Below are positions 1-64,000 of a stretch of DNA of 64,000 nt, piece after piece. The translations under genes were made by a program, and so were the position numbers. The DNA comes from Desulfoluna sp. (GTDB lineage Bacteria; Desulfobacterota; Desulfobacteria; Desulfobacterales; Desulfolunaceae), in contig NZ_JAQYWB010000018.1 of NCBI RefSeq assembly GCF_030145185.1, positions 1 through 64,000 of the forward strand, in the 5' to 3' direction. The notes under the pieces are model-generated. The model was not told the origin of the DNA and did not search any database. It saw nothing but the letters and a program-made list of their open reading frames with translations. Positions within the stretch are counted from its first letter, which is position 1; each line of letters begins with the position of its first letter.

Positions 1-1146
1 ACACTGCTTGGCCTGCCCCTCTTTCACTCATACGGCCATATGATCATGCATACCATGACCCTTGAAGGCTACAACCAGATCCTTATCCCCGACGCCCGAG
101 ACACAGACGCCATGGTCACCATGATTCGCACCCACTATCCCCTCCTGCAGCTCGGCGTGCCGGTCCAGTTTATGAAAATGGCGGAAACCGAACTCAAGGG
201 GATCACCGTGCTGGGGGTTTCCGGATCGGCCCCCCTGCCCCCGAGCACACAAAAACAATTCGAAAAAAGCGCCTGCGGAGCCATCATGGAGGGCTACGGG
301 CTCTCCGAGATGTCGCCCAGCACCCACCTGAACCCCTCACTGCTCCTGCGGGCCATGGGCGGTCGATGGATTCAGAGGATCCTCACCTTCACCCTGGGCA
401 TTCCGGGCCTGAGCTTTCTTCTCAACCGCCTCCTGCGACTGATAGGCCCCAAGGCGGTGGGGTACGTCATCACACGGGGTCTCTCCCTGCTTCTGGCCCT
501 CACCCGTCAATCGGCGTCAAAGGGAAAAACCCCGGAAAAACACGGAGCCACAGGCATCCCCATGCCCGACACCGATCTCTGCATCATAGAACCCGGCACC
601 GGCCGGCTCCTCGCCGACACAGACCACTTCCCCCCTGACGTCCGCGGTGAAATGTTGCTGCGTGGCCCCCAGCGCATGCTCGGCTACTGGCCGGATGAGG
701 AGACCGGCGTCGATGAAAAGGGATACATCCACAGCGGAGATGTGGTGACCGTCGACGAACACGGCTACTTCACCGTCGTGGATCGCACCAAAGACATGAT
801 CAATGTCTCTGGCTACAAGGTTTATTCCCGGGAGGTCGATGACATCCTTTACAGCCACCCGGCCATTGAACACGCAGCCACCGTCGGTGTCCCAGACAAA
901 GATCGCGAAGGCAGTGAACGGGTGGTCGTCTGCGTTCAGCCGAAACCTGGCTATAAAAACCGGGTCACCCCAGACGAATTCATTGCCTTTGTCAAAGAAC
1001 ACGTGGCCCGATATGCGGTCCCAAAGTCCGTCTTTTTTGTCGACGAAATGCCCCTCACCGATGTGCAGAAGCTGGACAAAAAAAAGGTACGAGAGCTCGC
1101 CCTGGTTCACCTCAGCAGCATCGCGGCATCCACCGCCGGGTCTTAA
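1..1146 (+). CDS. Acyl-CoA synthetase (AMP-forming), 5'-truncated by window edge
   Basis: These are the C-terminal 381 residues of an AMP-forming acyl-CoA synthetase; the frame is open to base 1, so the start lies outside the window. The family activates a carboxylic acid, here probably a medium- or long-chain fatty acid, to its CoA thioester through an acyl-adenylate. Seen in order: PLFHSYGH at the left edge, GYGLSEMSP (adenylate-binding motif, near residue 97), HSGDVV, then DRTKDMINVSGYKVY in the hinge to the small C-terminal domain. The usual C-terminal catalytic lysine region reads VQKLDKKKV. The stop is TAA at 1144-1146. The substrate cannot be told from the sequence. A ribosomal operon with its own promoter follows, so this is probably a separate transcription unit. 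Confidence 0.9.
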   Translation, partial: TLLGLPLFHSYGHMIMHTMTLEGYNQILIPDARDTDAMVTMIRTHYPLLQLGVPVQFMKMAETELKGITVLGVSGSAPLPPSTQKQFEKSACGAIMEGYGLSEMSPSTHLNPSLLLRAMGGRWIQRILTFTLGIPGLSFLLNRLLRLIGPKAVGYVITRGLSLLLALTRQSASKGKTPEKHGATGIPMPDTDLCIIEPGTGRLLADTDHFPPDVRGEMLLRGPQRMLGYWPDEETGVDEKGYIHSGDVVTVDEHGYFTVVDRTKDMINVSGYKVYSREVDDILYSHPAIEHAATVGVPDKDREGSERVVVCVQPKPGYKNRVTPDEFIAFVKEHVARYAVPKSVFFVDEMPLTDVQKLDKKKVRELALVHLSSIAASTAGS

Positions 1147-1224
1147 AAAACGCCGCGATAACGAGCCGGGACAGCCCCCATGCACCCCACGTCCCCCGGC
1201 CTTCACAGGGTTCCGGTTCCTCCC

Positions 1225-1253
1225 TTGACATCCCTTTGAAAAGAGTGTTAATA
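1225..1253 (+). promoter_or_regulatory. Sigma70-type promoter for rpsF-rpsR-rplI
   Basis: A TTGACA -35 box (1225-1230) and a TTAATA -10 box (1248-1253) are separated by 17 bases, about 90 bases upstream of rpsF. This matches the sigma70 consensus closely and sits where the ribosomal operon needs a promoter. Confidence 0.6.
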
Positions 1254-1261
1254 AGGGAAGT

Positions 1262-1341
1262 TTTTCAAGGCCGGTATTGGCCTTTAGATCCTTGCTCTGC
1301 GTTAAAATCAGCGCAGGGCTTTACATCCATAAGGAGGTTAC
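1262..1341 (+). promoter_or_regulatory. Structured 5' leader of rpsF, possible S6:S18 autoregulatory element
   Basis: The leader contains a small hairpin GGCCGGTATTGGCC followed by a longer stem, GCTCTGCG pairing with CGCAGGGC (one G-U pair), just before the AAGGAGG ribosome binding site. Many bacteria carry an S6:S18-binding RNA with an exposed CCG in this leader. The position and CCG-containing hairpin fit, but I could not test the full consensus, so this assignment is inference. Confidence 0.35.
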
Positions 1342-1878
1342 ATGAGACGTTACGAAACCGTATTCATCCTCGATCCCGATCTGGGCGAGGAGGTTCGCAA
1401 CCAGCGTTACGAGAAGGTCAAAGAGGTCATTGCCGCTTTTAATGGCGTCATGATTGAGTTCGATGACTGGGGCGTACGCAAGCTTGCTTACGAAATCAGC
1501 AAAAAATCACGTGGCCAGTATGTTCGAGTGGACTACTGCGGCGACGGTGCATTGATTTCCGAGCTGGAGCGAAATTTCCGCCTTGACGATAAATTTCTCA
1601 AGTTCATGACCATCATTCTCGGTGACGACGTCAACCCAGCCGACGTTATCGCAGAGAGAGAACAGGCCGAAGCCGCTGCCGCAGAGGCAGACGCTGCACC
1701 CAAAACAGTGGCGCATGTGGAAACACCTGCGACTGAGGCACCTGCTGCAGAAGCAGCTCCTGCAACTGAAGCTCCTGCCGAAGAGGCACCTGCTGCAGAA
1801 GCACCTGCTGAAGAGGCCCCCGCTGTAGAGGTAAAAGCTGAGGAACCTGCAGAACCTGAGACCAAAGAGGAGGAATAA
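1342..1878 (+). CDS. rpsF: 30S ribosomal protein S6 with long acidic tail
   Basis: S6 binds 16S rRNA in the platform of the small subunit together with S18. The first ~100 residues match the S6 fold, starting [15 protein letters not shown] perfect AAGGAGG ribosome binding site lies 5 bases before the ATG. From about residue 110 to residue 178 the protein is a low-complexity tail of Glu, Ala and Pro with repeated EAPAEEA-like units; typical S6 is 95-140 residues, so the tail is long. It heads a three-gene operon with rpsR (one base after the stop) and rplI. Confidence 0.97.
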
Positions 1879-1879
1879 G

Positions 1880-2164
1880 ATGGCCGTACCAGCACGAGGA
1901 AAAGGAAAAGGGAAACCCGGACGCAAGGGCGGTCGCAAAAAGACTTACCATCGCAGGAAGGTCTGCCGTTTCTGTGCCGACTCCAGTATCGTCATCGATT
2001 ACAAAGAAACCCGCGTCCTCAAGTACTTCATCTCTGAACGCGGAAAAATCATTCCCCGACGCATCACCGGCACCTGTGCCAAACACCAGAGGGTTCTTAC
2101 CCGTGAGATCAAGCGCGCGCGTACCATTGCGCTGCTGCCTTACGTCGGAAATCTGGATTCATAA
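1880..2164 (+). CDS. rpsR: 30S ribosomal protein S18
   Basis: Small-subunit protein that forms a heterodimer with S6 on 16S rRNA. It is 94 residues: a basic, Gly-rich N-terminus ([14 protein letters not shown]) precedes the core with CRFCADSS and later GTCAKHQR. The Cys/His pairs suggest the zinc-binding form of S18 (inference from spacing). The ATG lies one base after the rpsF stop, with an AGAGGAGGAA ribosome binding site inside the end of rpsF, so the two are translationally coupled. Confidence 0.97.
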
Positions 2165-2275
2165 TGCGCGGTGCGGCGCAAGCCGCTTCGATGACAAACT
2201 GAACAAAGCCGGATATCCGGACACGGTTCCGGGTTCACTTTGAAGAGGGTGCCCCCCCCTTCAGTGGAGGAAACT

Positions 2276-2743
2276 ATGGCAACGAAAGTTATTTTAACAG
2301 AAACCATCGATACTCTGGGCATTATCGGCGCTGAGGCTACCGTTGCGAACGGATTCGCACGCAACTACCTCCTCCCCCGCGGGAAAGCCGTCCTTTCCAC
2401 GCCCCAGAATAGAAAACTTCTGGAGCAGCAGAAGGCTCGATTTGAACTTCAGATCGCCAAAGAGCGCGAGCAGGCTGAAGAACTGGCTAAAAAAGTACAG
2501 GAAATTTCTTGTACTCTCATCGCCAAGGTCAGCCATGAAGATCGTCTCTACGGCTCCATTACTGCCCAGGACATCCTGGAAGCCCTTAAGGGCCAGGAAG
2601 TGACCATCGAGAAGCGCATGCTGCTTCTGGCCGCTCCCATCAAGGAGCTGGGTACCTACAAGGTTCCCGTCCGTCTCTACAAGGACGTTGAGCCTGAAAT
2701 CACCGTTGAGGTGAAGGCGGAAGCCAAGGAAGGAGGGGAGTAA
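2276..2743 (+). CDS. rplI: 50S ribosomal protein L9
   Basis: L9 binds 23S rRNA near the L1 stalk and limits frameshifting. It is 155 residues, beginning MATKVILTE, with the N-terminal rRNA-binding domain (ARNYLLPRGKA), the connecting helix rich in Lys, Glu and Gln, and the C-terminal domain. An upstream TTG at 2240 would add 12 residues, but the ATG at 2276 has GTGGAGG at a good distance and matches where L9 proteins begin, so it is preferred. Last gene of the rpsF operon; a strong terminator follows. Confidence 0.97.
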   Translation: MATKVILTETIDTLGIIGAEATVANGFARNYLLPRGKAVLSTPQNRKLLEQQKARFELQIAKEREQAEELAKKVQEISCTLIAKVSHEDRLYGSITAQDILEALKGQEVTIEKRMLLLAAPIKELGTYKVPVRLYKDVEPEITVEVKAEAKEGGE

Positions 2744-2775
2744 CCTCCTCTTTCTCCAAGACTGAAAAGCCATAA

Positions 2776-2813
2776 GGGGGTCCGCCGATATCCGGCGGGC
2801 CCCCTTTTTTTAT
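2776..2813 (+). terminator. Rho-independent terminator after rplI
   Basis: A 12-bp GC-rich stem (GGGGGTCCGCCG with CGGCGGGCCCCC, one G-U pair) is followed by a run of seven T. Confidence 0.9.
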
Positions 2814-2999
2814 TTGAGCGAAAGACGGAACGATGCAACAAGGAGCTGCCCCCCTGCCCTGTACCACAGCCCCTGATATTTTCATCCGCAGCCTGGGGGA
2901 AAGTATTGCCATCGTCCCGGGGACCTGATAGCTCTTTTAAAAAAACGTCCCGACCTCATACCAACGACAAAAAAACGAAAAAAAGAGACCAACAGCATC

Positions 3000-4430
3000 A
3001 TGCTCACGAATTTCGGGTCGCAAAAGCCCAGAACAAAACAGTCCGATAACCGCCAGGCGGGCGGAGATGACGGTGGCTTCAGGGGAAAACTCCCTCCCCA
3101 CGCCCTGGATGCGGAGGAGTCCATCTTAAGCTCCATCCTCATTGACAATGACACCCTGGTGGATGTCATTGAGATGCTGACCTCCAAAGACTTCTACAAG
3201 CCAGCCCACGAGAAGATCTATGAATCCATGACCGAATTGTTTGCCCGATCTGAGCCGGTGGATATCGTGACCCTTGCCAACCGCCTCACACAGAAAGGCC
3301 AACTGGATGAAATCGGCGGCGCTGCTTACCTCTCCCACCTGGTGGACAGTGTCCCCATCTCCGTCAATGCCGTCAAACATGGCGAAATTATCCGGGACAA
3401 AGCCTGCCTTCGGCGCATGATCGAAACCTGTTCACAGATCATCAACAACTGCATGGAAGAGCAGGGGCCGGTGGAAACGATCATCGATACGGCGGAAGGG
3501 TCGATCTACGAGATTTCCAACTCCAAGATCAAACCCTCCTTTTCCCATATCAACGATCTCATCAACAGCAACATCACCACCATTGAAGAACGCCAGAACA
3601 GCGGAAGCGACTTTACGGGTGTCCCGACGGGCTATACCCAGGTAGACAAGCTCACCTCCGGGCTCCAGAAAAGCGACCTGATCATTCTGGCGGCTCGACC
3701 CAGTATGGGCAAAACAGCCTTTGTCCTCAACCTGGCACGCAATGTGGCGGTCCTTGAAGATCAGCTGGTGGCTATCTTCTCCCTTGAAATGGGCTGCGAG
3801 CAGCTCTCCATGCGTCTGCTCACCGCCGAAGCCCGAGTCAACTCGGAAAAACTGAAGAGCGGAACCATCGGAGCCGATGACTGGGAACGGGTAACTGAAG
3901 CCGCAAGCGTCATCAGTCAGGCCCCTCTCTACATTGACGACACCCCCAGTATCAGCGTCATGGAGATACGGGCCAAATGCCGACGCCTCCGGGCAGACCG
4001 GGAACTGGGCCTGATCATCGTGGATTACCTCCAGCTCATGCGTGGGTCTGGAACCACCGGAGACCGGCGCGACCTGGAGATTGCTGAAATTTCCCGTTCC
4101 CTTAAAGGGCTGGCCAAGGAGATGGACGTCCCGGTCATTGCGCTGTCTCAGCTCAACCGTATGCTCGAGCAGCGGGCGGAAAAACGCCCCCTCCTCTCCG
4201 ACCTCAGGGAGTCAGGCTCTCTCGAACAGGATGCCGACATCGTCGCCTTCATCTACCGCGACGAGGTATATAATAAGGAAGAGAACAGTCCCAACAAAGG
4301 CAAAGCCGAAATCATCGTCGCCAAAAACCGTAACGGTGCTGTGGGCACGGCACATCTGACCTTTATTGGCAAATACACCCGATTTGAAAACGCCGCCATC
4401 GGCGATTACTCTCTGCCGGACAACGAATGA
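3000..4430 (+). CDS. dnaB: Replicative DNA helicase DnaB
   Basis: DnaB is the hexameric 5'-3' helicase that opens the replication fork and recruits primase. The 476 residues show the N-terminal domain (HALDAEESILSSIL, about residues 33-135), a linker, and the RecA-like C-terminal ATPase. The Walker A motif ARPSMGKTAF lies near residue 235, Walker B near LGLIIVDYLQLM, and LSQLNR and the arginine-finger region RPLLSDLRESG follow. Length is normal. Its last four bases (ATGA) contain the hflX start, so the two genes are coupled. The ribosome binding site is weak. Confidence 0.97.
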   Translation: MLTNFGSQKPRTKQSDNRQAGGDDGGFRGKLPPHALDAEESILSSILIDNDTLVDVIEMLTSKDFYKPAHEKIYESMTELFARSEPVDIVTLANRLTQKGQLDEIGGAAYLSHLVDSVPISVNAVKHGEIIRDKACLRRMIETCSQIINNCMEEQGPVETIIDTAEGSIYEISNSKIKPSFSHINDLINSNITTIEERQNSGSDFTGVPTGYTQVDKLTSGLQKSDLIILAARPSMGKTAFVLNLARNVAVLEDQLVAIFSLEMGCEQLSMRLLTAEARVNSEKLKSGTIGADDWERVTEAASVISQAPLYIDDTPSISVMEIRAKCRRLRADRELGLIIVDYLQLMRGSGTTGDRRDLEIAEISRSLKGLAKEMDVPVIALSQLNRMLEQRAEKRPLLSDLRESGSLEQDADIVAFIYRDEVYNKEENSPNKGKAEIIVAKNRNGAVGTAHLTFIGKYTRFENAAIGDYSLPDNE

Positions 4431-6094
4431 AAAAAGTACTCGGGCATATCGAAGGCCTGAAGGCCAACCAGAAGAAACGCCTGGAATCCCTCTACCGACG
4501 GCGCCTCCCCCAAGGGGTCGCCGTCAACGCCGACCTGGCCCACGAGCTGGCCACCCTCAGCCATGAAATCAGAAGACAGGTGGCCGTTCTTGCCACTCGC
4601 GCTGGAAAAGTGGAGTTCGTCATTGTCGGCACCCCGGATCAGATCTACATTCCGGAGCTCAAGGGCTACACCCCCCTGCCGGGTCGCCTTCTCGGACTTC
4701 GGTATATCCACACCCACCTCAAGCCCGAGGAGGGGCTGAGCCGAGACGACCACACCGACCTTGCCCTGCTTCGCTTTGACCTCATGGCCGCCATCACCTT
4801 GACCCCTGAAGGATCGGTGCACCGGGTCCACACCGCCCACGTCACCCCCGAAGAGACCGGCAGCCCCACCATCGAGCTGCCCCCCATGGCCCCAGGCCAT
4901 CTCCGCGATGACCTGGACGTTATCGTGAAGGAAGTTGAAGAGGAACTGACCCGTAAAGAACGGGTTCTCTCCGCCGGAGATGCCGAAGAACGGGCCATTC
5001 TGGTCAGCGTCACGACTCGCCCTCGAAAAGAGGCCATGGGATCCCTCCATGAACTCGAAGAGCTGACCCGATCCTGCAACATCGATATCGTGGAAACCGT
5101 GCTTCAAATTCGCAAAAAAAATGACCCCAAGCACCTCTTAGGAAGCGGAAAACTCAGCGAAATCACCATCGCCGCCATGCAGAAAGGTGCCTCCATCCTC
5201 ATCTTTGACCAGGAGCTCTCCCCGGCACAGATCCGCTCCATCACCGATCAGGTAGAGATAAAAGTCATTGACCGCACCCAGATGATCTTAGATCTCTTTG
5301 CACGACGGGCCCAGACACGGGAAGGCAAACTCCAGGTGGAGCTGGCCCAGCTCAAATACATGCTCCCGCGACTGATCACCTTAAACACCGCCATGAGCCG
5401 TCTCACCGGCGGAATCGGAGGTCGCGGCCCCGGTGAAACCAAACTCGAGCTCAACCGACGGCGCGTGAGGGACCGCATCACCGTCCTGTCCAAACAGATT
5501 GAGAGCGTCAAAATACAGCGAGGCCAGCAACGGGCCAAACGCAACCGAAAAGGGGTCCCCGTGGTCTCCATTGTCGGTTATACCAACGCGGGGAAATCCA
5601 CCCTGCTCAACACCCTGACCCAAAGCCGGGTCCTGGTGGAAGACCGCCTTTTCGCCACCCTGGACCCCTCCAGTCGGCGTCTTCGATTCCCAAAGGATAT
5701 CGAAGTGATCATCACCGACACCGTCGGGTTTATCCGGGACCTGCCCAAAGAGCTGATGGTCTCCTTCCGGGCCACCCTGGAAGAGTTGGAATCGGCGGAT
5801 CTTCTTCTCCACATCATCGATGCCTCCAATACGCAATGCAAAAAACAGATCGATTCCGTGGAAAAAATCCTCTCAGACCTGAAGCTCGACGCCATCCCCA
5901 CCCTGAAGGTGTTCAACAAAGTCGACCGCATTGATAACGAGAGACGCGATGGACTCTCCAGAGAGCATGGGGGCCTCTTCATCTCCGCCCTTAACCGCGC
6001 CACGCTGACCCCACTGCTCCACGACATCGAAGATCGAATAGAAACCCTCCTCACCGACACCCTTCCGGAAGATCTGCCGAGCATGGATGAATAA
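4427..6094 (+). CDS. hflX: GTPase HflX with N-terminal JAMM-like extension
   Basis: HflX is a ribosome-associated GTPase that splits stalled or stressed 70S ribosomes. At 555 residues it is much longer than the usual 360-430. Residues from about 190 are canonical HflX: the GTP-binding N-terminal domain (VSVTTRPRKE, HLLGSGK), the glycine-rich GGIGGRGPGETKLE, then the G domain with G1 GYTNAGKST (near 384), G3 DTVGF (near 431) and G4 NKVD. The ~190-residue extension holds E63 in KVEFVIVG and HTHLKPEEGLSRDD, that is H95-x-H97-x7-S105-x2-D108, which is the JAMM/MPN+ metal-site pattern. This suggests a metalloprotease-like domain fused to HflX; that part is inference from motif spacing. The ATG overlaps the dnaB stop. 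Confidence 0.95.
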   Translation: MKKVLGHIEGLKANQKKRLESLYRRRLPQGVAVNADLAHELATLSHEIRRQVAVLATRAGKVEFVIVGTPDQIYIPELKGYTPLPGRLLGLRYIHTHLKPEEGLSRDDHTDLALLRFDLMAAITLTPEGSVHRVHTAHVTPEETGSPTIELPPMAPGHLRDDLDVIVKEVEEELTRKERVLSAGDAEERAILVSVTTRPRKEAMGSLHELEELTRSCNIDIVETVLQIRKKNDPKHLLGSGKLSEITIAAMQKGASILIFDQELSPAQIRSITDQVEIKVIDRTQMILDLFARRAQTREGKLQVELAQLKYMLPRLITLNTAMSRLTGGIGGRGPGETKLELNRRRVRDRITVLSKQIESVKIQRGQQRAKRNRKGVPVVSIVGYTNAGKSTLLNTLTQSRVLVEDRLFATLDPSSRRLRFPKDIEVIITDTVGFIRDLPKELMVSFRATLEELESADLLLHIIDASNTQCKKQIDSVEKILSDLKLDAIPTLKVFNKVDRIDNERRDGLSREHGGLFISALNRATLTPLLHDIEDRIETLLTDTLPEDLPSMDE

Positions 6095-6171
6095 ACGTAG
6101 CGAACACCCTATATATGGACCCTTGCCTGTGCCATCATAGATGTTGACTCACCAGGGCAAAAAGGATAAAT

Positions 6172-6957
6172 GTGTTAGCCATGGATATGGAAGCAATTAA
6201 AAATACGGCCCTTTCCGCCGTCTTTAAAGGGGGACGGATTCTTTCCGATATGTACGGAAGCTCGTTCAGAGTGGACCGAAAAGGACGGATTGATCTGGTC
6301 ACCGAAGCGGATACCGCTTCTGAGACGGCGATCATAGAAACCCTGACCCGCCGCTTTCCTGACCATGATGTCCTTGCAGAGGAAAGTGGGGCAAGCCATC
6401 GAGAGAGTCCTTACCGATGGGTCATCGACCCCTTGGACGGGACCACAAATTTTGCCCACGGCCTGCCTCTGTTTTCTGTCTCCATCGCCTTCCAGGCCCA
6501 TGGCGAAACCGTCTTCGGGGTGGTTTTCAACCCCATCACCGAAGAACTCTTCATGGCAACAAAGGGAGAAGGAGCCACCCTCTGCGGCCGACCCATTTCA
6601 GTCAGTGAGGCGGCCACGGTGGAAGAGAGCCTTCTGGTCACCGGATTTCCCTACAATGTTCGAGACATCATGCCCAGGCTTCTTTCTCGCTTTGAATCCT
6701 GTCTCGATGCGGCCCAGGGCGTTCGCCGCTTAGGCTCCGCAGCCCTCGACCTCTGCTTCCTCGCCTGCGGACGCTTTGACGGCTTCTGGGAAGAAAACCT
6801 CAAGGCCTGGGACACGGCGGCAGGCGTCCTTATCGCGGAAGAAGCCGGAGCCCGTATCACCGATTTCAACGGGAAAAAGTACACACCTGGTGAGGTTGAA
6901 ATGCTTGCCACCAATGGGGGTATTCATCAGGAAATGATCACGCTGTTGATGACATGA
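6172..6957 (+). CDS. suhB: Inositol monophosphatase family protein (SuhB-like)
   Basis: A Mg2+-dependent, Li+-sensitive type phosphatase acting on inositol-1-phosphate or related sugar phosphates; SuhB homologues also act in rRNA transcription. The 261 residues carry the family metal-binding motifs: EESG (near 71), DPLDGTTNFAHG (near 86) and WDTAAGVLIAEEAGA (near 212). GTG at 6172, six bases after AAAGGA, is the best start; ATG at 6181 is the alternative. Substrate is unknown. It stands alone between hflX and a small Cys-rich gene. Confidence 0.9.
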   Translation: MLAMDMEAIKNTALSAVFKGGRILSDMYGSSFRVDRKGRIDLVTEADTASETAIIETLTRRFPDHDVLAEESGASHRESPYRWVIDPLDGTTNFAHGLPLFSVSIAFQAHGETVFGVVFNPITEELFMATKGEGATLCGRPISVSEAATVEESLLVTGFPYNVRDIMPRLLSRFESCLDAAQGVRRLGSAALDLCFLACGRFDGFWEENLKAWDTAAGVLIAEEAGARITDFNGKKYTPGEVEMLATNGGIHQEMITLLMT

Positions 6958-7063
6958 GGCCTGCAGAGCCGCACACCCCGGCCCCCTTTTAAAGGGCCAC
7001 GGACCCAACAATCCGAACGGGAGTTGCCGCAAACCCAGAGCCATCAAAATAATAAGGGGATCT

Positions 7064-7261
7064 ATGCTCAACGATATTGTTTTCACCCAAAAATCTGAGG
7101 CGTATATCGACTGCTTCGGAAACTTCGACATCAACGACAAAGTGTGCACCAAACACTGCGCCCTTTGCCTTAAATGCATCATCGAGCGGGATCAAAATGA
7201 CCGCATGGAGCTCATCGAAGATCTCATGAGCAGCGACTCCATGCCCGCCCGACTCCAGTAA
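7064..7261 (+). CDS. Small Cys-rich protein, unknown function
   Basis: A 65-residue protein I do not recognise. It starts with ATG behind an AAGGGG ribosome binding site and ends just before a strong terminator, so it is probably real. Cysteines and a histidine cluster in the middle: C17, C28, H31, C32, C35, C38 (KVCTKHCALCLKC), a spacing that would suit a zinc or iron-sulfur site. The remainder is acidic, with no membrane segment or signal peptide. It could be a small metal-binding or redox protein. No function should be inferred from its neighbours. Confidence 0.65.
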   Translation: MLNDIVFTQKSEAYIDCFGNFDINDKVCTKHCALCLKCIIERDQNDRMELIEDLMSSDSMPARLQ

Positions 7262-7281
7262 GACCTGAAAAGGCAAGATAT

Positions 7282-7341
7282 CCACAAAAAAACCCGGCCG
7301 AGCCTCCTGTCTATGGAGACGCCCTGCCGGGTTTTTTGATT
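7282..7341. terminator. Bidirectional rho-independent terminator
   Basis: AAAAAACCCGGC and GCCGGGTTTTTT form a perfect 12-bp stem around a ~28-base loop that holds a smaller stem. The A and T runs on both sides let it serve both the small plus-strand gene and the converging glcD-type gene. Confidence 0.8.
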
Positions 7342-7428
7342 TTAAAAAAAGCGGGCTGACGATCAACCGCGAAAGGGTCTTTTTTAGCGAGTTATCATCG
7401 TGCCCCCAGCCTTTTTAAGATTTTTGTC

Positions 7429-8805
7429 TCAAAAAATTTTCGACGGGTTCAAGATCCCTTTCGGGTCAAAGAGCTTTTTAATACCCCGCATCAACTCCAA
7501 TTCCTTTTCGCCGATCTCTTTTCCGATGTAATCCCGTTTGGTGATCCCGACCCCGTGTTCTCCGGAAAGAGTTCCCCCAAGGGCCAGGGTGTGGTCAAAG
7601 ATCTCGTCTATGACGGCATCGGCCCGAAGTCGCTGCACCGGGTCCTTCTTATCAATCATGACGTTAAAATGAATATTTCCGTCTCCGGCATGGCCGAAAC
7701 TCACCATGGGAAGCCCATACTCTTTTTTCAGGGCTTCGATCTTCTTCACCATCTGGGGAATCGCACTTCGCGGCACGACGATATCTTCATTGATCTTGTC
7801 CGGGCCAAAGAGATAGAGGGCCGGTGAGACCTTCTTCCGAACGGTCCAGAGACGTTTCGCCTCGTCGTCATTTCGTGCCTCCTCAACGGCCATGGCCCCG
7901 GCCTCCGTGACGATACCCGTCACCGTCGCGAGCGAGGTGAGGACCTCCGATGACGAGCCGTCCACCTCAATAAGAAGAATCGAACGACAGCCCTCTGGGA
8001 GATCGAGATCGGCAATGGATTGGGCACAGACAATAGATGCCTCGTCCATATACTCGACACAACGGGGCAGGGTGCCTGAGGCAATAATCCGGGTCACGGC
8101 CTCTGCCGCCTCTTCCATGCTCCTGAAAGAGACCTTCAGGGTTGCTGTGGCAGCGGGTAAAGGCAAAAGCTTGAGCAGAATCCGCGTCACCACGGCCAGG
8201 GTCCCCTCCGACCCCACCAGAAGCCGGGTCAAATCATACCCCACCACCCCTTTGGCGGTTCTGACGCCGGTGCGAATGATCTCCCCTGTGGGCAGAACCG
8301 CTTCCACACCCAGGACATAATCCCGGGTCACGCCGTACTTCACGGCCCGAGGGCCACCGGCACACTCGGCGACATTGCCCCCAAGGGTAGAGACCCCGGC
8401 GCTGGAGGGATCGGGCGGATAAAAAAGCCCTTTCGCCTCCACAGCCCGGTGGAAATCACCTGTAATCACACCCGGTTCAACCTCGGCCGTAAAATTATCC
8501 GTATCAATTTCGAGAATCCGGTTCATCAGGGTGGTCACAAGAATCACCCCCCCATCCACAGCCACAGAACCCCCGGTGGTTCCAGTTCCGCTGCCCCGGG
8601 GCACCACGGGAAATCCCGACGCATGGGCCAGGGCCAGGGTCTGTGAAATGTCCTCAGCAGAGGTTGGAAACACCACCGCATCGGGGGTGCATGTCATGTT
8701 CCGTGCATCGTAAGCATAGCAAACCCGGTCTTCCAACGAGGTTTTCAGCCGCTCTTTGCCGTATATTTTTTTCAGGGCGGAAAGCGCCCTTCGCGTTAAA
8801 TCCAT
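7429..8805 (-). CDS. glcD: FAD-binding oxidase, GlcD / D-lactate dehydrogenase type
   Basis: The family oxidises 2-hydroxy acids (glycolate, D-lactate) with FAD. The 458 residues contain the PCMH-type FAD domain with VVPRGSGTGTTGG (near 90), the segment PPDPSSAGVSTLGGNVAE, and the C-terminal FAD-linked oxidase domain ending in GGTLSGEHGVGITKR, which marks the GlcD/Dld branch. ATG follows GAGGACGGT. No glcE or glcF gene adjoins it, so its electron acceptor partner is not shown here. In sulfate reducers such lone copies often serve as D-lactate dehydrogenases, but that is inference. Confidence 0.88.
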   Translation of the reverse strand: MDLTRRALSALKKIYGKERLKTSLEDRVCYAYDARNMTCTPDAVVFPTSAEDISQTLALAHASGFPVVPRGSGTGTTGGSVAVDGGVILVTTLMNRILEIDTDNFTAEVEPGVITGDFHRAVEAKGLFYPPDPSSAGVSTLGGNVAECAGGPRAVKYGVTRDYVLGVEAVLPTGEIIRTGVRTAKGVVGYDLTRLLVGSEGTLAVVTRILLKLLPLPAATATLKVSFRSMEEAAEAVTRIIASGTLPRCVEYMDEASIVCAQSIADLDLPEGCRSILLIEVDGSSSEVLTSLATVTGIVTEAGAMAVEEARNDDEAKRLWTVRKKVSPALYLFGPDKINEDIVVPRSAIPQMVKKIEALKKEYGLPMVSFGHAGDGNIHFNVMIDKKDPVQRLRADAVIDEIFDHTLALGGTLSGEHGVGITKRDYIGKEIGEKELELMRGIKKLFDPKGILNPSKIF

Positions 8806-9171
8806 ACCGTCCTCACCCGGACCCTACCGGTGGGTTCTCTTCGAGAAAACCGCGTCTGCCAGAGCATGAAGCCCCAGAATAAATGAACCATAAGACCCGG
8901 CAACAGCTGAAACCGTCCTGCACCGGCACTGGATAAATCCATCAAACCACCGTTGATATCACCCCAGCAAACAAATCAGCATCATATCATGCCCCTACGC
9001 CTGTGCGAATCATTTGTTCATGAATTTTATTTTAATGAAATAACCAGAAGAAAAAGAGGGGAATTGCGAATGGACATCATAATAACAAGGGTTACGAATG
9101 AATCTGCCGGCTCAACTCCCGCAGACTCTCCACCTGGAGACGCATGACTTCATGTGGATCCATACCAAGCC
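8806..9171. other. Intergenic region without a supported gene
   Basis: It holds the 5' side of the glcD-type gene on the minus strand and then AT-rich sequence. I see no convincing gene, RNA or repeat here. Confidence 0.5.
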
Positions 9172-9303
9172 CTAACCCTGATATTTCATGAGAAAACAAT
9201 CAGGGCAAACAATGGCCGGGGCCCTCTTCTCCAGGGCCTCTGTGAGGCGTTTTTTCGTTTTCGAATCCATACCCCAGATCGGTTTATCCCATGGCCACAT
9301 GAA
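9172..9303 (-). CDS. Possible small protein with CPDC motif, unknown
   Basis: A possible 43-residue reading frame downstream of the dnaA homologue, beginning at an ATG preceded by GGGGGTGG and reading MWPWDKPIWGMDSKTKK at its start. It carries one CPDC near its end. A TTG at 9360 in the same frame would lengthen it to 62 residues. I do not recognise it; one CxxC pair is weak evidence, and it may not be expressed. Confidence 0.25.
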   Translation of the reverse strand, partial: FMWPWDKPIWGMDSKTKKRLTEALEKRAPAIVCPDCFLMKYQG

Positions 9304-9425
9304 ATCCACCCCCGAAAAGTGGTTGCACGAAGCCCTCCACGTGATCGCATTAAACGACAAAAATGACTGTTTTCAGCTTGAGAGCCTCTGTCACAACAGC
9401 TTCCCCTGCCTACAAAAAGATCGCT

Positions 9426-10790
9426 TTAAAAATCGCCGTTTTCAATTTTCCTGGAAAGGTAATCAATCTGATTTCGCATCTGGACCTCCTGACGGATGTC
9501 CTTTTCGATGGTTCCAACCGCATGCATCACGGTGGCATGGTAACGGTTGAAATTTTTGCCGATGGCCTGAAGAGGCTGGTCGGTGTACCTCCGGGAGAGG
9601 TAGATGGCCACCTGGCGGGGTTTAACAATGGTCTTTTTCCGGGATTTGGAAACAATGTCGACCGGCGTAATATTGAACTCTCGGCAAACAAGTTTCTTGA
9701 TCACGTCGATGGTGACTCTCTTCTTCTTGGTGGCGATATTCTTCACCACACTCTCCGCCAGATCCAGATCCAGAGGAACGCCCATAAGGGACGATTTGGC
9801 GCTGACAGAGACAAGGCCGCTCTCAAGCTGCCGTATATTGTCGGTGAGTTCACCGGCAAGGTACTCGATCACATCCATGGAAAGATGGTACCCCTTTGCA
9901 GCTGCCTTCTTCTTCAAGATTCGTACACGGGTCCTGAAGTTGGGATCTTCAATGGGGGAAATAAGTCCCGAGGTAAAACGTGAGGCCAGCTGCTCATTCA
10001 TCTTGGGAATATCATTGGGCAGATAGCAACTGGAGAACATGATCTTTTTCCCAGACTCCATCAGATAGTCCAGGGTCATGGCCAGCTCAATCTGGGTGCG
10101 CTCCTTGCCCCCAAGAAAATGAACATCTTCCAGAAGCAGCACATCACACTGGGAACGATACTTGTCCTTAAACTGACCGGCGGTATCGTTTTTAAACGAG
10201 CCGATCATTTCATTGGTGAAGTCTTCCGCCGTGATGTAATAAACGCGTTCGCCCGGTTTCTTTCGATTGATGTGGTGACCGATGGCCTGGGTCAGGTGGC
10301 TCTTGCCCATGCCCGTATCGGACAAAAGAAACAAAGAGCTATTTTGTCTTTGGGTGGACGAAGCCAGGGAGAGGGCCGCCGAATAGGCAAAATCGTTATT
10401 GCCCGAGACCACAAAATCATCCAGGGTAAAATCAGGGCGCAACATGCGACCACTGTGCATCACCGGATTGGCCACGTTGGGGATCACCAGCTGGGTCTCC
10501 ACCTTTCTCAGCCCTTTTTTTATCAGCGGGGGACGGCTGGAGCCGTTTGTACCTTTTCGCACATCCAAACAGAGACTGATATCCGACCCCAACAGGGTGC
10601 GTATTTCATCCTGAATCATGGAACCGTAGTGATCTTGAACGCGCTTTTTTGAGAAGGAATTGGGGCACGAGACCCGGAAGGCATCTCCACTCCTGTTCTC
10701 AAATTTTACAGGTTCAATCCACATTCGGAAGCTGTGCCCGGGAAGTCTCCCCTCCAACACAGCTTTAACATTATTCCAAACCGATTCCAT
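9426..10790 (-). CDS. dnaA: DnaA-family initiator ATPase, divergent
   Basis: 454 residues with the DnaA architecture: domain I (VWNNVKAVLEGRLP...FRMWIEP), a linker, an AAA+ core and a C-terminal helix-turn-helix. Walker A is TGMGKSHL (near 160) and Walker B is VLLLEDVHFLGGKERTQ. The DNA-binding signature is altered: R399-equivalent is kept (KPRQVAIYLSRR), but the usual GGRDHTTV reads NRYHATV, so the positions equal to E. coli D433 and T435 are Tyr and Ala and one residue is missing. Sensor-1 sequence also differs (FSSCYLP). No dnaN, recF or clear DnaA-box cluster is adjacent. It may be the main DnaA of a divergent lineage or a paralogue; I lean to paralogue. Confidence 0.85.
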   Translation of the reverse strand: MESVWNNVKAVLEGRLPGHSFRMWIEPVKFENRSGDAFRVSCPNSFSKKRVQDHYGSMIQDEIRTLLGSDISLCLDVRKGTNGSSRPPLIKKGLRKVETQLVIPNVANPVMHSGRMLRPDFTLDDFVVSGNNDFAYSAALSLASSTQRQNSSLFLLSDTGMGKSHLTQAIGHHINRKKPGERVYYITAEDFTNEMIGSFKNDTAGQFKDKYRSQCDVLLLEDVHFLGGKERTQIELAMTLDYLMESGKKIMFSSCYLPNDIPKMNEQLASRFTSGLISPIEDPNFRTRVRILKKKAAAKGYHLSMDVIEYLAGELTDNIRQLESGLVSVSAKSSLMGVPLDLDLAESVVKNIATKKKRVTIDVIKKLVCREFNITPVDIVSKSRKKTIVKPRQVAIYLSRRYTDQPLQAIGKNFNRYHATVMHAVGTIEKDIRQEVQMRNQIDYLSRKIENGDF

Positions 10791-11100
10791 ACAGTATGCT
10801 CACCAGATAAAAAACAATAAGAGGCTATTCCCTGACACAGGGCTCGTTCTAATACACCAAAATTTTCGATTATTCCCGATACATTGCAGAATACCAAGGA
10901 TAGAATCAGAGGACGGGATCCTCCATCGTGATTTAAATTGGTATTAATCCAACGTGATGACCCCGTCAACCCGAATATCTGCGATTTTCAAGACCCACGG
11001 CATTCCCTCGTCATGATTATTCAAGTATCTGTTTTTAAGACGTATCCCGTTGGCGAAAAACGCAACCCCCCTTAAACATTCTCAATCCTTCAACGAAGGA
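10791..11100. other. Region upstream of the dnaA homologue
   Basis: AT-richer sequence expected to hold the dnaA promoter. I looked for TTATCCACA-type boxes on both strands and found only TTATCCAAC at 11101, which overlaps a possible gene end. No origin can be claimed. Confidence 0.4.
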
Positions 11101-11436
11101 TTATCCAACTATATTCAACGGATCCATGATTTCCTCGACTATCTCGATAAATTTGAAATCTTCATTTTTCGCTATTTTACTTCGATTTGCTCCATATTTC
11201 ACCGGAGCCACCCATCCGTTCTGTTCCACCGCCACAAATACTTCACCATTTAAAACCCTTAGAAGCATTCCTCTTTTTTCTCCTGACGCCCCCGCGGTTG
11301 TTGCATCCAAGGTCCCTATAACACACCCATTTACCCACCCGCCCCCCACCTGTTGAGGCGAGAGAGTCCACCACCACAATATAAGGGAAAGGCTCCCGGG
11401 TTCCCCATCGAGTGTCTCAAGCCAGGGCAAGGGCAT
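11101..11436 (-). CDS. Hypothetical protein, possible
   Basis: A 111-residue reading frame starting at ATG 11436, which follows a G8 tract that could act as a ribosome binding site. The C-terminal half (for example GMLLRVLNGEVFVAVEQNGW and APVKYGANRSKIAKN) looks protein-like, while the N-terminal part is Trp- and Gly-rich. The frame is also open upstream to 11517 through an A8 and G8 tract. I recognise no family. It could be a real small gene or a decayed remnant. Confidence 0.35.
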   Translation of the reverse strand: MPLPWLETLDGEPGSLSLILWWWTLSPQQVGGGWVNGCVIGTLDATTAGASGEKRGMLLRVLNGEVFVAVEQNGWVAPVKYGANRSKIAKNEDFKFIEIVEEIMDPLNIVG

Positions 11437-11639
11437 TGGTCCCCCCCCTTTCTTTTTTTTACATTCCCCTACGTCGAGGCTGCTGATATATATGATGGGA
11501 TGATGTTCGGTATTCAAGGGTTCTCACCTGTTTTTATCTTGAACCCCACCGGAACCCCGAACGATACAGCCAAACCCCACAGGTGAAGGCCCGATGACCT
11601 TTGACGGCCCCCTCACCTTTATATTAATAAGGAGAAAAC

Positions 11640-12668
11640 ATGATCCAGCCCCCTCTGCTGGCCCTGACCATGGGCGACCCCTGCGGCATCGGCCCGGAAT
11701 TATCAGTCAAAGCCTTTCACTCCCCCCGTGCGTATCAGGGCATGCGCCCCCTGCTTGTGGGAGATATCGAGGTGATCAAAAAAGCGATAGAGACCACCGG
11801 TGTCCCCCTGACTATCCGCCCGATTCAAGACGTCAACGAAGCCCAGTTCACTCCCGGTATCGTGGACCTTCTCCCCGCTTCTGCCCTCTCCCGGGATGAG
11901 GTCATCCCCGGAGCGCCCACGGCCCGTACCGGCCAGGCAATGATCAACTGTATCACCCGCTCCGTAGACCTGGCCCTCGACGGGGGCTGTGATGCCATCG
12001 TCACCGGCCCCATCCACAAAGTGGCCATGAAACTGGCCGGATCCGAATACCACGGACACACCGAACTCATCGCAGAACGAACCCGGGCGACCGAATTCGC
12101 CATGATGATGGCTGGCGATCGCTTAAAAGTGGTGCTGGTCACCATCCATATCCCCCTGAGCCAGGTCGTCCTCGAGTTGACCACCCCGATGATCAAGGAC
12201 CTGATCAGCCTAACCGCCCGATCCCTTCAAGAGCGGTTCGGCATCCCGGCCCCACGCATCGCCGTGGCCGGGCTCAACCCCCATGCCGGCGAAGAGGGGC
12301 TCTTTGGCGACGAAGAAAGTCGCCTTATCGCCCCTGCGGTCATGCAAGCGCGCGCCATGCATCCAGACTGTACCATCAGCGACCCCATGCCCCCGGATAC
12401 CGTCTTTTTTAAAGCCGTTGAAGGGCATTTTGATGCGGTGGTATGCATGTACCACGACCAGGGCCTTATTCCCTTCAAAATGGTCCATTTTCATGATGGA
12501 GTGAACACCACCCTGGGACTTCCCATCATTCGAACCTCGGTGGATCACGGCACCGCCTACGACATTGCCTGGCAAAACATCGCCTCCGAAAACAGCCTCC
12601 TCTGCGCCATGGAAATGGCCGCCAAGCAGGCATGTAACCGCCTGAAGACAAACCGGCCCTTGAAATAA
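11640..12668 (+). CDS. pdxA: 4-hydroxythreonine-4-phosphate dehydrogenase
   Basis: PdxA oxidises 4-phosphohydroxy-L-threonine with NAD+ in the DXP-dependent route to pyridoxal phosphate. The 342 residues show the family motifs TMGDPCGIGPE (near 9), VTGPIHKVAMKLAG, the metal-site region EYHGHTELIAE, GLNPHAGEEGLFGDEE and MYHDQGLIPFKM. ATG follows AATAAGGAGAAAAC. Length is normal. It lies about 120 bases upstream of uvrA in the same direction and may be cotranscribed; no other pyridoxine genes are visible. Confidence 0.95.
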   Translation: MIQPPLLALTMGDPCGIGPELSVKAFHSPRAYQGMRPLLVGDIEVIKKAIETTGVPLTIRPIQDVNEAQFTPGIVDLLPASALSRDEVIPGAPTARTGQAMINCITRSVDLALDGGCDAIVTGPIHKVAMKLAGSEYHGHTELIAERTRATEFAMMMAGDRLKVVLVTIHIPLSQVVLELTTPMIKDLISLTARSLQERFGIPAPRIAVAGLNPHAGEEGLFGDEESRLIAPAVMQARAMHPDCTISDPMPPDTVFFKAVEGHFDAVVCMYHDQGLIPFKMVHFHDGVNTTLGLPIIRTSVDHGTAYDIAWQNIASENSLLCAMEMAAKQACNRLKTNRPLK

Positions 12669-12787
12669 ACCGTCGTTGGAATGCCCCTGCCTCCCCGGCG
12701 GCGTGCCCGATTTGTTCATCAATCGCTCGCCACCGGACACGAGATGACGCATGCGCGCCTTGACCCCTCACAGGAAACGATCACACC

Positions 12788-15634
<2,847 letters not shown>

Positions 15635-15640
15635 CCCCAC

Positions 15641-15697
15641 AAAAAAAGCCGCCTTGCCCTTTCGGGGCAGACGGCTTCCGCTCTTCATTTTTTTAAA
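15641..15697 (+). terminator. Terminator after uvrA
   Basis: AAGCCG...TGCCC pairs with GGGCA...CGGCTT around a TTTCG loop, 12 bases after the uvrA stop; a T-rich stretch follows about 15 bases later. Confidence 0.65.
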
Positions 15698-15702
15698 CCC
15701 TA

Positions 15703-15964
15703 AAACAATCGTAACTATTCAGTTTATGCCTCCGGCGGCCCTGCCGGGGGCTAAACTTTTAAAAAGTTTAACAAACAGGTTTTAAAAAAACTTTTTGGGT
15801 GAATTTTTACTTTAAAGGCGGATGTGATTTGACCCGAGGAATCCGCCTTCGCCCGTGTCTGTGAGTCATAGCCCAACCCGTGTCAATGGGCTACGGCGCG
15901 ACAAGCGAGGGGCAAAGCGCATCCGCCGGAGGCTTTTTTGGGAGCTGAATAGTTACAAACAATC
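15703..15964. mobile_element. MITE-like element (246 bp) with TIRs and 8-bp target duplication
   Basis: The element spans 15711-15956. Its ends are perfect 12-bp inverted repeats, GTAACTATTCAG at 15711-15722 and CTGAATAGTTAC at 15945-15956. Both sides are flanked by the same direct 8-mer AAACAATC (15703-15710 and 15957-15964), the footprint of a transposition. It codes for no protein. Inside are GCCTCCGGCGGC and its inverted partner, a 9-bp palindrome in A/T (15752-15770), a TAGCCCA/TGGGCTA hairpin (15869-15893) and the motif GATTTGACCCGAGG. The right-hand duplication overlaps the stop codon of the FHA gene. The same motifs recur at many intergenic sites in this window. The mobilising transposase is not here. 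Confidence 0.85.
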
Positions 15965-16742
15965 AAGCCAAAGAGGCCGAGGGAACCTCCCCATTCGAGG
16001 GCTGGTTTTCTCCGTCCACTTTGCGCATCCGAACTTTGGAGAGAAAGCGAAGGTTGGATTTTCCCAGGGTCACCGTGTCACCATGCGAGAGTTTCACAGG
16101 CTCCTTGCCCACCTTAACCCCGTTCAATCGGGGTTTGATCAAGCCGGAGACATGATTCAGATAATACCCATCATCCCGTCGGACCACAGTGGCTGCTCTT
16201 TTCCCCACCAGAAAGCCTTTTACCACCACCTCATTGGACCGGGCACTTCCCATCCGCGTGTAGCGATTCCCTAACTCAATACGCCCTCTCCCGCCCTTTT
16301 TAAAGACGAGGATCGGAAGAGGTTTCTTCGAAAGACCTTTGACAGAGCGCTGCTGACCGTTTTTCAGGTCCGACATGTCAAGAGCCATGGTGACGTCCAG
16401 GCTCCCGGCTCTTAAGGCTGTCAGGGGTGTTTCATGGAAGGTAACGTCCGCTCGGTTCTCCGAAAAAAGAAGCTGATGCTTTCCCACCCCCAGTTCGTCC
16501 CCATTGCCCAGGACGGCTTTGCTCACGCGTTTTCCGTTAACATAGGTCCCATTCTTACTCTCAAGATCGGAGACAACAACGCTGTCTTCCCGAAACTCCA
16601 CACGGGCATGGAACCCGGAGACCGCGAGGTTACCGATAATAACATCGTTCTTTTCGTTCCGACCAATGGAGAGGGGGTACCCATACTCCAAAGCGTATTG
16701 CCGGATCATTTTTCCTTGGTATTTAAGTATCAGAAACGGCAT
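15963..16742 (-). CDS. FHA-domain protein with two FHA modules
   Basis: FHA domains bind phosphothreonine peptides. The first module (about residues 20-95) is canonical: SIGRNEKND, SGFHA and SKNGTYVNGK keep the phosphopeptide-contact residues Arg, Ser and Asn. The second (about 150-240) is weaker: RMGSARSNEVVVKG, NGVKVG and HGDTVTLG retain the strand pattern, but the SxxH position is not conserved, so it may not bind phosphate. Between them is a linker rich in Leu and basic residues. There is no kinase domain. It is 259 residues, and its stop codon lies within the 8-bp duplication of the adjacent mobile element, which therefore inserted exactly at the gene end. Confidence 0.85.
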   Translation of the reverse strand: MPFLILKYQGKMIRQYALEYGYPLSIGRNEKNDVIIGNLAVSGFHARVEFREDSVVVSDLESKNGTYVNGKRVSKAVLGNGDELGVGKHQLLFSENRADVTFHETPLTALRAGSLDVTMALDMSDLKNGQQRSVKGLSKKPLPILVFKKGGRGRIELGNRYTRMGSARSNEVVVKGFLVGKRAATVVRRDDGYYLNHVSGLIKPRLNGVKVGKEPVKLSHGDTVTLGKSNLRFLSKVRMRKVDGENQPSNGEVPSASLA

Positions 16743-16985
16743 GCGACAGAACTCCAGGATAACAAGACCGTAACCCGGCTGGGTGGGTTACGACAAAGTG
16801 ATGGGTGGTAAGGATTCAAAATGACGTGGCAAAAGCGGGTAAACATAAGCCGCCATGAAGGCATATCCAGAAAAAAGCCCCGCCTGCTGAATCTCGCCAT
16901 ACCGAATAGTCACACTATATATGATTGACTTTCAGAGGGTCAAGGGATCTTTAGCCCCGCACACAAACAGAGTCCTCGGCCGCCT
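16743..16985. other. Intergenic region between FHA gene and F0 operon
   Basis: It contains a GTAACCC/GGGTTAC hairpin (16770-16791) that would lie in the 5' leader of the FHA gene. Nothing else is recognisable. Confidence 0.4.
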
Positions 16986-16987
16986 GA

Positions 16988-17036
16988 ATATAAAAAAAGG
17001 GCCGGATCGTTACAAAAACGAGCCGACCCTTAAATA
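16988..17036 (-). terminator. Terminator after atpE
   Basis: On the minus strand an imperfect stem (AAGGGTCGG...TCGT with ACGA...CCGGCCCTT) ends in a run of seven T, about 25 bases after the atpE stop. Confidence 0.75.
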
Positions 17037-17058
17037 TGTCAGACAACGAAGTCTCTTC

Positions 17059-17331
17059 TTAACCGAGGAGAGCTGCGATGGCTGCTGCCTGGGGATGTGC
17101 ATAGATAAGAATCAAAGAGATAACCAGCGCATAGATACAAAGAGATTCGATCATAGCAAGACCAATGAGCATGGTTACAGTTACTTTACCAGAAGATTCG
17201 GGGTTTCTTGCGATCCCTTCAACGGCGGCTTTAAGACCCATGCCCTGACCGATGCCACAACCGAAAGCGGCGATGGCGATAGCAAGAGCGGCTGAAAAAG
17301 AGCTGACCACGAAAAACTGTAATGCTTCCAT
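17059..17331 (-). CDS. atpE: ATP synthase F0 subunit c, predicted Na+-type
   Basis: The c subunit forms the membrane rotor ring of ATP synthase. The 90 residues form two transmembrane helices around the polar loop ARNPES. The ion-binding carboxylate is E62 in [10 protein letters not shown]29 in helix one (GIGQG), S63 and Y67 match the Na+-ligand set of Ilyobacter tartaricus (Q32, E65, S66, Y70) with identical spacing; the residue equal to T67 is Leu. This predicts Na+ coupling or mixed use, which is inference from sequence. ATG follows TAAGGAGAAAGAA. Last gene of the F0 operon; F1 genes are elsewhere. Confidence 0.96.
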
Positions 17332-17420
17332 TTCTTTCTCCTTAATGTAGAGTGTATTGGTGTTCGGCTTCTTCCATTATCCCAATGTATAAGCCGTATA
17401 ATCCATACGAACAGTGCAGA

Positions 17421-18113
17421 TCAGTGTGCGTGATCCAAAGATCCCTGAAAATAAATAATAGACAGGAGAAAAAACACAAAGGCCTGAACAAAGGCCACAA
17501 AAATACCCAGCGCCATAATGGGCAGCGGGGCAAAGTAGAGACCGGCGAGCATAAAAAGAATACCCAAAACCAGCTCGTGTCCCATCATGTTACCGAAGAG
17601 ACGGAAAGAGAGGGAGAGAACCCTGGCCAGATGGCCAATGATCTCAATGGGCATAATCAGAGGAACCATCCACCAGACCGGGCCCATAAAGTGCTTCACG
17701 TATTTAAAACCGTGGTACTTCACGCCGATATAATGGGTAAAGAAAAACACAACCAGGGCACAGGCACCCGTGGTGTTGAGGGTGGCGGTGGGCGGAAAAA
17801 ACCCAGGCACCAGACCGATCATGTTGGATACAAAGATAAAAATAAAAATGGTGGCTGCAAGGGGAGTAAACCATCGTCCCTCTTCCCCCACCGTTTCCAC
17901 AAGAAAATCCTCCAAACCACCGACCACAATCTCAAAAAAATTCTGGCCTTTCGTGGGAATCAGCCCTGGCTTTCTGGCCGCCAGAAACCCGAAACCTGCA
18001 AGCAAAAGCATCACCAACCAGGTGTACATCACATGAGGGTACTTGTGAGCAAAATGGTAAAGAGCCCCGTTGACATCGAAAAAGTCAACCAGAAACAAAA
18101 AGGGATGTTCCAT
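17421..18113 (-). CDS. atpB: ATP synthase F0 subunit a
   Basis: Stator subunit that provides the ion half-channels beside the c ring. The 230 residues show five to six transmembrane helices and the essential arginine helix in ARVLSLSFRLFGNMMGHE. The start MEHPFLFLVDFF is typical. Length is normal. It follows the AtpI-like gene by two bases and precedes atpE by about 90 bases, so all are one operon. Confidence 0.96.
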   Translation of the reverse strand: MEHPFLFLVDFFDVNGALYHFAHKYPHVMYTWLVMLLLAGFGFLAARKPGLIPTKGQNFFEIVVGGLEDFLVETVGEEGRWFTPLAATIFIFIFVSNMIGLVPGFFPPTATLNTTGACALVVFFFTHYIGVKYHGFKYVKHFMGPVWWMVPLIMPIEIIGHLARVLSLSFRLFGNMMGHELVLGILFMLAGLYFAPLPIMALGIFVAFVQAFVFFLLSIIYFQGSLDHAH

Positions 18114-18115
18114 GG

Positions 18116-18502
18116 TTACACCGCCTCCCTAAAGATGAGTTTCATCAATTCGCACACCGTTGCCAGAGTCACACTCACCACGACCACAGAGAGTCCGAGA
18201 ATGAGACCCAACGGATCCACAAGATGCTTTGAAATGAGGAAAAAAATTATAACCGCACTTATCAAAAACCTGACGTAGTACTTAGCCAGGATTACATTCC
18301 CCGAAGAGAGATGGGTGGGTCGAAGCCCCTTTTCCAGAGTGCGGGAAAGGAGATGAAAATTGATGGTGACAATGAGTCCGCCGCAGGTCACCCCCAGGGC
18401 CACATCCGCAGAAAAAATGATCGGCCCGAGAACGGCTGCCAAGGCAAGAATCACCCAGTTGGCCCGGGTAACAAATCCCAAAATTTTCTGCTGAATCCCC
18501 AT
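18116..18502 (-). CDS. atpI: ATP synthase subunit I-like membrane protein
   Basis: A 128-residue protein with about four transmembrane segments, located between atpZ and atpB. Proteins in this position act as assembly factors or Mg2+/c-ring chaperones for F0. Family assignment rests on size, membrane pattern and operon position more than on a strict motif. The stop is two bases before the atpB ATG. Confidence 0.8.
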   Translation of the reverse strand: MGIQQKILGFVTRANWVILALAAVLGPIIFSADVALGVTCGGLIVTINFHLLSRTLEKGLRPTHLSSGNVILAKYYVRFLISAVIIFFLISKHLVDPLGLILGLSVVVVSVTLATVCELMKLIFREAV

Positions 18503-18523
18503 GCGTATGAAAAACCCTTTCGC

Positions 18524-18742
18524 CTAAATCTTTTTGCTTCTTTTGATCGCCAGAAGAAGATTTCGAAACGCCGCTGCGATTCCAAGGCCGAGAAATATCA
18601 GCATCAAAACCGGTGTGGTTCCGAAATGTTGATCCAAAAAGATGCCGATGCCAATGCCGAGCAGTATTGAAATACCTACCTGAAGCCCCAGGCTGCTGTA
18701 ATACGATAGCTCCTTGAATATTTGAGCAATCTCTTTATTCAA
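18524..18742 (-). CDS. atpZ: AtpZ/AtpI family small membrane protein
   Basis: A 72-residue protein with two transmembrane helices: GLQVGISILLGIGIGIFLDQ and a following Leu/Ile-rich helix. The D-Q-x-F-G-T turn (FLDQHFGTTP) is typical of AtpZ, a small subunit that heads F0 operons. It is the first gene of this F0 cluster; the b-subunit genes are not here. Sequence and position agree. Confidence 0.85.
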   Translation of the reverse strand: MNKEIAQIFKELSYYSSLGLQVGISILLGIGIGIFLDQHFGTTPVLMLIFLGLGIAAAFRNLLLAIKRSKKI

Positions 18743-19015
18743 ACGTTTTACCCCCCCGGCTCCTGAAGAAGACTTTTTTACAAGTCAATACAGCCTTAAA
18801 TCACCTATCATGGGCATTACTGGAAGTCAATTCCAAAGAGCACTGAACATCCTAGTTTTTAAAGACTTATACTCTCCAATATGTAAGATATTCAGATCTG
18901 GGCACCCCCTCTGAAAGCCAACCACCCGATCCTGCGTGTAAATCCGACAACGACGCGTGTCTAAGCACAGGATAGAGCCCCACCGAGGATTCGCCGATCA
19001 CCAAAACGTAAAGGA

Positions 19016-20068
19016 TCAGATAAACTCGACCTTCCCACAAGCCGACTCACCGGACACTTCGCCCACCATGGCGGCATTTACGCCCAGATCTTCCATCACA
19101 GCAAGGCAGGCCTTCGCCTCATGAGACGGCATCGCCACCAACAGCCCACCGGAGGTCTGGGGATCAAAAACAAGATCGCCGTAGCTGCGGGAAACCGAGG
19201 CATACAGCTCCACAGACTCTCCGCAGAAATCACGGTTCCGATAGGCCCCTGCAGGAAGCAACCCCATCTCCGCATAAGCAAGGGCCCCTTCCATCACCGG
19301 CAGGGAGGAGACAGAGAATACAAACCGTTTTTTTGCCCCCCGAGCCATCTCCAGACTATGACCGGCAAAGCCAAACCCAGTGACATCGGTACAGGCCGTG
19401 GGATGAAACGCCGCCAGAGCCTCGGCGGCCCCTTTGTTCAATGTGGCGCAGACCCGAACCAGCTGATCGGACGCTTCTGTGCCCGCCACCTGCCCCTTAA
19501 TAGCCGTGGAGAGAAGGCCGCTGCCCAGAGGCTTGGTCAAGATCAAGACATCGCCAACCTTTGCCCCTCCGTTGGTCAGCAGGCGCTTGGGATGCACGAT
19601 GCCGGTGACAGAAAGGCCGTATTTAAACTCCGCATCATCCACGCTATGCCCGCCCACAAGACAGGCCCCTGATTCATGGATAGTCTCGAGCCCCCCGGCA
19701 AGGGTCTCGGCCAAAACAAATTCCGGCAGACTCTCCGTGGGAAAACAAACAATATTCATGGCCGTCAGAGGGCGCCCCCCCATGGCGTAGACATCACTCA
19801 AGGCATTGGCCGCAGCGATGCGCCCGAAATCATAAGGGGCGTCGGTCACCGGCGTCAAAAAATCAAGGGTCTGGATCAGCGCTGTCTCCTCGCTCAGCTG
19901 ATACACCCCTGCGTCATCGGCCCCCTCCACACCCACCAGGAGCTCAGGAGGATGGCTCACCTTCAACCCCTTTACCACGCGATCCAGAACCCCTGGATCC
20001 ACTTTGGCCGCTCAGCCGGCGGCCTTTACTTTCTCTGTCAAGCGTATCGTCTGCCGTTGATCCGTCAT
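19016..20068 (-). CDS. selD: Selenide, water dikinase, selenoprotein form (in-frame UGA = Sec19)
   Basis: SelD makes selenophosphate from selenide and ATP, the selenium donor for selenocysteine. Reading from ATG 20068 (ribosome binding site AAGGGG, 5-base spacer) gives MTDQRQTIRLTEKVKAAG, then TGA at 20014-20012, then AAKVDPGVLDRV. The UGA falls exactly at the catalytic Cys/Sec position, three residues before the conserved Lys. Downstream features include GLETIHESGACLVGGHSV and CTDVTGFGFAGHSLEM. A simple reading starts after the UGA and would lose the active site. Counting Sec, the protein is 350 residues, the normal length. An alternative ATG at 20083 abuts the pyrK stop, so translation is probably coupled. 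Confidence 0.93.
19981..20014 (-). promoter_or_regulatory. SECIS-like hairpin after the selD UGA
   Basis: Twelve bases after the UGA (20014-20012) the minus strand has GATCCAG (19999-19993), a five-base loop GGGTT, and CTGGATC (19987-19981): a perfect 7-bp stem with a G/U-containing loop about 20 bases from the UGA. Position and shape fit a bacterial SECIS element that recruits SelB. Confidence 0.7.
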
Positions 20069-20083
20069 ACCGTCCCCTTTCAT

Positions 20084-20875
20084 TTATACCGTAATGGTTC
20101 GGGCATCAAAGACCGGCCCATCGATGCAGACATGCCGATACGGTTGATCGGTGTCACTGGATTCCACCACACACCCCATACAGGCCCCCATGCCGCAGGC
20201 CATAATCGTCTCAAGGGAGAGCTCGCACAGAGCCGAATGCCCCTCCATCAGCCGGGCAACACCCACCAGCATAGGATGGGGCCCACAGGCATAAACCTTG
20301 GAAGGACTCTTCTCTTCAAGCAGACGCGCCATGGGCTCAGTGATGCGCCCCTTCTCGCCCGCCGAGCCGTCGTCCGTGGTCACCACCACAGGAAAACCCA
20401 GGGCACGAAAGGCCCCTTCCGCCAGCACATCATCCTGGGTCCGCCCCCCGATAAAAACGGTGTGGTCTGCGGGTTTCGCTCCACCCGCTACCATCCGTCT
20501 GGCCAGAAGAAGCATGGGCGCAATGCCGATACCGCCCCCGGCGAGAAAGGTGGACTCGCCCGCCTCGGGTTCGGTAAACCGATTCCCCAAAGGCCCGAGC
20601 ATACTGAGCACCTCGCCCTCTTTCATTCCGCCGTAGACCCGGGTGTTGGCTCCAACCACCTTATACAGAAGCACCACGATGGTCTTTCCGTCCCGCTGTG
20701 TCACGTCATGGATGGAAAAGGGTCGCCGCAACAAAGTGCCCCCCCGTTCCGCCTTGAGCATCACAAACTGACCGGGCATGGCGTCGTTATAACGCTCCGG
20801 TGCCTCAAGGCCCATGTGGTAGTATCCGGGGCTCACCTCCCGGTTCCAAAGTAGGGTGCAATCGCTAAGTTTCAT
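20084..20875 (-). CDS. pyrK: Dihydroorotate dehydrogenase electron transfer subunit
   Basis: PyrK is the FAD and [2Fe-2S] subunit that links class 1B dihydroorotate dehydrogenase to NAD+. The 263 residues contain the FAD-binding RRPFSIHDV (near 60), the NAD-binding core FLAGGGIGIAPMLLLARR, a CGPHPML motif and the iron-sulfur ligands CGMGACMGC with a later Cys in HVCIDGP. A longer upstream frame exists, but ATG 20875 with GGAA before it gives the family start MKLSDCTLLWN. No pyrD is adjacent. Its stop abuts an ATG of selD, and pgeF ends 23 bases upstream. Confidence 0.9.
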   Translation of the reverse strand: MKLSDCTLLWNREVSPGYYHMGLEAPERYNDAMPGQFVMLKAERGGTLLRRPFSIHDVTQRDGKTIVVLLYKVVGANTRVYGGMKEGEVLSMLGPLGNRFTEPEAGESTFLAGGGIGIAPMLLLARRMVAGGAKPADHTVFIGGRTQDDVLAEGAFRALGFPVVVTTDDGSAGEKGRITEPMARLLEEKSPSKVYACGPHPMLVGVARLMEGHSALCELSLETIMACGMGACMGCVVESSDTDQPYRHVCIDGPVFDARTITV

Positions 20876-20898
20876 CGTGATTCCATTGATTTTCAAAA

Positions 20899-21663
20899 TT
20901 ATTGGGGGGCCAACGACGTGATGCCGATGACCGTTGCCAAGCGGCCGGTTGTGTGATTCCGCCGGTATGAAAAATAGTGTTCTGCATCGCATCGGGTGCA
21001 GAGCTGCGCGGCTGCAATATGAGAGGCCTTCAGGCCAGCGTGACACAGCTGATCCCGACTGATAGCCCAAAAGTCAAAGTGGTTAAACCCCACCCGATGG
21101 GTATGAAAGGCCTTGGGCAGTTCATGTTTGTAATGGGTAAACTCAGCACAGCAGGGCCCAAGGGACGGTCCGATCCCAGCCAGCAGATCCGCAGGACGAC
21201 ACCCGAAGCGCTCTTCCATCACCGATACGGTGGCTGCAAGAACCCCGGCCACACTGCCACGCCATCCGGCATGGGCATTGGCCACCACCCTTTTCGTCGG
21301 GTCCACAAGGACCACGGCCTGGCAGTCGGCGGTGAGGATGGTCAGCATCGCGCCGGGCCGATCCGTCACCACGGCGTCCGCTTCTATCGGCACCACACCC
21401 GGGCCGGTATGGACATGCACGGCGTTGCCGTGAACCTGAGAGAGCGTCACCAGCTCCTCACCGCCGGACTCGATCAGAATCGCCTTGCGGTTGGCGGCCA
21501 CCACCTGGGTATCATCGCCTGAGGAGACCCCGGCATTAAGACCTTTATAAAGCCCTTCGCTGTGCCCTCCCTTGCGCGTAAAACACCCGTGAAAAAGCCA
21601 GGACATCCTGGAAAAAGCGGGAAAACGATCATAGACCAGCCCACCTGAATACATTCGCTCCAT
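20899..21663 (-). CDS. pgeF: Peptidoglycan editing factor / purine nucleoside phosphorylase family (YfiH)
   Basis: The YfiH/LACC1 family has been shown to act on purine nucleosides (phosphorylase, deaminase) and, in E. coli, to remove wrongly built peptidoglycan precursors. The 254 residues carry the family hallmarks SQVHGNAVHV, LTADCQAVVLVDP, ANAHAGWRGS and CCAEF, which provide the His/Cys metal site. ATG follows AGGGGAGG at ideal spacing. It lies in a minus-strand series with the amidase upstream and pyrK downstream. Confidence 0.92.
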   Translation of the reverse strand: MERMYSGGLVYDRFPAFSRMSWLFHGCFTRKGGHSEGLYKGLNAGVSSGDDTQVVAANRKAILIESGGEELVTLSQVHGNAVHVHTGPGVVPIEADAVVTDRPGAMLTILTADCQAVVLVDPTKRVVANAHAGWRGSVAGVLAATVSVMEERFGCRPADLLAGIGPSLGPCCAEFTHYKHELPKAFHTHRVGFNHFDFWAISRDQLCHAGLKASHIAAAQLCTRCDAEHYFSYRRNHTTGRLATVIGITSLAPQ

Positions 21664-21749
21664 GGAGACCTCCCCTTTAGAAACATGGGTTCGTCACATA
21701 CCGAGGTGCGGAGAACCCATCAAAACAACACATGACGCCACACGTATCA

Positions 21750-22553
21750 TCATGTCTCTGTCAATTTCCTGCTGTAACACATGGGACGCCGTTCTTCAAG
21801 GCAAGGAACAAGGGTCCTGAAGGCTGTCATCTCCTCCGATTCCATGGCACCCACCACCTCACCCTCCGCACTCCCGGCATGGGCCAGCGTTTCACCCAGT
21901 GGCGAGACAATCTGCGAGCCGCCTTTATAGACCAACCCCCCGGACCGCCCAACGCGATTCGCCCCGACAACAAAACACTGATTCTCGATGGCCCGTGCCT
22001 TCAGCAAAGCCTCCCAGTGAGAAAGGCGAGTCGCGGGCCACTGGGCCGGGATCACAAGAATTTCCGCCCCGTCCAGCACCAATCCCCGGGCCAACTCTGG
22101 AAACCTCAAATCATAACAGATCATCAGCCCCAGCCGGCCTATGGAGGTGTCAGCCACCACCGCCTTTTGGCCTGCGGAGAAATGGGCATCCTCCCCCGTT
22201 GGAGTAAACAGATGAAGCTTGCGATACCCGCCCTTGATCTCACCGTCCCGGTCCACCACATGGAGGGTGTTGACCACCGCGCCATCCACCACCTCGGGAA
22301 GGGAGCCTGCCACGACCATGCGCTCTCGGGCAGCCAGGGCTTGAAGCCTCGCAAGAATCCCTGGAGTACTCTTCGCCATGTCAACAAGATGTGCGTGATC
22401 GAATCCACAACTCCACATCTCCGGCAACACCGCCAGATCACACCCGGCTTCGGCCAGCCGCATTATCCCCTGAAACCCACGTGTGAGGTTCGCTTCAAGC
22501 GCCCCCTCCACCACATCAAACTGCACGATCCCGGCCACAACCGATGAATTCAT
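21750..22553 (-). CDS. Carbon-nitrogen hydrolase, omega-amidase-like
   Basis: Member of the nitrilase superfamily, closest in pattern to the Nit2/YafV omega-amidases that hydrolyse alpha-ketoglutaramate or similar amides. The catalytic triad is visible: Glu in LPEMWSCGF (near residue 44), Lys in GGYRKLHLF (near 107) and Cys in LMICYDLRFPEL (near 140). The 267-residue length is normal. ATG follows GAGGT. Substrate is inferred only from overall similarity. Confidence 0.88.
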   Translation of the reverse strand: MNSSVVAGIVQFDVVEGALEANLTRGFQGIMRLAEAGCDLAVLPEMWSCGFDHAHLVDMAKSTPGILARLQALAARERMVVAGSLPEVVDGAVVNTLHVVDRDGEIKGGYRKLHLFTPTGEDAHFSAGQKAVVADTSIGRLGLMICYDLRFPELARGLVLDGAEILVIPAQWPATRLSHWEALLKARAIENQCFVVGANRVGRSGGLVYKGGSQIVSPLGETLAHAGSAEGEVVGAMESEEMTAFRTLVPCLEERRPMCYSRKLTET

Positions 22554-22634
22554 TTCAACCTCATATTTATGTCTCTACGAGTCCGCGGTAAAAAGAGCCC
22601 GCACAGGAATGCAGGCAAAATAACCTGTGTGAAT

Positions 22635-23426
22635 TTATGCAGCCCCCCTATCCCGCCGAGCAAAAACCAGGGCCGAAACCTCGGCGGCTCCATGTTTTTT
22701 CAAGACCGTGGCACACGCCATCAGGGTGGAGCCGGTGGTGAAGACATCATCCACCAGAAGGATCCGCTGGCCCTTGACCTCCCTACCGGGGCGCAGCTCA
22801 AAGGCACCTTTCATGTTCTTTAATCGTGCCTTTCGGGTCAAACCCGCCTGGGGGGTGGTGGCCCGCCTTCGACGCAACAACCGGTGGCAGACATCCAGCC
22901 CCGCCTCCACCTCAAACGCTTTCAGGAGGACAGACACCTGATTAAACCCGCGTTTTCGCAACCGTTTACCATGCAGGGGCACCGGAACCACCAGATCAAT
23001 ATCCCACCTTTTCGTCTCATCGTCCAGATGGGCATGCAAAGCCCTGGCAAAAAGAAGGCGCCCCATGGGAGGCGCCAATGCTCGCTTGTTCTGGTATTTA
23101 AGAGCCCTTACAGCCATGGCAGGCCCGCCATCGTGAAGGAAGAGGGCTGTCATGCGAGATAGCGGGCGATCTGGATCCATACAGGAGCCGCACAAAGGCG
23201 GGTCGCAGACCGCCCCTGCCAAAGGCATCCCACAGGCCGTGCAGCGTTGGCCCGAAGGCTCTTCCGCACCCCCTCGACACAAGGTGCACATCACAGGACA
23301 AAGCGCCCTGTGAAAAAAGGAGACCAGGTCCTCTCCCCCTGTCCGTGGCAGACCACCTCCACGCTCCCAGGGAAGCAACACCCCACAGACCCGACACCGG
23401 GGCGGAAAAATCAGGTGCCGCATCAT
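22635..23426 (-). CDS. comF: ComF family phosphoribosyltransferase-like protein
   Basis: ComF-family proteins join an N-terminal zinc finger to a phosphoribosyltransferase fold; in naturally competent bacteria they help DNA uptake. Here the finger has CRVCG, CTLC and CGSC pairs (about residues 8-80) and the C-terminus has the PRPP motif RILLVDDVFTTGSTL. The frame is open further upstream to 23537, but that stretch is an intergenic repeat (23474-23510), so ATG 23426 (or 23423, with GGGG six bases before) is chosen, giving about 263 residues. Whether this organism is competent is unknown. Confidence 0.88.
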   Translation of the reverse strand: MMRHLIFPPRCRVCGVLLPWERGGGLPRTGGEDLVSFFHRALCPVMCTLCRGGAEEPSGQRCTACGMPLAGAVCDPPLCGSCMDPDRPLSRMTALFLHDGGPAMAVRALKYQNKRALAPPMGRLLFARALHAHLDDETKRWDIDLVVPVPLHGKRLRKRGFNQVSVLLKAFEVEAGLDVCHRLLRRRRATTPQAGLTRKARLKNMKGAFELRPGREVKGQRILLVDDVFTTGSTLMACATVLKKHGAAEVSALVFARRDRGAA

Positions 23427-23473
23427 GAGCCCCAAAGCGGAAACCCACCGCAGAGGAAAAACCAAAGAATGAT

Positions 23474-23510
23474 GCCTCCGGCGGCAAGGTGAGCCACCTT
23501 GAAAGCTGGT
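23474..23510. repeat. REP-like repeat, module A
   Basis: GCCTCCGGCGGC is followed by the hairpin CAAGGTGAGCCACCTTG and GAAAGC. It lies between rlmB and comF, directly upstream of the comF start. Confidence 0.8.
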
Positions 23511-23567
23511 TTTTACGGCGCTTTTTTTCCTCACCATCAGGTACCCACGCGACCCTTCCGAAAATGA

Positions 23568-24350
23568 TTATCCGGCGTCGCCTCTCTGACGAACCACCTC
23601 GTACATCACGAGGGAGGCCGCCACCGAGGCGTTCAGGGAGTCCACCACGCCTTTAAGGGGAATGGAGACGATGAAGTCGCACCCCTTTTTAACAAGAGGC
23701 CGAATCCCCTTGCCTTCGCTTCCCACCACGATCCCCAGAGGACCCGTAAAGTCACCGCCGAACAGAGAACTCTCCCCGTCGGCATCCAGACCCGCAAACC
23801 AGAGCCCCTTTGCCTTGAGCTCCTCCATGGTTTTGGCCAGGTTGGTCACCACAGCCACCGGCATATGTTCCAGAGCCCCGGCGGACGCCTTGGAGACCAG
23901 GGCCGTCAACTGAGCCGATCGATCTTTGGGCACCACCACCCCATGGGCACCGGCGCAATGGGCCGAGCGCACAATGGCCCCCAGGTTCCGTGGGTCTTCA
24001 ATACTGTCCAAGAGCACAAGAAACGGCTCTTCGCCCCGCTTTTCGGCCAAAAGCAGAACATCTTCCGGTGCCACACCGGGAAGGGATCCAGCGTCCAGGG
24101 CCGCCCCCTGATGGTGGCTGGTACCGCAAAGTTCTTCGAGCATGTCTGCCTCTACGCGCTTCACCGGCACCTTCTTCTCCCGGGCGAGCGTCTCCAGCTC
24201 ATCCACCCGACGATCCCGTCGGCCCGATGCGAGAATCAGCTCACGAATCTGGCGCCTTCCGGCCTTTAAGGCCTCCATGACCGGATTGATGCCATACAGA
24301 AGGCCTGCCGCAGGTTTGGGCCGCGTGTTTTGCTTTTTATTTTTTATCAT
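23568..24350 (-). CDS. rlmB: 23S rRNA (guanosine-2'-O)-methyltransferase, RlmB/TrmH family
   Basis: SpoU-class SAM enzyme predicted to methylate the ribose of G2251 in 23S rRNA. After a basic N-terminus, an L30e-like substrate-binding domain (LLYGINPVMEALKAG) is followed by the knotted methyltransferase domain with motifs NLGAIVRSAHCAG, GSEGKGI and SLNASVAASLVMYE. The 260 residues are a normal length. The ATG overlaps the gmk stop (ATGA, 24347-24350), so the genes are coupled. Confidence 0.93.
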   Translation of the reverse strand: MIKNKKQNTRPKPAAGLLYGINPVMEALKAGRRQIRELILASGRRDRRVDELETLAREKKVPVKRVEADMLEELCGTSHHQGAALDAGSLPGVAPEDVLLLAEKRGEEPFLVLLDSIEDPRNLGAIVRSAHCAGAHGVVVPKDRSAQLTALVSKASAGALEHMPVAVVTNLAKTMEELKAKGLWFAGLDADGESSLFGGDFTGPLGIVVGSEGKGIRPLVKKGCDFIVSIPLKGVVDSLNASVAASLVMYEVVRQRGDAG

Positions 24351-24922
24351 GACGCCACCCCGTCACGACAGCCCTTCACGACCGCCACAAAAGCGGCCAC
24401 CGCCTCTTCCAGGCCATCATTGATGATCACATAGCGATAAAAATCGCGCTGATTCATTTCACCCACGGCATTCTTCATCCGTTTCTTGATGGTTTCAGGC
24501 GTGTCCGTCCCTCTCTTCTCAAGACGAGCCAGAAGCTCCTCCTCAGAGGGGGGCATGATGAAAATGGTCACACACGAGGGGAGCGCCTCACACATCTGAC
24601 GGGCACCCTGCACATCAATATCAAGAAGCACGTCGATCCCCTTGGAGACGGTCGCTTCCAGGGTTTCAAGGGAGGTGCCGTAATAGTTGCCATGCACCTC
24701 GGCCCATTCAGCCATGAGCCCTTGCTCAATACGCTCTTGAAACGCTTCTTTGGCTATAAAATGGTAGTCCACCCCATCCTGTTCTACGGCCCGAGGGCGC
24801 CTGGTGGTGTGTGAAATGGAGTAAGTGATGTCGGGATAAATCTTTAAAAGCTCCCGACACAGGGTGGATTTGCCAGCACCCGACGGCGCCGACACGATAT
24901 AAATATTACCTCGTCGTTTCAA
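24347..24922 (-). CDS. gmk: Guanylate kinase
   Basis: Phosphorylates GMP to GDP. The 191 residues carry the P-loop SAPSGAGKSTL (near 11), the GMP-binding region SHTTRRPRAVEQDGVDYHF and DIDVQGARQM. The start is an unusual TTG at 24922, six bases after AGGAGA, and gives the family N-terminus MKRRGNIYIVSAPSG. It follows remA by about 20 bases in the order yicC-remA-gmk seen in many bacteria, here with rlmB added. Confidence 0.96.
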   Translation of the reverse strand: MKRRGNIYIVSAPSGAGKSTLCRELLKIYPDITYSISHTTRRPRAVEQDGVDYHFIAKEAFQERIEQGLMAEWAEVHGNYYGTSLETLEATVSKGIDVLLDIDVQGARQMCEALPSCVTIFIMPPSEEELLARLEKRGTDTPETIKKRMKNAVGEMNQRDFYRYVIINDGLEEAVAAFVAVVKGCRDGVAS

Positions 24923-24940
24923 AATCTCTCCTGAAAAGGC

Positions 24941-25216
24941 CTACTCGGCCTTCTCCTCTTTCCCACCGTCCCGAAGCTGGGCATACCGCTGGGAGATAGT
25001 CTCCGCCTGAATGGCTGAAAGAATCACATGGTTGCTGTCCATCACAATAATCGAACGGGTCCGTCTGCCATGGGTGGCGTCCACCAGCCGCTTGTCATCC
25101 TTGGCATCGTCCTTTAATCGCTTCATGGGTGCCGAGTTGGGAGAGACGATGGCGATCACATGCTCCGCCACCACGCTGCTTCCAAAGCCAATATTCAATA
25201 ACGCCTGCTGTTCCAT
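24941..25216 (-). CDS. remA: DUF370 / RemA family regulator
   Basis: A 91-residue DUF370 protein. The Bacillus RemA is a DNA-binding regulator of biofilm matrix genes, and related proteins sit beside gmk in many phyla, including Desulfobacterota. The family core is visible: [28 protein letters not shown] and [19 protein letters not shown] 25216 with GGAC at a 7-base distance gives the usual MEQ start; ATG 25222 is the alternative. The frame stays open upstream into the intergenic repeat, which is not coding. Function in this organism is unknown. Confidence 0.92.
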
Positions 25217-25244
25217 AATCATGTCCAAAAAATAAAAAAATGAT

Positions 25245-25567
25245 GCCTCCGGCGGCAAGGTGTGCCACCTTGAAAGCGGGTTTGCGAATGCGCATCGGGA
25301 GGTGCCTCTTGAGACTGTAATGCCTCCGCATTCGCCCGAAGTATGCCGGTCAGCAACCTGCTTTTCACTTGCGACTCATGGGCTGACATGAACCGGAATC
25401 ACTCCGGCGGCAAAATCTACCACCTTAAAAGCTGAATCACGAATGCGAAGCGGGGATCATTCTCAGGTTCCCGAAGATTTGCATTCGCGCACTGAGAGGC
25501 GGGATGCGTTTGCGTCACGAGCACATCCCGCTCAGCGCTTCCGGCAGGATCGCCGGAGGCGCTTTTT
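25245..25567. repeat. Composite REP-like element (two A/B units) ending in a hairpin
   Basis: Two tandem units lie between remA and yicC. Unit one (25245-25335) has GCCTCCGGCGG, the hairpin AAGGTGTGCCACCTT, then GCGAATGCG (25284-25292) pairing with CGCATTCGC (25327-25335). Unit two (about 25402-25488) is degenerate, with CGAATGC (25440-25446) and GCATTCG (25481-25487). A GGGATG/CATCCC hairpin follows. The right end is a strong stem, GCGCTTCCGGC with GCCGGAGGCGC, then TTTTT (about 25535-25567), a terminator shape on the plus strand although both flanking genes read minus. Confidence 0.8.
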
Positions 25568-25598
25568 CTTAAACCTCTATGACAGGGCTTCTGACGCC

Positions 25599-26480
25599 TT
25601 ACTCAATATTCTGGACCTGCTCGCGCATCTTTTCGAGTTCAGACTTCACGGAGACAATGGTATGAGCGATCTCGGCCTTCCCGATTTTGGAGCCCATCGT
25701 GTTGAACTCCCGGTTGAACTCCTGGAGCAGGAAGTTGAGCTTTCTGCCCGCCTCTTCGTCTCCGGCCATGATGGCGCGAAACTGAAGGATGTGGCTTCGA
25801 ACCCGGGTAATCTCCTCGGAGATATCGCTTCGATCGGCCAGAAGAGCTGCCTCCTGAGCGATCCGCGACTCATCCACTTCCACGGTGCTGCCACAAAGGG
25901 TAGCGATGCGGTCCAACAGGCGTTCCCGATAAATAGCAGGGAGCGCCCCGGCCCCCTCCTCAATAAGATCCAGGGCAGCTTCCACGTTGTCCAGCCGCTC
26001 CCTCAAGTCATTGGCCAGAAACTCACCCTCTTTGGCCCGCATGGCATCAAGCCCTGCAAGGGCTTCCACCAGGCATGATTCCGCCACGCTCCAGTGGTGA
26101 TCGAAATCCGTTTCAATCTCTTTGGGAACCACCAGGCCATTGATGTGCAGCAGCTGGTCCAGTGTCACCTCGGCGTCGATACCAGCCGCCTTGGCCGCCT
26201 CTTTCAAGGCCACGCCATAGGCTCTGGCCTTGGCTGTATCTGCTTTAAAAGCGATGGCTTCGTCAGCTTCATTTCGAATCACCACACGGGCTTCCACCCG
26301 GCCTCGTTCCAGCCGTGCGGCGATCACGCCGCGGACCTTCTCTTCAAACCGGCTGTACCCGTGAGGGACCTTAATGTTGGCGTCAAGAAATCGGCTGTTA
26401 TAACTGCGGAGCTCCACTTCGGCCGTCACGCTGCCGTCCATTTTATCCGCCCGGGCATAGGCAGTCATGCTTTTTACCAT
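25599..26480 (-). CDS. yicC: YicC family endoribonuclease
   Basis: YicC/YloC proteins are RNases; the E. coli protein affects small-RNA decay. The 293 residues begin MVKSMTAYARA, contain the family segment ELRSYNSRFLD (near 28) and end in the conserved acidic C-terminal domain DISEEITRVRSHILQF, then NREFNTMGSKIG. Length is normal. The start overlaps the end of the DUF4416 gene by seven bases. It is first of the yicC-remA-gmk-rlmB group. Confidence 0.92.
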   Translation of the reverse strand: MVKSMTAYARADKMDGSVTAEVELRSYNSRFLDANIKVPHGYSRFEEKVRGVIAARLERGRVEARVVIRNEADEAIAFKADTAKARAYGVALKEAAKAAGIDAEVTLDQLLHINGLVVPKEIETDFDHHWSVAESCLVEALAGLDAMRAKEGEFLANDLRERLDNVEAALDLIEEGAGALPAIYRERLLDRIATLCGSTVEVDESRIAQEAALLADRSDISEEITRVRSHILQFRAIMAGDEEAGRKLNFLLQEFNREFNTMGSKIGKAEIAHTIVSVKSELEKMREQVQNIE

Positions 26481-27019
26481 TGGGGTATCTGTTCCTTTTT
26501 TTGATGAAGTAACACATCATATCGCCTGCGGACGTCGGTCAGAAAACCGATCATCGACGGCTCGGTGTAATCGGGAAAAGTCCAGGGCAAAGGGCGAAAC
26601 GCCCCCGCTCTGTAAGTCAGGGTAAGGTCTGCGAAGATCCCCTTACCGATATAGATTTTGTGCGTGTAATCCTTGGCTGAGGCCAGCACAAACCGGGAGT
26701 GAAGAAGAATTCCGGGGTCCAAGTTCACCCGCCGGTTTCCTTCTGTTGAAAAATCATCCTCTATAGTATTGGTGCACCGCTTGATATCAGCCAGTGTCTC
26801 CTGACCCACCAGGCGAGAAAAAGAGAAGACCCTTCGGAAAAGAGGCCCTCCCATCTCCTTTTTATAATAGGAGGTATCGCTGAAAGGCATCCAGCGGCTC
26901 ACCATGTCCACGGGGCCGAACCGACCCACCAGGGCGGCGGCAACGCCTGAAAGCAAGCGCCTCTCTTCGGTCAGCACGCCGATAACCAGCTTTGCTGGTA
27001 ACGTCTTTCCCGGTTTCAT
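26474..27019 (-). CDS. DUF4416 family protein
   Basis: A 181-residue protein of a conserved family of unknown function common in Desulfobacterota and Thermodesulfobacteria. Recognisable features are the N-terminal KLVIGVLTEE, PFSDTSYYKKEMG, then RRVNLDPGIL and KIYIGKGIFADLTL, a set of conserved polar residues suggesting an enzyme or nucleic-acid binding role. It overlaps yicC and starts three bases after the Trm112-like gene, so these three genes are probably cotranscribed. Confidence 0.8.
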   Translation of the reverse strand: MKPGKTLPAKLVIGVLTEERRLLSGVAAALVGRFGPVDMVSRWMPFSDTSYYKKEMGGPLFRRVFSFSRLVGQETLADIKRCTNTIEDDFSTEGNRRVNLDPGILLHSRFVLASAKDYTHKIYIGKGIFADLTLTYRAGAFRPLPWTFPDYTEPSMIGFLTDVRRRYDVLLHQKKEQIPQW

Positions 27020-27022
27020 GAT

Positions 27023-27193
27023 CTATGCCAGGGGCTTGGCCTCTTCGGCCAGCATCACCGGGATACCCTCTCTGATTTCATAGACGACCTTGCAGGCAGC
27101 ACACACCAGGCCATCGCCGGATTCATTAAGTTCCACTTTTTCTTTGCATTTCGGGCACGCCAGAATTTCGATCAGTTCCTGAGAAATCGTCAT
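27023..27193 (-). CDS. Trm112 family zinc-binding protein
   Basis: A 56-residue Trm112/YcaR-like protein. Two Cys pairs, CPKC and CAAC, form a predicted zinc knuckle, with the family C-terminus YEIREGIPVMLAEEA. Eukaryotic Trm112 activates methyltransferases; bacterial members are small and mostly uncharacterised. ATG 27193 with GGA seven bases before is preferred over the TTG at 27205. Confidence 0.88.
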   Translation of the reverse strand: MTISQELIEILACPKCKEKVELNESGDGLVCAACKVVYEIREGIPVMLAEEAKPLA

Positions 27194-27388
27194 GAGACTA
27201 TCCAATTCAATGTATTATAATAAGGCCAACAACCCCGACAGAGACACAACCTGCGGTTTAAGCTCTTCACAGATCATGTCCCCGCAGATTCGGCTGGATT
27301 ACACGTTGCTTTTTCTGCAAATAGTTATCTATATCAGATGGGCTTGCCCCACGCAATGCCGGGCTTACCCACCCAATACCCATTTAAA

Positions 27389-27417
27389 TTGACACACCCC
27401 GACGCTTCTCCTATCAT
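27389..27417 (+). promoter_or_regulatory. Sigma70-type promoter upstream of waaA
   Basis: TTGACA (27389-27394) and TATCAT (27412-27417) are separated by 17 bases. It lies 183 bases before the preferred waaA start in an otherwise empty 400-base gap. Confidence 0.55.
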
Positions 27418-27599
27418 TATGAGTTTGTTGTTCCCATATTTTTTGATGATCCCATCAAAATTTCAGGGAGCCAGGCCTGCACCGCCCGAGGCGTAAGCTA
27501 AAACGCCGTTACGTCGCCAGCCTTACGGCGCCATCAACCCACAATTCCCAACGGGTGACCGCACGCTCTATTCAGGCGCCACCCCGGAGCCCGGAAACC

Positions 27600-28892
27600 A
27601 TGACCCTTTCACTCTTCTCCGGCACTGGCCTTGCCCTTTCGGCCTACAACCTTCTCTGGAAGGCCGCTGTGCCCCTGACCCGAAACCACAAGCGCCTCAA
27701 AGAAGGGCATGGACAGCGGACCCTCCGAGAAAACAAGCTCACCCCGTCAGATATCTGGATCCACGCCGCATCGGCCGGAGAAGCCTATATCGCGGCCGAA
27801 CTGGTGGCAATGCTGACAGGCCCTGACGCCCCATCCATTCTCATCTCCACCCACACCCGGCAAGGCATGGAGGTTCTTGAGCAACGCCTTGCGGCCATGG
27901 GCTCCACGCAGGTAACGACCTGCTACGCCCCCTTTGACGCCCCCAGCCTGATGAACCAGGCGTTTCACCAGGTAAACCCCAGCCTTCTTGTCCTCGTAGA
28001 GCTCGAGCTCTGGCCAGGCATGCTGGCCGCAGCCAAAAAAAACGGGACCCCCATTGCCGTCATCAACGGTCGTCTGACCCCGTCAAGCTTCAAAGGCTAT
28101 GCCAGAGCCAGAAAACTACTGGCTCCCCTGGCCCCAGAGTTCATTTCGGCCATCTCGACGGCGGACGCCCATCGTCTGGCCTGCCTGTTTCCTGAGACCC
28201 CGATTGAGGTGATCCCCAACATCAAATTTGACAGGATTCCTCCCCCTGACACCCCCCTCGACACCCCAAGAGCCCTCTTCCCCGGTGCCGAAACACGCAC
28301 TATCTATCTCCTGGCGTCCGTTCGGGAAGAAGAAGAAAACACCGTGATGGCCATGTGCCATGCCCTTCTCAAAAAAGACGAAAAGGCCCTCATCGCCTGG
28401 TTTCCACGCCACATGGAGCGGGTGGAGCCCCTGTGCCAAAACCTGGTGCAAGACGGCCTTCCCCCGATCAAACGTTCTCAGTGCAAGAGCATTAACGCCA
28501 ACCAGTCCCTCCTTGTCTGGGATCGTTTCGGAGAGTTGGGAAGCGCCTTTTCCCAGGTCGATGCTGCCTTTGTGGGCGGCAGCTTCGCCCCCCTGGGCGG
28601 TCAGAACATGCTGGAACCCCTGGCCTCAGGGCTCATTCCCGTGATGGGGCCATCCTACAGCAACTTCGCCTGGGTGGGAGACGACCTGAAGGACGCCGGG
28701 CTGCTGAGGATCTGCGCCACCCCTGACGAAGCAGCGAACCAGCTGGTCCGCATTGCCCATGAACCCGCCACCCGAAACGACCGACGCCTCCAGTTCCAAA
28801 AGCTCATCGAAACCCGTCGAGGCGGAACAAAAGCCACCTGCCGTCATCTCACCCGACTGCTGGGCACCCAAGACAGGCCAGCGCAAAAATAA
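27600..28892 (+). CDS. waaA: 3-deoxy-D-manno-octulosonic acid (Kdo) transferase
   Basis: WaaA transfers Kdo from CMP-Kdo to lipid A precursor at the inner membrane. About 430 residues: an N-terminal membrane anchor (TGLALSAYNLLWKAAVPL), the GT30 domain with WIHAASAGE (near 57) and VELELWPGM, and the C-terminal nucleotide-binding half with GGSFAPLGGQNMLEPLASG. ATG 27600 is chosen because it gives the usual short N-terminus and has GGAG before it; GTG 27555 is possible. With kdkA nearby it may act as a mono- or bifunctional enzyme; the sequence alone does not decide. It begins the LPS region. Confidence 0.93.
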   Translation: MTLSLFSGTGLALSAYNLLWKAAVPLTRNHKRLKEGHGQRTLRENKLTPSDIWIHAASAGEAYIAAELVAMLTGPDAPSILISTHTRQGMEVLEQRLAAMGSTQVTTCYAPFDAPSLMNQAFHQVNPSLLVLVELELWPGMLAAAKKNGTPIAVINGRLTPSSFKGYARARKLLAPLAPEFISAISTADAHRLACLFPETPIEVIPNIKFDRIPPPDTPLDTPRALFPGAETRTIYLLASVREEEENTVMAMCHALLKKDEKALIAWFPRHMERVEPLCQNLVQDGLPPIKRSQCKSINANQSLLVWDRFGELGSAFSQVDAAFVGGSFAPLGGQNMLEPLASGLIPVMGPSYSNFAWVGDDLKDAGLLRICATPDEAANQLVRIAHEPATRNDRRLQFQKLIETRRGGTKATCRHLTRLLGTQDRPAQK

Positions 28893-28893
28893 C

Positions 28894-29382
28894 GCCACCG
28901 GCGGCGAGGTGTGCCACCTCGAAAGCGGGTTTGCGAATGCGCATCGGGAGTCGGAACTCGGAACTGAAAAGCGTCCGCATTCGCGTGAAGGGCAAGAGAA
29001 CGCACAGTGCGTCGCAACACCATGAGCTATAGGTTGGCAAAATCCGACTCAGCCGTAGACTGTAACCGAAATAACTCGGGCGGCAAGGTGAGTCACCTTG
29101 AAAGCGGAATTACGAGTGGTCACAGATCGCCTCATTCAACACTTCACGCACTCTTTCAGGAGTGGTATAGAAAAGAGCAGAGTCACGCAGAAAAGTTAAC
29201 TGCATACCCGCATCGCCTGTTCGGCGTGACTTAGAGCCATCCACCGATCATGACTGAGGTTGGTTGAAATAAATAATCAGACAGTCATTCGCCAGAATAT
29301 CACTGGGATTTGACCCGAGGAACGAGGGGCAAATCCAAAGGGTAATCCGCTTTCAAGGTGGCACACCTTGCCGCCGGAGGCA
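28894..29382. repeat. Composite REP-like element bounded by inverted module A copies
   Basis: The left copy (28894-28935) has GCCACCGGCGGC and the stem variant GAGGTG/CACCTC. It continues with GCGAATGCG and CGCATTCGC arms (to about 28985). A second direct copy lies at about 29078-29106. At the right (29308-29382) is GATTTGACCCGAGGAACGAG, then the inverted copy GCTTTCAAGGTGGCACACC and GCCGCCGGAGGC. It fills most of the 550-base waaA-kdsB gap; no gene is seen there. Confidence 0.8.
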
Positions 29383-29443
29383 TTGCTTTTTGTGCTTTTA
29401 TTTTTTGCCTGCCACCTAAACTAATAAACTGAGATTATTCCCC

Positions 29444-30190
29444 ATGCCCACAGTCACCCCCTGCATTGGTATCATCCCGGCGCGCTTTGCCTCCTCCCGG
29501 TTCCCTGGGAAACCTTTGGCGCTTATCGCCGGAAAACCTATGTTCCAGCGCGTCTACGAACGGGCCTCAAGCTGCCCGGCTATCAGCCGTGTTGTCCTGG
29601 CCACGGACGATGCCCGCATTTACAAAGCCGCTGAAACCGTCGGCGTGCCCGTGGTCATGACCGCCACAGATCACCGCAGCGGCACCGACAGGGTTCTTGA
29701 AGCGGCCCGCGCCCTGAACGCCCCAGACGATGCCATCATCGTCAACATCCAAGGGGACGAGCCGGCCCTTGCACCGGAGATGCTCACCGAGCTGACCGCC
29801 CCCTTTTTCAGAGACCCGACCGTTCAGGTCACCACCCTGGCCACCCCCATCACCTCCGAAGAGGCCCAAAACCCCAATCGGGTCAAAGTGGTCATCGACA
29901 AAGCCCACCGCGCCCTCTACTTCTCCCGCGCCCCCATCCCCTACCCGAGAGATGGCCGCTTTGATGCCTACCTGGGCCACGTCGGTCTCTACGCCTTTCG
30001 CATGAAAACGCTGGAAATTTTCTCGACCCTTCCAGAGAGCACGCTGGAAACGGTGGAAAAACTTGAGCAGCTCAGACTCCTTGAGAACGGAATAGGAATC
30101 CATGTAGGCATTACCCATCACCACAGCATCGGGGTCGATCACCCCGATGATATTTGCCGGGTTGAACGCCTGATCAAAGAGACAGAATAA
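29444..30190 (+). CDS. kdsB: CMP-Kdo synthetase
   Basis: KdsB activates Kdo with CTP to give CMP-Kdo, the substrate of WaaA. The 248 residues show the cytidylyltransferase motifs [16 protein letters not shown] (near 9), TDDARI, then [19 protein letters not shown] and [12 protein letters not shown]. All are in the expected order and the length is normal. It follows waaA across the repeat element. Confidence 0.96.
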
Positions 30191-30258
30191 ATCTCTGTGT
30201 CCCGCAGGAACCTCTTGGAAAAATGCCTCTATAAAATCAAAACCCAAGGAGCTTTGAG

Positions 30259-31560
30259 ATGAGTACCCCCATCACACCCACCCCCGTCATCGCCATCATC
30301 GGCCTGGGTTATGTCGGCCTCCCCCTGGCCCTGGAATTTGGAAAACACTGCGAGACCATCGGATTTGACGTCAAAAAAGCTCTGGTAGACCACTGCACCA
30401 AAGGTGTGGATCCAACGGGTGAAATGGATGAAGGCCACTTCACATCGGCCGTTCACTTTACCGCCACGACAGACCCTGTAAGGATCGAAAACGCCGATTA
30501 CATCATCATCGCCGTCCCCACCCCCATTGATGAGGCCCAACGCCCCGACCTGACCCCACTGATCTCCTCGTCGGAGACCGTGGGGCGTCACATGAAAAAA
30601 GGGGCCATCGTCATTTATGAGTCCACCGTGTTTCCCGGAGCCACAGAAGACATCTGTGTCCCCATTTTAGAAAAAGAGTCTGGGCTGAAATGGAAAGAGG
30701 GGTTCTTTGTGGGCTACTCTCCCGAGCGGATCAATCCGGGAGACAAAGAGCGCACCCTCACCACCATCATCAAAGTGGTGTCGGGAGACACCCCGAACAC
30801 GAAGGATAAGGTCACAGCGCTTTACAGCACCATCATCACGGCCGGCGTTCATCCGACCACAACCATCAAAGAGGCAGAAGCGGCAAAAGTCATTGAAAAC
30901 ACCCAACGGGATCTGAATATCGCCCTGATCAATGAGCTGGCCATTATCTTCGACACCCTGGGCATTGACACCTTAAATGTCCTGGAAGCGGCCGGTTCAA
31001 AATGGAACTTTCTGCCCTTCCGGCCCGGGCTCGTGGGAGGACACTGCATTGGCGTGGATCCTTATTACCTGACCTACAAGGCTCAAATCGAGGGATACCA
31101 CCCCGAGGTGATCCTGTCCGGCCGCAAACGCAACGACTCCATGGGCAAATACATTGCCCAGACGACGGTCAAACGCCTGATGAAAAGCGGATGTTTAAAC
31201 AGCGACTCCTCCGTGGCCATCCTGGGGTTAACCTTCAAAGAGGATTGTTCAGACCTGCGCAACACACGGGTCGTCGATATCGTGGAAGAATTTCACTCTT
31301 ACGGGATCAAAACCCAAGTGCACGATCCGCTGGCAGATCCCCTTGAGGCCAAACGCTATTACGGCATAGAGCTGACTGCTCTGGACGCCATTACCCAGGT
31401 CGATGCCATCGTTATCGCCACAGCCCACAAAGAGTATAAAGCCTTGCCACTGAAACTGCTGGCAAAAAAATTAAAACCCAAAGGCATCCTGATTGATGTC
31501 AAATCAATCCTGGACCCTGAAGAGGTCAAGCAATTGGGACTCGATTTCTGGAGGCTTTAA
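30259..31560 (+). CDS. UDP-sugar 6-dehydrogenase (TviB/WbpO type)
   Basis: NAD-dependent dehydrogenase that oxidises C6 of a UDP-N-acetylhexosamine to the uronic acid for surface polysaccharide. The 433 residues show the Rossmann motif GLGYVGLPLALEFG (near 15), YESTVFPGATED, PERINPGD, and the catalytic cysteine in GGHCIGVDPYYL (near 262). The C-terminal domain has GLTFKEDCSDLRNTR. The pattern matches UDP-GalNAc/GlcNAc dehydrogenases (TviB, WbpO) rather than UDP-glucose dehydrogenase; substrate is inference. Confidence 0.9.
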   Translation: MSTPITPTPVIAIIGLGYVGLPLALEFGKHCETIGFDVKKALVDHCTKGVDPTGEMDEGHFTSAVHFTATTDPVRIENADYIIIAVPTPIDEAQRPDLTPLISSSETVGRHMKKGAIVIYESTVFPGATEDICVPILEKESGLKWKEGFFVGYSPERINPGDKERTLTTIIKVVSGDTPNTKDKVTALYSTIITAGVHPTTTIKEAEAAKVIENTQRDLNIALINELAIIFDTLGIDTLNVLEAAGSKWNFLPFRPGLVGGHCIGVDPYYLTYKAQIEGYHPEVILSGRKRNDSMGKYIAQTTVKRLMKSGCLNSDSSVAILGLTFKEDCSDLRNTRVVDIVEEFHSYGIKTQVHDPLADPLEAKRYYGIELTALDAITQVDAIVIATAHKEYKALPLKLLAKKLKPKGILIDVKSILDPEEVKQLGLDFWRL

Positions 31561-31607
31561 TATCTCGGAAGCGCCTGTTTCAGACCCCTTGAACCGATCA
31601 AAAAAAA

Positions 31608-32414
31608 GTGAAACACACCATGGTTGAACCCCAGAGAGAAAAACCGACCCTCACCGTTGCGGTCATCGTCAAAAACGAAGCGGACAACCTGAAAGCCTGC
31701 CTCGAAACCGTTCATGGCTGGGTGGATGAGATTGTCATCCTCGATTCCGGCAGCACGGATGCGACAGAGCAGGTGGCAAGGCAATTTACCGACCATTTTT
31801 TTGTCAATGAGACGTGGCCTGGATTTGGCCCGCAGCGACAGCTGGCCCAGCAGCATGTCACCTCCGATTTTGTCCTCTGGCTGGATGCCGATGAACGCGT
31901 GACACCTGAACTGCGCACCAGCATTGAGGAGGCGGTTGCCGCCGACAACCCCTTGGCCGTGTACCGCATCTCCCGCTTAAGCTGGGTATTTGGACGCTAT
32001 ATCCGTCACTGCGGGTGGTACCCGGATCGGGTGGTGCGTCTCTACCCGACCCGGCTGACGCACTATGACGATTCGCTGGTCCACGAAAAAGTGGAAACCA
32101 CCGACACCATGAGCGTTGAGGATCTTGAGGGAGACGCCATTCACTACACCTACAACGATTTACACCACTACCTGGTCAAATCAGCAGGGTACGCAAAGGC
32201 ATGGTCAGAGCAACGTGAAAAGAAGGGTAAAAAAGGCAGTATCAGCCAGGGCATCAATCATGCCATCGGCTGTTTTCTGAAGATGTATATTCTCAAGGCA
32301 GGATTTCTGGACGGCAAACAGGGATTTTTGCTGTCCCTGCTCTCGGCGCACTCCACCTTCGTAAAATACGCCGATTTGTGGATCACGACAGGTACTGAGA
32401 CGCCCAGGGAGTGA
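31608..32414 (+). CDS. Family 2 glycosyltransferase, LPS core (WaaE-like)
   Basis: Inverting GT2 enzyme of the WaaE/KdtX type, which adds a hexose to the LPS inner core. The 268 residues show the GT-A start [23 protein letters not shown] and the DxD-like [13 protein letters not shown], then [14 protein letters not shown] and VHEKVE typical of this subfamily. GTG 31608 or ATG 31620 may be the start; neither has a strong ribosome binding site. Its 3' end overlaps the converging GT9 gene by 32 bases. Confidence 0.88.
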
Positions 32415-33417
32415 TCACCGACAGAACCACCTCCACATCAATACGGCTCATATCCGTCTCTCCTTGAGCCCCACCCCCCTCGGGCGGACAAAATGAAAGA
32501 TGCCGGCCTTCTGAATTAAGCGGCAGCCATCGAAGGGGGGTGGCAGAGCGCCTGCGCGGGAAAAATCCCACGGTGGGAACATCCAGGGCCCCGGCAATGT
32601 GCAGGGGGCCTGTGGAGCCGGCAATAAAGAGATCGGCACAGGCAATGGCGCATGTAAAGTCGATCAACCCCTCGTTCCTATCGTACAGGGCCACGTGGCG
32701 GCCCTTCGATTCAACCATAGATTGCAACCGCCGAGCGTTTGCTTCTTCACCCGGGCCGGCGGTTAACACCACCTCGCAATGGACATCCATCCCGACAATC
32801 AACGCCGCATATTGTTCCAGGGAGAGATTATTGGCAGACCCACCTGACCCCGCATGAACGTAAACCCATGGTTTTTCGTCATTTATCGAAAGCTGCTTGG
32901 CAAGCTTCTGCCGTTGTGCAGACAACTGATCCGCGGGCATCGTCAGATAAGGCGCCTGAACCTCGATGATGGGTTGCTCCCGTTCAGCGAGAAACGAACG
33001 GATCAGATCCAGATTGTACTGATACTCTGGCTTGAGCGATCGGGACCGCCGTTGTGTAATCCGGCGCGTATAGAAAATCTGAGCCAGCTTGGTCGCCGGC
33101 GCCAGGCGATATGGAATGCCCGCCCTCCAGACCACCAGGGCGTTGTACGATGTGGAGAACAGGTTGATCGAGGCATCGAAGCGATGCCCCCGGATCTCTT
33201 CGATCACCTTTTTTTGCTCAGATTTATCGGCCTTTTTAGTGGGATCGATGATCACGTCATCAATCCACGGACACAGACGTGCGAGTGCTGCCGTATACCG
33301 AGGGACCAATGCCACCACCCGGCAGTCAGGAAGGGATGTTTTGAGCATGGCAAAGCTTGGCCAGGCCAGCATGAAGTCACCGATTTTGTCGTTACGTATG
33401 ACGAGGATTTTATTCAT
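32383..33417 (-). CDS. Family 9 glycosyltransferase (heptosyltransferase-like)
   Basis: GT9 enzyme transferring an ADP-activated heptose or related sugar to LPS core. The 344 residues start [20 protein letters not shown], the family N-terminus, and later show [13 protein letters not shown] and the nucleotide-binding segment [23 protein letters not shown]. It is convergent with the WaaE-like gene. Exact acceptor unknown. This is one of three GT9 enzymes in the window. Confidence 0.9.
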
Positions 33418-33438
33418 ATGAAATTCCGGATATTTACA

Positions 33439-34254
33439 TTATCTCTTGTAGAGTGAAGCGATACATTTTCGAGTATGATCTGCATCATCCTTTTTCTTTA
33501 GTACCCAAAAAAGATTTTTATTTAATAAAGTTTTTTGAGATAAATTAATTTTGTATTGTTTCCAAAATAACTTAATGGCAGGTTTATTTCGTCTCCATTT
33601 AATACAATTCCTAATGAAAGCATATGAAGAAAAGAGACAAATAAAAGGACAAAAGAAAGGTAAAAGAAAAATCGACGACTTGCTCTTTTGACATGGAACG
33701 CTTTCAATAAGTTCAAAGCCATTAATGGATGACATAGCTCTTAGACTCTGGGCGGTTGGAGTAAAAAGATGCCCGTAATAAATTCTTCCATCTCCCTCAG
33801 AATGCCAGATACTGTCAACCTCAGAAGGAGGCATATTCCGCAAAGTTTCCCCTTCATGTATGAGAGAAGTAAAACGCCCAACCAAACATGACCTATTCGG
33901 AATTGTAATAACTAAAAGCCCGCCAGGTTTCAGCAACCTGTTAAATTCTCGAAAAAGCTTCATGTGATCAGGTATATGTTCGACACCTTCCTGCGAAAGG
34001 ATCATATCTGCTGTTTTATCATCCAGAGGTATACGATCCATCATATCTGCAAATTCTGATTTGATTCCTTTTGCTTTCATAAATGAAGGAAAAAGATCAA
34101 AGGCTATAACTTCAGCCCCCTTTTCTTTCATAATCGCACTTGACCGACCATCTCCAGCCGGAATATCTAAAACAATAGAGTTTTTTAAAAACTCCGATTT
34201 TTTAAGATAATCGGCAACATATATACTTACCCCTTCATATATAAATTCTTCCAT
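33439..34254 (-). CDS. Class I SAM-dependent methyltransferase, AT-rich
   Basis: A 271-residue protein with the SAM-binding motif VLDIPAGDGRSS (near 30), DMILSQEGVEHIPD and LKPGGLLVITIPN. After the ~200-residue domain comes a hydrophobic stretch (FLLPFFCPFICLFSSYAF) and a basic tail, suggesting membrane association. The start at ATG 34254 has GGAG six bases before. Codon use is visibly more AT-rich than in neighbouring genes, as are the next two genes, suggesting recent transfer. A target in O-antigen or another glycan is likely from context. Confidence 0.82.
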   Translation of the reverse strand: MEEFIYEGVSIYVADYLKKSEFLKNSIVLDIPAGDGRSSAIMKEKGAEVIAFDLFPSFMKAKGIKSEFADMMDRIPLDDKTADMILSQEGVEHIPDHMKLFREFNRLLKPGGLLVITIPNRSCLVGRFTSLIHEGETLRNMPPSEVDSIWHSEGDGRIYYGHLFTPTAQSLRAMSSINGFELIESVPCQKSKSSIFLLPFFCPFICLFSSYAFIRNCIKWRRNKPAIKLFWKQYKINLSQKTLLNKNLFWVLKKKDDADHTRKCIASLYKR

Positions 34255-34272
34255 TTTCATCTCCAAAAGCAA

Positions 34273-34567
34273 TCATTAACATATAATTCAAGACGGTACA
34301 GAGAATAGACAAAATTTAATCATACAATAAAAGTTACGGACGCCTTGACAAAAAAATGACAACCGGCACTTCAGCGGGTTTTGAACAAGATGTCACAGCC
34401 TTTAAACTGGGGCAATTATATCTTTCCATGCACCGGAAATCGGTTGGCTTGTTTTCTGGAAGACCCTGTCTCCTTGCGGATACGTATTTTTGACCATACA
34501 AACCGGCCCGCATCACGAAAATTCCACACACAAAAAGATAAATACGCGTTTTTCTGGACATCTATAT
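34273..34567. other. AT-rich intergenic region
   Basis: A short minus-strand frame of 75 codons is open here, but it has no family resemblance or good start. I see no supportable gene. Confidence 0.4.
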
Positions 34568-35127
34568 CTAATATGTTAAGCATTCATCCCAATCAACAGC
34601 ATCCTTAACCTCGACAGCAGGATTTCCCACTGCGACTTTGTTTGATCCTATTTTCCTTGTTACCACTGAATGAAGCCCTATAATAGAATTACTGCCCACT
34701 GCCCCCCCCCTTTCAAAACAGCGACACCATCAGCAAGCCAGACATGGTCCCCAATAGATATGCTCTTGGCAGGATTAATTCGTCTTTTACCTTGGGTTAT
34801 ATTGTGTCCGTCGCTTGTCATAATCTTCACATTGCGCGAAAGAGATGTATTATTGCCGATTGTTATTGAGACACATTTTTCCCGTGATGACAGATAACAA
34901 TTATCACCAATACGACAATTTTCACCAATAACTATCGAACAATCATTCCCATCAATTTCAAAATAAGTATCTCGGATATTGGCTGCGCCTTTTATTATCA
35001 AGCTGTTATTCTTTCCCTGTATGGAAATAAAGCAGCCTCTAACACGGGCTGTTTTATCAATACTCAAAGAATTATCACCTTTTACCCGCACTTTATTTCG
35101 GGCATAGACCAAAATAGAATTTAACAT
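34568..35127 (-). pseudogene. Hexapeptide-repeat O-acetyltransferase, out of frame at a G9 tract (possible phase-variable gene)
   Basis: Left-handed beta-helix acyltransferase of the kind that acetylates O-antigen sugars. The first ~145 residues read normally (ITIGNNTSLSRNVKIMTSDG, SIGDHVWLADGVAVLKG). At the tract of nine G on the coding strand (34710-34702) the frame runs into TAG after GGGQWAVILL. With two G fewer (or one more), the frame continues AVGSNSIIGLHSVVT, then KVAVGNPAVEVKD, the expected family C-terminus, to TAG at 34570-34568. Seven G gives the best match to hexapeptide spacing. The gene may be switched on and off by slippage, be inactive, or contain a sequencing error. ATG 35142 is an alternative start. 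Confidence 0.75.
34702..34710. repeat. Homopolymer tract C9 (G9 on coding strand)
   Basis: Nine consecutive C on the plus strand inside the acyltransferase gene, exactly at the point where its frame breaks. Tracts of this length are typical slippage sites. Confidence 0.85.
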
Positions 35128-35142
35128 AATTTTCTCGCCCAT

Positions 35143-35445
35143 TCAGGTAAATTTAAAGCTATAGCTAATTTATCAGAGGATACTCAGTAAACCCTTTTCG
35201 ACTTCATTGCATTCGAATGAGTGCGATTCCCATCGAATCCATCCGGGCCTCACAACTGCAACTATAACTGCATGGGTAAGGGTTCACGCAATAATAAAAC
35301 ATACAAACACAGATCCGATGCAGATTGGGTATCCACATTATTCTTTTCACTGATACGTATCAACGGTAAGGAGGCCAATACCGGTAAACTGTATAATTAC
35401 TTTTTACCGAGCCTCATCTATGCGCCATCACTTAATCCTGAATGG
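35143..35445. other. Intergenic region without a supported gene
   Basis: It separates the acyltransferase from the GT4 gene and is AT-rich. I found no convincing coding, RNA or repeat feature. Confidence 0.4.
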
Positions 35446-36555
35446 CTACCCGGTCAAACCCTCCAATACACCCACAACCTCTTGAAATTGGTTTTGCTCA
35501 TTAAAAAGCTCAAGTGCTCTTTGCCGCCCCTGTTCCGCCAGCGACATACGGGCATCTGCATTTTCGATAAGATATTTAATCTTTGCGGCCAAGTCTCGAC
35601 TGTTCAGGCTTTCAAACAATAACCCTGATTGATGATCCTCGATAATTTCAAGCGGCCCACCACAGTTGCTCCCGATAACGGGAACACCACACTGCATGGC
35701 TTCGATCAATACCAATCCAAAGGTCTCATTGTGGGTGGCCAGAACGATGGCATCGCACATCTGCATAAGTTCTTGGGCATGATTGACAAAACCTGTAAAG
35801 ATAATGTCCTTTCCCAATTCATCGCGTTTGATCCCTGCCCTCACCTGTTCCAGATAATCAAGCGACATTGCATCACCGACAATAAGTGCTTTTACATCAA
35901 CCCCATCGCTTTTCAGTTGCCTGATGGCATCAATCAACAGGTACTGCCCTTTACCTTCTTCAATGCGACCAACGATACCGACGACAAAAGAATGGCCCAG
36001 ATTATAGCGTTTCCTTAGTGCAATTCTCTCCTCATCGGCAATAACCCGAGGCATTCCGGCTCCAATATAGTGCGTCTCCACTGTCGGCCTGATTTCCATG
36101 GGAATAAATGCTTCAAGCTGGGCTTGAACCGCCTTTGTGACGGCAATCATCATATCCAGATTTTTATACAAAAATCGGTGGTAAGGGTCGCCTTTAAATC
36201 GCGTCATGGCCATATGACGAGACTGGACCAACTTGGGGTTTCGCCGGGAAAAACATTTTGCCAACACCGCCACAGGGATATCCTTGGTCCAATGAATGTG
36301 AATCACATCAATTCCGTTCTCATCAATGATGCGGGCAATTTTTTTAGCGGCCGAAATTAAATAAATAATGGATGGTTTTTCCATTTCGATAAAATTCAGA
36401 TTTTCTTCAGAAAAAGCATCCCTTAATCGGCCATTCTCATTTAGAACGCAAGTCACCCCCCCATTTTCATTCAAAAAAGATGCGAGCCTTTTAACATACA
36501 ACTCCAACCCCCCCAAGGCAGGGGACAAACACAACTGCAGGATATTATGATTCAT
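35446..36555 (-). CDS. Family 4 glycosyltransferase
   Basis: Retaining GT-B enzyme, probably building O-antigen or outer core. The 369 residues have the N-terminal acceptor domain (LSPALGGLELYVKRLASFL, IDVIHIHWTKD) and the C-terminal nucleotide-sugar domain with GIVGRIEEGKGQ (near 193), then THNETFGLVLIEAMQCGVPV, which holds the family E-x7-E motif. ATG 36555 has AGGAGG nine bases before. Base composition is lower in GC than in the core LPS genes further along. Confidence 0.9.
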   Translation of the reverse strand: MNHNILQLCLSPALGGLELYVKRLASFLNENGGVTCVLNENGRLRDAFSEENLNFIEMEKPSIIYLISAAKKIARIIDENGIDVIHIHWTKDIPVAVLAKCFSRRNPKLVQSRHMAMTRFKGDPYHRFLYKNLDMMIAVTKAVQAQLEAFIPMEIRPTVETHYIGAGMPRVIADEERIALRKRYNLGHSFVVGIVGRIEEGKGQYLLIDAIRQLKSDGVDVKALIVGDAMSLDYLEQVRAGIKRDELGKDIIFTGFVNHAQELMQMCDAIVLATHNETFGLVLIEAMQCGVPVIGSNCGGPLEIIEDHQSGLLFESLNSRDLAAKIKYLIENADARMSLAEQGRQRALELFNEQNQFQEVVGVLEGLTG

Positions 36556-36661
36556 CAATTCAATCCTCCTACACTAAGGTCATGCAAGACAAAGGCGCCC
36601 ATGCTCATTGTCGGCCATTTTCTGTGGCATTACACACTGCTTACGTAAATTATCCAAAGTC

Positions 36662-37939
36662 TCAATTCAGCCCTTTAAGCTCTCTTTCCCTATTCTTCAA
36701 GGCACTGAAGCTCATCCCGGAAAACAACACAAAATAGAAGGCAACCGAGCCATAAGAGGTCAACTGCATGTGAAAAAACTGCTTCACCAGGAAACCGCCT
36801 GATACCGAAAAAGCAGCCAACGCAACCCCTCGTTCAAGGCCAGAAACCGTCTGTATTTTTTTGAAAAAAAGCCACAGAAGGCCCCCAAACCCCATCAAAA
36901 CGGAGATCAACGTAACAAGCCCTGACTCCACAAGTATCTGAATATAATTATTATGGAAACCGGCATGATACTTGTCCGCATAGTGGTACTTTTTTTTGTA
37001 ATCGTCAGATTGCCGGGAGAAAAAATCTGCGTACTGTTTTTCAAGCCCCTTCACGCCGGACCCGAAAAAAAGCTGCTCTTTAGAAAAATCAATGCCCCCC
37101 CTCCAAAGATGAAGCCTTGCATTGTTCGAAGCGTTGGTTTTCAAATCAAAAATGGACACAACTTCACCCTTAACAAGGCTGTGCCCGGCTCCAACCAGAA
37201 GCCCCGCCACAACCATGGCGACAAAAAAGCAGATAACCATACGGGACCTCGACGCCAATACAAGCAACACAATCCCCACCACATAGCCCAGCCATGCGCC
37301 ACGAATAGAGCACATCACCAGTTCCCAATGAAACAGAAACGCAAGCCCTAACAGAAACCAACGCCACTTCCCCGGGATCTCCCGCCACCCTTCAAGAAGA
37401 ACAGCCAACAGGGCAAGGCACATGGTTAGGATCAAGGACGCGCTTCGATCCAGTTTGTAGTACCCTTTGAAATATCCGAAGTTCAGTTGCTGAGGATGCA
37501 ACACCCCATACAGAGTCGCTATAAGCCCTGAAATAATGAGGCATGCCACCAGAACATACAGCTGCTTGCGGGACCGGACAAAAACCCCCATAAAAAAAGG
37601 GACAAACATAAATTTCATCCTGTTCAAAAACTCAAAAGGTGCCAGAGGCCCCCCATCGTTGGAAAACAGAGCGACGACCGCTCCGATGATCACAGGATAA
37701 ATCAGATACTTCAGCCCCGAGACATCGTTTAAGACGCTTCGGCCATATATCACGACATAAATCAACGCACAAAGCAGCGCCAGCCCTCCGGTAATGTTTA
37801 AGGCTGCCTTGGAAAAAAAACTAACCAGAAAAAAAAAGCAGACAACAACAAAGCCAATACACGAGAACCAGAGCTCACAGCGGTTATCACACGAGCCTTC
37901 ACGTAAACCGACTGGGAACAATGGGGTAAAAAAAGTCAC
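36662..37939 (-). CDS. waaL: O-antigen ligase / polymerase family membrane protein
   Basis: Wzy_C-family integral membrane protein; WaaL joins O-antigen to lipid A-core in the periplasm. About 425 residues with ten or more hydrophobic helices and a large loop (LKTNASNNARLHLWRGGIDF to HAGFHNNYIQ) that carries the conserved Arg and the His used by ligases. The frame stays open to 38089, but GTG 37939 preceded by GGGAG at a 6-base spacing is the better start. Ligase or polymerase (Wzy) roles cannot be told apart securely. Confidence 0.82.
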   Translation of the reverse strand: MTFFTPLFPVGLREGSCDNRCELWFSCIGFVVVCFFFLVSFFSKAALNITGGLALLCALIYVVIYGRSVLNDVSGLKYLIYPVIIGAVVALFSNDGGPLAPFEFLNRMKFMFVPFFMGVFVRSRKQLYVLVACLIISGLIATLYGVLHPQQLNFGYFKGYYKLDRSASLILTMCLALLAVLLEGWREIPGKWRWFLLGLAFLFHWELVMCSIRGAWLGYVVGIVLLVLASRSRMVICFFVAMVVAGLLVGAGHSLVKGEVVSIFDLKTNASNNARLHLWRGGIDFSKEQLFFGSGVKGLEKQYADFFSRQSDDYKKKYHYADKYHAGFHNNYIQILVESGLVTLISVLMGFGGLLWLFFKKIQTVSGLERGVALAAFSVSGGFLVKQFFHMQLTSYGSVAFYFVLFSGMSFSALKNRERELKGLN

Positions 37940-38276
37940 ATTAAACTCCCGAACATTTGATATGAGTGCCCTATGAATCAACAAACAAGGGGCTATTATT
38001 CCAGCATCACATCGTATAATACATTTCAGGTGATATCCAAAGCAGGCCCAATTTCCAAGATGGAAATACCATAGCAGCGGACAATCCACAAGCCATCAAA
38101 ATCAAGGAATTTCTTGATTTAGTATATCAATAATGATATTTCGGCTTTCAATACACATGTTTTCCCAGCAGGCAAAAGCTACAGGGGTGTTTGGGGAACG
38201 CTCCCCCTACCATTTTTGCTTAAGTTTGGTCCATTTACTAAGTAACCCAATAATAACTCCCCATTGAAATATAGAA
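37940..38276. other. Divergent intergenic region
   Basis: AT-rich gap between the waaL-like and acyltransferase genes, which point away from each other. Promoters for both are expected; I see none with a clear consensus. Confidence 0.4.
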
Positions 38277-38966
38277 ATGATAATATCCTACAATCACAAA
38301 AAAAAATTAATCTTGTTTTTTCGGTATGTTTTGGCCATACCCAAAACGCTTATTTTCAATTTTAGGTATTTTAAACTCCCAGTGGCTCTGAAGTTTCCGG
38401 TCATTGTTTCCCACAATACACGCTTCATTCACCTCGGCGGCCGTATAGAGATAGGCGTTATCAAACCGGGTATCGTACGCATAGGGTTTGGCAGTGTCGA
38501 TACAATTGACTTTAAGTCAAGACGAACCCTCTTCATGCTTGACGGCACTCTCAGGTTCAGGGGCAAGGCCAAAATAGGCTATGGATCAGCCTTGAGCGTT
38601 ACCGGAACCCTCGACATCGGGCACAACTTTCAAATTTCATCGGCGTCCACCATCATTTGCGCCGAGGCCATCACGATTGGAAACGACACGCTTCTCTCCT
38701 GGGATATCCTAATCATGGACACCGACCAACATACCATTTCTTGTCAGCTATCTGAGAAAAGGGTCAATCCTAATAAAAGGATCACCATTGGAGATCATGT
38801 ATGGATCGGTGCACGATGCACGATTTTAAAAGGAAGCGTCATTCCCGGGAATACGGTGGTTGCATCAGCCACGCTGTTCTCCGGCAATACCTTCGATGAA
38901 GAGCACACGGCTATAGGTGGAACGCCCCCGGCAATCTTGAAAACAAACATCCAATGGCACGAATGA
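38277..38966 (+). CDS. Hexapeptide-repeat acyltransferase
   Basis: A 229-residue left-handed beta-helix acyltransferase, probably O-acetylating a surface glycan. After a basic, hydrophobic N-terminus, hexapeptide turns are visible from about residue 55 on (VRIGFGSV, AKIGYGSALSVTG, ITIGNDTLLSW), then MDTDQHTI with the catalytic-type His and ITIGDHVWIGARCTILKG. Unlike the related gene at 34.6-35.1 kb its frame is intact. The ribosome binding site is weak. Its last bases overlap the upstream reading of the GT9 gene. Confidence 0.85.
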   Translation: MIISYNHKKKLILFFRYVLAIPKTLIFNFRYFKLPVALKFPVIVSHNTRFIHLGGRIEIGVIKPGIVRIGFGSVDTIDFKSRRTLFMLDGTLRFRGKAKIGYGSALSVTGTLDIGHNFQISSASTIICAEAITIGNDTLLSWDILIMDTDQHTISCQLSEKRVNPNKRITIGDHVWIGARCTILKGSVIPGNTVVASATLFSGNTFDEEHTAIGGTPPAILKTNIQWHE

Positions 38967-39001
38967 GGCACCATTTACCCCCTACGAGCGCACGAAAATC
39001 A

Positions 39002-40012
39002 ATGAAAATTCTGATCGTCCAAACCAGCTTCCTTGGAGACACCATCCTCTCCACCCCGGTAATTGAGGGCATAAAAGCGCTCCACCCCGATGCCGAGCTC
39101 TGGATGATGACCACGCCCTTGTCCAGCCATCTTGTTAAACACGACCCCCTGCTTGCAGGGGTCATCCCCTTTGACAAGCGTGGGAGCGCCAAGGGCATCA
39201 AGGGTCTACGAGCCATGGCAGCCTCCCTCAGATCTATGGGCTTTCACCGGGTCTATTCCCTGCACCGATCCATCCGTACCAGCGTCATGCTGGCTCTGGC
39301 CGGCATTCCGGAACGAATCGGTTTCTCAAATGCCAAAGGGCGTTTTCTCTATCACCAGACCTTTCGGCGTAATCCAGAGGTCCACGATGTCCTGAGAAAC
39401 CTTGCCATTCTCGAGGGTGAAACCGACGTGTCTGCATTAAATGTCGACATGCGCCTTTTTCCCCCACCAGACGATGACATTTCCGATGCGGTCAAAAAAG
39501 CCCTTCCGGCGGGTCCTTTTGCTCTCATGGTTCCGGGAAGCGCCTGGAAAACAAAAATGTGGCACTCCGAAGGATACCACAAGGTCGCGGAATCGCTTCT
39601 TGCCAGGGGCCTGTCTGTGGTGGTGGCCGGAGGCCCCGATGAAGCTGGTGCCTGCCGACGGGCGTCCGAAGGGATTCCTGCCGTGAACCTGGCCGGGCAC
39701 ACGAGCATCGGGGAGATGATCTGGCTCGCCAAGCAAGCGAAGGTTATCATATGTAACGACAGCATGGCCCTGCACATGGCCTCTGCTCTCAAGGTTCCCA
39801 ACGTGGCGATTTTCTGCTCCACCACCCCGGCCTTCGGCTTCGGCCCTTGGAAAAACAGGGCCGTTGTGGTGGAAAAAGAGCTCCCCTGTCGGCCCTGTGG
39901 TCGCCACGGCAAACGGGAGTGTCCCAAGGGCACCGAAGCCTGCATGCGAGAGATCACCCCGGAACAGGTTCTCGCGGCTGTGGAACGCCTCCTTGAAGGA
40001 AACCTCCCATGA
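39002..40012 (+). CDS. waaF: Family 9 glycosyltransferase, heptosyltransferase II-like
   Basis: GT9 enzyme predicted to add L,D-heptose from ADP-heptose to the inner core. 336 residues from MKILIVQTSFLGDTILSTP. It has VPGSAWKTKMWHSEGYHKVA (near 176) and the nucleotide-site NDSMALHMASALKVPNVAIF. A CRPCGRHGKRECPKG stretch near the end matches heptosyltransferase II proteins with Cys near the C-terminus. ATG 38954 would add 16 residues. The kdkA start overlaps its stop by four bases. Confidence 0.88.
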   Translation: MKILIVQTSFLGDTILSTPVIEGIKALHPDAELWMMTTPLSSHLVKHDPLLAGVIPFDKRGSAKGIKGLRAMAASLRSMGFHRVYSLHRSIRTSVMLALAGIPERIGFSNAKGRFLYHQTFRRNPEVHDVLRNLAILEGETDVSALNVDMRLFPPPDDDISDAVKKALPAGPFALMVPGSAWKTKMWHSEGYHKVAESLLARGLSVVVAGGPDEAGACRRASEGIPAVNLAGHTSIGEMIWLAKQAKVIICNDSMALHMASALKVPNVAIFCSTTPAFGFGPWKNRAVVVEKELPCRPCGRHGKRECPKGTEACMREITPEQVLAAVERLLEGNLP

Positions 40013-40683
40013 AGATCGGACCCTACACCCTCACAAGCCACCTGCCCCTCACACAGACCGAAGGCATTTACCTTACAGCCGCCCTTCCCGCCACCCTGAT
40101 AAAAGGCCAAAAAACATTAGGGGGTCGGGGTGCCCTGCAGTTTATCGACGGGATTTCGGGGAAACATGTGGCCATCAAGCCATACTTACGGGGCGGGCTC
40201 GTGGGCAGGGTAAACCGGAGATACTATCTTGAACGGGGAAAAACCCGGGCTTTCAAAGAATACGAGCTCCTGGTCAAACTATCCGGGACAGAGGTCAAAA
40301 CCCCGACCCCACTGGGCGTCATTGAATCGGGGCGTTTTATTCGCTGCTGCTGGCTTCTCATGGAGACCCTCCCCCATGATCACACCCTGGCCACCGCGCC
40401 CCTGACCCCACAAGAGCAAGATATCCTCTTTTCGAAACTCGCCCCACAGATGAGTGCCCTTCTTGACCGAGGTCTCCACCACGTAGATCTCCACCCGGGA
40501 AATATCATTGTCACGAAAGAAGGCCACCCCGTCCTCATCGACTTTGACAAAGCCCGGGAGGGCATAAACAACCGAAAAGCCCTTTCCACCCTCTATGTAA
40601 AGCGCTGGATCCGAGCCGTCAAAAAGCACCGCCTGCCCGATGCCTTGAGTGAAAGCTTTGTCCGAATGATGAAAAGTCTCTAA
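40009..40683 (+). CDS. kdkA: Kdo kinase (WaaP/KdkA family)
   Basis: LPS kinase that phosphorylates Kdo in the inner core, as in Haemophilus. The 224 residues show a minimal protein-kinase-like fold: the GGRGALQF loop, the ATP lysine in HVAIKPYLRGG (near 46), the catalytic HVDLHPGNIIV (near 153) and metal-binding LIDFDKAR (near 174). The ATG lies within the waaF stop (ATGA), so the two are coupled. This suggests an inner core carrying one phosphorylated Kdo, as inference. Confidence 0.88.
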   Translation: MKIGPYTLTSHLPLTQTEGIYLTAALPATLIKGQKTLGGRGALQFIDGISGKHVAIKPYLRGGLVGRVNRRYYLERGKTRAFKEYELLVKLSGTEVKTPTPLGVIESGRFIRCCWLLMETLPHDHTLATAPLTPQEQDILFSKLAPQMSALLDRGLHHVDLHPGNIIVTKEGHPVLIDFDKAREGINNRKALSTLYVKRWIRAVKKHRLPDALSESFVRMMKSL

Positions 40684-40718
40684 GGTTGCAAGAAAAATAT
40701 AAAAGTACAAAAAGCAAT

Positions 40719-41015
40719 GCCTCCGGCGGCAAGGTGAGCCACCTTGAAAGCAGGTATGATTATTTATTTCCAGCCGCCTGAGAACATAGAGGAATGAAAT
40801 CGACAGGGAACAAATAGCAAAAATATGCCCCATCCAAGGCATCACGGCAGCACCCGCAGCTTATGCGCTTGCGGCGTACGATGCACCCCCTCACCCGTAA
40901 CGCGAATGCGGACGCGAGGCGCCCAGAAGACCGACAGCCTTAGAGCATTCGCAAACCCGCTTTCAAGGTGGCCCCACCTTGCCGCCGGAGGCTTCTTTTG
41001 GAGCTGAATAGTTAC
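40719..41015. repeat. Composite REP-like element with a MITE-type right end
   Basis: It starts with module A (40719-40754: GCCTCCGGCGGC, AAGGTGAGCCACCTT) and ends with the inverted copy (40951-40992). GCGAATGCG (40902-40910) and GCATTCGC (40945-40952) form module B. The right margin is CTGAATAGTTAC (41004-41015), identical to the terminal repeat of the 246-bp element. No matching left terminal repeat or target duplication was found. Confidence 0.8.
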
Positions 41016-41035
41016 ATTTTTTTTAACTTCGCCCC

Positions 41036-42076
41036 TTACGTCCGCCCCGCCTGCCCTACGTATCGTTCCAGCGCCAGGTCGATCTTTTCGATCACATCCT
41101 CAACGGAGATGTACTCCATGCGCCCTGTTTTAAAATAGCGTTTGGCGCTGTTTTCGGCCTGGGTTTCGGTAAACCGATCAATGAGAAGGTCCTGAAACCG
41201 GCGATACGGCCCGCAGCGCCGGGGATTCGAGTACCCGAAAAGGCTCACGGTGGGCACATTAAGGGCCACGGCCATATGCAGGGGACCGGTATCGGGAGAG
41301 ACCACCACAAGGGAACCGGAGAGCACCTTGAGCAGGTCTCGAATCCCGTTCTGAAGGGCGATGACCGGCGTATGTTCTGAGAGACGGCTGATCTCATCGG
41401 CCAGCTCTTTTTCACGCGGGCTGGGCCCACCGGTCAGAACCGGCACCAGCCCTTTTCGAGCCACGTGATCCACCGCCCGGGCATACCGTTCGGCGGGCCA
41501 GTCTTTATCGGGGCTGGAGGAAGCCACCACAAAGGTAACGGCCGGTGCAGCGAACTTGCCGAAAAACGCGGCTCGCGCCGCCACCTCCTCTTCTGTAAAC
41601 CCGAAGTTCCACGCCACGGGGTAATCCGTCACCCCAAGATATTCCACAAACTCAAAGAACTGATCCTGGACATGGCCCGGCGTTTTTTTCGGGATCCGGC
41701 GATTGGAAAAGAGCCACTGGCACTCCCGGCATCGTGCCATGTCAAATCCGAGCTTGATCCGCCCCTTGATCAGGGTGGAGATAGCGCTGGCCTTGATGCT
41801 CACCTGAAGCATGAGCACCACATCGTAGACCTCGCCTTTAAAGCGCTGCCTCAGGGCCTTCCAGTGATCCCGGCCCCCTTTGCGGTCAAAGAGCACGTAA
41901 TGATCCGCCACCCCCTGGTGCTTAACCATCTCATAAGCCAGGGGCTGAAGCACCCAGGTAATCTCCGCATCGGGGTAGCCGTGGCGCAGGGCACCCATCA
42001 TGGCCATGGCATGAACCACATCCCCCAAGGCCGAGGTCCGAATCACAAGAATCTTTCTGGCTGGAATTATCCCCAT
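41036..42076 (-). CDS. Family 9 glycosyltransferase (heptosyltransferase-like)
   Basis: Third GT9 enzyme of the window, 346 residues. It starts MGIIPARKILVIRTSALGDV, with VVASSSPDKDWPAERYARAV mid-protein and VVSPDTGPLHMAVALNVPTV in the nucleotide-binding half. Ribosome binding site AAGGAA precedes the ATG. It lies alone on the minus strand between two repeat elements. Likely an LPS core heptosyltransferase (I or III); which step is not shown. Confidence 0.9.
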   Translation of the reverse strand: MGIIPARKILVIRTSALGDVVHAMAMMGALRHGYPDAEITWVLQPLAYEMVKHQGVADHYVLFDRKGGRDHWKALRQRFKGEVYDVVLMLQVSIKASAISTLIKGRIKLGFDMARCRECQWLFSNRRIPKKTPGHVQDQFFEFVEYLGVTDYPVAWNFGFTEEEVAARAAFFGKFAAPAVTFVVASSSPDKDWPAERYARAVDHVARKGLVPVLTGGPSPREKELADEISRLSEHTPVIALQNGIRDLLKVLSGSLVVVSPDTGPLHMAVALNVPTVSLFGYSNPRRCGPYRRFQDLLIDRFTETQAENSAKRYFKTGRMEYISVEDVIEKIDLALERYVGQAGRT

Positions 42077-42109
42077 CCCCTATTCCTTACATAAATTTTA
42101 TAAAAAAAA

Positions 42110-42261
42110 GCCTCCGGCAGCAAGGCGTGCCACCTTGAAATCAGGTTTGCAGATGCGCTTTGGTTTGATGTAAATCTGAGATAGCCACCAAGACCTGTTT
42201 GTTCAACTTTTCAAAAATTTAACCCCCGGCAGGGCCGCGAAGGCACAAGCTGAATAGTTAC
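42110..42261. repeat. REP-like element joined to an inverted MITE end
   Basis: Module A (GCCTCCGGCAGC, stem AAGGCG/CACCTT) is followed from about 42192 by ACCTGTTTGTTCAACTTTTC and CCCCCGGCAGGGCCGCG, ending CTGAATAGTTAC (42250-42261). This second half is the reverse complement of the left end of the element at 15711, with a few changes, so it is a truncated relative. Confidence 0.75.
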
Positions 42262-42433
42262 ATTCGCTTAACAAGCGAAAAAGCCACGCAACCGTCCCCC
42301 TGTACACAGGGAAAATCCCCTTTCACTGCCAGGCAACGCTGTGATATGACTTAACGCATAAAAACGGCCCCTCATACAAACCCACGCCAGGCGACCCATG
42401 CCGTCATAACCCAAACAACGACTCTGTGATACC

Positions 42434-43390
42434 ATGACCCGATATAAAGAGATAGACATTACCAAGGTCCGAACCTACTCCGCCACCCAGCGCCCCTCCA
42501 AGGTGACCACCGCCCTTGAAGGGACACCGTCTGAGGCTGGCATCCCCATGGCCCAGTTCTTTAAGAACCTGCCATCCATCCTCAAAGCCGATGACCTGCT
42601 CGCCGTGGCCCGCGCCGTGGTAGCTGCCAAGGCAAAGGGCAAACCCGTCATGGCCATGATCGGTGGCCACGTTATCAAGACAGGCTGCTCACCCATCCTG
42701 GCAGACCTGGCCCAAAAAGGATTCATCACCCACTTCGGCTCCAACGGAGCGGCAGGCATCCACGACACCGAGCTCGCCCGTTTCGGGCACACCTCCGAAG
42801 ATGTGGCCACCCAACTTGAAGACGGCTCCTTTGGCATGGCCGAAGACACGGCCGCCCTGGTGAACAAGGCTGCTGTCAGAGCGGCGGCAGGAACCGAAGG
42901 CTTCGGACAGGCCGTGGGCGCCCTCCTCATCGAAGAAGACGCCCCCCACAGAGGACGCGCCTTGCTGGCACGGGCCTTTGAGCTGGAGATCCCCTACACC
43001 CTCCATGTGGCCATAGGCACCGACATCGTTCACCAGCACCCCACAGCCAAAGGAGCCGCCATCGGCGAAGCCTCCTTGAGAGATTTTCGTATTTTCGCCC
43101 ACAGCGTCTCCGGACTCGGAGATGGCGGCGTGGTGCTCAATTTCGGCAGCGCAGTCATTATGCCCGAGGTCTTTTTAAAGGCCCTGGCCGTGGCCCGAAA
43201 CCTCGGCCACAAGGTCACCCACTTCACCACGGCCAACTTCGACATGATCCAGCACTACCGCCCCCATGTCAACGTGGTCTCACGCCCCGTCATGCCCGGA
43301 GGCAAGGGCTACGCCATCACCGGCCACCACGAGATCATGATTCCCCTTCTCGCCTCGGCCATCATGGAAGTCGAAGCGGGAAACCTTTAG
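42434..43390 (+). CDS. Conserved protein of unknown function in LPS locus
   Basis: A 318-residue soluble protein I cannot assign securely. It has glycine-rich segments suggestive of a nucleotide-binding alpha/beta fold: VMAMIGGHVIKTGCSP (near 77), THFGSNGAAGIHDTELARFG, VLNFGSAVIMPEVFLKA and VSRPVMPGGKGYAITGHHE. Some of these resemble the deoxyhypusine-synthase fold, but the catalytic lysine context is not obvious. It sits directly upstream of hldE, across a repeat, so a role in sugar-nucleotide or LPS metabolism is possible. Function should be left open. Confidence 0.85.
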   Translation: MTRYKEIDITKVRTYSATQRPSKVTTALEGTPSEAGIPMAQFFKNLPSILKADDLLAVARAVVAAKAKGKPVMAMIGGHVIKTGCSPILADLAQKGFITHFGSNGAAGIHDTELARFGHTSEDVATQLEDGSFGMAEDTAALVNKAAVRAAAGTEGFGQAVGALLIEEDAPHRGRALLARAFELEIPYTLHVAIGTDIVHQHPTAKGAAIGEASLRDFRIFAHSVSGLGDGGVVLNFGSAVIMPEVFLKALAVARNLGHKVTHFTTANFDMIQHYRPHVNVVSRPVMPGGKGYAITGHHEIMIPLLASAIMEVEAGNL

Positions 43391-43397
43391 CAACCTT

Positions 43398-43476
43398 GCC
43401 TCCGGCGGCAAGGTGAGCCACCTTGAAAGCAGGTTGCCGCAGCGTTTTAACCCTCGTTCCTCGGGTCAAATCACAG
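43398..43476. repeat. REP-like repeat, modules A and C
   Basis: GCCTCCGGCGGC with AAGGTGAGCCACCTT starts eight bases after the upstream stop codon, followed by CCCTCGTTCCTCGGGTCAAA (inverted module C, 43451-43472). Confidence 0.78.
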
Positions 43477-43556
43477 CGGCATTATTATGAAATTTGGGCA
43501 TTTATTTTTTGCCTGAGCCCTAAGCTGAACCGTGACAGCAAAGAAAGCGATAAATC

Positions 43557-45008
43557 ATGCAAATCCAAATCGATACCTTCAGCAGCGCCCGCGTCCTTGT
43601 CGTCGGCGATATCATGCTGGACCGATATATCTGGGGAGAGGTGGAGCGCATCTCCCCGGAAGCCCCGGTGCCCGTGGTAAAAACGGGCGAGACCTCAGAA
43701 ATCATGGGCGGAGCCGGCAACGTGGCGGCCAACCTGGCTGGCCTCGGCTGCCAGGTGACACTCGTGGGCCTTCTCGGCGATGACGAGACGGGCCGGCGAC
43801 TGTCCTGGCTGGCCGAAGACATGGGCATTACCACCCAACTCATGGCGTCAGAGGGCCGTCCCACCACCACCAAAACCCGCATCATGGCCCAGAAGCAACA
43901 GCTCTTCCGGCTGGACAGCGAGGTGGTCGCCCCCCTCTCCAAAATTGATGAGGCTCAACTGGTGGCCACCTGCGAAGCGGCCATGGCAAAAACCGACGCC
44001 CTGATCCTCTCCGATTACGGCAAAGGGATGATGCAAACCGAGGGCTTCTGCCAGCAACTCATCCGCATGGCAGAAGCCAGCGGAGTGTCCGTTTTTGTCG
44101 ATCCCAAAGGGAGCGACTGGGACCGTTACCACGGCGCCACCTGCATCACCCCCAACACCAGCGAGCTGGAATTGGTCCTCGGCCACCGACTGGACCAGGG
44201 AGAAACGGCGGTCGCAGACCAGGTAGAGGAGACCCGCACCACCTACGGCCTCTCCCACCTCCTCCTCACCCGAGGGGCTGATGGCATGTGCCTTAAAGGA
44301 GAAGCAGAAGCGGCCCTTTTCATCCCCACAGAAGCCCGGGAAGTCTTTGATGTCTCCGGAGCCGGTGACACCGTCATCGCCACCCTGGCCGCCTCCGTGG
44401 CCGCCGGGATCCCCTTTGGGGCCGCCGCCCGGCTGGCCAATGCCGCAGCCGGCATTGTGGTGGGAAAACTGGGCACACGCCCCGTCACCATCGGCGAGCT
44501 GAAACAGATCGAGAGCGACAAAAAAAGGCCTGATTTCATCAAGACCTGTGACCGTGCCACCGCCGCCCACAAGGTGGCTCAATGGCAGGAAAACGGCGAC
44601 GAGGTCATTTTTACCAACGGCTGCTTTGACCTTCTCCACCCCGGCCATGTCGACATCCTCTACAAAGCCCGAAACCTGGGAGACCGACTGGTGGTAGGGC
44701 TCAACAGCGACGCCTCGGTGCGCAGACTCAAAGGCGAACGGCGCCCCATCCTCAAAGAAGAGGACCGCGGAGCCATCTTAAGCGCCCTCTCCTCCGTGGA
44801 TCTTGTGGTCATTTTCGACGAAGACACCCCCATTGAACTGATCCGGGCCGTCAGGCCGGATATTCTGGTCAAAGGGGCCGACTACAAACCCCACGAAGTG
44901 GTGGGCAAAGAGGTGGTGGAGAGCTACGGCGGTCGCGTGGCCCTGGTCCCCCTCATCGAAGGTCACAGCACCACGGGCATCGAGCAGCGCATCCTCAATC
45001 AGTCATAA
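43557..45008 (+). CDS. hldE: Bifunctional heptose 7-phosphate kinase / heptose 1-phosphate adenylyltransferase
   Basis: HldE makes ADP-D,D-heptose for LPS core in two steps. Residues 1-320 are a ribokinase-type kinase (VGDIMLDRYIWGEVERISPE, GGAGNVAANLAGLG, DVSGAGDTVIATLA). Residues from about 345 are the nucleotidyltransferase with FTNGCFDLLHPGHVDIL and GLNSDASVRRLKG. The 483-residue length matches fused E. coli HldE. The ribosome binding site is weak. A terminator follows the stop. Confidence 0.97.
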   Translation: MQIQIDTFSSARVLVVGDIMLDRYIWGEVERISPEAPVPVVKTGETSEIMGGAGNVAANLAGLGCQVTLVGLLGDDETGRRLSWLAEDMGITTQLMASEGRPTTTKTRIMAQKQQLFRLDSEVVAPLSKIDEAQLVATCEAAMAKTDALILSDYGKGMMQTEGFCQQLIRMAEASGVSVFVDPKGSDWDRYHGATCITPNTSELELVLGHRLDQGETAVADQVEETRTTYGLSHLLLTRGADGMCLKGEAEAALFIPTEAREVFDVSGAGDTVIATLAASVAAGIPFGAAARLANAAAGIVVGKLGTRPVTIGELKQIESDKKRPDFIKTCDRATAAHKVAQWQENGDEVIFTNGCFDLLHPGHVDILYKARNLGDRLVVGLNSDASVRRLKGERRPILKEEDRGAILSALSSVDLVVIFDEDTPIELIRAVRPDILVKGADYKPHEVVGKEVVESYGGRVALVPLIEGHSTTGIEQRILNQS

Positions 45009-45043
45009 AAAAAGGGCGACACGCCCCGGCGTGTCGCCCTTTT
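45007..45043. terminator. Terminator after hldE
   Basis: GGGCGACACGCC (45014-45025) and GGCGTGTCGCCC (45028-45039) form a near-perfect stem flanked by an A run and a T run, so it can work in both directions. Confidence 0.9.
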
Positions 45044-45050
45044 CCAAATT

Positions 45051-45150
45051 GCCTCCGTCAGCAAGGTAAGGCTACCTTGAATGCGGGTTTGCGAATGCTC
45101 TCCGGCTGTGGGTACTCTGAGCACCTCGCGTCCGCATTCGCGTGAAGGGT
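45051..45150. repeat. REP-like repeat, modules A and B (covarying stem)
   Basis: GCCTCCGTCAGC is followed by the stem AAGGTA/TACCTT, where both arms differ from the common AAGGTG/CACCTT in a paired way. GCGAATGC (45091-45098) and GCATTCGC (45134-45141) follow. Confidence 0.78.
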
Positions 45151-45176
45151 CAGGGAGCGACTCCGGCCACAGGCTT

Positions 45177-47165
45177 TCACCCGCCCGGTAAATCGCTTCC
45201 CTTCATAATCCGCCACCATCCCAAGCCCTGCCAGGCCTGAACAAGGCGACCGGCCTCGTCGGGGTCCGGAGCAAGGGTCCCCGCCCCAAAGGGAAGTGTC
45301 TCTACCTTTCCCTCAGAGATCATGGCCCCAGGTGTCACCATCATTCCACGGCCAATCCCCATCTGCACCCTCTTTGAATCTAAAATATTGGATCCCAGGC
45401 TATAATAGGTTTGCCCTTCCGGGGCGGCCAGCTCAAACAGGGTCGGCATGATGTCCATATGACTGCCCGCCATCTGCTCAGGAATCTCAACCCCCTCAAG
45501 CACTTTTTTACCATAAAGGACGAGGGGAACACTGGTACGCTCATAAAGTGAGGGGTGTTCGTTTAAAAATCTTCGAGACCAATGGTCACCGGTGATGGCA
45601 AACAAGGCGTTGGGAAACCGTTTTTCCGCCTCCGTCACAAACCGGCCCACTTCGTGATCCGAATACCAAAGGTGCCCAAGCACATCGAGAGAGACCTGGC
45701 CGTCATAGGCCTCTTTAAGATCTTGCGGGATCTCTTTGAGGTTAAACCCTTTGCCGTAAACATCCAAGTCGTAGGGCGGATGGTAGGAGGTGGACATAAT
45801 AAAGTTGAACGAAGGGGTCTCCTTGTCCAGCTGCTTCAGGATAAAATCGAAGAGGAGTTCGTCATCCACCCCCCACTCATTGCCTTTGAGCCAATCCCCC
45901 ATATGGTTACCGCCATACCTGTGCTCAAATCCCTGGTTCCTGGAAAAATCATCCAGACGCTGCCAGGAGAGGTACCCCCCGTAAAACAGGTTCGTCTCAT
46001 AGCCCAAGCCCTTAAACTGAGGGGCCAGGGATGTGGGAAAGGGGGCTTGGGCCGAAGGTTGGTAATTGGTGATGACCCCCACATCCGGCAAGCCTGTCAT
46101 AATGGCGGCCAGGGAGATCATGGTCCCGTAAGAAGCCGACAGAAAACTGTCCACCTGGACCCCTTCGCGCCCGAGCCTGGCCATCTCCGGCATCAGCTCC
46201 ATCGACTGATACCGCTCCATCATCGGCCAGTTGTCCATGCTCTCCATGACGATAAAAAAGATATGCTGCGGCCGATTCTCAGCAATCCCCTGACTGGTCC
46301 TTTGCATGGCGTCATCCAGGTTATGAAACCCGGTGCGTCCGAACACCCTTTCGGCAGCGCCGACAATATCCCCCCCCGGAAGCAGGGTTTCAAGCCCTGA
46401 GACCCCCGACAGCCGAGAGTGGTGTTTGATGGCATACCGAAGGGCTGACCAGGGGTTTAACACCATGCGATTCAAAAAAGAGTCCCGGGTAACCCCCGCA
46501 TCCTTCAGCTGAACAGGGCGATGGGCCACCGAACCCCGTGCGGAAAAGGTCATCAGGCAAAGCACCAGGGTCGTGGCAACCACCTTCATGGGAATCGAGC
46601 GCCCCAGGCGATGGAGCCAGACCTCCGAAGCAATGGGGGTTTCAATGGCCTTTAAAGCCAACTTAGAGCTCAAAAAATAAAAACACACGGCCACAAAAGC
46701 GATGGTCACCACAGGGTAAGTGCTCCAGGCCGACTTGATGACCGCTCCAAAATCATCATAAATCGCTCCGAAAACCCACTGATTGAAGGTGTCCTTGTAT
46801 TCGGTGACAAACATATAGTTCGCTGAAAAAATGATGGCATTCAAGAGGAGCATTAACCGTGCCGTCCAATTTCTGAGGCCGGTGGAGAACCTTTGCAGGT
46901 CAAATACCCCGCAGGACAGAGAGGCGAGCAGGGAGGGGATCAGAGAGAGCATGGACACCCGTGCGTCAAAACGGATCCCGCTGAAAAAAGCGAGGCCATA
47001 ATCGGCCGAGCTCACACTCTCCGCAATGGCGGACCGAAAGACAAAAACAATAAAAAAACGGTACAGCTGAAGGGACAGGATCAAAAAAAAGAGCAACTTC
47101 AGATCTTTCTGCAACTCAACAAAGAATCGGCTCCAGGACGGACGCACGAGCCCACGGTATGTCAT
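45177..47165 (-). CDS. LtaS/MdoB-like sulfatase-superfamily membrane transferase
   Basis: Membrane enzyme that probably transfers a phosphoglycerol or phosphoethanolamine group to a periplasmic glycan or lipid. About 662 residues: five N-terminal transmembrane helices (about 20-200), then a large alkaline-phosphatase/sulfatase domain with IFFIVMESMDNWP, a candidate nucleophile Thr in SASYGTMISLAAIMTGLP, and the metal-site ITGDHWSRR (near 510) and GSHMDIMPTLFEL. ATG 47165 follows GGGG at a 7-base spacing; the longer frame begins with TTG 47177. Substrate unknown. Confidence 0.85.
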   Translation of the reverse strand: MTYRGLVRPSWSRFFVELQKDLKLLFFLILSLQLYRFFIVFVFRSAIAESVSSADYGLAFFSGIRFDARVSMLSLIPSLLASLSCGVFDLQRFSTGLRNWTARLMLLLNAIIFSANYMFVTEYKDTFNQWVFGAIYDDFGAVIKSAWSTYPVVTIAFVAVCFYFLSSKLALKAIETPIASEVWLHRLGRSIPMKVVATTLVLCLMTFSARGSVAHRPVQLKDAGVTRDSFLNRMVLNPWSALRYAIKHHSRLSGVSGLETLLPGGDIVGAAERVFGRTGFHNLDDAMQRTSQGIAENRPQHIFFIVMESMDNWPMMERYQSMELMPEMARLGREGVQVDSFLSASYGTMISLAAIMTGLPDVGVITNYQPSAQAPFPTSLAPQFKGLGYETNLFYGGYLSWQRLDDFSRNQGFEHRYGGNHMGDWLKGNEWGVDDELLFDFILKQLDKETPSFNFIMSTSYHPPYDLDVYGKGFNLKEIPQDLKEAYDGQVSLDVLGHLWYSDHEVGRFVTEAEKRFPNALFAITGDHWSRRFLNEHPSLYERTSVPLVLYGKKVLEGVEIPEQMAGSHMDIMPTLFELAAPEGQTYYSLGSNILDSKRVQMGIGRGMMVTPGAMISEGKVETLPFGAGTLAPDPDEAGRLVQAWQGLGWWRIMKGSDLPGG

Positions 47166-47348
47166 AATAAACCCCAAAAAAAGTTAAACACGCCGAAGCC
47201 CTGCCCTCACCCACAGGGTGAACAATCATAACATCGGCATAAATGGTTCGCACCAGATTATACAACCCTTTGCTATTAGTCTATTTCATGTAAAAATTAA
47301 AGCCTATTTTCCCCCCTTGACTTTCCCTTCCATAGAATCCTAACCTAA

Positions 47349-47358
47349 CTAACGTTAG
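47349..47358. promoter_or_regulatory. Palindrome CTAACGTTAG, candidate TetR operator
   Basis: A perfect 10-bp palindrome in the 465-base gap upstream of the tetR-type gene, overlapping one end of a long inverted-repeat element. TetR-family proteins often bind such sites; no direct evidence links the two. Confidence 0.35.
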
Positions 47359-47607
47359 CCCGAATATTTCACGAGTCGAGTGCACCCATATTCAAGGCAT
47401 CAGTGCTGCAGATCTATTGGTTTACCTCAAAGCTCTGATAACGCAGAAGATGGGTGCACTCGGCTCGCCCGAAGGGTGAGAAAGGCGAGCAGAAAACGGT
47501 GAAATACATTTTGCATTTTTGAGACGCCTATTCCTTTCTTGATAACCCGCTGTAATAAAATACCATTATTTTGGCATGGCCGTTTTCTCATGAAATATCC
47601 GGGTTAA
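47355..47607. repeat. 253-bp inverted-repeat element upstream of the TetR gene
   Basis: Ends are 21-base imperfect inverted repeats, TTAGCCCGAATATTTCACGA(G) at 47355-47375 and its partner at 47587-47607, matching at 18 of 21 positions. Inside lies a second inverted repeat, GAGTGCACCCAT with ATGGGTGCACTC (about 47378-47389 and 47452-47463). There is no coding sequence. The architecture suggests another non-autonomous mobile element, unrelated to the one at 15.7 kb; no target duplication was confirmed. Confidence 0.6.
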
Positions 47608-47642
47608 GTCACTCATGATACTGAGCCCAAGGAGCCACACCC

Positions 47643-48236
47643 ATGAGCAGCTCACACATCGCCTCGCGCAAAACCATTATTTTTCGAGAAGCCGCACGCC
47701 TCTTCCGTGAAAAAGGCTACAGCGGATCCACCCTCCGTGAGCTCGCAAAACGCGCCGGGGTCAAAGGCGGCAGCATCTACCACCATTTCAACTCCAAGCA
47801 GGAGATCCTCTTTATGATTATGGAGGACACCATGGTCAACCTCATAACTCGCGTCTCCCGGGAGATCGAGGAGGTGACCAGCCCCCGAGAAAAATTACGA
47901 AAGGCCATTCGCGCTCATGTGGCGTTTCACGCCATGGATGCTGATGAGACCTACGTTTCCGACGCGGAGCTCCGAAGTCTTGACCTAACCAACTACAAAA
48001 AAATTGTCGGCATGCGGGATCAGTACGAGGGCATCTACAAAAAAATGCTTCAGGAAGGTATCGATACAGAGGAACTGGAAATTGATAACGTCACTCTCTC
48101 CTCACGGGCTCTGCTCCAGATGTGCACCGGCATCTCCTACTGGTACACACCGGAAGGGCCTCTGACCATTCAGGAGATCGCCGACAACTATGTCGACCTC
48201 TTTTTTCATGGGGTCTGCAGGAAACAGGGCCGGTAA
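47643..48236 (+). CDS. TetR/AcrR family transcriptional regulator
   Basis: 197-residue repressor. The N-terminal HTH is clear (residues 8-56): IIFREAARLFREKGYSGSTL, ELAKRAGVKGGSIYHHFNSK. The C-terminal ligand-binding domain is all-helical and resembles the group that senses acyl-CoA or other hydrophobic ligands, but no ligand can be named. ATG follows AAGGAG. The adjacent gap holds a 10-bp palindrome that could be its operator. The target genes are not evident. Confidence 0.9.
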   Translation: MSSSHIASRKTIIFREAARLFREKGYSGSTLRELAKRAGVKGGSIYHHFNSKQEILFMIMEDTMVNLITRVSREIEEVTSPREKLRKAIRAHVAFHAMDADETYVSDAELRSLDLTNYKKIVGMRDQYEGIYKKMLQEGIDTEELEIDNVTLSSRALLQMCTGISYWYTPEGPLTIQEIADNYVDLFFHGVCRKQGR

Positions 48237-48632
48237 AACACGACATGGCCAGCGAAGGGCCAAATGAATGCCCCTTGTCTCTGGATACGTCATCCCACCT
48301 GCTTTTCAATATCAAATATCTTAAGCGCCCGGCCATGAGCTGTTCTATCGTGGGACAGAGTCGACGACTTTTTGACGAAGCCTTCAAAAAAAGTGCCGGA
48401 AGAGAGCCGCTCCCACACGAACTCTCCTCCGGCGTTGACATAGAATCGTCAACTAGTTGATTAGCACACAACAGAGGGGTTTCACAGGATGAAATCGTGT
48501 AAATGATACGATTACAGGCAAATCACCCGTTACCCTCTCCCTTCACGCGAAGGCAAACACAAGAAGTTGAGGGTACCGACAGCCGTTGAGCACGCACAAA
48601 CCCGGGTTCACGTTTTTTTGCTACCGCTGCTT
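48237..48632. other. Intergenic region without a supported gene
   Basis: It separates the TetR gene from lpxK. Several short frames are open on both strands but none has a family signature or good start. CTTCACGCGAAGG (48541-48553) resembles part of the repeat modules. Confidence 0.45.
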
Positions 48633-48660
48633 CGCCACCTTGCCGCCGGAGGCCTTTTTT
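48633..48660. repeat. REP-like repeat, partial module A
   Basis: GCCACCTTGCCGCCGGAGGC followed by CTTTTTT. Only the outer half of the module remains, 29 bases beyond the lpxK stop. Confidence 0.7.
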
Positions 48661-48688
48661 GTTGTGCTGGGCAGCGGCCCTTTTTTCA

Positions 48689-49774
48689 TCAAAGCTGGGT
48701 AGCTAACAGGGTCGTGATGGCGGGGAGATCGTCGTTGAATTCAATGGAGACGGAGACGGTGCAAAGGGGCAGAGAGGCCAGCGTGCGCACCTTCACCCGA
48801 TCCTTGTCCGTGGTGAGAAGAACGGAGGCGCCGCTGGCTCTGGCTTCTGCTTCCAGGGCGACGATCTCCGCTTCGGTATAGGAATGATGATCTTCAAAAA
48901 AGTGCCCACCAACGACGGTCACCCCAAGGGACCTGGCCCCCTCTTCAAAAGCATGGTTTTTTGCGATCCCTGAAAAAAGAAAGGCGGGGCCGAGTGCCTG
49001 GGGCGTCAAGGGGTTGCCTGCCCCATCCGACAGGGAGACGCGATGTGTGGAGGCAATGACAGGAAGGGAGGCAGCCTTGGTTCTCAACGGCCCGGGTAGA
49101 TGGCTCAAAAAACGCGTCACATCCCCAGCTCCAGCCCGGGTCAGAACCACGGCGTCGGCCCATGAAAAGGCCGAAAGGGGTTCGCGCAAAGGCCCCCGTG
49201 GAAGGACATGACCGTTCCCAAAGGGGCGCGCGCCATCGGCCAGGAGGATATTCAAATCCCGGGCCAACCGAATATGCTGATAGGCATCATCCAGAAGCAC
49301 CACATCAGGCCGAAACCGGTCACAGGCCTCCAGGCCCGCGGCATAACGATCGCTGCCGATCACCACCGGAACACCGGGAAGCTGCTCGGCCATCATCACC
49401 GGCTCGTCCCCCGCCTCAAAAGGCGAAAGAAAAATCGCGTCCCCATCGGAAACCACGGCACCCTGACTCGAAAGGCTCCCGCCATACCCTCGGCTCACAA
49501 TCGCCACTTTAGCCCCTTGCGCCCGATACCACCGCGCTGCAAAAAGGGTCATGGGGGTCTTGCCCGTACCGCCTGCCGTCAGGTTGCCGATGGCCACCAC
49601 CCGTGCAGGGAGATGCTTTGCTTCCAGGACACCCTTCTCATACGCCACCCGCTTGGCACGGCCCAAAGCGCCGTACACTTTCGAAAGACCCAGCAAGGCA
49701 AACTTTGGAGACATCAGCGAGGTCCTGCCGTCATCTTCAAAGGCACGTTCAATGTAATCCGTCATTTTTCCCAT
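48689..49774 (-). CDS. lpxK: Tetraacyldisaccharide 4'-kinase
   Basis: LpxK phosphorylates the 4' position of the lipid A disaccharide at the inner membrane. The 361 residues carry the unusual P-loop IGNLTAGGTGKTPM (near 64), VSRGYGG, the DEP-type segment EAGDEPVMMAEQ, and LDDAYQHIRLARD. Length is normal. ATG 49774 is used here; ATG 49765 has a closer ribosome binding site. It lies downstream of lptG on the same strand. Confidence 0.95.
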   Translation of the reverse strand: MGKMTDYIERAFEDDGRTSLMSPKFALLGLSKVYGALGRAKRVAYEKGVLEAKHLPARVVAIGNLTAGGTGKTPMTLFAARWYRAQGAKVAIVSRGYGGSLSSQGAVVSDGDAIFLSPFEAGDEPVMMAEQLPGVPVVIGSDRYAAGLEACDRFRPDVVLLDDAYQHIRLARDLNILLADGARPFGNGHVLPRGPLREPLSAFSWADAVVLTRAGAGDVTRFLSHLPGPLRTKAASLPVIASTHRVSLSDGAGNPLTPQALGPAFLFSGIAKNHAFEEGARSLGVTVVGGHFFEDHHSYTEAEIVALEAEARASGASVLLTTDKDRVKVRTLASLPLCTVSVSIEFNDDLPAITTLLATQL

Positions 49775-49857
49775 ACACTCAAATTTTTATCCTGAGGTCA
49801 TGATCCAACGTGATGAAGCGCAGCGCCTCGGCAATCAGGAACGACGAACGCTCTTTT

Positions 49858-50934
49858 TTAATCAATATCCTGCAACAGCAGCCCCCCGGCACAGAAAAAA
49901 ACCACATCGGCGGCCCAGGCGGCGATAAACGGGGGCAGCATCTCACCATACCCCAGGGAGAGGCAGAGGCTGTAGAAGATCCAGAAGAGAAAGGCAATGC
50001 CAATCCCAATCCCCACAGAGATAGGAATCCCTTCGTGACGCGGGCGTGTCAGGGCGATCCCGGATCCGATCATCACCATCATCAGGCAAAGAAGAGGAAA
50101 GGCCATCTTGGCTTGAAAATTCACCCGGTACCGGGTGACATCGTACCCCTCTTTTTCCATCTTTCGAATGTAATCCCAAAGATTAAAAAAACTCATTTCA
50201 CGGGCTTTTTTCACCACACTCCCAAGATCCTCGGGCAACACCCCGACCATATCGATGGCGGCGTCCACATACTGAGAACGCTGCCCGCCCGAGATCGAGG
50301 GTTCCTGGACAATGGCGTCTTTCAAGGCCCAGCCTTTGCTCGTATAAACTCCGGAGGCCGCATCCACGCGCCGAACGGGCACAAAGGAGTCATCGGCAAA
50401 GCGGGTGATGGAGATCCCGGACAGGGTCTTGGTGGCGATGGTGTAATGCTTGATATAAATAATTTCACGCCCATGCCGCAGCCAGATATTATTTCCCTGG
50501 GTGGTCTGAATATTTCGCTTTTTAATATCCACCATACGGATATGCGTGGCTTTGTTCAGCGCCACAGGCACCACGGTCTCAGCCAGAATAAACACCAGAA
50601 CCGTCAATAAAAGGCCCGCCCCGGAAAGGGGTTTTATAAGCTTCCATGCGCTGATCCCCCCCCCCATCAGGGCAATGATCTCGTTATTTCTCCGCATGAG
50701 ACCAAAAAGGACAACACTTGACAACAAAGCGCAGACAGGGGTCATCATCACGATAATCCCCAGGTTTCTCATCACCACGAACCACACCCCGTGCAGGAGG
50801 TTGTAATTCACCTGGAGAAACTTTGAAATCCAGGAAAGATAATCAATGGCCACCACGAGGAAGAAGACCACCACCTGAATCATGGCAAAGTACTTAAAAA
50901 ACTGTTTCAGGACATACCGCTGAATGAGACTCAT
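49858..50934 (-). CDS. lptG: LPS export ABC transporter permease LptG
   Basis: One of two permeases of the LptB2FG exporter that extracts LPS from the inner membrane. About 358 residues: three N-terminal and three C-terminal transmembrane helices around a periplasmic beta-jellyroll. It starts MSLIQRYVLKQFFKYF; the ATG overlaps the lptF stop (ATGA, 50931-50934). A longer upstream frame to 50970 lies inside lptF and is rejected. The assignment as LptG rather than LptF follows from gene order. Confidence 0.92.
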   Translation of the reverse strand: MSLIQRYVLKQFFKYFAMIQVVVFFLVVAIDYLSWISKFLQVNYNLLHGVWFVVMRNLGIIVMMTPVCALLSSVVLFGLMRRNNEIIALMGGGISAWKLIKPLSGAGLLLTVLVFILAETVVPVALNKATHIRMVDIKKRNIQTTQGNNIWLRHGREIIYIKHYTIATKTLSGISITRFADDSFVPVRRVDAASGVYTSKGWALKDAIVQEPSISGGQRSQYVDAAIDMVGVLPEDLGSVVKKAREMSFFNLWDYIRKMEKEGYDVTRYRVNFQAKMAFPLLCLMMVMIGSGIALTRPRHEGIPISVGIGIGIAFLFWIFYSLCLSLGYGEMLPPFIAAWAADVVFFCAGGLLLQDID

Positions 50935-52127
50935 GACCGGCCCCCCTTTCGAAGGGGTGCCATGGCCCACCGAAAAAGAGAAAGAAAAAAACCGCCCAGC
51001 ACATCAAACCCCAGAGTCTTCTCACGGGCGACCCGTGCAAGAAAAATCAGACCGGCACTCCCCATCACAATATTTCCGACCCAGAGCGCCAGTTCCGGAG
51101 CAAGGACCCCGGATTTCCCCAAAGACCATCCGGCCGCGTGCATCACGTAGTAGAGAAGAAAACAGACCAGCCCGAGGCCCATACCCGAACTCTTGCGGGA
51201 AAAAGCACTTCGAAGTCCCAGGGAAATAGAGAGAATACCCAGGGTAAAAGCGGCCAGGGCCAGGGCAAATTTTTCGTTGATCTCCATAATGGCGGTGGCA
51301 GGGATACGCCCGGCCTTCTTTTCCGACGCGATGTAAGCAGAAAGCTCCGAAAGGCTCATTTCATCACGCGCCTTATTGCCCAGCGACTTGTCCGAATGAA
51401 GTTTTCCAAAATTCACCCGGATGTCGTAGGTGGAAAAACCGATGGCATTGACCGCCCGATCCACCAGATTCACCTGGTTCACCTCACCGTTGAACAGGCG
51501 AAGGGTAAGGGTCTCAGCCTGTTTGGAAAAAAACCGAACCCCTCTGGGAGCTGTAATGGACACCTCACTCTCGGGATTTCGGGTATCTCGAATAAACACA
51601 CCATGCAGGCTCTTGTCCTCGGGGTTGATCCGCTCCACATAGAGCATCACTCCGTCAAAATTGGTATTGAACGTCCCTTCTTTTATAGAGGCATCCACCC
51701 CTGCGGATGCGATATTGACCACCATCTTTTTGTACGAATAGTTTCCCCAGGGGACGGCGTAAACCGTAACGGCAAGGGTGAGCAAAGACCCCAGCAGGCA
51801 AAAGGCCCCCACCGGATAAAAAATAGCGGAAAGCCCCGCACCACCCGCCTTGATGGCCACAACTTCCTGATCGGCAGACATTCGAAGCAGGGTCAGCAGC
51901 ACCGCCATCATCACGGACATGGGCAGAGTGTACTGCATCATCACCGGGAGGGTATACCCCACCATGGCAAGAACAGTGGAAAGGCTCGCCCGGTAGTTCA
52001 CCACCAGGTCGGTGATGTCGATAATTTTGGTCAGGAGAAAGACCAGACTGAGAAAGCCCAGACAAAGCAAAAAAGGCTGCAGCAGCTCTTTCAGAATATA
52101 GCGATTGATAATGGTAATCGGGGTCAC
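50931..52127 (-). CDS. lptF: LPS export ABC transporter permease LptF
   Basis: Partner permease of LptG. 398 residues, with the YjgP/YjgQ family pattern: NRYILKELLQPF at the start, SADQEVVAIKAGG in the coupling-helix region (near 90-110), a periplasmic domain (FFSKQAETLTLRLFNGEVNQ) and three C-terminal helices. The start is GTG at 52127 with a poor ribosome binding site, eight bases downstream of the S24 regulator stop, so translation may be coupled to that gene. Confidence 0.92.
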   Translation of the reverse strand: MTPITIINRYILKELLQPFLLCLGFLSLVFLLTKIIDITDLVVNYRASLSTVLAMVGYTLPVMMQYTLPMSVMMAVLLTLLRMSADQEVVAIKAGGAGLSAIFYPVGAFCLLGSLLTLAVTVYAVPWGNYSYKKMVVNIASAGVDASIKEGTFNTNFDGVMLYVERINPEDKSLHGVFIRDTRNPESEVSITAPRGVRFFSKQAETLTLRLFNGEVNQVNLVDRAVNAIGFSTYDIRVNFGKLHSDKSLGNKARDEMSLSELSAYIASEKKAGRIPATAIMEINEKFALALAAFTLGILSISLGLRSAFSRKSSGMGLGLVCFLLYYVMHAAGWSLGKSGVLAPELALWVGNIVMGSAGLIFLARVAREKTLGFDVLGGFFLSLFRWAMAPLRKGGRS

Positions 52128-52134
52128 CTATTTA

Positions 52135-52785
52135 TTATATGATATCCCGGGCCACCCAAACCACTTCGCCGATCACCTCAAAGTGGGTCAGGTCGGCTTG
52201 ATAGTCCACGGCCTCGGCCTTGTTGTCGGAGAGCACGCGCACACAGGCGCCTTCGGTAAAAAGCCGTTTTATCTTGATGGTGTCGCCTTCGCGAAATGCA
52301 AAAACCCCTCCTTTGAAACCGCCATCTTCCCCGGTTCGGGAACGATCCACCATCACGGTATCGCCGCCGCAGATCATGGGCGCCATGGAGTCGCCCACCA
52401 CATCAAAGAGAACCAGTGCCGACGGTGTCCCCTTTTTCCTGAGCCATAGCTCTCCAAAGGGGCAGGTTTCAAGCACTTCGGCCGTGGTCTCAAAAGAGCC
52501 ACCGCCACCGGAAAGGGTCGCTCGGTATTTGGGAATATAAACCAGAGCGTTCACCATAACGGATCCCTGCTCTCCCTTATACCCATTCAAAAGCCAGGTA
52601 ATATCGCAGTCAAAAGTCTGACAGATTTTAAAAATAGCATCGATGGTCGGAGAGATGCCGTCTCGCCATGACTCAAAGGCACCAGTCATCCCAACGGTAC
52701 GGTCCAGCTCACCGAGCTGTCCTCCACACTCGCGCGTCACCAATTCCTCCAGATTGTGGAGAAACACCTCTCTGTTCCACTTCAT
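52135..52785 (-). CDS. S24/LexA-family regulator with N-terminal HTH
   Basis: 216 residues: an N-terminal helix-turn-helix of the CI/Xre kind (residues 1-70, including GAFESWRDGISPTIDAIFKI) and a C-terminal S24 peptidase domain. The catalytic Ser is in VGDSMAPMICGGD (near 129) and Lys in DTIKIKRLF (near 170). The usual Ala-Gly self-cleavage site is not clear; the linker reads RATLSGGGGSF. It could be a stress-responsive repressor or a phage-derived one, but no phage genes are near. It lies just upstream of lptF, an unusual place. Confidence 0.85.
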   Translation of the reverse strand: MKWNREVFLHNLEELVTRECGGQLGELDRTVGMTGAFESWRDGISPTIDAIFKICQTFDCDITWLLNGYKGEQGSVMVNALVYIPKYRATLSGGGGSFETTAEVLETCPFGELWLRKKGTPSALVLFDVVGDSMAPMICGGDTVMVDRSRTGEDGGFKGGVFAFREGDTIKIKRLFTEGACVRVLSDNKAEAVDYQADLTHFEVIGEVVWVARDII

Positions 52786-52989
52786 AACCCCACTCTTTCA
52801 TCATGACAGGCGCCGTGCGCCTAATGATCCAAGACTCTATGAGAGCATGGTGCCGACCTGCCGGCAGCATGCGTCAGTTACTTGCGTGTGACTCAGAATG
52901 CCCGAATCATAGCCAGAGCACGGCGGGTTGTAAAGGGTTTACAAAAGGGATGAGGGGCCAAAGGATGGGCGATCCATGCCAGGTTAAAA

Positions 52990-53018
52990 TGAGCGCCTCC
53001 TTGCAGCCGGAGGCATTT
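52990..53018. repeat. REP-like hairpin
   Basis: GCCTCC and GGAGGC form a 6-bp stem around TTGCAGCC, followed by ATTTTTAT. It lies just beyond the methyltransferase stop codon and may also serve as a plus-strand terminator. Confidence 0.6.
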
Positions 53019-53023
53019 TTATC

Positions 53024-54025
53024 TTACGCTTTTCGTGCCAGCACCGCGCAGGACCCTGACGGAAGCGAGATGTCTCCGGCAAAAGAGAGCCCGGCTTCTT
53101 CCACCATGGCCCGCATCTCGCCGACGGTGTAGACTTTTCCATTGTAGGTGTTGAGCATCATGTGAAGGTCGTACATCCCTCCGGCTTCGCCCCGATCCCG
53201 ATAAAAATCGTGGACCACCAAGGTGCCGCCCTGGGCGAGAAGGCCGGCGGCACGACGAACGATCCCCAAGGTCTCGACGTCTCCCTGGCAATGCACCAGA
53301 TTGGAGAGCAGAAGCAGATTCGCCCCTTCACACCCGGAGAGATCCCAAGGGTCATCCAAAAGGTTGACGCAGGAGAGCCCGATGCGACTGAAGGCGGGAT
53401 GGTGCTTCCTTTTTTCGGCAAAAAAACCCACCACGTCCTGGAGATCCGCAAGCGCCCCTGTCCAACCGGAATGCTTTTCTAAAAAGGAGAGGCTGTAGGC
53501 CCCGGAGCCAAAGCCCAGTTCCACAAAACGCCCCTGATCCGTGTCCGGTTTCACCAGCTGCCAGAGCTCTGCCGCTCTGATCCGCGCGGCCTCATCCATG
53601 GCGTCGATATACTGAGCCAGATCTTTTTTGTACTCCGCCTCACTCTTCTCCGAAGCGGCATAGACCCGTTCCCCCGTTTTCAAGGTCTGACCCAGAAGGT
53701 CCCAGGAATCAACGAGTCGCTTCTCAAAATCCAGAGTACCGCCCATGGGATGAGGCGCCCCGGTCCCAAAAAAGAGCGCCCCCTCTTTCGACAGACAAAA
53801 ACCTGTGGGCGACGCCTCCAAGAGGCCCAGAACAACCAGCGCAGAAAGCGCCCGGCATCCAAAAGCCTCGTCCCAACCGACCTTCCGGCAGAGGACGTCA
53901 GCCGCCACCGCCTCTTCTCCCACGCAATCAAACACCCCGGCATCAAAAGCCGCTTGCAAAAGCCGATACGGACGGTATCCCGTCAACAGGGTTTTAAACT
54001 TCAGATATGACGTCATATCGCCCAT
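53024..54025 (-). CDS. SAM-dependent methyltransferase, possible BzaC-like O-methyltransferase
   Basis: About 333 residues with the layout of plant-type or hydroxyneurosporene O-methyltransferases: an N-terminal winged-helix dimerisation domain (residues 1-110) and a C-terminal SAM domain with FVELGFGSGAYSLSF (near 165), NLVHCQGD and GGTLVVHDFYRD. The start may be 54049, 54025 or 54016; 54025 is used. It lies next to cobT and the riboswitch-controlled ThiC paralogue. In anaerobes BzaC O-methylates 5-hydroxybenzimidazole in such clusters, so this is a candidate, but a strong terminator separates it from cobT. Confidence 0.78.
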   Translation of the reverse strand: MGDMTSYLKFKTLLTGYRPYRLLQAAFDAGVFDCVGEEAVAADVLCRKVGWDEAFGCRALSALVVLGLLEASPTGFCLSKEGALFFGTGAPHPMGGTLDFEKRLVDSWDLLGQTLKTGERVYAASEKSEAEYKKDLAQYIDAMDEAARIRAAELWQLVKPDTDQGRFVELGFGSGAYSLSFLEKHSGWTGALADLQDVVGFFAEKRKHHPAFSRIGLSCVNLLDDPWDLSGCEGANLLLLSNLVHCQGDVETLGIVRRAAGLLAQGGTLVVHDFYRDRGEAGGMYDLHMMLNTYNGKVYTVGEMRAMVEEAGLSFAGDISLPSGSCAVLARKA

Positions 54026-54118
54026 ACATCCTCCCAAAAATGTAGCCATTCAGTGCGACTCGCCTACTTGTAATGCATGATACGTGGTTCCACACACCAC
54101 ACAAATAAGGCATGTTTT

Positions 54119-54153
54119 CAAAAAAAAGACCCCGGCATCTCTGATGCCGGGGT
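54119..54153 (-). terminator. Terminator after cobT
   Basis: ACCCCGGCATC and GATGCCGGGGT form a perfect 11-bp stem with a three-base loop, followed on the minus strand by a run of T. Confidence 0.92.
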
Positions 54154-54182
54154 ATCGTATCACAACGGATCACCAAAAGGAT

Positions 54183-55250
54183 CTACCCTTTGGTGTGCGG
54201 GTCTTTAATGGCCACCTCTTCAAAGGTGAGGATATCGGCGAGGATGCGGGTGGAGGCATCGAGGAGTTCCATGGTAAGCGCCGCACCGGTGCCTTCACCC
54301 AGTCGGAAGCCCAGGTCCAGCAGAGGATCCACGCCAAGGTGGTCGTGCATGAAGGTGTGCCCCACTTCTACGGATCGGTGACTGGCAAAGAGGTACTCTT
54401 TGGATATCGGGGCCAGGTCGCCGGCGATCAGGGCGCCGGCTGTGGAGATAAAGCCATCGCACACCACAGGAATCCCGTGGGCGGCAGCCCCCAGAACGAG
54501 CCCGGCCAGTGCGCCGATCTCATAACCGCCCACCTTGGCGAGGACGTCAATGGGGTCCGTGGGATCGGGATGGTTCACGGCAATCCCTTTTTTGATCACA
54601 TCAATCTTGCGCTGCAACGCCGCGTCGTTGATTCCGGTACCGCGCCCGGTGAGGTCTTCCACCTTCTCGCCGGAAAGCACAGCGATGATGGCCGTCGATG
54701 GCGTGGTGTTGCCGATGCCCATATCTCCGGTGCCAAGCATATCCAACCGGCCTTCGGCCACGAGCTCATCCACGATCTCGATGCCCGCCTCGATGGCCGC
54801 CACGGCCTGCTCACGGGTCATGGCAGGACCCTTGGTAAAATTCTCAGTTCCCCGGGCCACTTTTTTATGAATAATGGGCAGCGTCGGGTCAAACTCGGCT
54901 TTCACACCAATGTCCGCAGCCAGAGACTCTGCCCCTGCGTGCTTGGCCAGCACGTTGATGGAGGCTCCTTTGATCACAAAGTTGTGCACCATCTGCTCGG
55001 TCACTTCCTGGGGAAAAAGACTGACGCCCTCCTCCACCATCCCGTGATCGCCGGCGCAGGTCACCACCACTTTTTTTTCTAATTTAACGTCAATCACCCC
55101 GGCAATGGCAGCAAGCCTTGCCGACAGAGGTTCCAGCACCCCCAAACTTCCCTGGGGCCGCGCCTGATCAGCCAGACGCTTCAGAGCCACCGCCTCAATT
55201 CCGCGATCAATCCCAACAATGGAACCGAGGGTCTTTTCAAGCAATTTCAT
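54183..55250 (-). CDS. cobT: Nicotinate-nucleotide--benzimidazole phosphoribosyltransferase
   Basis: CobT activates the lower-ligand base of cobamides by forming its alpha-ribotide. 355 residues with VVTCAGDHGMVEEGVS (near 65), the glycine-rich GTGDMGIGNTTPSTAI (near 172), GALAGLVLGAA and the catalytic Glu region RLGEGTGAALTM (near 320). Length is normal. It lies about 310 bases downstream of the ThiC paralogue on the same strand, with a repeat element between, and a terminator follows it. Confidence 0.95.
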   Translation of the reverse strand: MKLLEKTLGSIVGIDRGIEAVALKRLADQARPQGSLGVLEPLSARLAAIAGVIDVKLEKKVVVTCAGDHGMVEEGVSLFPQEVTEQMVHNFVIKGASINVLAKHAGAESLAADIGVKAEFDPTLPIIHKKVARGTENFTKGPAMTREQAVAAIEAGIEIVDELVAEGRLDMLGTGDMGIGNTTPSTAIIAVLSGEKVEDLTGRGTGINDAALQRKIDVIKKGIAVNHPDPTDPIDVLAKVGGYEIGALAGLVLGAAAHGIPVVCDGFISTAGALIAGDLAPISKEYLFASHRSVEVGHTFMHDHLGVDPLLDLGFRLGEGTGAALTMELLDASTRILADILTFEEVAIKDPHTKG

Positions 55251-55288
55251 TCAGAAACCTCCTCACATGTTAAAAAAGCAAAAAAACG

Positions 55289-55360
55289 GCCTCCGGCGGC
55301 GAGGTGAGCCACCTCGAAAGCAGGGTGCGAATGCTCGATCGATCACATTCGCTTCGGGCT
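55289..55360. repeat. REP-like repeat, modules A and B (covarying stem)
   Basis: GCCTCCGGCGGC with the stem variant GAGGTG/CACCTC, then GCGAATGC (55327-55334) and CATTCGC (55346-55352). It lies between cobT and the ThiC paralogue, inside a likely operon. Confidence 0.8.
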
Positions 55361-55499
55361 GAGCCCGGATAAAGTCCCAAGCGACACCTCCAGCCCCAAA
55401 TTTTAAGTACACATACAACTCAGTTGCGCGCTGCCCAGAAAAATCGTCTCAAATAAATCTCACCGCGAAGAACGAGGGGTGAAAGTCTTTGGAACCTGG

Positions 55500-55542
55500 G
55501 GTCCAGGGGGGGAAACCACTCTATCAAAAAATCCCCTGGACC
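55500..55542. repeat. Inverted repeat downstream of the ThiC paralogue
   Basis: GGTCCAGGGG (55500-55509) and CCCCTGGACC (55533-55542) form a 10-bp stem with a 23-base loop, about 20 bases after the stop codon. There is no T run, so it is not a typical terminator; it may stabilise the mRNA end. Confidence 0.5.
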
Positions 55543-55564
55543 TCGGAGGCAGGCTTGGTCGGCG

Positions 55565-56887
55565 TTACCCTTTGTAGATTTTGTCGCCTTTGATGTCGGG
55601 CTCGAAGACTTCCATGCCCTTTTTCATGGCACAGAAATCGCCGCACATGGTGCAAGTGTCTTCATTTTCAGGGCAGCGCTCTGCTCGAATGGACTTGGCC
55701 ACTTCAGGAAAGAGGAGATACTTTTCCAGGTCATCCCAGCGCATTTCACGACGGGCCATGGCAGCCATCTTTTCGTTTTCACGACGATTGGGATACTTGG
55801 CGATGTCACCAATGCGGGTGGCCAGGCGAGTGGCTCGCACGCCTTCGCGGACATCCTGCACAGTGGGCAGGGCCAGGTGCTCGGCGGGGGTGATGTAGCA
55901 GATGAGGTCAGCGCCAAAACGGGCGGAACTGGCCGCTCCGATGGCAGCGGTGATGTGGTCGTAGCCAGCGCCGGAGTCACAGGGAATGGGGCCAAGGACG
56001 TAGTAAGGGGCGTTGCCGCTCATGCGTTTTTCAAGCATGATGTTGCCTTCGATTTCATCGAGGGGCACATGGCCGGGGCCTTCCACCATCATCTGGCAAC
56101 CCATTTCACGGCCCAGATCGGCCAGCTCGCAGTTAATGATCATCTCGGCCATCTGAGCTCTGTCGTGGCTGTCGTGGATAGCACCGGCACGGATGCCGTT
56201 GCCCAGGGAGAGGACCGCGTCGTATTTCTTCATCAGGGCGCAGACACGGTCAAACTGCTCATAAAGAGGGTTTTCACGCTTGGTGGCGTCCATCCAAGCG
56301 ACCATGAAGGTGCCGCCTTTGGAGGCAAGGCCGCCATAGCGGAAACCCTGCTTACGAAGGCGCTCAATGGTATACTGGTTGATCCCGCAATGGATCGCCA
56401 TAAAAGAGAGACCGTCCTGAAGCTGCTGCTCAATGAGGTCAAAAAGGTATTCGGGGTCCAGCTTGCAAGGATCCTGGCACTTACGTGCCGTCTCCTTAAA
56501 GGCCTGATAAAGAGGAACGTTACCCAGGGGCAGGTTGGTTGCAGCCAGCACTTCACGACGGACAAGGTCCAGGTCCCCTCCGGCAGAGAGTTCCATAAGG
56601 GTATCTGCACCCTCTTCCTCAGCGGCCAGGGCTTTTTCAATTTCGCTTTTGATATCACAGATATCTGAGCTGGTGCCGATGGACGCGTTCACCTTGGTTC
56701 GCAGGCCGGTGCCGATGCCTACGGCAGGCCCCTTGAACTTGGGGTTGTTGGGGATAACGATCTCCCCCTTGGCCACCAAATCACGAATCCGCTCGGGGGC
56801 ATAATTCTCGTTTTCGGCAACCTGCTGCATCTGGGGGGAAACCACGCCCGCCCGGGCCAACTCAATCTGTGTCTTTGCTACAGTCAT
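55565..56887 (-). CDS. bzaF: ThiC-family radical SAM enzyme, probable 5-hydroxybenzimidazole synthase (BzaF-like)
   Basis: ThiC-family enzymes rearrange aminoimidazole ribotide using a 4Fe-4S cluster and SAM; ThiC gives the thiamine pyrimidine, while BzaF/BzaAB give 5-hydroxybenzimidazole for cobamides. 440 residues show the fold motifs NASIGTSSD, SLGNGIRAGAIHDSHD, MVEGPGHVPLDEI and GYDHITAAIGAA. The C-terminal cluster ligands read CTMCGDFC, that is CX2CX3C rather than the usual CX2CX4C of ThiC. The gene has a cobalamin, not thiamine, riboswitch upstream and cobT downstream, the published context of bza genes. Function as BzaF is inferred from this context; a plain ThiC is the alternative. 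Confidence 0.82.
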   Translation of the reverse strand: MTVAKTQIELARAGVVSPQMQQVAENENYAPERIRDLVAKGEIVIPNNPKFKGPAVGIGTGLRTKVNASIGTSSDICDIKSEIEKALAAEEEGADTLMELSAGGDLDLVRREVLAATNLPLGNVPLYQAFKETARKCQDPCKLDPEYLFDLIEQQLQDGLSFMAIHCGINQYTIERLRKQGFRYGGLASKGGTFMVAWMDATKRENPLYEQFDRVCALMKKYDAVLSLGNGIRAGAIHDSHDRAQMAEMIINCELADLGREMGCQMMVEGPGHVPLDEIEGNIMLEKRMSGNAPYYVLGPIPCDSGAGYDHITAAIGAASSARFGADLICYITPAEHLALPTVQDVREGVRATRLATRIGDIAKYPNRRENEKMAAMARREMRWDDLEKYLLFPEVAKSIRAERCPENEDTCTMCGDFCAMKKGMEVFEPDIKGDKIYKG

Positions 56888-57116
56888 TGTCTTTCTTCTC
56901 CTTAAAACATATCGGCAGACACGTATTTGCTGCCATCATCATTATTTTGGCCACCGAAGTCTGATCGGCTCCCGATTCCATCCCGGGAATCGCCTTCACC
57001 CGTCTTGAGGTCCGCAGTTGCAAAGAAGGAGTACGAACCGGCAACTCCCGGATCTCACGCGACCTCCAACCAGCCGAATCCAACCCCCGCTGATCGAAGA
57101 TGACGACTTCAGGCAA

Positions 57117-57166
57117 TAAAAAAAGGGCTCTGTGAGACAGCTACAGCTGTGCCACAGAGCCCTTTG
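57117..57166 (-). terminator. Riboswitch-associated terminator
   Basis: AAAGGGCTCTGTG (57122-57134) and CACAGAGCCCTTT (57153-57165) form a perfect 13-bp stem followed on the minus strand by a T run. It lies between the cobalamin riboswitch and the ThiC-family start, so it is the likely expression platform. Confidence 0.9.
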
Positions 57167-57190
57167 CCATCGGACTCGGTCAATATAGTT

Positions 57191-57385
57191 TCGTGCACGT
57201 CTTCTGACTTCCGGGGTAAAACCTCACCCGACGCGCCTTCCCGCCTCCCTTTAAAAGAAGCAGTGACTGTTGTTTTAAGCAAAAACAACCTGCGCCGGGT
57301 CACCCGGTTACAGCGGCGGGACCGTCACGGATTTTCACCGTAGTTCCGTTTGCATGACACCGTATGACAAATAGTTAATGCACCC
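57191..57385 (-). promoter_or_regulatory. Cobalamin riboswitch
   Basis: On the minus strand the conserved blocks appear in order: ACGGTGAAAATCCGTGACGG, CCGCTGTAACCGG, CAGTCACTGC (B12-box region), GGGAAGGCG, and CCGGAAGTCAGAAGACGTGC. GGTGCA near its 5' end can pair with TGCAC at the 3' end to close the aptamer. It controls the ThiC-family gene through the terminator that follows. Confidence 0.93.
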
Positions 57386-57863
57386 TTTTCTGGGTACTGT
57401 TTATGCATTACATGAAGTGAGTGAAGGGCGTCAAGGAGAAAAATAATTTCTGAGACACCCTGAATACGGGAGATGCACAAAAATCAACGTGCATCCGTTG
57501 CCACAGGGGACGAGATCCCCGTCCTTCCGGTTATCTTTTGCTAATCCAGCCTCTCTTCAACGATTCCCTGATAAATTAGTCCCTCTTTCTGGACTTTATT
57601 CTCTGTATGAAATCAATGTAAATCAAACAGAGATCTCACCCCCCCTCCGCTCCACCATGTCATCACACGCCTGGAATTCCAAGTCAAACGCATACAAAAC
57701 AGACTCAGCGTCAATGCATATCATTCTCATGGGTTGTGGTGAAAAGAGACAGGGGATGATGAGGTTAAGTTGACGTCAATGAACCTGTGTTTTGGCAAAC
57801 AAATAATGAACGCACAAAATGTTCTCATCCGCATTAAGATTTGAGCTACCTTTAAATAATATA
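57386..57863. other. Divergent intergenic region
   Basis: AT-rich gap between the riboswitch and the sstT promoter. It has one 7-bp hairpin (GATGCAC/GTGCATC, about 57474-57494). No gene is supported. Confidence 0.45.
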
Positions 57864-57893
57864 TTGACATATCAGCGATAAATTTCCTATTAA
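57864..57893 (+). promoter_or_regulatory. Sigma70-type promoter for sstT
   Basis: TTGACA (57864-57869) and TATTAA (57888-57893) are separated by 18 bases, about 50 bases before the sstT ATG. Confidence 0.5.
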
Positions 57894-57940
57894 GTGAAAA
57901 TATCGGTATTTTAGAAAAATATTTCAATTGGGGGAAATTC

Positions 57941-59191
57941 ATGAGTCAAGTTACAGGGATTTTTAAAAAAATCGCATCAGGCAGCCTGGTCCTGCAAATT
58001 ATGGGTGGAATCATCGCGGGCGTCATCCTCGCTCTTGCATCACCCGAAGCGGCAAACTCAGCTGGCCTTTTCGGCAGCTTGTTCGTTAAGGCACTCAAGG
58101 CCGTCGCACCCATTCTCGTTTTTGTGATCGTCGCCTCTTCCATTGCGAATCAAAAACGTGGCGCTCACACCAACATGCGCTCTATCATCAGCCTCTATCT
58201 GGTGGGCACCTTCATGGCGGCATTGGTCGCCGTCACCTTGAGCTTTCTTTTCCCCACCGATCTGACCCTGGTGGCCACCAACACAGCAGCAACACCACCC
58301 AACGGAATCGGCGAAGTTCTTAACACCCTGCTCTTCAAAGTCGTGGACAACCCCATCAACGCCCTGGCCACCGGCAACTTCATCGGCATCCTCGCCTGGG
58401 CCATCGCCCTGGGGGTCGCCTTCCAGCATACGAGTGAGGGGACAAAAACCTTCTTAAATGACGTATCAGATGGCGTCTCAAGCATCGTCAAGCTGGTGAT
58501 CCGTTTTGCCCCCCTGGGTATTTTCGGCCTGGTCTCCCAGACCATCGCCACCACAGGCTTTTCAGCCCTGGCGGGTTACACACACCTTCTCCAGGTGCTC
58601 CTGGGAGCCATGATCATCATCGCTCTGGTGATCAACCCGGCCATCGTCTTTTTCATGACCCGACGCAACCCCTATCCCCTGGTCTTCACCTGCCTGCGTG
58701 AAAGCGGTGTGACCGCTTTCTTCACACGCAGCTCAGCGGCCAACATCCCCGTGAACATGGACCTGTGCAAGCGTCTCGACCTGAATGAAGACACCTACTC
58801 CGTCTCCATTCCGCTGGGAGCAACCGTCAACATGGGTGGCGCGGCCGTCACCATTACCGTGATGACCCTGGCTGCGGTCCACACCTTGAACATCCAGGTG
58901 GACCTCGCAACGGCGCTTCTCTTGAGTATCATCGCCTCCATCTCAGCCTGCGGGGCCTCCGGTGTCGCCGGCGGATCGCTTCTCCTGATCCCCCTTGCCT
59001 GTAGCCTCTTCGGCGTGCCCAACGAGATCTCCATGCAGGTTGTGGCCGCCGGCTTCATCATCGGTGTGATTCAGGACTCTGCCGAGACCGCGCTGAACAG
59101 CTCCACCGACGTTCTGTTCACCGCTGCTGCGGATTACAAAGCCAACGGTTCCGCTCCCCGAGAAATAGAGCCTGAAAGAGCCGCCGCTTAG
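57941..59191 (+). CDS. sstT: Serine/threonine:Na+ symporter
   Basis: SstT imports serine and threonine with Na+. The 416 residues match the DAACS (dicarboxylate/amino acid:cation symporter) fold with about eight transmembrane helices and two re-entrant loops: the serine-rich [19 protein letters not shown] (near 267), [16 protein letters not shown] (near 289), [18 protein letters not shown] and [25 protein letters not shown] precedes the ATG. The threonine-degrading tdh and kbl genes lie next, convergent, so the three probably serve one pathway. Confidence 0.93.
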
Positions 59192-59227
59192 GCTTCGGCC
59201 CGGGAAAAATTCAACATGATCACTGGA

Positions 59228-59268
59228 AGGGCCGCATAAGGGTAAACCCTATGCGGCCTTTTTTTTAA
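59228..59268 (+). terminator. Terminator after sstT
   Basis: GGCCGCATAAGGG and CCCTATGCGGCC form a 12-bp stem with one bulged A, loop TAAA, followed by eight T. Confidence 0.9.
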
Positions 59269-59334
59269 CAGACAAATCGCATCCGCAATGCACTTGCGAA
59301 ACACTGCGCGTTTCCCCGCGGTTCACCCCAACCG

Positions 59335-60366
59335 CTACCACTCCAGAATAACCTTCCCGGAATCACCGGAACGCATGATGTCAAAGCCTTTCTGAAAATC
59401 GTCGATGCGGAACCTGTGGGTAATGACCGGTGAGATATCCAGGCCGCTCTGGAGCATGCTGGTCATCTTGTACCAGGTCTCAAACATCTCTCGGCCATAA
59501 ATACCTTTGAGCTTCAGGCCTTTGAATATAATCTGAGACCAGTCAATGGCGGTCTCAGGAGGCTGAATCCCAAGCAGCGCAATGTTTCCGCCAAAATTCA
59601 ATGCCGAGAGCATGTCCCTTAAAGCCTGAGGGTTGCCGGACATCTCGAGTCCCACATCAAAGCCCTCGTTCATCTCAAGCGTCCCCATGGCATCCAGAAG
59701 GCTCTCATTCGAAACATTCACGGCCCGTGTGGCCCCCATCTTTGAAGCCAGGCCAAGGCGATAATCGTTTACATCGGTGATCACAACATGTCGCGCCCCG
59801 GCATGCCGTGCGATGGCAATGGCCATGATGCCGATGGGCCCCGCCCCGGTGATGAGGACATCCTCCCCCACCAGATCAAAGGAGAGCGCGGTGTGAGTGG
59901 CATTCCCGAGAGGATCCAGGATAGAGGCGGTCTCATCGCTGATGGCCGATGGGATACGAAACGCATTCACAGCAGGCACCACGATGTACTCGGCAAAACA
60001 ACCGGTCCGATTGACACCGATCCCTTCCGTATTCCGGCAGAGATGTCGTTTTCCGGCCCTGCAGTTCCGGCAGTCCCCACAGGTGATGTGCCCTTCGGCG
60101 GAAACCCGGTCTCCCTCCCTGTAGCCCTCCACCTCGCTTCCCACCTTAACAATCACCCCCGCAAACTCGTGGCCGATGACCATGGGGGCAGGGACCGTCT
60201 TCCGGGACCATTCATCCCAGTTGTAGATATGGATATCGGTTCCGCAGATGGCGGTTTTTTTCACCTTGATCAGAAGGTCGTTATGACCGGGCTTGGGAAT
60301 CTCGGCCTCTTCCATCCAGATCCCCACCTCGGGTTTTGCCTTGCTCAAAACCTTCATTTTATCCAT
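59335..60366 (-). CDS. tdh: L-threonine 3-dehydrogenase
   Basis: Tdh oxidises L-threonine with NAD+ to 2-amino-3-ketobutyrate. 343 residues of the zinc-dependent medium-chain dehydrogenase family: catalytic zinc motifs [13 protein letters not shown] (near 38) and GHEFAGVI, structural zinc [15 protein letters not shown] (near 96), and the NAD site [18 protein letters not shown] (near 168). The [11 protein letters not shown] signature is specific to threonine dehydrogenase. GAGGTGATAA precedes the ATG. It follows kbl by about 30 bases, as an operon. Confidence 0.96.
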
Positions 60367-60397
60367 TTATCACCTCATTTATAGGGTCAGCCCCTCT

Positions 60398-61588
60398 TTA
60401 ATCGATCACTCCGAGCTCTTTCCCCACCTTGGTAAAGGCGGTGATGGCCTTATCCAGATGCGCCCGGGTATGGCCTGCTGACATCTGAGTTCGAATTCTT
60501 GCCTTGCCTTTGGGGACGACAGGAAAACTAAAGCCAATGACATAGATCCCCTCGCCCAGGAGTCGATGGGCCATCTCCCGGGCGAGGGTGGCGTCTCCCA
60601 GCATCACGGGGATAATGGCATGATTCCCGGGGACGAGGTTAAAACCGGCTTTCTCCAGGGCATCTCTAAAGTAACGGGTGTTCTCTTTCAGGGTTTCAAT
60701 AAGAGCCGAGCTGGATTTAAGCATCTTAAGGACGGCGATGGATGTGGCGGTGACCACCGGTGCCAGGGTATTGGAGAAAAGATAGGGGCGCGACCGCTGC
60801 CTCAGCCATTCGATCACCTCTCTCTTTGCCGAGGTGTACCCACCGGATGCGCCCCCCAGGGCCTTGCCCAGGGTTCCGGTAATGATATCCACCCGCCCCA
60901 TGACACCGCACAGCTCAGGGGTCCCCCGGCCTGTCTCGCCGGTAAAGCCCACCGCGTGGGAATCGTCCACCATCACGTACGCACCATAGGCGTCTGCAAG
61001 GTCGCAGATAGATGAAAGATCGGCAAGGGTCCCGTCCATGGAGAAGACACCATCCGTGGAGATCAAGATAAACCGTGCATCCCGGGCGGCCTTAAGCTGC
61101 GTTTCAAGGTCTTCCATGTCGTTGTTGGCGTATCGAAACCGCCGGGCTTTGCTGAGACGGACGCCGTCGATGATGCTGGCGTGGTTCAATGCATCGCTGA
61201 TAATGGCATCTTCAGGCCCCATAAGGGTCTCAAAGAGGCCTCCGTTTGCGTCAAAACAGGAGCTGTAGAGGATGGTATCCTCCATGCCCAGAAAATCACT
61301 GAGGGCGGATTCAAGCTCTTTATGGATATCTAAGGTGCCGCAGATAAACCGCACAGAGCTCATCCCGAACCCGTACCGGTCCAGGGAGGCGTGGGCCGCA
61401 TCGATCAGCGTCTGGTTGTTGGAGAGACCAAGATAATTGTTGGCGCAGAGGTTAATCACCTCGCAGGAGCCCTCCACGCGAATGTCTGCCTGCTGTTGAG
61501 AGGTGATAATGCGCTCTTCTTTAAAAAGACCGGCGGCCTTAAGGTCCTCCGTCTTTTTGGCCAGGTGCGTCAACAGTTCCGTTTTCAT
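60398..61588 (-). CDS. kbl: Glycine C-acetyltransferase (2-amino-3-ketobutyrate CoA ligase)
   Basis: Kbl splits 2-amino-3-ketobutyrate with CoA into glycine and acetyl-CoA, the step after Tdh. 396 residues of the alpha-oxoamine synthase family: [18 protein letters not shown], the PLP region [30 protein letters not shown], and the PLP lysine in [18 protein letters not shown] (near 245). ATG 61588 with GGGGG six bases before is preferred over the upstream 61615. Confidence 0.96.
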
Positions 61589-61791
61589 ACAGACCCCCAT
61601 GATAGGTTGAAGCAAATGATAAAGAACCCTTCGAGGCTCAAAGGCACACGGCGGATGCTCTCCCTATAAAACGACGAGATGACAAAAAAGTCTGTTATTT
61701 TTTTCTGATAGACCGTAGTTTCCGGAGACGTCAGCCTGCACCATGATATGGCGTTGGGCATGAATAAAGGCATAAAACCAAATAATATCGG

Positions 61792-62289
61792 ATGACGACA
61801 ATGAAAAAAACACTGCTTGTTTATTACTCACGAACCGGAACAACGGAAGCACTGGCGGAAGGAATCCAGGAGCGGCTGGGCTGCGACATGGAGGTGATCA
61901 TCGATCAGAAGAATCGAGACGGATTTTTCGGGAACCTTTGCGGAGGATTAGACGCCCTGCTTGAGAGACAAACCCTCATCAAACCGCCCACCCACGACCC
62001 TGCCGGTTATGATCGGGTCATTATCGGCACCCCGGTGTGGTACGGCAATCTTACGCCAGCGGTTCGCACCTGGCTCTGCCGACACACAAACGAAGAGCCC
62101 AGGTTCAAAACCGCCTTTTTCTGCACCTTTGCCGGCGGAGGCAACGAAAGGGCCGCAAAGAAATTCATGGGCCTTGTGAAAAGCAAATGCGGGGCTGTCC
62201 TCTCCATCCAAAAGGGTGAGGATGACGAGACGATCAAGAATAAAATAGGGATATTTACGGACTCACTGGCGGCTGCCACCAAGGACTGA
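61792..62289 (+). CDS. Flavodoxin family protein
   Basis: FMN-binding protein of 165 residues. The phosphate-binding loop YYSRTGTTEALAE (near 11-23) and the GTPVWYGNLTPAVRTWL segment (near 75) mark the flavodoxin/NAD(P)H-quinone reductase-like fold; FCTFAGGGNERAAKKFMG follows. It resembles the DUF-type flavodoxins that reduce quinones or act in redox stress. The start may be 61792 or 61801. Electron partner unknown. Confidence 0.85.
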   Translation: MTTMKKTLLVYYSRTGTTEALAEGIQERLGCDMEVIIDQKNRDGFFGNLCGGLDALLERQTLIKPPTHDPAGYDRVIIGTPVWYGNLTPAVRTWLCRHTNEEPRFKTAFFCTFAGGGNERAAKKFMGLVKSKCGAVLSIQKGEDDETIKNKIGIFTDSLAAATKD

Positions 62290-62298
62290 GCGAATAGC

Positions 62299-62670
62299 TT
62301 AATGCGACGCTTCGATAAACCCCAACGCCACCCCATTGGGGTCCTTGGCCAAAAAAAGTTTCAGGCCCCCGGGAAGGGTTCTGGGCGCTTCCAGGCCCGG
62401 CGTATTTTTTTCCAAAAGACGGGTGTAGGCTGCATCGATATCATCTACATACAAGGTAAGGGAAACCGAACCGACACCCGGGGTGACGGGGGGATCCGTG
62501 TCACGTTTGATCAATTCAATCTGCCCACCGGCAAGGTCTTTCAAGAAAGCCAGCTCCACACCGGGAGAAGGGGTCTGGCGGGTCGTCAGCTCAAAATCCA
62601 GCGTCTCGGTATAAAAAGCCACCGAGGCGTCCATGTCATTCGTCTCAATCGTTACAAACGCAATCTGCAT
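62299..62670 (-). CDS. VOC family (glyoxalase/dioxygenase-like) protein
   Basis: 123 residues with the paired beta-alpha-beta-beta-beta units of the vicinal-oxygen-chelate fold: MQIAFVTIETNDMDASVAFY at the start, GVELAFLKDLAGGQIELIKR mid-protein and DPNGVALGFIEASH at the end. The metal ligands fit glyoxalase-type members (Glu near 51, Glu near 119), though the reaction cannot be named. It starts 14 bases after the DUF2802-like gene, as the last gene of the flagellar-side series. Confidence 0.82.
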   Translation of the reverse strand: MQIAFVTIETNDMDASVAFYTETLDFELTTRQTPSPGVELAFLKDLAGGQIELIKRDTDPPVTPGVGSVSLTLYVDDIDAAYTRLLEKNTPGLEAPRTLPGGLKLFLAKDPNGVALGFIEASH

Positions 62671-62684
62671 GCACTGTCCTTCCT

Positions 62685-63167
62685 CTACCTGCCACGCTGA
62701 AGCCCCACCACAAGGGCCACCTCACCCTTCGGCAGGGTCAGACGTTCAGAGATCTGATCCACCGAGAAGCCTTGGGTGGCCAGATGAAGAATTTTCTGTC
62801 GGGATTCGGAGATGCGCTGTTCAGCGTTTTCTTCTTCGGCAGCGTTTGTGTGCTGCCGATTCATCAGGGCATCGGCGCGATTGAGCAAAAGCTTCAAAGA
62901 GGCAATTCGTTTTTCGAGGTTCTCATTCAACTCAGTGACAAGCAGACGCTTTTCCGCCACATGGCCGTCAAACGTATCGGCCACCGATTTTGCCTCCGCC
63001 AGGACCGGCTCCAGCAGGGAGAGCACCTGGGTATGGGCCGCTCGTACAGACTCCGCTTCGAGGCGACGCCTTGTACGTCGGGTATGGATCAATTCAGACA
63101 GGGCCAGAGCCAGACAGGCCGTCCCCAGACCAAAAAGAAAAAATGTCGACATCGTGTGCAGATTCAT
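62685..63167 (-). CDS. Membrane-anchored DUF2802-like protein in flagellar locus
   Basis: About 160 residues: an N-terminal transmembrane helix (STFFLFGLGTACLALALSEL), a long coiled-coil central region (ESVRAAHTQVLSLLEPVL to NENLEKRIASLKLLL), and a C-terminal helix-turn-helix-like tail (SRQKILHLATQGFSVDQISE). Such proteins occur downstream of flagellar genes in many Proteobacteria; none has a known function. The frame is open further upstream, but ATG 63167 gives the anchor directly after the start. It follows fliL. Confidence 0.75.
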   Translation of the reverse strand: MNLHTMSTFFLFGLGTACLALALSELIHTRRTRRRLEAESVRAAHTQVLSLLEPVLAEAKSVADTFDGHVAEKRLLVTELNENLEKRIASLKLLLNRADALMNRQHTNAAEEENAEQRISESRQKILHLATQGFSVDQISERLTLPKGEVALVVGLQRGR

Positions 63168-63282
63168 GGACCTCCCTTTCCTGATCGCATGGCCAAAGGT
63201 GAACACATCTCGCCACACCTCAGGCGGCCCGCCCCCATGACCTGGCATACCGCATTTATCGTGAGCGTTTTCACCGCTTCGT

Positions 63283-64000
63283 TTACATCAGTTGGTAGGC
63301 CTCAAATGTCACGTGGTCGATGACCCCTTCGGTGAGAAGCCCCCCGGCTGTTTTTCGCACCAGCTTCCTCAAATCGCGTTCGACCGGTTTTTCTCCTGAA
63401 ATCGATGCAAGTTTCGCCAACAGTTCATCATAAATACGTTTTCGAAAGAAGGTTTCATACCCCGCCAGGGGATCTTTTGCGACCCCACGAATCGTGAGCA
63501 CCACGTTCAAAGAGATAAAGGCATAATCGTTGCCCACCGCAGCGGGAATTAAAAAATTCTCAAGCCGTGAGACAACCTGGGGCTCACCGGTAGTCACAGG
63601 CGTTTGCCCTTCACCCATCGCCTCTCCGGAATCGGCAAAATCAGAGGTGGAAAGCGCCTGCTCATCACCCGCCATAAGATACACCCAGCCGGCCACCCCT
63701 CCTGCGCTGAAAAGCAATAAGAAGCCCACCACCACCAGAAGCCATTTCTTTTTACTGCGTTTTTTTTGGGGTGGAAGGTCCTCGTCATCCGTTTCGGCAA
63801 GGGGGACTGAGGAGGGGTCGGTTTGATTCTCCTGCTCCCACGTTGCCGACGCATCCTCTCGGGTATCCGTCAAAATGGTGTCTATTTCTTCCCGTGAAAT
63901 CTGAAATGCATCTTCAAATTCCCCCGGTGCCTCATCGGCCTCAACGCCGCTGTTTTTCAGCAGGCGATCGATATCCTCCTGGCTGATCAGCTCGCCGTCG
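63283..64000 (-). CDS. fliL: FliL-family flagellar protein with FliM-like N-terminal motifs (5'-truncated)
   Basis: FliL is an inner-membrane protein beside the flagellar stator that supports motor torque. The C-terminal part shows the FliL pattern: a basic stretch, a transmembrane helix (WLLVVVGFLLLFSAGGVAGW, about 55-75 residues after the TTG at 63873), then the periplasmic domain with LTIRGV and RKRIYDELL. The frame continues from that TTG to the window edge without a stop, so the start lies outside. The added N-terminus holds ISQEDIDRLL and ISREEIDTIL, which resemble the LSQxEIDALL motif of FliM/FliN. At least 239 residues, longer than usual FliL. Confidence 0.85.
   Translation of the reverse strand, partial: DGELISQEDIDRLLKNSGVEADEAPGEFEDAFQISREEIDTILTDTREDASATWEQENQTDPSSVPLAETDDEDLPPQKKRSKKKWLLVVVGFLLLFSAGGVAGWVYLMAGDEQALSTSDFADSGEAMGEGQTPVTTGEPQVVSRLENFLIPAAVGNDYAFISLNVVLTIRGVAKDPLAGYETFFRKRIYDELLAKLASISGEKPVERDLRKLVRKTAGGLLTEGVIDHVTFEAYQLM

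Follow-up and report, generated by a model that had tools for sequence, protein, structure and literature searches.

The window, i.e., the whole stretch of 64,000 nucleotides of Desulfoluna sp. DNA that was analysed, harbors a 246-bp MITE (15711-15956, forward strand) between two convergent genes: on the forward strand a gene ending at 15634, which we take from its sequence to be uvrA-like (12788-15634), and on the reverse strand an intact FHA-domain gene of 259 codons (15963-16742; PF00498). The element is bounded by terminal inverted repeats (TIRs) of 12 bp, the left one being GTAACTATTCAG (15711-15722, forward strand), a sequence that also ends insertion sequences (ISs) of the IS66 family, and the right one reading CTGAATAGTTAC (15945-15956, reverse strand). 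Two copies of the octamer AAACAATC flank it (15703-15710 and 15957-15964), 8 bp being the duplication length of the whole MITE family. Inside the element are located a left hairpin repeat, GCCTCCGGCGGC-CCT-GCCGGGGGC (15728-15751, forward strand), a palindrome, TAAACTTTTAAAAAGTTTA (15752-15770, forward strand), and a right head, GCCTCCGGCGG, pointing inwards (15922-15933, reverse strand). For comparison with other copies the element was divided into a left part of 131 bp (15711-15841, forward strand), which was used for similarity search and tree, and a right part (15842-15956, forward strand), which was compared by eye with another copy (L302).

The first-pass annotation had described a MITE of 246 bp whose 12-bp TIRs are exact and whose 8-bp target duplication is perfect, and the sequence from 15703 to 15964 bears this out. 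It had also placed the insertion at the stop codon of the FHA gene. This is right in so far as the last two bases of the right octamer belong to that codon (TGA, the complement of 15963-15965), but the stop was not destroyed: the MITE lies 6 bases past it, and, since two of its bases are inside the duplicated target, the duplication preserved both the 259-codon frame and its stop. The only ORF of at least 60 aa overlapping the element (139 aa) starts inside it, at 15855, and continues beyond it antisense to the FHA gene; being short, non-coding, and bounded by TIRs, the element has the anatomy of a MITE. It folds far better than shuffled sequence on both strands (z -6.0 and -5.0), owing largely to the pairing of its ends and heads. 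The effect on the host at this site is probably small, the convergent gap being longer and both coding sequences intact. The Rfam search of the window returned a cobalamin riboswitch (RF00174, 68.2 bits; 57177-57377, reverse strand) as the only match at gathering level, and none for the GCCTCCGGCGGC repeat.

A search of the genome for further copies with the same ends and 8-bp duplications, proposed in the first-pass annotation, was successful on both counts. The exact TIR 12-mer occurs 197 times in the 5.79-Mb draft genome from which the window comes (hereinafter, the own genome), against a single occurrence of the reversed-letter control, and duplications of 8 bp accompany other copies. In five congeners the same 12-mer was counted 154, 145, 134, 62, and 1 times. 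Nine matches (at most two mismatches) are present in the window, where 1.93 are expected, and none of 100 shuffles reached nine; this excess and the genome-wide counts exclude a chance origin of the TIR. The similarity search of the own genome with the MITE gave at least 68 matches, 40 of the 507 first-look candidates having been scored, while a pattern joining the end to the GCCTCCGGCGGC head retrieved 68 stretches of genome contigs, whose named records all belong to Desulfoluna or to the MAG GLD-1. Congeneric copies located at different sites, those of D. butyratoxydans among them, are up to 99% identical. Plasmids, phages, and viral contigs were rejected as vectors of the MITE, as no match was found in the plasmids or phages searched, nor was the end-plus-head pattern found in viral contigs (11 TnpC pattern hits appeared there, none of them confirmed). 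That the family belongs to Desulfoluna, and that it is in itself an ordinary kind of element, is well supported.

The members of the family differ in structure. Two related elements of the window carry a TIR at the right end only (40719-41015 and 42110-42261, both on the reverse strand). Different interiors are enclosed by the same ends in the loci L041, L045, L052, and L320, one such type measuring 356-632 bp and containing the palindrome TTTCCCGCGCAGGCGGGAATCC. Miniature units of 51-65 bp, composed of little beyond the two ends and a GCC hairpin, are present in L322, L323, and L185 (4827-4877), with duplications matching at 7/8 positions in L322 and L185 and none in L323.

The hairpin repeat of the interior has a distribution of its own. 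The own genome contains 612 exact GCCTCCGGCGGC heads, some accompanied by a TIR and others not, and no occurrence of the reversed sequence. The window contains 14 matches (at most one mismatch); three of them follow a TIR at a distance of up to 40 bp, and two of the three belong to the MITE itself; exact heads without TIR start at 23474, 25245, 29370, 40719, 43398, 48642, and 55289. The head is also enriched in G093, G097, G267, and G329, genomes of other families of the phylum. The TIR-less repeats might be taken for decayed MITEs, as truncated copies of a Coxiella MITE are described as coming to resemble REPs in one review (PMC10969869), and some elements here keep a single TIR. However, this explanation appears unlikely on the basis of three observations. 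The first is the number of heads with no trace of a TIR: within 45 bp, even allowing four mismatches, no TIR accompanies 38 of the 78 right-type heads of Desulfoluna, and the same is true of 11/86 left-type, 7/15 D-type, and 44/64 other heads, these counts covering the window and the 68 stretches, which were picked by the TIR pattern, so that TIR-bearing heads are over-represented. The second is the presence of the head in 76-103 copies in G329, G097, and G093, where no TIR (at most one mismatch) was found in 34 loci. The third is the position relative to genes, established with crude ORF-based gene models: TIR-less heads (a pattern-defined subset) follow the 3' end of a same-strand gene in 46 of 70 cases overall and in 38 of 47 with a gap of less than 50 bp, and they avoid divergent gaps (5 of 64 versus 76 of 307 gaps, p 0.0024, after exclusion of 11 heads at the edges of stretches and of 4 within long ORFs), whereas MITEs with duplications show no such avoidance (6/33, p 0.52, six edge cases left out).

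The repeat also possesses a structure, consisting of a 7-bp stem that starts from base 12 of the head and whose arms vary yet stay complementary. This stem is found in 61 of 93 TIR-less repeats of Desulfoluna, with five arm types (control mean 3.1, maximum 8), in 14 of 20 repeats of G329 and G097 (control 0.06), and, as a weak signal, in 3 of 10 repeats of G093 (control 0.43, maximum 2). Since TIR-less heads are common, are biased towards gene 3' ends, and occur in other families, the repeat carried by the MITE is probably older and separate from it. It follows that the element carries the GCCTCCGGCGGC repeat but probably does not explain its spread; the idea of the first-pass annotation that the internal motifs reveal how the wider repeat family spreads is not supported by the 3 of 14 window heads near a TIR, by the enrichment in other families, or by the TIR-less loci there. 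A REP/RAYT (REPtron) interpretation of the GCC repeat was rejected for the own genome, where heads are not in excess beside Y1 transposases: the 15 Y1-transposase loci (40,970 bases) contain two exact heads, about four being expected from the genome average. Inverted pairs of 1.1 kb are present in G329, and the genes flanked by the two pairs that were read are unlike Y1 transposases.

The target duplications were analysed on pairs of TIRs with at most two mismatches per end, 33 from own-genome loci and 53 from the 68 congeneric stretches; the lengths of the pairs range from 51 to 668 bp (most often 211-216 in the congeneric set). A perfect 8-bp duplication flanks 10/33 own and 26/53 congeneric pairs, and at least 7/8 positions match in 13/33 and 38/53, respectively (51/86 together), the means with shuffled partners being 0.155 (maximum 1) and 0.59 (maximum 3). 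At lengths of 4-7 or 9-12 bp, perfect flank matches number only 0-2 per length. The pairs without a 7/8 duplication are 20/33 in the own genome, where some are nested or alternative pairings (overlapping alternatives exist in L018, L052, and L054), and 15/53 in the congeners. Of eight further own-genome stretches, two harbor a long element (632 and 456 bp) flanked by a perfect duplication, three have pairs matching at 7/8, two have pairs without duplication, and one has a lone end. The duplicated targets are 69% A+T (n = 51). Duplications of a fixed length are therefore found at many independent sites, as in MITEs, and that length, 8 bp, is the one characteristic of IS66.

The existence of empty sites was investigated in two ways. 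When queries made of joined flanks were compared with the loci in hand, one of 50 gave a non-self match across the junction, in which a 213-bp D. spongiiphila copy with duplicated GAAATATC corresponds to an uninterrupted repeat of the same species with a single target (211 bp, 78%); the flanks of this copy also align to own-genome copies of the target repeat at 72-73%. The target repeat, some 200 bp in length, is an unrelated, second repeat of intergenic regions, seen in the window at 47393-47604, in L158 at 4647-4856, and in L286 at 1-214. The gap between the uvrA-like and FHA genes was then read by eye in the congeners: a related element lies between uvrA and its terminator in D. limicola (G001), a composite related element is located downstream of the terminator in G002, G004 has only a GCC-headed repeat, and no MITE exists in G005 and G003, where the alignment shows the element to be absent, the gap being too diverged for an exact single AAACAATC octamer to be discerned. 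The gap thus reveals presence/absence polymorphism, and the one informative query an uninterrupted target. The first-pass annotation had named a lack of other copies, together with fixation at this site, as the outcome that would speak against it; copies abound and the gap is empty in two congeners. The G002 insertion and that of the window may share an origin. The perfect octamer, together with a divergence of about 20% between the flanking genes, argues against a great age of the window insertion.

GTAA ends and 8-bp duplications are traits of IS66, and they pointed to this family as the source of the transposase, which was then supported by ISs found in G017 and G027, genomes representing two other families of the same order as Desulfoluna. 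In G017, two ISs of 1758 bp and a relative of 4086 bp are bounded on either side by exact GTAACTATTCAG and lie between equal flanks of 8 bp, while in a third 1758-bp IS (L125) the equal flank lies at a further copy of the end, 75 bp outside. In G027, an IS of 1718 bp has equal flanks, one exact end, and one end with a single mismatch. The proteins encoded by these ISs belong to the IS66 transposases (PF03050, E 2e-35 to 1e-46), one of those of G017 also matching NF033517 with 292 bits (cut-off 180). The first-pass annotation had suggested seeking an IS with the same ends, and the ends of the MITE are indeed identical to those of ISs encoding an IS66-family transposase; a C at position 13 is common to these ISs and to 143 of the 159 exact MITE ends. 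The 4086-bp element (L126) contains a DruA-domain gene (PF14236) in addition to two IS66 transposase genes. The comparison of 80 MITEs with these ISs gave matches for 28, all of 15-24 bp and all terminal, and no interior derived from an IS by deletion was found among the 80; the MITE is therefore assigned to the IS66 type on account of its ends and is not classed as a deletion derivative.

The search for a transposase within the genus gave a different picture. No intact IS66 element ended by GTAACTATTCAG was found in the six genus genomes, drafts of which may miss multi-copy ISs, and thus no autonomous partner in the same genome as the MITE. PF03050 had no match in G002, G003, G004, or G005, and the complete chromosome of D. 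limicola harbors only a wrecked PF03050 fragment with one stop, 24% identical to the G017 protein, near an end reading GTAACTACTCAC. One pair of TIRs in D. butyratoxydans (L128), the only one of about 2 kb noticed among the end positions listed, was considered as an autonomous copy and rejected; it encloses an apparently transporter-type gene and has unequal flanks, which suggests that it is probably two separate elements. Same-ended IS66 elements thus exist elsewhere and none was found intact in the six genus genomes, so that the kind of mobiliser is well supported, its present location not.

The own genome does contain IS66 genes. Two are full-length (L063, 3533-5110, with ends GTAAGCGTTCAC, and L064, 3683-5260; identity 95.8% along 1578 bp), and the third, with end GTAAGCGTTCAG, is truncated. 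These resident elements, which share GTAA...TTCA with the MITE ends, might move the MITE despite the difference between the ends; this is very unlikely, as 3-4 of the 12 end positions differ, young MITE copies are present in D. butyratoxydans and D. spongiiphila, which gave no PF03050 match, and ISs having exactly the MITE ends are found in other families of the order. Even less credible, to the point of being practically dismissed, is the view that the elements are palindromic repeats of a REP-like nature, which recombination or some other process would have spread, with incidental TIRs: although their interior is common to a more numerous hairpin repeat that is often TIR-less, the 8-bp duplications are tied exactly to the TIR ends, an uninterrupted target exists, and IS66 ISs have the same ends.

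On the basis of these sequence comparisons, the MITE is most probably a non-autonomous DNA transposon of the IS66 kind, moved in trans by an IS66-type transposase (we assign to this reading a probability of roughly 0.88). This agrees with the first-pass annotation, which had regarded the element as non-coding and mobilised from elsewhere, and is in line with its anatomy, with the other copies having the same ends and 8-bp duplications, and with the existence of same-ended ISs.

As regards the origin of the window copy, its left 131 bp are 94-98% identical, over at least 110 bp, to 20 copies of D. butyratoxydans and D. spongiiphila (10 in G005 and 10 in G002). The best values are 88% in D. limicola and 85% in G004, and, among the scored own-genome copies of at least 110 bp, identity does not exceed 92% (116 bp), other own copies being mostly at 78-92%; 40 candidates were scored per genome. 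One own-genome fragment of 78 bp (C117) matches the left end of the MITE at 94%. In a tree of 95 left halves, built on 130 columns and with an unsettled bootstrap, the window copy falls in a supported set (98/83) with 13 D. butyratoxydans and 5 D. spongiiphila copies, and with none of the 30 own-genome copies. The genes beside the MITE are about 80% identical between the own genome and G002, and 76-79% between the own genome and G005. Since the copies are so similar while the genes are about 20% apart, vertical inheritance would require the copy to be unusually conserved, and nothing of the kind is seen in the other own copies. It is therefore probable that the left part moved between species. 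For most of the right half no closely related copy was found, the best match being 83% (40 candidates per genome), and a comparison by eye with the 214-bp standard copy L302 shows an insertion of some 60 bp and a deletion of some 30 bp, both internal; transfer is thus supported for the left half and not for the whole copy, and the window copy may be a mosaic.

In the mechanism that we propose, an IS66-family DDE transposase of the single-gene tnpC type would act in trans, binding the 12-13-bp ends GTAACTATTCAG(C) and moving the non-coding segment lying between them. The segment would be joined to staggered cuts 8 bp apart, whose repair would produce the 8-bp duplication. The transposase may have been resident or passing, and since lost from the genomes seen, the wreck in D. 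limicola being what it would have left. The window copy, or at least its left half, would have come from a lineage similar to D. butyratoxydans or D. spongiiphila before the insertion at this site. A broader scenario can be put forward very tentatively, since as a whole it is unlikely: a genus-wide MITE family might outlive its own transposase by passing on incoming DNA, being moved by a briefly present IS66, and then remaining stranded, while a body made of the host's 3'-end hairpins might render insertions beside genes tolerable and make the element a carrier for a pre-existing structured repeat.

The literature searched contains no occurrence of the MITE end sequence, the matches for the GCCTCCGGCGGC head being only in four papers seemingly unrelated by title. 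No paper combining Desulfoluna and "transposable" was found, nor any IS66-ended MITE by title or abstract start, and the term "IS66" is absent from a 2024 review of prokaryotic MITEs (PMC10969869). The less ordinary features of the Desulfoluna MITE are that no intact same-ended transposase was found in the six genus genomes examined, and its likely transfer between species.

The comparisons tie an intergenic repeat that is abundant in Desulfoluna, and of which the literature searched gave no description, to a definite transposase family, and they separate two look-alikes, i.e., a mobile element with IS66 ends and a hairpin repeat with a conserved head near gene 3' ends. Moreover, copies that are 94-98% identical across species whose genes have diverged by about 20%, in genomes where no intact matching transposase was found, make the persistence of orphan MITEs directly testable.

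REP repeats, which are associated with RAYT (Y1) transposases, are short hairpins near gene 3' ends with a conserved head and a varying stem. The GCCTCCGGCGGC repeat resembles them in all these respects and differs in the absence of a head excess at the 15 own-genome Y1 loci. QMITE2 of Coxiella burnetii is located primarily in 3' untranslated regions, and its truncated, TIR-less copies resemble REPs, according to the same review (PMC10969869); the TIR-less repeat of Desulfoluna, in contrast, shows enrichment in further families of the phylum as well and seems a separate, older repeat. Chunjie, from Geobacter uraniireducens, is described there as a largely intergenic MITE that reaches 235 bp and exists in both complete and partial form (PMC10969869). 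The Desulfoluna family is likewise a bacterial MITE with full and partial copies, a likeness of description, and it differs in having 134-197 end copies in each of four genomes. As for IS66 itself, one paper gives, for the captured elements ISPpa5a and ISPpa7, a table value of 8, read here as the length of the direct repeat (PMC3281130). Although the MITE pairs have no transposase gene, measure 51-668 bp instead of about 1.7 kb, and enclose an unrelated interior, they share with the IS66 ISs of the single-tnpC type the 12-13-bp ends of the G017 and G027 elements, the GTAA start, and the 8-bp duplication.
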